20,273 bases of DNA, taken from positions 1 through 20,273 of IMG/VR virus record IMGVR_UViG_3300009104_000152. One strand, given 5' to 3'. The number at the start of each line of letters is the position of its first letter. The first letter of the stretch is position 1. Position numbers and translations under genes: made by a program. This DNA is from a virus. Below the pieces are notes generated by a model that worked only from the letters and a program-made list of their open reading frames with translations, had not been told where the DNA came from and did not search any database. Below are positions 1 through 20,273 of the stretch, in pieces.

Positions 1-1530
1 TATAAGTATGTTTGTATTTACTGAGTTCTTAATTCTTGCGACTGCTCTCCATGTGAAGAGTAATGCAAGGTCAATTCTCATCTTCTCACCTTGTGAAAAG
101 TTATCATACTTAAATACATCTCTAAATCTGGATTTGATTGTTTCTTCAAATGCTTCATTCAATTCAAACCCAACATAAAATTCTAAATTGGCCAGATACT
201 TGTTTATCATCTTATTCATTACTGGAACATATTGTTTAATAATTCTCTGCCTCACCCCTTGGTCTCTTAATAGGGTTGTTGCGAGGTCGTAGTAATGTTG
301 TCTATCAGTTAGACTTTCTTTCTTAATATGTAAAGTATCTAAATCATCTTCTGCTGTGGTCAATTTATCATGAACATTAGCATCAACAGAAGTCTCATTC
401 TTTAAATCTTTAATCTCTTGATTCAATTTGTCTATGTATTTCTGATTAGATAAAATCTCTGTTTGATGTAATCCAATGTTTCTTTGCAGTTTTTCTATTT
501 CATCTTGAATAAGATTTATTCTTTGGATTTCATCGTGGCAGGCATCGATTGTTTGAGCAATCTCGTTGAGCGCCTTCTGGATTTCATTCGATTTAGCTTT
601 TCTTTCCTTAATGTGTTTCTTCTTGTGTTCTTCATCTAACCCTTGTTTACATGTTGGACAATCATCGTTCTCTTGATAGAATAAGACATCTTGGTCAGCT
701 TTAGCTCTGGCTTGTTCCAATTGTCTTTCTAAATCTAGTGTCTCAGTTAATCTATCTTCATTTGATTTCTTATTAGTTATGCCTTCTTTCTTTTTATCAA
801 TCTCTTTATCTTCTTGAACAACATCATTCATAACCTTTTGTATATTCTCTTGTGTCTCCTTTATGGTATTCTCATACTTCTTTATCTTCTTATCACGAGA
901 TTTTTGTAAGAGACCCATTTGTTCATTTAGACCATTTATTCTTTCTTCTAGCAATTCAATCTCATGGTTTGTTTCTCTTACATCTATATTATGTTGTGTG
1001 ACTTTCTTCTTTAATATATCCTGCATTGTAGAAAAGATTGATATGTCTAGTAAATCTTCCACAAGTCTTCTTCTCTCTACCGACTTTAACTGCATAAACG
1101 GAGTAAAGTTAGCAGAACCTAATACTGCGACTTGGGTAAATGAACGATAGGACATCTTAAGAATGTTCTTCTCTAAATGTTCTTGATAATCTCTCATCGT
1201 TGCATCTTGATTGATTAATGAATCATTGACATATAACTCAAACTTATTTGGTTTAGCGCCTCTTATAACTTTATATAATTTTCTTCCAATCTGAAATTCT
1301 ATCTCTACTATCAACTCTTTACCATTGATAGAATTAACCAACAAGTCTTTCTTTAAGTTTCTAAACCCTTTTCCATATAAACCAAAACATAATGCATCTA
1401 ACAATGTAGATTTACCAGCACCATTATCACCAACAATAAGAGTTGTTTGCGACCTGTCTAAGTCTATGGAAGTAAAAGTGTTTCCTGCCGATAACAAATT
1501 CTTGTATCGGATCTTTTTAAAATTAATCAT
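1..1530 (-). CDS. gp46: Recombination endonuclease subunit gp46 (SbcC/Rad50-like ATPase), 3' end outside window
   Basis: This gene encodes the ATPase subunit of the phage Mre11/Rad50-type complex. With gp47 it resects DNA ends for recombination-dependent replication and degrades host DNA. I read 510 residues with no stop before the window edge; T4 gp46 has about 560, so only the C-terminal end is missing. Seen directly: Walker A GDNGAGKS at residues 34-41, long charged coiled-coil arms, a zinc-hook CPTC at 291-294, and the ABC signature FSQGEK at about 478-483. The Walker B/D-loop segment should lie just beyond base 1. The ATG at 1530 overlaps the gp47 stop as ATGA, so the two subunits are translationally coupled. 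The family call is secure; the 3' truncation is only the window edge. Confidence 0.95.
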   Translation of the reverse strand, partial: MINFKKIRYKNLLSAGNTFTSIDLDRSQTTLIVGDNGAGKSTLLDALCFGLYGKGFRNLKKDLLVNSINGKELIVEIEFQIGRKLYKVIRGAKPNKFELYVNDSLINQDATMRDYQEHLEKNILKMSYRSFTQVAVLGSANFTPFMQLKSVERRRLVEDLLDISIFSTMQDILKKKVTQHNIDVRETNHEIELLEERINGLNEQMGLLQKSRDKKIKKYENTIKETQENIQKVMNDVVQEDKEIDKKKEGITNKKSNEDRLTETLDLERQLEQARAKADQDVLFYQENDDCPTCKQGLDEEHKKKHIKERKAKSNEIQKALNEIAQTIDACHDEIQRINLIQDEIEKLQRNIGLHQTEILSNQKYIDKLNQEIKDLKNETSVDANVHDKLTTAEDDLDTLHIKKESLTDRQHYYDLATTLLRDQGVRQRIIKQYVPVMNKMINKYLANLEFYVGFELNEAFEETIKSRFRDVFKYDNFSQGEKMRIDLALLFTWRAVARIKNSVNTNILI

Positions 1531-2594
1531 AGATAATTATGTTCGTCTAATGCTTCATTATATAACGAAGTCATTAATTCGAATAGGGGTTTTTTCTGAC
1601 CTTGTATTTCTAGTCCATCAATATACTTTTCTAATATAGTAAGAGTGTCTTCTACTCCTTCTAATTCTTTATCGTCCATTAAGTCCATATGTTTATGGTC
1701 ATCTACGACAACAACATGCAATGGATTAGCGGCATGTAATTTGTCGACCATAGAATCAAACCAATATGGATTGTCTTTATTGACTACTATCATCTTCACA
1801 AATTTGCCTGTGAATTTACTGTAATCTTTATTTGATATTGTTTCAAAAGTTTCTTTTGTATCATCATAGAATAACTTTTCGAACATAGTTAATGGATTAT
1901 GAACAGGAGTTATTTCTCTTGTATCTGTATCAAATATGTGGAAGTATTTTTCATCTCCATAATCTGACCATGTGAATTGCATCTGACTTCCTAGATACCT
2001 GATATTCTTAAGTTCTGATTTTTGATGAAAGTGACCACTATAAACTTTGTCGAATCGTTTTAAATATGTGTGGTCTAGACCATGTTGACTTGTCATTCCA
2101 GGCATCATTAAAGCGCCCTCTATTTCGAAATGACCAAAACATGTATCTGCATTGGCATTTAATAAGAAGTCTACACTATCTGCATAGTTCTCATTATTAA
2201 TCCAAGGAACAAGTGCAAGATTAACTCCATCGTATTCTCTTACTGTAGGTTCTGTTATAACACTTATATTATCGTGTTCGAACAATAATAAGTCTGGTGA
2301 GTTTACTTCATTGGTATTCTTATAATAGGTATCATGATTACCAATAATCAAGTCCATAGTAATACCCCTTTCTAGCATAGGGTCTATAAAATGTTCTCTA
2401 TTTGATTTTAGACTTGCAAAGTTTACATACTTTCTTCTATCGAAGTAATCTCCGAGATGTAAAATGTGTCCAATGTTATTTTCATCGAGATATGGGAAGA
2501 ATACTTCCTCATAGAATCGGCCTTGATATTTGGCCATCTCTAACATATCTCCTCGAACACCTGCATGAGTGTCGTTGAGTATCGCTATTTTCAT
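1527..2594 (-). CDS. gp47: Recombination endonuclease subunit gp47 (SbcD/Mre11-like)
   Basis: This is the metallophosphoesterase nuclease subunit that pairs with gp46 in DNA end resection. At 355 residues it is close to T4 gp47 (339). The Mre11 metal-binding motifs appear in order: NDTH (7-10), HLGDYFDRR (46-54), IGNHD (84-88), FGHFE (153-157) and YSGHFH (185-190). All the expected Asp and His ligands are present, so the nuclease looks active. The start overlaps the end of gp55 as ATGA, and the stop overlaps the gp46 start in the same way. The order gp55-gp47-gp46 is typical of marine T4-like phages. Confidence 0.95.
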   Translation of the reverse strand: MKIAILNDTHAGVRGDMLEMAKYQGRFYEEVFFPYLDENNIGHILHLGDYFDRRKYVNFASLKSNREHFIDPMLERGITMDLIIGNHDTYYKNTNEVNSPDLLLFEHDNISVITEPTVREYDGVNLALVPWINNENYADSVDFLLNANADTCFGHFEIEGALMMPGMTSQHGLDHTYLKRFDKVYSGHFHQKSELKNIRYLGSQMQFTWSDYGDEKYFHIFDTDTREITPVHNPLTMFEKLFYDDTKETFETISNKDYSKFTGKFVKMIVVNKDNPYWFDSMVDKLHAANPLHVVVVDDHKHMDLMDDKELEGVEDTLTILEKYIDGLEIQGQKKPLFELMTSLYNEALDEHNYL

Positions 2595-3133
2595 TCAGTA
2601 AATTTATCTAAGCCTTTATCTTTCTGTACTTTTTTTCGTTTTGATTTTCTTGGTTCGTATTGAACACGGTTCATATTGTCTTGCATCCACTCAACATTAG
2701 TATTATGCATACCAGAAGTATCGCCATCTATTGTATCGAATGTATGTGCGGTGATATCTGATATTACTTGTTGCTTAATGAAAACTTGTTTCTTCTCTTT
2801 CTGTATCCTTCTTAGAAAGGCGTAATAACAAATTTGTGTAATATATGCAAATGCGTTGTTAGATTTTTCTACATTGAAGTTCTTAATATACTGAATACAA
2901 TTCTCGATTGCATCACATATCATTTCATCTCTGTAAGTGTAGTTTATAAAGTTTGGTCGTGTAGATAGTCGAGTTGCAATCTTATAGATACACTCTCCTA
3001 TGTAATTTGACATTTGTGGTGGGGTTCTGCCCTCTTCCTCGGCGAGTTTAACGGCGGCGTTATGTTCGGCGACTGCGGCTGTGAACTCTTTGTTATTAAC
3101 ATAATGTTCACTTTGTTTTTTAGTTTTTGCCAT
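2591..3133 (-). CDS. gp55: RNA polymerase sigma factor for late transcription, gp55
   Basis: gp55 is the small phage sigma factor that directs host RNA polymerase to late promoters (TATAAATA in T4). At 180 residues it matches T4 gp55 (185). A sigma region-2-like helical segment spans about 66-112, with YRDEMICDAIENCI, FAYITQICYYAFLRRI and a basic tail KEKKQ. The C-terminus is basic and ends GLDKFTE, which resembles the sliding-clamp-binding tail of T4 gp55 and gp33; that comparison is inference. No Shine-Dalgarno is seen before the ATG. A sigma70-like promoter lies immediately upstream, as expected for a gene needed before late transcription. The stop overlaps the gp47 start. The octamers elsewhere in this window are its probable targets. 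Confidence 0.9.
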   Translation of the reverse strand: MAKTKKQSEHYVNNKEFTAAVAEHNAAVKLAEEEGRTPPQMSNYIGECIYKIATRLSTRPNFINYTYRDEMICDAIENCIQYIKNFNVEKSNNAFAYITQICYYAFLRRIQKEKKQVFIKQQVISDITAHTFDTIDGDTSGMHNTNVEWMQDNMNRVQYEPRKSKRKKVQKDKGLDKFTE

Positions 3134-3140
3134 GTGGTCT

Positions 3141-3169
3141 ATTATACTAGGGTTAATGCTATAATGTAA
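3141..3169 (-). promoter_or_regulatory. Sigma70-like promoter upstream of gp55
   Basis: On the minus strand, TTACAT (3169-3164) and TATAAT (3146-3141) are separated by exactly 17 bases. The -10 is a perfect consensus and the -35 is close to TTGACA. The expected start point is about 3134-3133, essentially at the gp55 ATG (3133), giving a very short or absent leader. It fits expression of gp55 by unmodified host polymerase. Chance matches are common in AT-rich DNA, so confidence is moderate. Confidence 0.5.
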
Positions 3170-3216
3170 GGGGTTTTTCTCCCTTATTTTTATTTATTTA
3201 TTTTAAAAACCCCCTT
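3168..3216 (-). terminator. Long-loop inverted repeat between the mini-gene cluster and gp55
   Basis: AAGGGGTTTTT at 3168-3178 pairs with AAAAACCCCCTT at 3205-3216, apart from one extra C. The stem is about 11 base pairs around a 26-base AT-rich loop. It may end transcription arriving from the small membrane-protein genes, or act on both strands. There is no U-tract after the 3' arm on the minus strand, so intrinsic termination is uncertain. It touches the -35 of the gp55 promoter. Confidence 0.35.
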
Positions 3217-3279
3217 GTTATAAGAAGGATTTCGTGATATTATAGCTTTGTGCCAGCGGATAGGATAGCTATTAGCAGT

Positions 3280-3396
3280 CTAATGGAAATAGACTACTCC
3301 TATTATATATCCACAAAAGAAGAAAGCAGCTGCCCATACTGGCTCCTGCTTACAAAACTCCCATATGTTAGCCCAATAGTCCAAAAACTCTTTCAT
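3280..3396 (-). CDS. Small membrane protein, 38 residues
   Basis: I do not recognise this protein. The reading frame starts MKEFLDYWANIWEF and ends with a hydrophobic segment (about 20-37, AAAFFFCGYIIGVVYF) that fits one transmembrane helix after a short amphipathic, Trp-rich N-terminus. Support for a real gene: the ATG follows the TAG stop of the upstream membrane-protein gene with no gap, and a Shine-Dalgarno GGAGG (3407-3403) sits 6 bases before it. It is the last gene of the mini-gene cluster before the gp55 control region. Function unknown; a host-membrane or lysis-timing role is only a guess. Confidence 0.7.
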   Translation of the reverse strand: MKEFLDYWANIWEFCKQEPVWAAAFFFCGYIIGVVYFH

Positions 3397-3561
3397 CTAG
3401 AACCTCCAAGTTGCTAGGTACATTATTCCAAATGGTAATAATATTGGAAGAGTCAATAGTGTTAGGAACTCAAGTTCTTTGATGATTCTTGGTAGAACTT
3501 CTCTTGGGTCTTCAAATTCGCCCACCATGCTCTTCGCAATGTTTAAAATTGCCGTGGTCAT
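3397..3561 (-). CDS. Small membrane protein, 54 residues
   Basis: This is an unrecognised small protein. An N-terminal amphipathic part (MTTAILNIAKSMVGEFEDP) is followed by a charged linker and a C-terminal hydrophobic segment (about 32-51, FLTLLTLPILLPFGIMYLA) that fits one membrane helix. I chose the ATG at 3561 because GGAG (3570-3567) lies 5 bases upstream. A longer version would need a GTG at 3615 with no visible Shine-Dalgarno. TATAAT-like hexamers at 3612-3607 and 3589-3584 could serve as -10 elements, but no convincing -35 is present. The next gene begins directly after its stop and its ribosome site lies inside this frame, so the two are coupled. Confidence 0.7.
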   Translation of the reverse strand: MTTAILNIAKSMVGEFEDPREVLPRIIKELEFLTLLTLPILLPFGIMYLATWRF

Positions 3562-3651
3562 GGTTTCTCCGTTATTAATAGTAATTATAATTGTATATTC
3601 ACGAGAATTATACACAATCTATTTAGTAAACTTTTTGTTTTAAAATAACAA

Positions 3652-3741
3652 CTATGTGTAAAATAATATTATGAAGAAGAGTGAACCACCTATGCCGTAG
3701 ACAAGAGTGCCTACAACCCATACTGGTATTTTGTCAAACAT
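3652..3741 (-). CDS. Tiny membrane protein, 29 residues
   Basis: A 29-codon frame begins MFDKIPVWVVG and continues as an almost wholly hydrophobic helix with a GxGG-type glycine patch (residues 16-19), ending FIILFYT. Its ATG overlaps the TAA of the upstream lipoprotein gene as TAATG, the same coupling used between major genes here, which is the main reason to accept it. No independent Shine-Dalgarno is needed. It would be a single-pass inner-membrane peptide. It is too short to assign; holin-like or regulatory peptides of this size exist, but nothing in the sequence proves such a role. Confidence 0.6.
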   Translation of the reverse strand: MFDKIPVWVVGTLVYGIGGSLFFIILFYT

Positions 3742-3905
3742 TAGTAGATTGTTTCGTGACAGATTAAATGTCTTGGTGAAGTGCCGGTACAGACTTCAAT
3801 GGTATCTCTTTTCATCTCTTTTTTCTTTTCTGGTGTCGCAACTGTTTGAGTTGAAGCACAACTAACTGCAAAGATTACTAAGAATAGTATACTTAAAAAT
3901 TTCAT
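3741..3905 (-). CDS. Small lipoprotein with signal peptide and lipobox, 54 residues
   Basis: The N-terminus MKFLSILFLVIFAVSC is a classic lipoprotein signal sequence: one Lys, a hydrophobic core, then the lipobox AVSC with the modified Cys at residue 16. About 38 mature residues follow (Thr/Lys-rich, two further Cys), which would be anchored on the periplasmic side. The start at 3905 is chosen because AAGGA (3914-3910) lies just upstream and because the longer alternative (ATG at 3932) puts charged residues before the signal. A late promoter octamer lies about 55 bases upstream, so it is probably made late. It could be an outer spanin-like protein or an envelope modifier, but no inner-spanin partner with a periplasmic coiled coil is visible. 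Confidence 0.75.
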   Translation of the reverse strand: MKFLSILFLVIFAVSCASTQTVATPEKKKEMKRDTIEVCTGTSPRHLICHETIY

Positions 3906-3960
3906 CGATTCCTTAGATTTAAAATTAAACACAGGTGTATTATCTGAGTAATACAGCAGA

Positions 3961-3968
3961 TATTTATA
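3961..3968 (-). promoter_or_regulatory. T4-type late promoter upstream of the lipoprotein gene
   Basis: An exact TATAAATA on the minus strand (3968-3961) lies in the gap between the 40-residue membrane gene and the lipoprotein gene. The predicted start is about 3955, giving a leader of about 50 bases that contains the AAGGA ribosome site. This is the gp55 target sequence of T4-like phages. Confidence 0.6.
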
Positions 3969-3980
3969 AACTAATGAATC

Positions 3981-4103
3981 TTATCGAAAAGCCCATATTC
4001 CAGCAGTTGTAAAGTAAACAAACATGAAAGCTATTGTTAGCCAACTAGTTGTATCGTCCCAACCTGCAAGTGGTTTAAATTTGTATTCTTTATTCATTTC
4101 CAT
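3981..4103 (-). CDS. Small membrane protein, 40 residues
   Basis: I do not recognise this protein. A polar N-terminus (MEMNKEYKFKPLAGWDDTTS) leads into one hydrophobic helix (about 21-38, WLTIAFMFVYFTTAGIWA) closed by Phe-Arg. Two starts are possible. The ATG at 4103 has AAGAG 7 bases upstream. The ATG at 4097 overlaps the TGA of the preceding 22-codon frame as ATGA and would rely on coupling. I list the longer form. Acceptance rests on this coupling, the coherent membrane-protein composition and its place in a run of similar mini-genes. Confidence 0.6.
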   Translation of the reverse strand: MEMNKEYKFKPLAGWDDTTSWLTIAFMFVYFTTAGIWAFR

Positions 4104-4162
4104 TTAGTCACTCTTAAAAGTAACCATTCGAGAATTCGAATGAGTCGAGCTTTGATTTTCAT
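4094..4162 (-). CDS. 22-residue cationic amphipathic peptide
   Basis: The ATG at 4162 overlaps the TGA stop of the upstream Sm-like gene as TGATG, and the TGA at the end overlaps the next ATG as ATGA. The encoded peptide begins MKIKARLIRILEWLLLRV and ends TKWK. It has seven Lys/Arg, one Glu and alternating hydrophobic residues, the pattern of a membrane-active amphipathic helix. Being linked by overlaps on both sides suggests it is translated. A frame of this length can also arise by chance, or serve only to carry ribosomes to the next gene, so confidence is limited. Confidence 0.45.
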   Translation of the reverse strand: MKIKARLIRILEWLLLRVTKWK

Positions 4163-4677
4163 CAGTGAAACTTCTTTTTGTCTTTGGGTGGTAATGCGTA
4201 TTTGAATTCTTCGAAATCATCTTCTGTCATATCTTCTAACATTTCTTCTATGAATTCTGCATCTGGTGCTGAGAATATCGCCTTCTCATCTTGTAGTAAT
4301 CTATCTATGTGTCTTCTCATCACCTCTTGCACTTTTAAATCTTCTGCGTTGGCCAATGGTATAGATTTATTCTCAATCATATCCATCCACTTAGAAGATG
4401 CATTATCGTAATAAGGAACGAATTGCTCGTTCATTAGATTTCTATGAACTATTTCAAACTTCGGTATATTGACTTTCTCTTCAGCGCTTAATGGTGCATA
4501 AGGATAAAACACTGCATTAGTTCTTGGTGTGCCTGGAATTAAAGACAACTGACATATCATTGGTAATGTTATCTCAATTGTGTCTCCTAAGTCTCTGGTC
4601 ATTCCAACAACTTCAGCACCATTCTTAAGTTTGATAACTTCGTATCTTTCAGGTATTAAATCTGATGGTATTGCCAT
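4162..4677 (-). CDS. Conserved phage protein with probable Sm-like (LSm/Hfq-type) N-terminal barrel
   Basis: This 171-residue protein sits directly after uvsW (TAA then ATG). The N-terminal part, YEVIKLKNGAEVVG (12-25) followed by DTIEITLPMICQL (32-44), matches the Sm1-type pattern of a strand, a Lys-Asn-Gly turn, then a second strand pair. FYPYAPLSAE (57-66) and FEIVHRN (74-80) follow. Proteins with an Sm fold are known from cyanophage-like marine sequences, often near this position. The C-terminal half (about 90-171) is helical and strongly acidic, with a final KDKKKFH. It could bind RNA or be a virion or replication accessory. The Sm assignment is inferred from pattern alone; function is unknown. 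Confidence 0.75.
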   Translation of the reverse strand: MAIPSDLIPERYEVIKLKNGAEVVGMTRDLGDTIEITLPMICQLSLIPGTPRTNAVFYPYAPLSAEEKVNIPKFEIVHRNLMNEQFVPYYDNASSKWMDMIENKSIPLANAEDLKVQEVMRRHIDRLLQDEKAIFSAPDAEFIEEMLEDMTEDDFEEFKYALPPKDKKKFH

Positions 4678-6108
4678 TTACTTAAGCTCGAATTGTTTGA
4701 GTTCATAAGGAAAATTCTCCTCGTTATAAGTATTTATGCGTTCCTTTAAGTGAACAAGGGTATAATTTTGATACCCTAAGTCGTCTGCGATATCAAATAA
4801 CCTCATACTATCTTTACCTTCCACTTTACGAAGACCCCTACCAATAGACTGTAGGTTTCGTATTCTTGACTTGGAAGGACTTGCAAAAACGATATTATCA
4901 ATTCGTTTTATATTAATACCTGTCGAAAAAGTTCCATATGATGCAAGTATAGTATCTTCTTTATTTCTCTCAACAATTTCTCTAACTGACTCTCTATCTT
5001 CTGTATCTGTTCCACCATAAACATAATGTAAGTTTCCACCCATGTCTGCATTAGACATCATATCAAATAACTTTACACCATGTTTTTCAACAAACTGGAA
5101 CAGTACAAGTGTGTTTCCCTTTAAACTCTTAACTAAATTCAATATGAACATATTTCTTTTCTCATTAGAAACAAGATAGTCCATCTCTTCTTGATATGAC
5201 ATTTTCTTCATTTTGGTATGACATAGTATGACACAATCAATATTAATTTGTGCAATTGTTCCCTTTTCCATAAGTTCGGAAGATGATACAACTTTCTTAA
5301 CAGGTCCAAACAAACCTTCTAACTGTAGTCTATGAACTTCTGAACCATCTAATGTTCCTGTTGTACCTATTCTAATTGCAGTAGACTTCATCTTCTCTAA
5401 GATACCTTTAAGTGTTGTTGCCTTAAATAAGTGTGCTTCGTCTCCGACAACCATGTCGAATGTTTGCATTACCTTCTTGGGTGCTTTACTAAATGATTGC
5501 CATGTAGTAATTGTTATAGGTGCATCGAACACTTCTTGACCATGATATATCTTACAGATAGGTTCTTTATAACCATACTCTACAAAATCTTTCGCCATTT
5601 GTTCTACTAATGATGTTGTTGGAACTATGATTACAGTTTTCTTATTATAGTATCTTGCCAACATATAAATGATTAATGATTTACCACTTGCAGTTGGAGA
5701 TAAAAGAAGTTGTCTGCCATATTGCACAGCAGTTCTAAATGCTTCCATCTGATAATCTCTAGGTGAGAAAGGTAAATTTAGTTCTTCTATAAACTGATGC
5801 AACTCTTCTGTTGCTCTTTGTTTCTCTCCTATTACATCTTCTATACCACTAAAATCGAAACCTCTTTCTCTACAAAACTCGTCAACATAGGGTAATAGTC
5901 CTATGTAAATCTTACGAGTTTTTATTGAAAACAGTCTGACTTTGCCATCCCAATACTTATTTCTATAAGAAGGCATGAACTTAGCATTTGGAACTGTAAA
6001 CGAAAAGAAGTCGTATAAGTCTCGTGCAAGACCATCGTCACATTCGACTTTCATAAAACATTCGTCTACCTTTGAGACGATAACTTGATTAGACATAGGG
6101 TTGACCAT
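4678..6108 (-). CDS. uvsW: UvsW ATP-dependent DNA/RNA helicase
   Basis: UvsW is a superfamily 2 helicase that unwinds R-loops and branched recombination intermediates, shifting the phage from origin-dependent to recombination-dependent replication. At 476 residues (T4 UvsW about 500) it has the UvsW N-terminal DNA-binding region (RNKYWDGKVRLF at 49-60). The helicase motifs follow in order: Q-type YQ near 119, Walker A SPTASGKS (137-144), VGDEAH (221-226), TGT (250-252), then ASYGTFSTGINIK and the arginine-finger motif SIGRGLRK near the C-terminus. The start may be 6108 or the Met four codons later (6096); both overlap the oxygenase gene. It lies in the uvsY-oxygenase-uvsW transcription unit. 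Confidence 0.95.
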   Translation of the reverse strand: MVNPMSNQVIVSKVDECFMKVECDDGLARDLYDFFSFTVPNAKFMPSYRNKYWDGKVRLFSIKTRKIYIGLLPYVDEFCRERGFDFSGIEDVIGEKQRATEELHQFIEELNLPFSPRDYQMEAFRTAVQYGRQLLLSPTASGKSLIIYMLARYYNKKTVIIVPTTSLVEQMAKDFVEYGYKEPICKIYHGQEVFDAPITITTWQSFSKAPKKVMQTFDMVVGDEAHLFKATTLKGILEKMKSTAIRIGTTGTLDGSEVHRLQLEGLFGPVKKVVSSSELMEKGTIAQINIDCVILCHTKMKKMSYQEEMDYLVSNEKRNMFILNLVKSLKGNTLVLFQFVEKHGVKLFDMMSNADMGGNLHYVYGGTDTEDRESVREIVERNKEDTILASYGTFSTGINIKRIDNIVFASPSKSRIRNLQSIGRGLRKVEGKDSMRLFDIADDLGYQNYTLVHLKERINTYNEENFPYELKQFELK

Positions 6109-6772
6109 GATACCAACTAACTAGAGATACTCTTGTTCCTCGTGTCACCGGCGTGACTTGGTGATGCACAAATGAAGGAAATACGATAAGTGTTCCTCGT
6201 GCCTTTGCACTGAAAGGTGCTGTCTTGATATATGGATCCACATTGATGTTCTGAGAACCTGTTGCTTTGAGTTTATCAAATAAGCCTGCTGGTTCAATCC
6301 ATTGAAAGTTGCCTCCCTCATATTCATCTGCATCTGATAATTGAATTGTTGAACTAAGTTTTCTTCTTCTACCACCAGGCGATTGGTCACCTTCACCGGC
6401 ATCTGTATGCCATGTATAGAAATCTCCTGTGACTGGTTCATCTGGTCTATGTTTGTAAATTGTATATTGATGATTTTCTACATGGTCCCACTGATGCAAC
6501 CAATCTGCATCTATACTTGCTTGATTTACTCCATCTGTAATTCTTTGTTGAATCTCATTGGGCATGACACTGTGCTCTATCCATTTAATTTCTGATTGTC
6601 TGATGTATCTATCATCATTACCTTCCAATGGATCAGGTGAATCTGGATCCACATCTTTATTACCAATAAGACCTGGAAGAGTTTCTATTTGATTTGCAAC
6701 TGCGTGTATCTTATCAACTTCGTGTGGTGTAAAATAATTAGGAAAGACTACACAATATTGTCTTAATATCAT
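6089..6772 (-). CDS. 2-oxoglutarate/Fe(II)-dependent oxygenase, PKHD-type
   Basis: This is a prolyl-4-hydroxylase-like dioxygenase. The iron triad is visible as WHTDAG (His122, Asp124) and HHQVTPVTRGTR (His204), and the 2OG-binding Arg is Arg214 in the same segment. The double-stranded beta-helix core runs from about 100 to 222. I chose the ATG at 6772 (227 residues) because it forms TAATG with the uvsY stop; a start at 6799 would add nine residues. PKHD-type oxygenases are frequent in marine T4-like phages, but their substrates are mostly unknown. Lying between uvsY and uvsW with overlaps on both sides, it is co-translated with recombination proteins, so a protein or nucleic-acid substrate is conceivable. 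Substrate not assigned. Confidence 0.88.
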   Translation of the reverse strand: MILRQYCVVFPNYFTPHEVDKIHAVANQIETLPGLIGNKDVDPDSPDPLEGNDDRYIRQSEIKWIEHSVMPNEIQQRITDGVNQASIDADWLHQWDHVENHQYTIYKHRPDEPVTGDFYTWHTDAGEGDQSPGGRRRKLSSTIQLSDADEYEGGNFQWIEPAGLFDKLKATGSQNINVDPYIKTAPFSAKARGTLIVFPSFVHHQVTPVTRGTRVSLVSWYHGQPYV

Positions 6773-7215
6773 TATTGACCCGCCATAAATTTGCGCCATT
6801 CAATGGTGTTTCTGATTGTTTGATGTCTCCATGTGATATTATCCATACATCTCTTAATGAAGTCTACAGTGACTTCAAGATATTCTATTTTAGATTTTAA
6901 TTTAACTAAATCTTCATCTGAATTGAAGAAGTAATTCATATCATTCTTCATGATTTTAAGACCATCGAATGGGTCTTTTTGCCAACCAAACTTCTCTATA
7001 GTATCGTCATCTAACTTACCTGTAAACCACAACCACTTATACTTTAATAGTTCGTTGTAGTCAGTGTTTAACTTCTTAAGTAGTAATACTTTGTTGGTTA
7101 GTTCGTCTGAATATTTTGCGTGGAGTTTGGGAACTTCTAAAGATGCAGAATCAAGTTCTATATCATCAATAATGCAATCCTTTTCCCACTCAGCTTTAAG
7201 TTCTTGTAAGTTCAT
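6772..7215 (-). CDS. uvsY: UvsY recombination mediator protein
   Basis: UvsY loads the UvsX recombinase on SSB-coated single-stranded DNA. At 147 residues it is close to T4 UvsY (137) and shares its layout: an acidic N-terminus (MNLQELKAEWEKDCIIDDIELD), a Lys/Leu-rich middle with YKWLWFTGK (59-67), and a C-terminal helix ending IEWRKFMAGQ, which parallels the T4 ending MRAFEAGK. Position next to uvsW supports the call. No Shine-Dalgarno precedes the ATG. A late-type octamer lies about 30 bases upstream and a TATAAT at 7229-7224. Confidence 0.85.
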   Translation of the reverse strand: MNLQELKAEWEKDCIIDDIELDSASLEVPKLHAKYSDELTNKVLLLKKLNTDYNELLKYKWLWFTGKLDDDTIEKFGWQKDPFDGLKIMKNDMNYFFNSDEDLVKLKSKIEYLEVTVDFIKRCMDNITWRHQTIRNTIEWRKFMAGQ

Positions 7216-7223
7216 AATATACC

Positions 7224-7251
7224 ATTATAACACAATATAGTAGTATTTATA
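7224..7251 (-). promoter_or_regulatory. Promoter region upstream of uvsY (late octamer plus TATAAT)
   Basis: An exact TATAAATA (7251-7244) occupies the 43-base gap between the tail-tube paralogue and uvsY; its start would be about 7238. A separate TATAAT at 7229-7224 could be a sigma70 -10, with a start close to the uvsY ATG, but its -35 is poor. Either or both may be used; recombination genes in T4 are expressed both before and during late phase. Confidence 0.5.
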
Positions 7252-7258
7252 AGGGGTT

Positions 7259-7804
7259 TTAAGACTTGGTTGCTATGTCGTAGTATGAGAATCTAAATGA
7301 TACATTAACTAGTGCTGGTTCTGCATCAGCACCAGATTCTAGTTCAATTGAACCTAATGCAATAGGAAATGCATCATGGAATCTAATATATCTGTTTGCG
7401 ATATTTTTATTTGTGTTGATAACTAGTGTTATATCTGAGTATTGATTTAAGTCATTTGCAGTAGATTGTAAAACATTTGTACCTGATTTTGCAGTTCCGG
7501 TAAATGTTCCATACAATTCTGGATCACTTAAAGGAACTATAGAGTCTATCCAATTGTATATCTCTACAAAGTTCTGTAAGTCTTCGTCTACTAAGAATGA
7601 TACTTCTAATGTATCGAATGATGCCTTATCGCCTGGAAAGAAAGCTTCTAAACCAACACCAGCAGGTTGAACTGTTTCTCCAAACTGAACACCTGGTATG
7701 TTTACTGTTCTAACATAATATTCTACAGTAGGGACTTTATCTATTAGAAGTCTAAAGTTATTTTTATTTAGAATCGATTTGTTTATATCTGTTTTTATAC
7801 CCAT
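7259..7804 (-). CDS. Tail tube-like structural protein (gp19/gp54 superfamily)
   Basis: This 181-residue protein looks like a paralogue of the gp19 tube protein encoded at 13653-14150. Matching blocks are NNFRLLI (15-21) with gp19 NRFRVFI, FHDAFPIALGSIELES (142-157) with gp19 FFNMFPTSIGAIDLSY, and a final VNVSFRFSYYD with FDVEFQYSHWE. The middle, FDTLEVSFLVDED, fits the tube beta-sandwich. It could be the tube initiator (gp54 role), a minor tube or baseplate subunit, or fill the position after gp23 where gp3 is often found. It has its own hairpin and late-type promoter upstream and no Shine-Dalgarno. Structural role likely; exact place in the tail unknown. Confidence 0.72.
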   Translation of the reverse strand: MGIKTDINKSILNKNNFRLLIDKVPTVEYYVRTVNIPGVQFGETVQPAGVGLEAFFPGDKASFDTLEVSFLVDEDLQNFVEIYNWIDSIVPLSDPELYGTFTGTAKSGTNVLQSTANDLNQYSDITLVINTNKNIANRYIRFHDAFPIALGSIELESGADAEPALVNVSFRFSYYDIATKS

Positions 7805-7809
7805 GCTAC

Positions 7810-7817
7810 TATTTATG
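7810..7817 (-). promoter_or_regulatory. Late-type promoter (CATAAATA) abutting the tail tube paralogue
   Basis: CATAAATA on the minus strand (7817-7810) differs from the T4 late octamer at one base. Only 5 bases separate it from the ATG at 7804. Using the T4 spacing, +1 coincides with the A of the ATG, predicting a leaderless message. Confidence 0.4.
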
Positions 7818-7818
7818 C

Positions 7819-7842
7819 AAAAGGGGACCGTAGTCCCCTTTC
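7819..7842 (-). terminator. Terminator hairpin after the 71-residue gene
   Basis: AAAGGGGAC (7820-7828) pairs perfectly with GTCCCCTTT (7833-7841) around a four-base loop. On the minus strand the 3' arm ends in TTTT then GC, so the U-tract is short. It lies between the stop at 7860 and the next ATG at 7804 and should separate these two units at least partly. Confidence 0.65.
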
Positions 7843-7859
7843 TTAGTTAATAAAAGTAT

Positions 7860-8075
7860 TTACTTCTCATTAACGAACTCATTCAACTGTCTAGCAGTCG
7901 CAATGACTTCTTCCGTAGAAACGAATTGGTCACCTAGTGCCCTTTTATCGTTTGGGAAGTTTTCATTGTGAATACCAATAGCCTCATTATCTCTGTAGAG
8001 GTTTCCTTCTAAGAGACCTTGTGCTTGGTTTAGTAAGTCGGCTCTGATTTCGAAGCCTGATTTTGGTTGTGACAT
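7860..8075 (-). CDS. Conserved-looking small protein of unknown function, 71 residues
   Basis: I cannot name this protein. It begins MSQPKSGFEIRADLLNQAQG and reads as a soluble, mixed helical protein with no membrane segment or signal peptide. The ribosome site is the strongest in the window (AGGAGG at 8086-8081, 5 bases from the ATG). The gene sits alone between the gp23 terminator and another hairpin, so it forms its own transcription unit. A weak late-promoter-like sequence (TATAAAGT, about 8120-8128) may drive it. Its place next to the major capsid gene and its strong ribosome site suggest an abundant late protein, perhaps a virion or assembly factor; this is inference. Confidence 0.75.
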   Translation of the reverse strand: MSQPKSGFEIRADLLNQAQGLLEGNLYRDNEAIGIHNENFPNDKRALGDQFVSTEEVIATARQLNEFVNEK

Positions 8076-8138
8076 AATTTCCTCCTGTGTGTATGTGTGT
8101 TATGTCTGTATCTTAATGATACTTTATATTTAGTGCAT

Positions 8139-8167
8139 AAAAAAAGGGGTCTCGAAAGACCCCTTTT
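8139..8167 (-). terminator. Strong intrinsic terminator after gp23
   Basis: A perfect 11-base-pair stem (8142-8152 with 8157-8167) closes a four-base loop that reads TTCG on the minus strand. It is followed by a run of seven T on that strand (8145-8139). It lies 35 bases after the gp23 stop and is the clearest intrinsic terminator in the window. Confidence 0.9.
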
Positions 8168-8202
8168 AACTTTGAACTGTAGTTCTACTACAATAGAGTT
8201 TC

Positions 8203-9507
8203 TTACATAATGTTAGAAACTACCATTTTTCTGTAGTATTGGTTAGTTCCATCAGTCGCAAGACCGTTAGCAGGTGTAGCACCTACGAATGGGTTTGAAA
8301 CCATTCCGTATCTTGTTTTGAAACCGATTTTAGGTTGGAAAGTATTTTCGCCAACAGCACGAACCATTTGTAATGGAACATATGGGCAATAGAACATACC
8401 AGCGTCATAAGGGTTAGTACCTCTATAACCAACTGTCATGTAGTCTGCGCCAGCATATGGATCAACATATACTTTAACTCTTCCGTTAAGAACACCGGCG
8501 AAAGTATTGCCTGTGTCATCAACATTCAAGTTAGTGGAAAGTGCAGGTGCGTAATCTAATACACCAGCCATTGAAAGAGCAGATGCAACATCACTTGAGC
8601 AAAGGATAAAGTTACCTTTTCCTCTACGAGTTTCTTTTGCAATTGTGTTTGATTCTCTTTCGATTTGGAACAATAAACCTTTGAACTTCTCAACTGACCA
8701 TCTTCCGTTAGCGTCAACATCTAAGTTGAAAGTACCAGCAGTTGCTGTTGCGGCTGCACCAGTTTTTGCTTGGTTGTTTACTTCCCTTACAACTTCTCTG
8801 TTAATCTCTGCAAGTATTTCACTTGAAAGAATGTTTGCTAACTCAGATTCAGCGTCAAGACCGTGGATTGCTTTTAAGTCTTGTGCAAGTTCTAGAGTGT
8901 ATTCTGCTTTTAATGCTCTGGATACAGCAGTCACAGTTGATTTTTCAATTGTGAATGACATTTCAGCAAATGCGTTATTAGCGGCATCGCCTAATGCTTC
9001 AGCTGTAGCTGTGCTCATACCAGTAGAAGTAGCGTTTTGATACGCACTACCACCAGCAAATGGATCACCTTCTGGATCAGCATCAACACCAGCGTTGTCA
9101 GTGTTAGCTGCGGCTGAATGAGCAGTTCTCGGCTCATTAACACCCATAGCTTCTGAATTTGCTAATCTTGTACCTGAAGGGTAATCTTGGTATCTTGCTT
9201 TCATAGCGAAGATAAGTCCTGTAGGACCAGTCATTGGTTGAACACCACAAATGTCGTAAGCAACGAGATTTGGCATAGCTCTTCGAACTAGTGAAATTAG
9301 GATAGGATCCCAATTACTAATTCCAGTGCCAGTAGCATTTAAAGGTGCTGCTTCCTCAAGAGTTTGGCGGTCTTCTGCAAGTGCCTTCTCTTGGTTTTCT
9401 AGGATTACAGCAGTGACGGCTCTTTTGTAGTTGTCTTCGATTTTAGGTAAATCGGAGTGCTCTAGAATAGGGCTCCACTTTTCTTGTAAATTTTCTGATA
9501 AAAACAT
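8203..9507 (-). CDS. gp23: Major capsid protein gp23
   Basis: This is the precursor of the main head subunit (HK97 fold), 434 residues against 521 in T4. The N-terminal propeptide resembles other gp23 (FLSENLQEKWSPILEH). A gp21 cleavage site fits TLEE/AAPLN, cutting after Glu52, with conserved NATGTGISNWDPILISLVRRAMPNL just behind it. The rest carries the expected blocks around GPTGLIFAMKARY and the C-terminal FQPKIGFKTRYGM. An AAGGA ribosome site precedes the ATG. It follows gp22 by 18 bases and is closed by a strong terminator, so it ends the head-gene unit. Confidence 0.97.
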   Translation of the reverse strand: MFLSENLQEKWSPILEHSDLPKIEDNYKRAVTAVILENQEKALAEDRQTLEEAAPLNATGTGISNWDPILISLVRRAMPNLVAYDICGVQPMTGPTGLIFAMKARYQDYPSGTRLANSEAMGVNEPRTAHSAAANTDNAGVDADPEGDPFAGGSAYQNATSTGMSTATAEALGDAANNAFAEMSFTIEKSTVTAVSRALKAEYTLELAQDLKAIHGLDAESELANILSSEILAEINREVVREVNNQAKTGAAATATAGTFNLDVDANGRWSVEKFKGLLFQIERESNTIAKETRRGKGNFILCSSDVASALSMAGVLDYAPALSTNLNVDDTGNTFAGVLNGRVKVYVDPYAGADYMTVGYRGTNPYDAGMFYCPYVPLQMVRAVGENTFQPKIGFKTRYGMVSNPFVGATPANGLATDGTNQYYRKMVVSNIM

Positions 9508-9525
9508 TTCTGATTTCCTTTAAAT

Positions 9526-10935
9526 TTAACCTAATGGTTGTAGTTTACTAATTGCAGATGAATACTGAGTCATAGTAGGATCTAGAACAGTTTCTTCACT
9601 TGAAGTAAATTCACCAGTTCCTTCTTCTACTCTCGTTTCTTCTGCGATGTCTTCTTCTTTTGGAAAGTAAGCATTCTTAAGTTCTTCAACTTTATCACTA
9701 AAGTCTTCAGCACTTGTGAAGTCTACACCTTCTGCAAGAGAAACCATCTTCTCTGTTTGTGATTCAGTTAGGTCATTACATGCCTCTCTAATCACATTGC
9801 CTCTTTTGAGTTGGTCGTTCTCAGCAACTACATCCATATTCTTCTGGACTTCACTGTCGAGTTTTTCTTCCATCTCATCAAGACGATTTGCGAGTTCATC
9901 AATAACATTGTACTTATCTTCTGGAACTTCAACATAATGTTCTACGAACAATGTTTTAAGTCCTTCGATGAAGTTATCTGTCATTTCTGACCTCAAACCT
10001 CTTTCGATTGCAAGTTCGTTTTCTTTCGTCCACTCTTCTGCACAATAGGATAGATATTTGTCAACGGCCTCTGCGAGGTCTTCTTTGACTTTATCTACTG
10101 AGGTTTCTAAATTCTTCTCGTAAGTTGTTTCTAATTCTTCTTTGATTTCAGCAACTTTTGAAGATACAGCGGCTTTGAAGATAGTTCTTGCTTTCTCAGA
10201 ATTTTCTTCTGATAGTTCAAGTGCTTCTGAGATTTTCTCTAGGTCGTCTTCTATTTCCATCTCAACTAACTCAGACTCAACTTCTGTAGACTCTTTAGTA
10301 GTTTTCTTTTCATCAACTTCTTCTTCGTCTTCATCATCTTCGTCTTCGTCTTCTTCTTCGTCACCTTCGTCTTCTTCTTTAGCTACTTTTTCTTCAAGCT
10401 TCGAATAAGTTTCTGCAACTGTTTCTTCGTCTGAACCCTTTAAGAATTCTACGATATTTCTTGCAATTTCTGCTTTAGTCAAGGATTCGTCAACCTCTTG
10501 AGTTTCGTCCTCAGACTGTACCATTTCTGAATACATAGTCTGTAAGTCTTCTTTACTCATATCCTTCATAGTGTTGACCATAGCCTTGATTGTTTGCATT
10601 TTGGAAGGAGCTTCTTCAGCGATTGTATCTTCTGAATCTTTATCTTCTTCCTCTTTTACTTTTTTCAACTTAGGTTGCTTCTCGGCAGGAGCTTCCCCTT
10701 TCTGTTGAGCGTCACCACTCACTTCTTTGGTTCCTTTCTCTGCACTTTTAATAGATGCAACTGCTTTGTCAACAGGATTTTCTTCTGGTTTGACGACTTC
10801 ACCTTTACCACTTTCAATTTTAGCGGCATCAGATGAACCTTGCTTAACAGGTTTTGAGTCACCTTTTTGAGCTTTAGAATCTGGCTGAAGAGCCTCTTCT
10901 ATTGCCTGTTCTAGGTTTTTTTCTAAATCTGCCAT
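9526..10935 (-). CDS. gp22: Prohead core scaffold protein gp22
   Basis: gp22 is the internal scaffold around which gp23 assembles and which gp21 later degrades. The call rests on its place between gp21 and gp23, its very high Glu/Lys content and its predicted coiled-coil character (EELETTYEKNLETSVDKVKE and neighbours). At 469 residues it is much longer than T4 gp22 (269). The extra length is a Lys/Ser/Pro-rich N-terminal half and an almost purely acidic stretch at about 187-209. The DNA there is a run of GAA/GAC-type triplets, so length may vary between relatives. AGGAG lies before the ATG, downstream of a late promoter. Confidence 0.88.
   Translation of the reverse strand: MADLEKNLEQAIEEALQPDSKAQKGDSKPVKQGSSDAAKIESGKGEVVKPEENPVDKAVASIKSAEKGTKEVSGDAQQKGEAPAEKQPKLKKVKEEEDKDSEDTIAEEAPSKMQTIKAMVNTMKDMSKEDLQTMYSEMVQSEDETQEVDESLTKAEIARNIVEFLKGSDEETVAETYSKLEEKVAKEEDEGDEEEDEDEDDEDEEEVDEKKTTKESTEVESELVEMEIEDDLEKISEALELSEENSEKARTIFKAAVSSKVAEIKEELETTYEKNLETSVDKVKEDLAEAVDKYLSYCAEEWTKENELAIERGLRSEMTDNFIEGLKTLFVEHYVEVPEDKYNVIDELANRLDEMEEKLDSEVQKNMDVVAENDQLKRGNVIREACNDLTESQTEKMVSLAEGVDFTSAEDFSDKVEELKNAYFPKEEDIAEETRVEEGTGEFTSSEETVLDPTMTQYSSAISKLQPLG
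10314..10379. repeat. Low-complexity trinucleotide tract inside gp22
   Basis: A run of TCT, TTC, CTT and GTC triplets on the plus strand encodes the Asp/Glu block of gp22. It also creates a spurious poly-Ser frame on the opposite strand. It is an amino-acid composition effect and a candidate for slippage-driven length change. Confidence 0.7.
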
Positions 10936-10970
10936 TTGTTTCTCCTGTTTGAGTTTTAGCTTAACTCTTT

Positions 10971-10978
10971 TATTTATA
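10971..10978 (-). promoter_or_regulatory. T4-type late promoter upstream of gp22
   Basis: An exact TATAAATA on the minus strand (10978-10971) lies in the 45-base gap between gp21 and gp22. The predicted start is about 10965, giving a 30-base leader that carries the gp22 AGGAG site. It would boost scaffold and major capsid expression. Confidence 0.65.
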
Positions 10979-10980
10979 TA

Positions 10981-11634
10981 TTATAGGTTCTCTACGAACT
11001 TTTTCCATAAAATTAATTTGGTTTCTTCAAGTTTATTAAGCCTTGCAGCTTTTAAATCTTTCTGCATTTGTTCGGCGTCTTGTGCTTTAAGAATACCAGA
11101 TTCATAGACCCACTCTACTCCTTCCATGATGCCTTCTACGAAAGCCTCTGGAGCGGAAGGGTCTGCAACGATATCAGCGGCAGTTGCCAATTGAAAATCG
11201 TCTTTAACATATTGAGCACCACCTCGTTGTTCTAGTGAACCTAGACCACGAGAAGATACTCCTAGTTTTGCACCGTCATTAATCAGATTTCTTACAATCT
11301 GACCGTTTGGTGTTGATAAAATCTTTGCTCTCCCCATGAAGTTATTACCATCTTCTTCTAGTTTGGTAATCATGTGAGATACTTTGTCTAAATTGATTGT
11401 TGGACCGTCTGGATGTCCCAACTCACCGAATGCTCTGTCTTTTTTTACGAACTCTTTTACATATCGGTTTACTTCTTTTGCCATTACGGCTTTAGGGTAT
11501 ACACGACCATTTCTGTTTTTTATTTCTGCCTGCATGAATACTCCTTCTATGAAGTATTCTTTTTCACCCTTTTCGTTCTCTTCGACTATTACAGGTGCGA
11601 CTTGATAGTCTGTAAATTCTGATATTAATTTCAT
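10981..11634 (-). CDS. gp21: Prohead maturation protease gp21
   Basis: This serine protease (gp21/herpesvirus-assemblin-like) is packed in the prohead and cleaves gp23, the scaffold and core proteins. At 217 residues it matches T4 gp21 (212). Catalytic elements are GELGHPDG with His74 and GVSSRGLGS with Ser127/128. A conserved AADIVADPSAPEAFV (152-166) follows. A Met-initiated start at 11634 overlaps the gp68-like stop as ATGA and has GGGAG upstream. The C-terminal helix is Lys/Leu-rich. Confidence 0.95.
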   Translation of the reverse strand: MKLISEFTDYQVAPVIVEENEKGEKEYFIEGVFMQAEIKNRNGRVYPKAVMAKEVNRYVKEFVKKDRAFGELGHPDGPTINLDKVSHMITKLEEDGNNFMGRAKILSTPNGQIVRNLINDGAKLGVSSRGLGSLEQRGGAQYVKDDFQLATAADIVADPSAPEAFVEGIMEGVEWVYESGILKAQDAEQMQKDLKAARLNKLEETKLILWKKFVENL

Positions 11635-11939
11635 GTATTTGACTCCCTAATTACTGTTAGTATATCATGTTTTGAGATGTCTTCTTCACCCATCTGTCTA
11701 ATTACATTCTTAATATTCTTCATCTCTTTCTCAGCAGCCTTCATATTTATATATGGGTCTCCCATTGAAACACCATCTATATAGACATGAACTTTGCCTC
11801 GTTTATCCTCTCCGAACCTTATGTCGAGAGTTTTACCGGCGACCTTTTGAGTCTCCTTCTTAACTTCTTTCTGGTCACGAGGAAATTTAAACTTTGCCTC
11901 ATTCAGAATCGTTATTATCTGTTCCCAAGTCTTCGCCAT
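11631..11939 (-). CDS. gp68: Prohead core protein, gp68-like
   Basis: This 102-residue basic protein lies exactly where T4 places gene 68, between gene 67 and the protease. It is called mainly by position; T4 gp68 (141 residues) is a minor internal core protein affecting head shape. The N-terminal part is Lys-rich (EAKFKFPRDQKEVKKETQKV). A compact middle (LDIRFGEDKRGKVHVYIDGV) and helical end follow, with no membrane or enzyme motifs. The ATG lies 41 bases inside the gp67-like gene in another frame; no other Met is available before about residue 58, so the overlap seems real. Confidence 0.65.
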   Translation of the reverse strand: MAKTWEQIITILNEAKFKFPRDQKEVKKETQKVAGKTLDIRFGEDKRGKVHVYIDGVSMGDPYINMKAAEKEMKNIKNVIRQMGEEDISKHDILTVIRESNT

Positions 11940-12084
11940 TGTTCCAATCTACTGACATTTCAACTCTTTTCATGTCGACAGCGTCAGCAGCCTTTTGTTT
12001 GATGCCTTGATTTATAGTTTCTCGTGCATCGTTTAATTTACCAGATTCAATCTGGTCTACTATCTGTTTACTAATTTCTGACAT
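11899..12084 (-). CDS. gp67: Prohead core protein, gp67-like
   Basis: This 61-residue protein starts at TAATG with the gp20 stop, the position of gene 67 in T4. Like T4 gp67 it has an N-terminal helix (SKQIVDQIESGKLNDARETI), a middle with KQKAADAVDMKRVEM, and a short acidic tail (DLGTDNNDSE), though the tail is much shorter than in T4. gp67 is an internal scaffold component needed for correct head shape and is degraded by gp21. Assignment rests on position, layout and weak similarity. Confidence 0.7.
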   Translation of the reverse strand: MSEISKQIVDQIESGKLNDARETINQGIKQKAADAVDMKRVEMSVDWNNGEDLGTDNNDSE

Positions 12085-13610
12085 TAGAATTCATCTCCTT
12101 CTTCTTCACTATGTCCCTCACTATCCATTTCGCCTTGTATTCTAGCGATATCGTCTTCTGAGAAACGAAGTATATGTTTTCTGATATATTCATCAGAAAA
12201 ATACTTACCAACAAATGATTCTGCCTGTGAAAGAGTATCTAATCTTTCTCTGATAATTTCTCCCTCTTTCAATTCTTGGAAGTGATTATCTGTCGCAAAA
12301 TCATAATATATAAAATCTTTAAATGCATCGAACTCTTCTCCTGACACAATGTTTTTCAATATCATTTGTGTTCTGAGTAAATCTGTAAAGAGTCTTGCAA
12401 ACTTAGTCTGTAATCTCTTTGTGAACTTATTAAACTTAAGTTCATCTCTAGATATCTCAGATGCCCTACCCATATTGAAACCATTATCAGCTTCAAGTCT
12501 TGAGATAGGTACATTTAGAGAACGATACAACTTCTTCTTGAAGTATTCTATATCTTCTATCTCTGAAAGATTCATGCCACCTGGAAGAGTTTCAATCTGA
12601 GTTCCTCGACCTCCCTCTCTTCTAGGTAACCAGAAATCTTCCAACATTGACATGTGGCGTCTATCATCTTTGATTTCGCCTGTATCTGCATTATAAACAA
12701 GTTTATTTCTATACTTGTTCATAGTATCTGCAAGATACTGTTCTGCCTTTGCCTTTGGAAGGTTTCCTACATCAATGTAGAAAATTCTTCTTTCTGGTGC
12801 CCTTGAAATCCTATAGATAACAAGTGCATCTTCCATCATTGATAACTGATTCGCAGTCTTCAATGCTTTGTGTAAGTAACCTATGACTACATTCTTAGTG
12901 TAATCTAACATACCAGAAGTTGTATAACTTACTGCCTCTGGTGCGATTCTTACTGTAGAGCCCTCACTGGCACTACCTTTATCGAAACCTTTATCGCTGA
13001 AGATATAAAACTCTTCAACTTTCTTTATTATATCAATCTTGGTTTTAGCGTCTTTCTCTTTCTCGACATTTCTAACCTTCTTGATTTTCAAGGGGTCGAC
13101 ATTTCTTATATCAACCATACCTTGCTGTGGTCTTTTACTGTCAACGACTTTATGGAAATAAATCCTGCCGTCAACATACCACTTTCGGAATAGTTCATGA
13201 GAATTTTGATGAAATTTCATTAAGGAGAGAATCCCCTTAAATTCGTCATGCATCTTGGTTTTGATGCTGTCTGACAATTCTACATCTCTTAAGTCTAATG
13301 AGACTATTCTATCTTGGGTATCTGAAACTATACATTCATTTACTATATCTTCGATAGCAATATCACATTCTGGAACCAGAGATGTTTCACGGTATCTTGT
13401 AATGAGTGCGACCTCATTCTTGATACCGCCTTCCATATCAATATAGGAACCATATGCTCCACCTGATATGAAACCACCTGGTGCTTGTTGGATAATGGGA
13501 GTTCCATCATCCTCAACAGGTGCAACAAAAGAAGCCGCTGACTTCTTTGCTACATCTTTTACTCTTAACTCGTCTTTCTTACGAGTGATTTCAAACCCAA
13601 AAATTTCCAT
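12084..13610 (-). CDS. gp20: Portal vertex protein gp20
   Basis: gp20 forms the twelve-subunit portal through which DNA enters and leaves the head. At 508 residues it is near T4 gp20 (524). Portal-family blocks are readable: YIDMEGGIKNEVALITRYRE near the N-terminus, IYRISRAPERRIFYIDVGNLPKAKAEQYL, then FWLPRREGGRGTQIETLPGG and the stem region with SLNVPISRLEADNGFNMGRA. The C-terminus is acidic (SEEEGDEF). No Shine-Dalgarno is present; a hairpin and a late promoter lie directly before the ATG. The stop overlaps the gp67-like start. Confidence 0.96.
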   Translation of the reverse strand: MEIFGFEITRKKDELRVKDVAKKSAASFVAPVEDDGTPIIQQAPGGFISGGAYGSYIDMEGGIKNEVALITRYRETSLVPECDIAIEDIVNECIVSDTQDRIVSLDLRDVELSDSIKTKMHDEFKGILSLMKFHQNSHELFRKWYVDGRIYFHKVVDSKRPQQGMVDIRNVDPLKIKKVRNVEKEKDAKTKIDIIKKVEEFYIFSDKGFDKGSASEGSTVRIAPEAVSYTTSGMLDYTKNVVIGYLHKALKTANQLSMMEDALVIYRISRAPERRIFYIDVGNLPKAKAEQYLADTMNKYRNKLVYNADTGEIKDDRRHMSMLEDFWLPRREGGRGTQIETLPGGMNLSEIEDIEYFKKKLYRSLNVPISRLEADNGFNMGRASEISRDELKFNKFTKRLQTKFARLFTDLLRTQMILKNIVSGEEFDAFKDFIYYDFATDNHFQELKEGEIIRERLDTLSQAESFVGKYFSDEYIRKHILRFSEDDIARIQGEMDSEGHSEEEGDEF

Positions 13611-13615
13611 AATAA

Positions 13616-13623
13616 TATTTATA
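13616..13623 (-). promoter_or_regulatory. T4-type late promoter abutting gp20
   Basis: An exact TATAAATA on the minus strand (13623-13616) ends 5 bases before the gp20 ATG at 13610. With T4 late spacing, +1 is the A of the ATG, so the message would be leaderless. The first bases of the octamer overlap the 3' arm of a hairpin. Confidence 0.5.
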
Positions 13624-13644
13624 ACTCCCTAAAGGGGGAGTTAT
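13621..13644 (-). terminator. Hairpin between gp19 and gp20
   Basis: ATAACTCCC (13621-13629) pairs perfectly with GGGAGTTAT (13636-13644) around a six-base loop. On the minus strand no T-run follows, so it may be a weak terminator, an mRNA 3'-end stabiliser for gp18-gp19, or a structure controlling gp20 translation. It overlaps the late promoter. Confidence 0.55.
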
Positions 13645-13652
13645 TCACTAAA

Positions 13653-14150
13653 TTAAAGGACTCTTTCCCAATGAGAATACTGGAATTCAACATCAAAGGT
13701 CTCCAATGCATCGACTGTCTCATATGATAAGTCAATAGCACCTATAGAGGTTGGAAACATGTTAAAGAATTCGTATCTCGCAAGAACTGAGTCGTCTTTA
13801 TTTAATTGTTCAACAAATGCTCTGTCTACTAAGTAGTCTAATGAAGTCATACCTTCACCACTGTCTAATTCTTGGATATCTGTTTGCCAAGACTCTAAGG
13901 CAGTTCTTGATGAAAATTCTACATCATTAATAATCGTCACGGTCCAAGGTTCAAATGTTCTATCTCCTGCGAGTTTTAGAATATGTCCTCTGAACTGTTG
14001 TTCAACTACACCTACAGTAGCAGCAGGAATTTGTGCAGACTGACATAAGAATTCAATCTTATTGCCTGTTCTAGGTATAAAAACTCTAAAACGGTTTGCT
14101 CTAGGGCCTCCGCCGAGTAATTGTGCTTTAAATTGGTCTATACTTGCCAT
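13653..14150 (-). CDS. gp19: Tail tube protein gp19
   Basis: gp19 stacks as hexamers to form the inner tail tube. Its 165 residues match T4 gp19 (163). The N-terminus MASIDQFKAQLLGGGPRANRF is typical, followed by FLCQSAQIPAATVG (34-47), TFEPWTVTIIND (65-76) and FFNMFPTSIGAIDLSY (128-143), ending with a beta strand FDVEFQYSHWE. GGAG lies before the ATG. It follows gp18 by 13 bases and shares its late transcript. The protein at 7259-7804 looks like a diverged paralogue. Confidence 0.95.
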   Translation of the reverse strand: MASIDQFKAQLLGGGPRANRFRVFIPRTGNKIEFLCQSAQIPAATVGVVEQQFRGHILKLAGDRTFEPWTVTIINDVEFSSRTALESWQTDIQELDSGEGMTSLDYLVDRAFVEQLNKDDSVLARYEFFNMFPTSIGAIDLSYETVDALETFDVEFQYSHWERVL

Positions 14151-14163
14151 TTACTTATACTCC

Positions 14164-16167
14164 TTAAACTGCGCCGTAAATTTCTTCGAACTGAACACCA
14201 CTCTTAGCGGCGACAAAGTTCAATGTTATGTAGTTAATTGATTTAGTTGGTTTCAAGAATATTGAACAAACGAATTCGTTTCTATCTTGAACAGCATCTG
14301 TATTGTTTGTTTCGTCACAAACAACTGAGAAGTCTATTAGACCTCTTCTGTTCTTAACATCTCTTAAGAAAGGTTCTACAGCAGCCCTAAATTGTGCCCT
14401 TGTAAATGAATCGTTGAATTCAAACAATTGAGCCTTAGCGGCAGTTGAAATAGCCTTTTCTAAAGTGATGAATAATCTTCTTACATTGATTCTATCAAAT
14501 GCAGAAGGTGAACTTAATGCAGTCTTGTCTCCAAATAGTACAGTTCCTTGTCCAGGAAATGTGACTATTGGGTTAATTCTTGCACGATACAAGTCATCTC
14601 TTGATGCCTGTTTCGGATTAAACGCAAGTTTAGTAATACCCATGTATTGTCCTCTTGCGAATCCAGCAGGTGAATACCATGGGTCTTGCAGTAAGTCTGC
14701 TCTTGCCATAATACCTGCGGTATGTCCGTTACCTGGAATCCAACAGTATTTGTCGTTGTATCTTTCGTATTGGTATACCCAACCACTATCTAGAACACAA
14801 TATGAACTAGAAGTCACTGATGCGAAATCTGCTTTAACATTAGTTGCCTGAGTTGATTCGGAAGATACATTTACTACGGATGCTCTTCTTGGCGAAGCAA
14901 CTACCATGCAATCTTTTCTTGCTTCTGCAATTAAGATAGCACTGTTTACTATACTGTTATGGTCTGCAACTGTATCTTGTGCGGACTCTGAACCACCCCC
15001 AGCATCAGTAGATGTTGAACCTACGATGAGGAAAGAGATGTCGATTAACTCGCCATCTGCAAAGTGTTTATCCCATGCATCTGTTTTTTGACCAACAGTT
15101 GGGTTTGCCCTACCATCTGCACCACCACTTAATGATGATAACTCAGGTAAAGCGGGTCTGCCAAACGCAGTTCCTACTGCGGTTGCCATTGTTCTATGTT
15201 CAGCAGCACTTGCCAACATTGCTGTTGAGTGTCCTGACCAATAGACATATTTTGAATCTCTTTCGATTACATCTCTATAATAATTAGAGTTACCAACACT
15301 GTCATTAGCGTCTGTAGCCAACGAGCAGAAACCATGAGCTTCTAATACTGTGCCCTTTGTACCTGTTATTGCACCGTCTTCGTCTATTACGACAACATGA
15401 ACTTCGTCATTTACAGCGCCAATCAATGTTGCGTGAGCAGATGTTCCTGGTGCCTTGTCGAATAATGCGTAGTGTTCCCAATATCTGTCTACAGCTGAAT
15501 TATCAGCGACAGCAGCTACTAGGCCTGTGCCAGCAGGTTGGTTTAAAGCTTCGATAGTTAAGTTATGAGAGGAAATTGCCGTAATCTTATATAGATTAGT
15601 GTGAGCTGCGAACTTAATGATATCTCCAACAACAAACAAAGCGCCATTATCAACTGTGACAGTTGTTGCCCCAATTGCGTAATTTGAACTATTGTTTATT
15701 AAAGATGCGTTATCATTATAGTAAGCGTCACTAGATGCACAAACTGAAACTTTAAGAGAGTTTCCTAAAGAACCTGCGAATCTAGATGTCCATTTTCCTA
15801 CTGTACCTGCACTACCACCACTTTTGAAAGTATTTGTGTAATCATCAGAGTGTTTTAATAATGTTGCGCCGTTCCCACTAGCGTTAGCTGAGAATAATCC
15901 AGTGTTAGATATTCTTACAACACTTAATGAAGAACCATATCTCAAGAAAGATTCTGCTGAATAGAAGTCTTCGGCTCCAGCGTCTGTATTAGCCGGTTGG
16001 AAAAATTCATCAACTAACTGTTGTCCGTCTGAAACTGTTTTTACTTCATCAACAGGACCCCATTGGAATAAGCCAGCGAAAGCCCCTCTTGTTGAGGATA
16101 CTGCTGGGACAACATTCGATAAGTCAATCTCTTTGACTTGAACGCCTGGTGAAACTTGAAATGCCAT
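14164..16167 (-). CDS. gp18: Tail sheath protein gp18
   Basis: This is the contractile sheath subunit, 667 residues (T4 659). The N-terminal MAFQVSPGVQVKEIDLSNVV and the C-terminal domain (VRRLFITLEKAISTAAKAQLFEFN, then VVCDETNN and the FVAAKSGVQFEE end) are standard for the family. At about 160-225 there is a beta-rich insert (ATTVTVDNGALFVVGDIIKF, then YKITAISSHNLTIE) that looks like an added surface domain. AGGAG precedes the ATG, under a late promoter about 50 bases upstream. Confidence 0.97.
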   Translation of the reverse strand: MAFQVSPGVQVKEIDLSNVVPAVSSTRGAFAGLFQWGPVDEVKTVSDGQQLVDEFFQPANTDAGAEDFYSAESFLRYGSSLSVVRISNTGLFSANASGNGATLLKHSDDYTNTFKSGGSAGTVGKWTSRFAGSLGNSLKVSVCASSDAYYNDNASLINNSSNYAIGATTVTVDNGALFVVGDIIKFAAHTNLYKITAISSHNLTIEALNQPAGTGLVAAVADNSAVDRYWEHYALFDKAPGTSAHATLIGAVNDEVHVVVIDEDGAITGTKGTVLEAHGFCSLATDANDSVGNSNYYRDVIERDSKYVYWSGHSTAMLASAAEHRTMATAVGTAFGRPALPELSSLSGGADGRANPTVGQKTDAWDKHFADGELIDISFLIVGSTSTDAGGGSESAQDTVADHNSIVNSAILIAEARKDCMVVASPRRASVVNVSSESTQATNVKADFASVTSSSYCVLDSGWVYQYERYNDKYCWIPGNGHTAGIMARADLLQDPWYSPAGFARGQYMGITKLAFNPKQASRDDLYRARINPIVTFPGQGTVLFGDKTALSSPSAFDRINVRRLFITLEKAISTAAKAQLFEFNDSFTRAQFRAAVEPFLRDVKNRRGLIDFSVVCDETNNTDAVQDRNEFVCSIFLKPTKSINYITLNFVAAKSGVQFEEIYGAV

Positions 16168-16244
16168 ACTTTTCTCCTGTTAATGTATTTTTACATTGTA
16201 AAAGTTGTTTACACTTTTATTTATATATTTTATTTATCTAAGAA
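16168..16244 (-). promoter_or_regulatory. gp18 late promoter and leader
   Basis: An exact TATAAATA (16225-16218 on the minus strand) lies about 50 bases before the gp18 ATG; the predicted start is about 16212. The leader holds two competing small inverted repeats (TTTTAC/GTAAAA at 16189-16203 and AAAAGT/ACTTTT at 16200-16218) and the AGGAG ribosome site. The hairpins are AT-rich and weak, so a regulatory role is uncertain. Confidence 0.6.
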
Positions 16245-17831
16245 CTACTTTAAACCTTCTGTAGACCATAATTGTCCGTCTGCGTCCACAAATGTTTCAT
16301 CGTTGTTCTGTTCCCCAAATACTCCTGCTGGTAACAAATCATCTTCTATCATTTTCTGTTGTTCAGAATATAATAAGTCCTTTACAGCAGTATCCGTTAA
16401 GTGTGTGAAAAATTCGGTGGTGACAAACCATGCGAAAAGAACACAATTCATGACCATATCGTCATGATATCCTCTGTCTGCCTCGAATGACGACCCCTTA
16501 TGAACAAATGTCATTAGTTCTGTTATTGTGGGTCTATCTACTACAACGAGTCTATTTTCTTCGAGAAGTTCTTTTAGAGTAGAACAACCTACTCTTTTAA
16601 TCTTTCTCGACATCGTAATACCAATATCTTCTGCTTTTGTTAAACCTTGAGTGAAGACATTAGGGTATTCGATATCATAGTGTAATTGAGTAGCAACTAA
16701 CGAACCTTCTGCGTTATTTTCTATAATAACTAAAGATTCATTATATCTACTACAATACTTATTTATTAAATCCGGAAAGAGTAAAGGGCTAACCATATTG
16801 TCTCTAAATGTGCAAACTTGTTTAAAAGGTCTCATAGTGATATCAAATACACTAAATGTAGAGAAATCCATACCTCTCCCTTGCGAAACATCTACAGTTG
16901 TAATATAATTATGTCCTTCTTTTGGTTTCTCATAAACAGTTAAACCACCTCTTTTCCATTCTCCATCTAATGCCCTCATACCTAATAAGGTGTCTGCATT
17001 GATAAGTGTATTACCAGTACCTAAGAAACTATTACCATACTCTTGTTCGAATTGTGCTTCTGAGGTATTTGCGATTGTTTGTTCTTTCCATTCTTCATCT
17101 CGACCTGGTACATCATACCAGTTTATTACAAAATTTGCATATTCTGAATTGCCATGAACCGCACTTTCATATATCTTATGGAACATATTACCTACACCAT
17201 TTGCAGTAGATGTAATAATAACTTTAGAATCTTTACCAGATGTTACCACAGGATATGTCGCAGTATAGAATACTTCTGCATCTTCTACGAAAGCGAACTC
17301 ATCTAGATACAACATATTGATTGACATACCACGAATTGAACTTGAACTTGTTGCGGCCGCCACTAATTTACTATCATTACCAAACTCTATATTACCTTTA
17401 TTCAGTATCTTTACGCCTGGTTGTAAGAAGAATGGCACGGTTTCCAACATGGTAACAATTCTGGCTACCATCTCCCTTGCGATTGCCCCTTTATTCGCTA
17501 GAATAGCCACAGTGACTTCTGGTGTAAATAGAAGGTACCACAATAAGTATGCACATGATGTTATTGATTTACCTGACTGTCTAGCAGCTAATACAACACT
17601 AAATCTATTCTTATCAAAGTGATGTACCAACTCCTCTTGATAACCACGAAGGTTAAAAGGCACAAGACCTTCATCTAGTGATATAATTTGTGTATAAGTT
17701 TCGATAAAATGGCAAGGGTCGTTGGTGCATTTTTGATATTCTGCTATCTCTTCTTCGGTGTATTTGCTCTCTACACCTGCTCGTTTTATAAGGTTGTTTC
17801 CAAGATAACCTTCGTTTTTAGCTTTAACCAT
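16245..17831 (-). CDS. gp17: Large terminase subunit gp17
   Basis: gp17 is the DNA-packaging motor and headful nuclease. The N-terminal ATPase shows Walker A ARQSGKS (83-89), Walker B MLYLDEFAF (173-181, with catalytic Glu178) and the coupling motif ITSTAN (206-211). The C-terminal RNase H-like nuclease shows TTVDVSQGRG with Asp314, VIIENNAEG with Glu371 and HDDMV with Asp457/458. At 528 residues it is shorter than T4 gp17 (610), mostly at the ends. Its ATG overlaps the gp16 stop as TAATG. Confidence 0.97.
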   Translation of the reverse strand: MVKAKNEGYLGNNLIKRAGVESKYTEEEIAEYQKCTNDPCHFIETYTQIISLDEGLVPFNLRGYQEELVHHFDKNRFSVVLAARQSGKSITSCAYLLWYLLFTPEVTVAILANKGAIAREMVARIVTMLETVPFFLQPGVKILNKGNIEFGNDSKLVAAATSSSSIRGMSINMLYLDEFAFVEDAEVFYTATYPVVTSGKDSKVIITSTANGVGNMFHKIYESAVHGNSEYANFVINWYDVPGRDEEWKEQTIANTSEAQFEQEYGNSFLGTGNTLINADTLLGMRALDGEWKRGGLTVYEKPKEGHNYITTVDVSQGRGMDFSTFSVFDITMRPFKQVCTFRDNMVSPLLFPDLINKYCSRYNESLVIIENNAEGSLVATQLHYDIEYPNVFTQGLTKAEDIGITMSRKIKRVGCSTLKELLEENRLVVVDRPTITELMTFVHKGSSFEADRGYHDDMVMNCVLFAWFVTTEFFTHLTDTAVKDLLYSEQQKMIEDDLLPAGVFGEQNNDETFVDADGQLWSTEGLK

Positions 17832-18229
17832 TATTTCTTTTTCTTTTCTTTCTTCAAGAACTTCTGCAACTCAGATGTTGAACCAACATATAAATGATTA
17901 TGTTGTGTCCCAACTTTGGTGTCTTCGCCTTCTAACTTCTTCAATTTTTGTTGAAGGTCTATTAACTTCTCTGCTGTTTCTCCAACAGTTTTAATTAATT
18001 GGCCTGCGACTTCGTATGCACGAGGATGTTCCGTTTCTTTTGAAAGTTGTAATATACCATCTATGGCATCTTGACCTCGTTCTACTAGGTCATAAAGGTT
18101 TTCTCTGGCGTATCTATAGTCTGTTTCCATATTCTCATGTCGAGAAGGAAGTTTAACTACTTGTGTTTCTTTTTTAATATCAGATGAGATATTTAGAATA
18201 TCATCCAATTTCTGGTCTATTTCGTTCAT
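17831..18229 (-). CDS. gp16: Small terminase subunit gp16
   Basis: This 132-residue protein lies directly before gp17, with a TAATG overlap. T4 gp16 (164 residues) recognises phage DNA and regulates gp17. The sequence is mainly helical, with a central coiled-coil-like part (ETAEKLIDLQQKLKKLEGED) as in small terminases that form rings, and a very basic end (LKKEKKKK). Assignment rests on position, size and helical layout. Confidence 0.85.
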   Translation of the reverse strand: MNEIDQKLDDILNISSDIKKETQVVKLPSRHENMETDYRYARENLYDLVERGQDAIDGILQLSKETEHPRAYEVAGQLIKTVGETAEKLIDLQQKLKKLEGEDTKVGTQHNHLYVGSTSELQKFLKKEKKKK

Positions 18230-18231
18230 AA

Positions 18232-19266
18232 TTAAGTATTGTCTTCATCAGCAAAAGTATATCTTGCTCCATCATCATAATATGTCACATTTTCTGCAAC
18301 AACAAATGTATCTGCTGGGTCTACTGAACCAACAAATTTAAGTAGTGTGTTTGCATCAACTGTTATAGCAGCTGATAATACCATTGATAATTTGTTAGCG
18401 TGAATAGATGCAATGGTTGGATTAGTTGATAAGTTTGTTCCAAACACCTCGTCTGCAACACTTATCTTACTGTTTATTGCAGTTGCAAAGGTTACCGTAG
18501 TTGAATTAGATACTGCATTACATCTTTCTCCAAATGCAGGTTCATAGTGTTTAACTTCTTTAATTAGACCAGCGGCAGTTATCTCAGATGTTGAAAATGC
18601 AGTTTGTCCATCTCCAAGATAAGTTCTTTCAATAACATTCTTAATAATATTACCAGTGTATACAGGTCCAAAGAAGTATGTTTTCATTGTAAAGTCTAAA
18701 GTATATTCTATAATTCTTCTATCTTCAAATGAACCTTCATAGTCATCTTGAAAAGATACACTATTTAAAATGACAGGTACATCTCTATTATCAGGCATTG
18801 AATCTACCATTTTCATTGTGACTGTATATTCTGGTTGAAAGTATGGAAGAATCTGTTCTACTATCTGTAATGCATCATTCATATTCTTTGTTAGAATAGA
18901 TAATGTAAAGTTTAAATTGTATGGTGCTGGGTTGTATTGAAAACCTCTCTTACCATCTGCCTCATAAGTAGACTTTGCGGCTCTTATAAGTTTATTCTGT
19001 TGTCTTTCTCTATCATATTCAAAACCTGTAAGTTCAAATGCCATACGAGGTAATGATATTGCACTTCTATTTTTATCTGATAAATTGGGTTCTTCTGCGA
19101 TTCTATCTAAAAACTTTTGTTTAGGTCCATATGATAACGGAACAATAGGAGAAGTCAAAACAGTTCCATCTGCTTTGACCTTCTTATATTGTATATTATT
19201 AAACAAGGTACCAAATACTGATACGCACCGTTTAATAGTTTCATTATAGAAATATGTTCCGAACAT
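18232..19266 (-). CDS. gp15: Tail sheath stabiliser and terminator gp15
   Basis: gp15 forms the hexamer capping the tail and joining it to the neck. Residues 1-250 carry the family pattern (MFGTYFYNETIKRCVSVFGT; SLPRMAFELTGFEYD; VPVILNSVSFQDDYEG; IIEYTLDFTMKTYFFGP). At 344 residues it is longer than T4 gp15 (272). The extra C-terminal part includes a small beta domain at about 253-312 (TTVTFATAINSKISVADEVF, then IASIHANKLSMVLSAAIT). It is coupled to the ACP gene by TAATG and lies 2 bases before gp16. Confidence 0.92.
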   Translation of the reverse strand: MFGTYFYNETIKRCVSVFGTLFNNIQYKKVKADGTVLTSPIVPLSYGPKQKFLDRIAEEPNLSDKNRSAISLPRMAFELTGFEYDRERQQNKLIRAAKSTYEADGKRGFQYNPAPYNLNFTLSILTKNMNDALQIVEQILPYFQPEYTVTMKMVDSMPDNRDVPVILNSVSFQDDYEGSFEDRRIIEYTLDFTMKTYFFGPVYTGNIIKNVIERTYLGDGQTAFSTSEITAAGLIKEVKHYEPAFGERCNAVSNSTTVTFATAINSKISVADEVFGTNLSTNPTIASIHANKLSMVLSAAITVDANTLLKFVGSVDPADTFVVAENVTYYDDGARYTFADEDNT

Positions 19267-19481
19267 TATGCATTGTCCTCTACATATTGTTTTATATCTC
19301 CAACAGTAAATATGTTTTCTGCATCTTCATCAGGTACAGATATACCATATTCTTCTTCTACTGCCATTACCAATTCTACAACATGAAGAGAGTCAGCTCC
19401 CAAGTCTTCGACTAGTTTACATTCATCTCTTACTGCATCTTGGTCTATATTAAGAGTATTTGCTATTATTTTTTCTATCAT
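19266..19481 (-). CDS. acpP: Acyl carrier protein
   Basis: This is a complete 71-residue acyl carrier protein, very like bacterial AcpP. The phosphopantetheine-attachment motif is LGADSLHVVELV with Ser31; the acidic helix II-III (VEEEYGISVPDEDAENIFTV) is well kept. Such proteins carry acyl chains on a 4'-phosphopantetheine arm and would need the host holo-ACP synthase. It sits between gp14 and gp15 with TAATG overlaps on both sides, so it must be translated with tail-neck proteins, not with metabolic genes. It may supply lipid synthesis during infection, alter host acyl flow, or have been recruited for a structural role. Identity is sure; purpose is unknown. Confidence 0.95.
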   Translation of the reverse strand: MIEKIIANTLNIDQDAVRDECKLVEDLGADSLHVVELVMAVEEEYGISVPDEDAENIFTVGDIKQYVEDNA

Positions 19482-20273
19482 TATGGTTCTCCAAACGGAT
19501 TAACTTCACTTAAATCTAGATACGATGTATCTTTCTGTTCAAATTCTAAGTTCTGAGCAGCCGCATCATTAGAGAATGTCATTCTATCATCTATTGATGT
19601 TATTGTAAATTGTGCGCCTGAAACAGCACCAACTAATACATCGTTCACTTCTAGGGTTGTTGTTATGTCTTTAGCGAGTAGTTTACTAGTAGGTTGATGC
19701 CATGATACTGCTTCTGCAACAACTGTGCTACCTATCTTTATATCCTCATTAGCAACATAATCTTTATTATTTCCACTACCCATTGTCATACTTAATGAGT
19801 ATGCTTGTTCGTCTTCTATCAAGTCTATATCTGCAATACCTGTATCGAAATCTTCTTGACCGTATTCGTAGAGTTCACATCTAAGTTTAAATACAAATAG
19901 TTTACCAACTTGATAGAATGGATCTTCGTGTTCTACAAATTTAATTTCAAACATTGAACCACTTAAAGGAAAATAAACTAAATCTCCTTCATTGGGTCTA
20001 AATGATGTTGCAAGGTTTGAGTCTAGGGAAATGAATCTTTCCCAACTTCTTAGCGATATGACAAATGTTGCTTGGTCTCTAACTTGAACACCAAACTTGG
20101 ACATAAGGTCTCCTTCTCCTTCGAAACCTTCTGCGTTTTCAATATACATTTCAACACTGTATGCATCACCAAACTTAGACTGAACATCTTCGTTCAGTAT
20201 AGTATCTTCTTCTATTATCTGCCTTGGCAAATAATAAGTTTCGTGACCATAAATCCTTAAAGACTCAACTACT
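19481..20273 (-). CDS. gp14: Neck protein gp14, 5' end outside window
   Basis: gp14 completes the head-tail connector. The frame stays open to the window edge: upstream of an apparent TTG start at 20230, the same frame reads VVESLRIYGHETYY before LPRQIIEEDT, which is the conserved family sequence, so the true start lies outside. 263 residues are visible (T4 gp14 has 256 in total). Conserved blocks include VEMYIENAEGFEGEGDLMSK and the LVYFPLSGSMFEIKFVEHED strand. A beta-rich insert at about 150-220 residues from the TTG (DIKIGSTVVAEAV, then AQFTITSIDDRMTF) is extra relative to a minimal neck protein. The stop overlaps the ACP start. Confidence 0.92.
   Translation of the reverse strand, partial: VVESLRIYGHETYYLPRQIIEEDTILNEDVQSKFGDAYSVEMYIENAEGFEGEGDLMSKFGVQVRDQATFVISLRSWERFISLDSNLATSFRPNEGDLVYFPLSGSMFEIKFVEHEDPFYQVGKLFVFKLRCELYEYGQEDFDTGIADIDLIEDEQAYSLSMTMGSGNNKDYVANEDIKIGSTVVAEAVSWHQPTSKLLAKDITTTLEVNDVLVGAVSGAQFTITSIDDRMTFSNDAAAQNLEFEQKDTSYLDLSEVNPFGEP

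Follow-up and report, generated by a model that had tools for sequence, protein, structure and literature searches.

A clade of phage acyl carrier proteins recurs at late-gene sites of T4-like phages

Acyl carrier proteins (ACPs) of bacteriophages are already known, but as scattered annotations. The Prochlorococcus phages P-HM1 and P-HM2 are reported to encode an ACP (T4-GC457) together with an ACP synthetase (T4-GC500) (PMC3037559), and roseobacter prophages to carry fabG-acpP-fabF clusters (PMC8224337). A pelagimyophage survey names fabF and a desaturase from freshwater genomes, and its main text makes no mention of an ACP (PMC7029224). Across the literature that we searched, i.e., papers outside subscription, the late-operon ACP family described here was unreported.

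We analyzed a window of 20,273 bases, i.e., the whole stretch of DNA presented here, which is a virus record from a T4-like phage. On its minus strand, the late genes follow one another in the order portal, tube, sheath, gp17, gp16, gp15, ACP and gp14. The relevant features are:

2591-3133 (-): gp55-like late sigma factor (phrog_234, E 2e-59)
16218-16225 (-): T4-type late-promoter motif TATAAATA, opening the next late unit (gp18)
16245-17831 (-): gp17, terminase large subunit (PF03237 and PF17289)
17831-18229 (-): gp16, terminase small subunit (phrog_445, E 2e-44)
18232-19266 (-): gp15, tail sheath stabilizer (PF16724, E 7e-74)
19264-19268 (-): TAATG in the sequence, ACP stop and gp15 start
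19266-19481 (-): ACP gene, 71 aa, ATG to TAA, with the phosphopantetheine serine Ser31 in LGADSLHVVE
19479-19483 (-): TAATG in the sequence, gp14 stop and ACP start, kept at many junctions of gp14 and ACP
19481-20273 (-): gp14, neck or head-closure protein (PF11649, phrog_460), 5' end truncated by the window edge
19489-19492 (-): GGAG, Shine-Dalgarno-like, 7 nt 5' of the ACP ATG, within the end of gp14

The gp14 stop codon TAA (19483-19481) and the ACP start codon ATG (19481-19479) have one base in common, and so do the ACP stop codon TAA (19268-19266) and the gp15 ATG (19266-19264). A first-pass annotation of this DNA had proposed that these TAATG overlaps couple the ACP to both neighbors, and both one-nucleotide overlaps can indeed be read in the sequence. 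GGAG is present in all ACP-carrying loci with the CCATAATG junction and ACP-less loci have GGTG or GGAG, an association that is weak and phylogenetically non-independent. Full-length gp14 of relatives has 284 aa and begins with MPTNVFFNHAV, hence the TTG start listed at 20230 is not genuine. Structured RNA and tRNA were searched across the window, and none was found. Elsewhere in the window, positions 6089-6799 (-) encode a 2OG-Fe(II) oxygenase (PF13640) flanked by UvsY and a helicase gene.

The window ACP matches PF00550 with E 7e-11 (42.6 bits, cut-off 20.8) and phrog_5934, 'acyl carrier protein', with E 1.5e-15; PF00550 was matched by 16 of 16 aligned phage members. An AF2 model predicts the four-helix ACP fold (pLDDT 90.4), and Foldseek aligned this model to ACPs in the PDB (H. 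pylori, Aquifex, E. coli) with TM scores of about 0.9 and above. All 57 distinct phage ACPs examined have Asp30, Ser31, Leu32, Val35, Glu36, Met39, Glu42 and Asp51. The product is thus a real AcpP-like protein with an intact Asp30-Ser31-Leu32 site, as first annotated, and the further claim of a functional carrier withstands the comparison with its relatives, Ser31 being retained in 57 of 57 sequences. A degenerate ACP was rejected because the serine is invariant and dN/dS is 0.2. Median dN/dS was 0.20 for the ACP versus 0.096 for gp15, values that indicate purifying selection on the ACP.

Residues equivalent to the FabF contacts of E. coli ACP (Asp35, Leu37, Val40, Met44, Glu47 and Asp56) are invariant in the phage proteins, and Glu53 is mostly kept. 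Phage position 33 corresponds to E. coli Asp38 and is histidine in the window ACP, which hence lacks this feature of the housekeeping AcpP partner interface. Among distinct phage ACPs the position holds N (43%), H (33%), S (17%) or D (5%), whereas 95% of bacterial ACPs have D. Asp38 touches FabF together with Asp35 (PMC7138838) and is part of metal site A (PMC12469350); in a search for literature on Asp38 in AcpS recognition we found only such FabF-contact and metal-site papers. Replacement of Asp38 could make partner binding weaker or different. Lys64 is found in 91% of phage ACPs; V or I predominates at this position in bacteria. The mean net charge is -16.4 for phage versus -12.8 for bacterial ACPs, and the phage N-terminus is about 7 residues shorter than in alphaproteobacterial AcpPs. 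At one locus, an ORF of 80 aa (L228:4216-4458) directly follows an intact ACP and is ACP-like, with DGY in place of DSL; hhalign against the ACP profile gave probability 67 and E 5e-5, and Pfam gave no PP-binding match. It is possibly a degenerate or regulatory ACP duplicate.

A gp15 search yielded 80 loci, 79 of them with a readable junction of gp14 and gp15. The ACP is present in 13 of these 79 relatives and absent from 66, and in most ACP-less loci the same TAATG directly links gp14 to gp15. Gain or loss is clean in near-isogenic pairs, i.e., L044 with the ACP versus L046 and L047 without, and L107 with the ACP versus L045 without. Over 300 bp the flanks of these pairs are 94-100% identical, and the only difference at their junctions is the ACP gene, with CATAATG at its borders. 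The N-terminal 230 residues of gp15 are identical in L044 and L046 as well as in L107 and L045; the neck and tail proteins are hence independent of the ACP. Comparison of the junction across relatives, a check proposed with the first-pass annotation, also rules out assembly error, because the identical junction recurs in many independent IMG/VR contigs from different metagenomes.

A gp15 tree was built from 71 deduplicated rows, in which ACP carriers are over-represented because many rows stem from ACP searches; on it, ACP presence requires at least eight changes, five of them forced by well-supported branches, with gain and loss counted alike. Synonymous distances of ACP and gp15 disagree in both directions (0.11 versus 0.41 for L011 and L012; 0.56 versus 0.065 for L014 and L037), suggesting that the ACP was exchanged independently of its neighbors; protein distances of ACP and gp15 are still correlated (Mantel r 0.43). 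A structural late-operon protein of a T4-like phage would be expected to be conserved together with the neck genes, and the ACP is not. Neighboring operon junctions of relatives also hold cargo, namely a PrmA-like methyltransferase between gp16 and gp17 and a putative oxygenase between gp15 and gp16. From this and from its absence in 66 of 79 relatives we conclude that the ACP is a mobile accessory cassette and not a part of tail assembly. Metabolic genes had been noted as usually lying outside the structural operon of T4-like phages; the ACP does sit inside it, but in this lineage the operon itself lands cargo.

Several other genes of this operon vary among relatives. The PrmA-like gene (~250 aa) occurs in many of them (L012:3493-4251, L014:6557-7396, L039:6683-7435, L044:3815-4567) and marks a second cargo site of the late operon. 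Between gp15 and gp16, several ACP-less relatives have an ORF of 166 aa (L059:7054-7554) that is 2OG-oxygenase-like by eye and has no Pfam match. At L010:5216-5380, a gene for a 54-aa protein, which has a single likely membrane segment, lies TAATG-coupled between ACP and gp15. In some relatives gp15 is extended at its C-terminus by about 110-130 aa (L044:2002-3423, L039:4927-6291), and L044 shows an internal duplication within this extension.

A profile search of viral contigs returned 292 relatives of the ACP, of which 80 were kept. Their neighborhoods fall into at least five sites, and four of these are clearly among late structural or lysis genes. Contexts were assigned from the start or end of neighboring proteins, and the row counts include near-duplicate contigs:

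Context A: ACP between gp14 and gp15; 39 tree rows, the commonest in the sample
Context B: ACP directly before an Rz-like i-spanin gene whose end overlaps an o-spanin lipoprotein gene; 32 rows
Context C: ACP between a tail-tube-like protein and a 144-aa protein; 6 rows
Context D: ACP inside a curli cassette (CsgF, CsgG, FecR-like); 4 rows
Context E: ACP between a DNA-end protector and the tail tube; 1 row (L013)

Across contexts the ACP mostly overlaps its neighbors by one base. A single ACP copy was counted in every one of 15 long contigs that carry the gene, and seven gp15 contigs without it at the junction, up to 114 kb long, had none elsewhere. The curli cassettes that enclose the ACP (L227:718-4850, L245, L015) comprise CsgF, CsgG, curlin-repeat, FecR-like and cyclase-like genes. 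Class-3 lipase (Lipase_3) genes occur in three of 25 contigs, all context B (L208:5098-5856 and the contigs of L239 and L214). The L208 lipase directly follows the spanin pair and is a possible lysis phospholipase. As a constant partner of the ACP, Lipase_3 was rejected, being found in only 3 of 25 contigs.

The 82 phage ACP rows form one side of a branch against 115 bacterial ACPs (ultrafast bootstrap 99, SH-aLRT 78), and this split was recovered in 200 of 200 bootstrap trees, although the tree has 71 columns, its bootstrap had not settled, the bacterial set is biased by seed patterns and more distant phage ACPs were left out. Of the 115 bacterial ACPs, 34 (mostly Alphaproteobacteria) were included for their proximity to the phage profile or as handles. 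A phylogeny against host AcpP had also been proposed for checking the gene, and in it the phage ACPs group apart from the bacterial proteins sampled. Sites are intermixed within the phage clade, with at least three forced site changes for context A and at least four for context B. A recent copy of a host acpP was rejected for lack of a close source, the best genome match being 61% identical (Verrucomicrobiales; hosts sampled without a named SAR11 set). With the phage ACP profile, the best alphaproteobacterial protein scored 98.9 bits versus 117-133 bits for phage members, which include the profile-building sequences. The nearest annotated phages are Kyanoviridae, i.e., C48C1, Methylophilales phage Melnitz and cyanophages. 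Spanin and curli genes beside the ACP point to Gram-negative hosts.

The motif TATAAATA, the T4 late-promoter core, matches the window at six positions, each time on the coding strand (3961, 7244, 10971, 11744, 13616 and 16218 (-)); 2.6 are expected on both strands, and 6 of 100 shuffles reach six. Between gp14 and gp17 of the window there is none. Across ACP loci we counted 52 matches on the coding strand versus one on the other, a bias to which composition may add, since these loci are gene-dense on one strand. In most context-A loci that are long enough, TATAAATA lies 24-35 nt before gp13 and about 1,708-1,722 bp upstream of the ACP (exceptions are L054, L107 and L265); this placement is read from relatives, including the closest one, L034, as the window ends short of the position. 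Many context-B loci have no TATAAATA within the stretch covered. The gp55-like factor of the window is the expected reader of the motif. Late transcription of the ACP, at the time of the structural genes, is hence well indicated by the TATAAATA matches ahead of gp13 and gp18 together with this sigma factor. Late-promoter prediction failed in the pelagimyophage survey (PMC7029224), so that the simple TATAAATA motif may be useful.

AcpS (PF01648) and ketoacyl synthase (PF00109) genes were found in none of 22 contigs, 15 of them with the ACP, and a PlsC-type acyltransferase in none of 25, although these contigs may be incomplete. A phage-encoded AcpS, ketosynthase or acyltransferase partner was thus rejected, and both the making and the use of holo-ACP would fall to host enzymes. 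On balance we lean towards a phage-specialized, working ACP that is made late, is charged by host AcpS and takes part in, or disturbs, the fatty-acid synthesis of the host. A transcript spanning gp13, gp14, ACP, gp15, gp16 and gp17 would be made late from a promoter before gp13 that is read by the phage gp55-type sigma factor, with the ACP dose set by translational coupling. Ser31 would receive its phosphopantetheine from host AcpS, giving a holo-ACP that would join host type-II fatty-acid synthesis. As a result, membrane lipid or lipid A might be supplied with acyl chains in a different amount or of a different profile during virion building and preparation of lysis, presumably to the benefit of the phage. 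In favor of this proposal we count PF00550 membership, the invariant serine, the fold, dN/dS, the promoter motif, gp55, the recurrence at five sites, the kept FabF contacts, and the finding that a foreign AcpP changes the fatty-acid profile of E. coli (PMC3896788). Against it we count the lack of a phage partner enzyme, the replaced Asp38, the shorter N-terminus and the 66 of 79 relatives without the ACP.

A flood of phage ACP might instead act as a decoy or inhibitor, competing for host AcpS and CoA, inhibiting glycerol-3-phosphate acyltransferase as apo-ACP, or acting via SpoT, such that host phospholipid synthesis is shut down or (p)ppGpp altered before lysis. High late expression is expected from the promoter motifs and the gp55-like factor. 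Apo- and holo-ACP both inhibit glycerol-3-phosphate acyltransferase or fatty-acid synthesis, apo-ACP more so, and SpoT binds ACP but not apo-ACP (PMC3896788). The replaced Asp38 of the phage clade would agree with inhibition, as would the spanin and curli contexts, which are tied to lysis; a lysis role of curli has been proposed (PMC9004378). However, a pure apo decoy needs no serine, yet Ser31 and DSL are invariant in the 57 distinct sequences, and most partner-contact residues are kept; we consider this explanation fairly unlikely. The contexts linked to lysis would also fit an ACP that donates acyl groups to one dedicated late process, such as envelope or lipid A remodeling, that sets lysis timing: the clade lies directly upstream of the overlapping spanin pair in 32 tree rows and within a pelagimyophage-type curli cassette in four, and Lipase_3 accompanies it in the three context-B contigs, once directly after the spanins. 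Yet the commonest sampled site has no adjoining lysis gene and a search of 25 contigs found no PlsC-type acyltransferase, which makes such a donor quite unlikely in our view.

Neutral or selfish cargo that late operons merely tolerate would account for the patchy distribution, with its eight or more changes on the gp15 tree, and for ACP sequences being exchanged separately from gp15. The purifying selection on the ACP (dN/dS about 0.2), a catalytic serine never lost in the copies examined and the lack of mobility genes seen adjoining the ACP leave it very doubtful. Because the gene lies between gp14 and gp15 and, in two other lineages, next to tail-tube genes, a virion-associated or assembly protein that binds neck or tail proteins could also be considered. 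The same ACP clade adjoins spanin and curli genes, however, and what is conserved are canonical ACP features, so that we regard this role as highly improbable. The first-pass annotation therefore stands for the AcpP-like protein, its coupling and its indicated late expression, and is unsupported where it suggested a virion-associated acyl protein. Its proposal that the ACP may redirect host lipid synthesis is still the likeliest reading. Beyond the phage-specialized working ACP that we prefer, the lineage may even be a mobile late-gene module whose partner specificity has changed with the loss of Asp38 and which resets host envelope acylation at lysis; its landing beside tail, spanin and curli-pore genes would then reflect selection for timing. 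We think this extended scenario unlikely.

The present comparison shows a single phage ACP clade that recurs at several late-gene sites in relatives of abundant marine T4-like phages, with near-isogenic pairs that have or lack the gene. Carriage of an ACP at such sites suggests, as far as sequence can tell, that these phages interfere with host membrane lipids late in infection, and the near-isogenic pairs make it testable whether the phages control lipid synthesis of the host while virions are assembled and cells lysed. Conserved late-operon junctions also take up accessory genes via one-nucleotide coupling.

Context-D contigs share with the curli cassettes of HTVC008M and Melnitz (PMC9004378, PMC7029224) the order CsgF, CsgG, curlin-like, FecR-like and cyclase-like. 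The cassette of Pelagibacter phage HTVC008M has no annotated ACP, unlike context D, and in Melnitz gp14 and gp15 adjoin without an ACP; neither tblastn nor the regions examined gave an ACP in isolated pelagimyophages or Melnitz. The ACPs of P-HM1 and P-HM2 and the MED4-213 homologue are found in the same broad group of marine T4-like phages as the window ACP. At 155-164 aa, these proteins have additional parts at both termini and are encoded between baseplate-hub and fiber genes, whereas the window ACP has 71 aa; site and length thus differ from a fiber-region ACP with a phage synthetase, and PF01648 was found in none of 22 contigs. Roseobacter prophage acpP likewise resides on a phage-like element, in marine Alphaproteobacteria, but is arranged with partner enzymes like a host fab cluster, whereas the window ACP stands alone in a late operon. 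With bacterial AcpP the phage ACP shares the fold, the D-S-L site, the acidity and most helix-II contact residues. It departs from bacterial AcpP in forming a separate clade without linkage to fab or ketosynthase genes, in its short N-terminus, in N, H or S in place of Asp38, in Lys64 and in its more negative charge.
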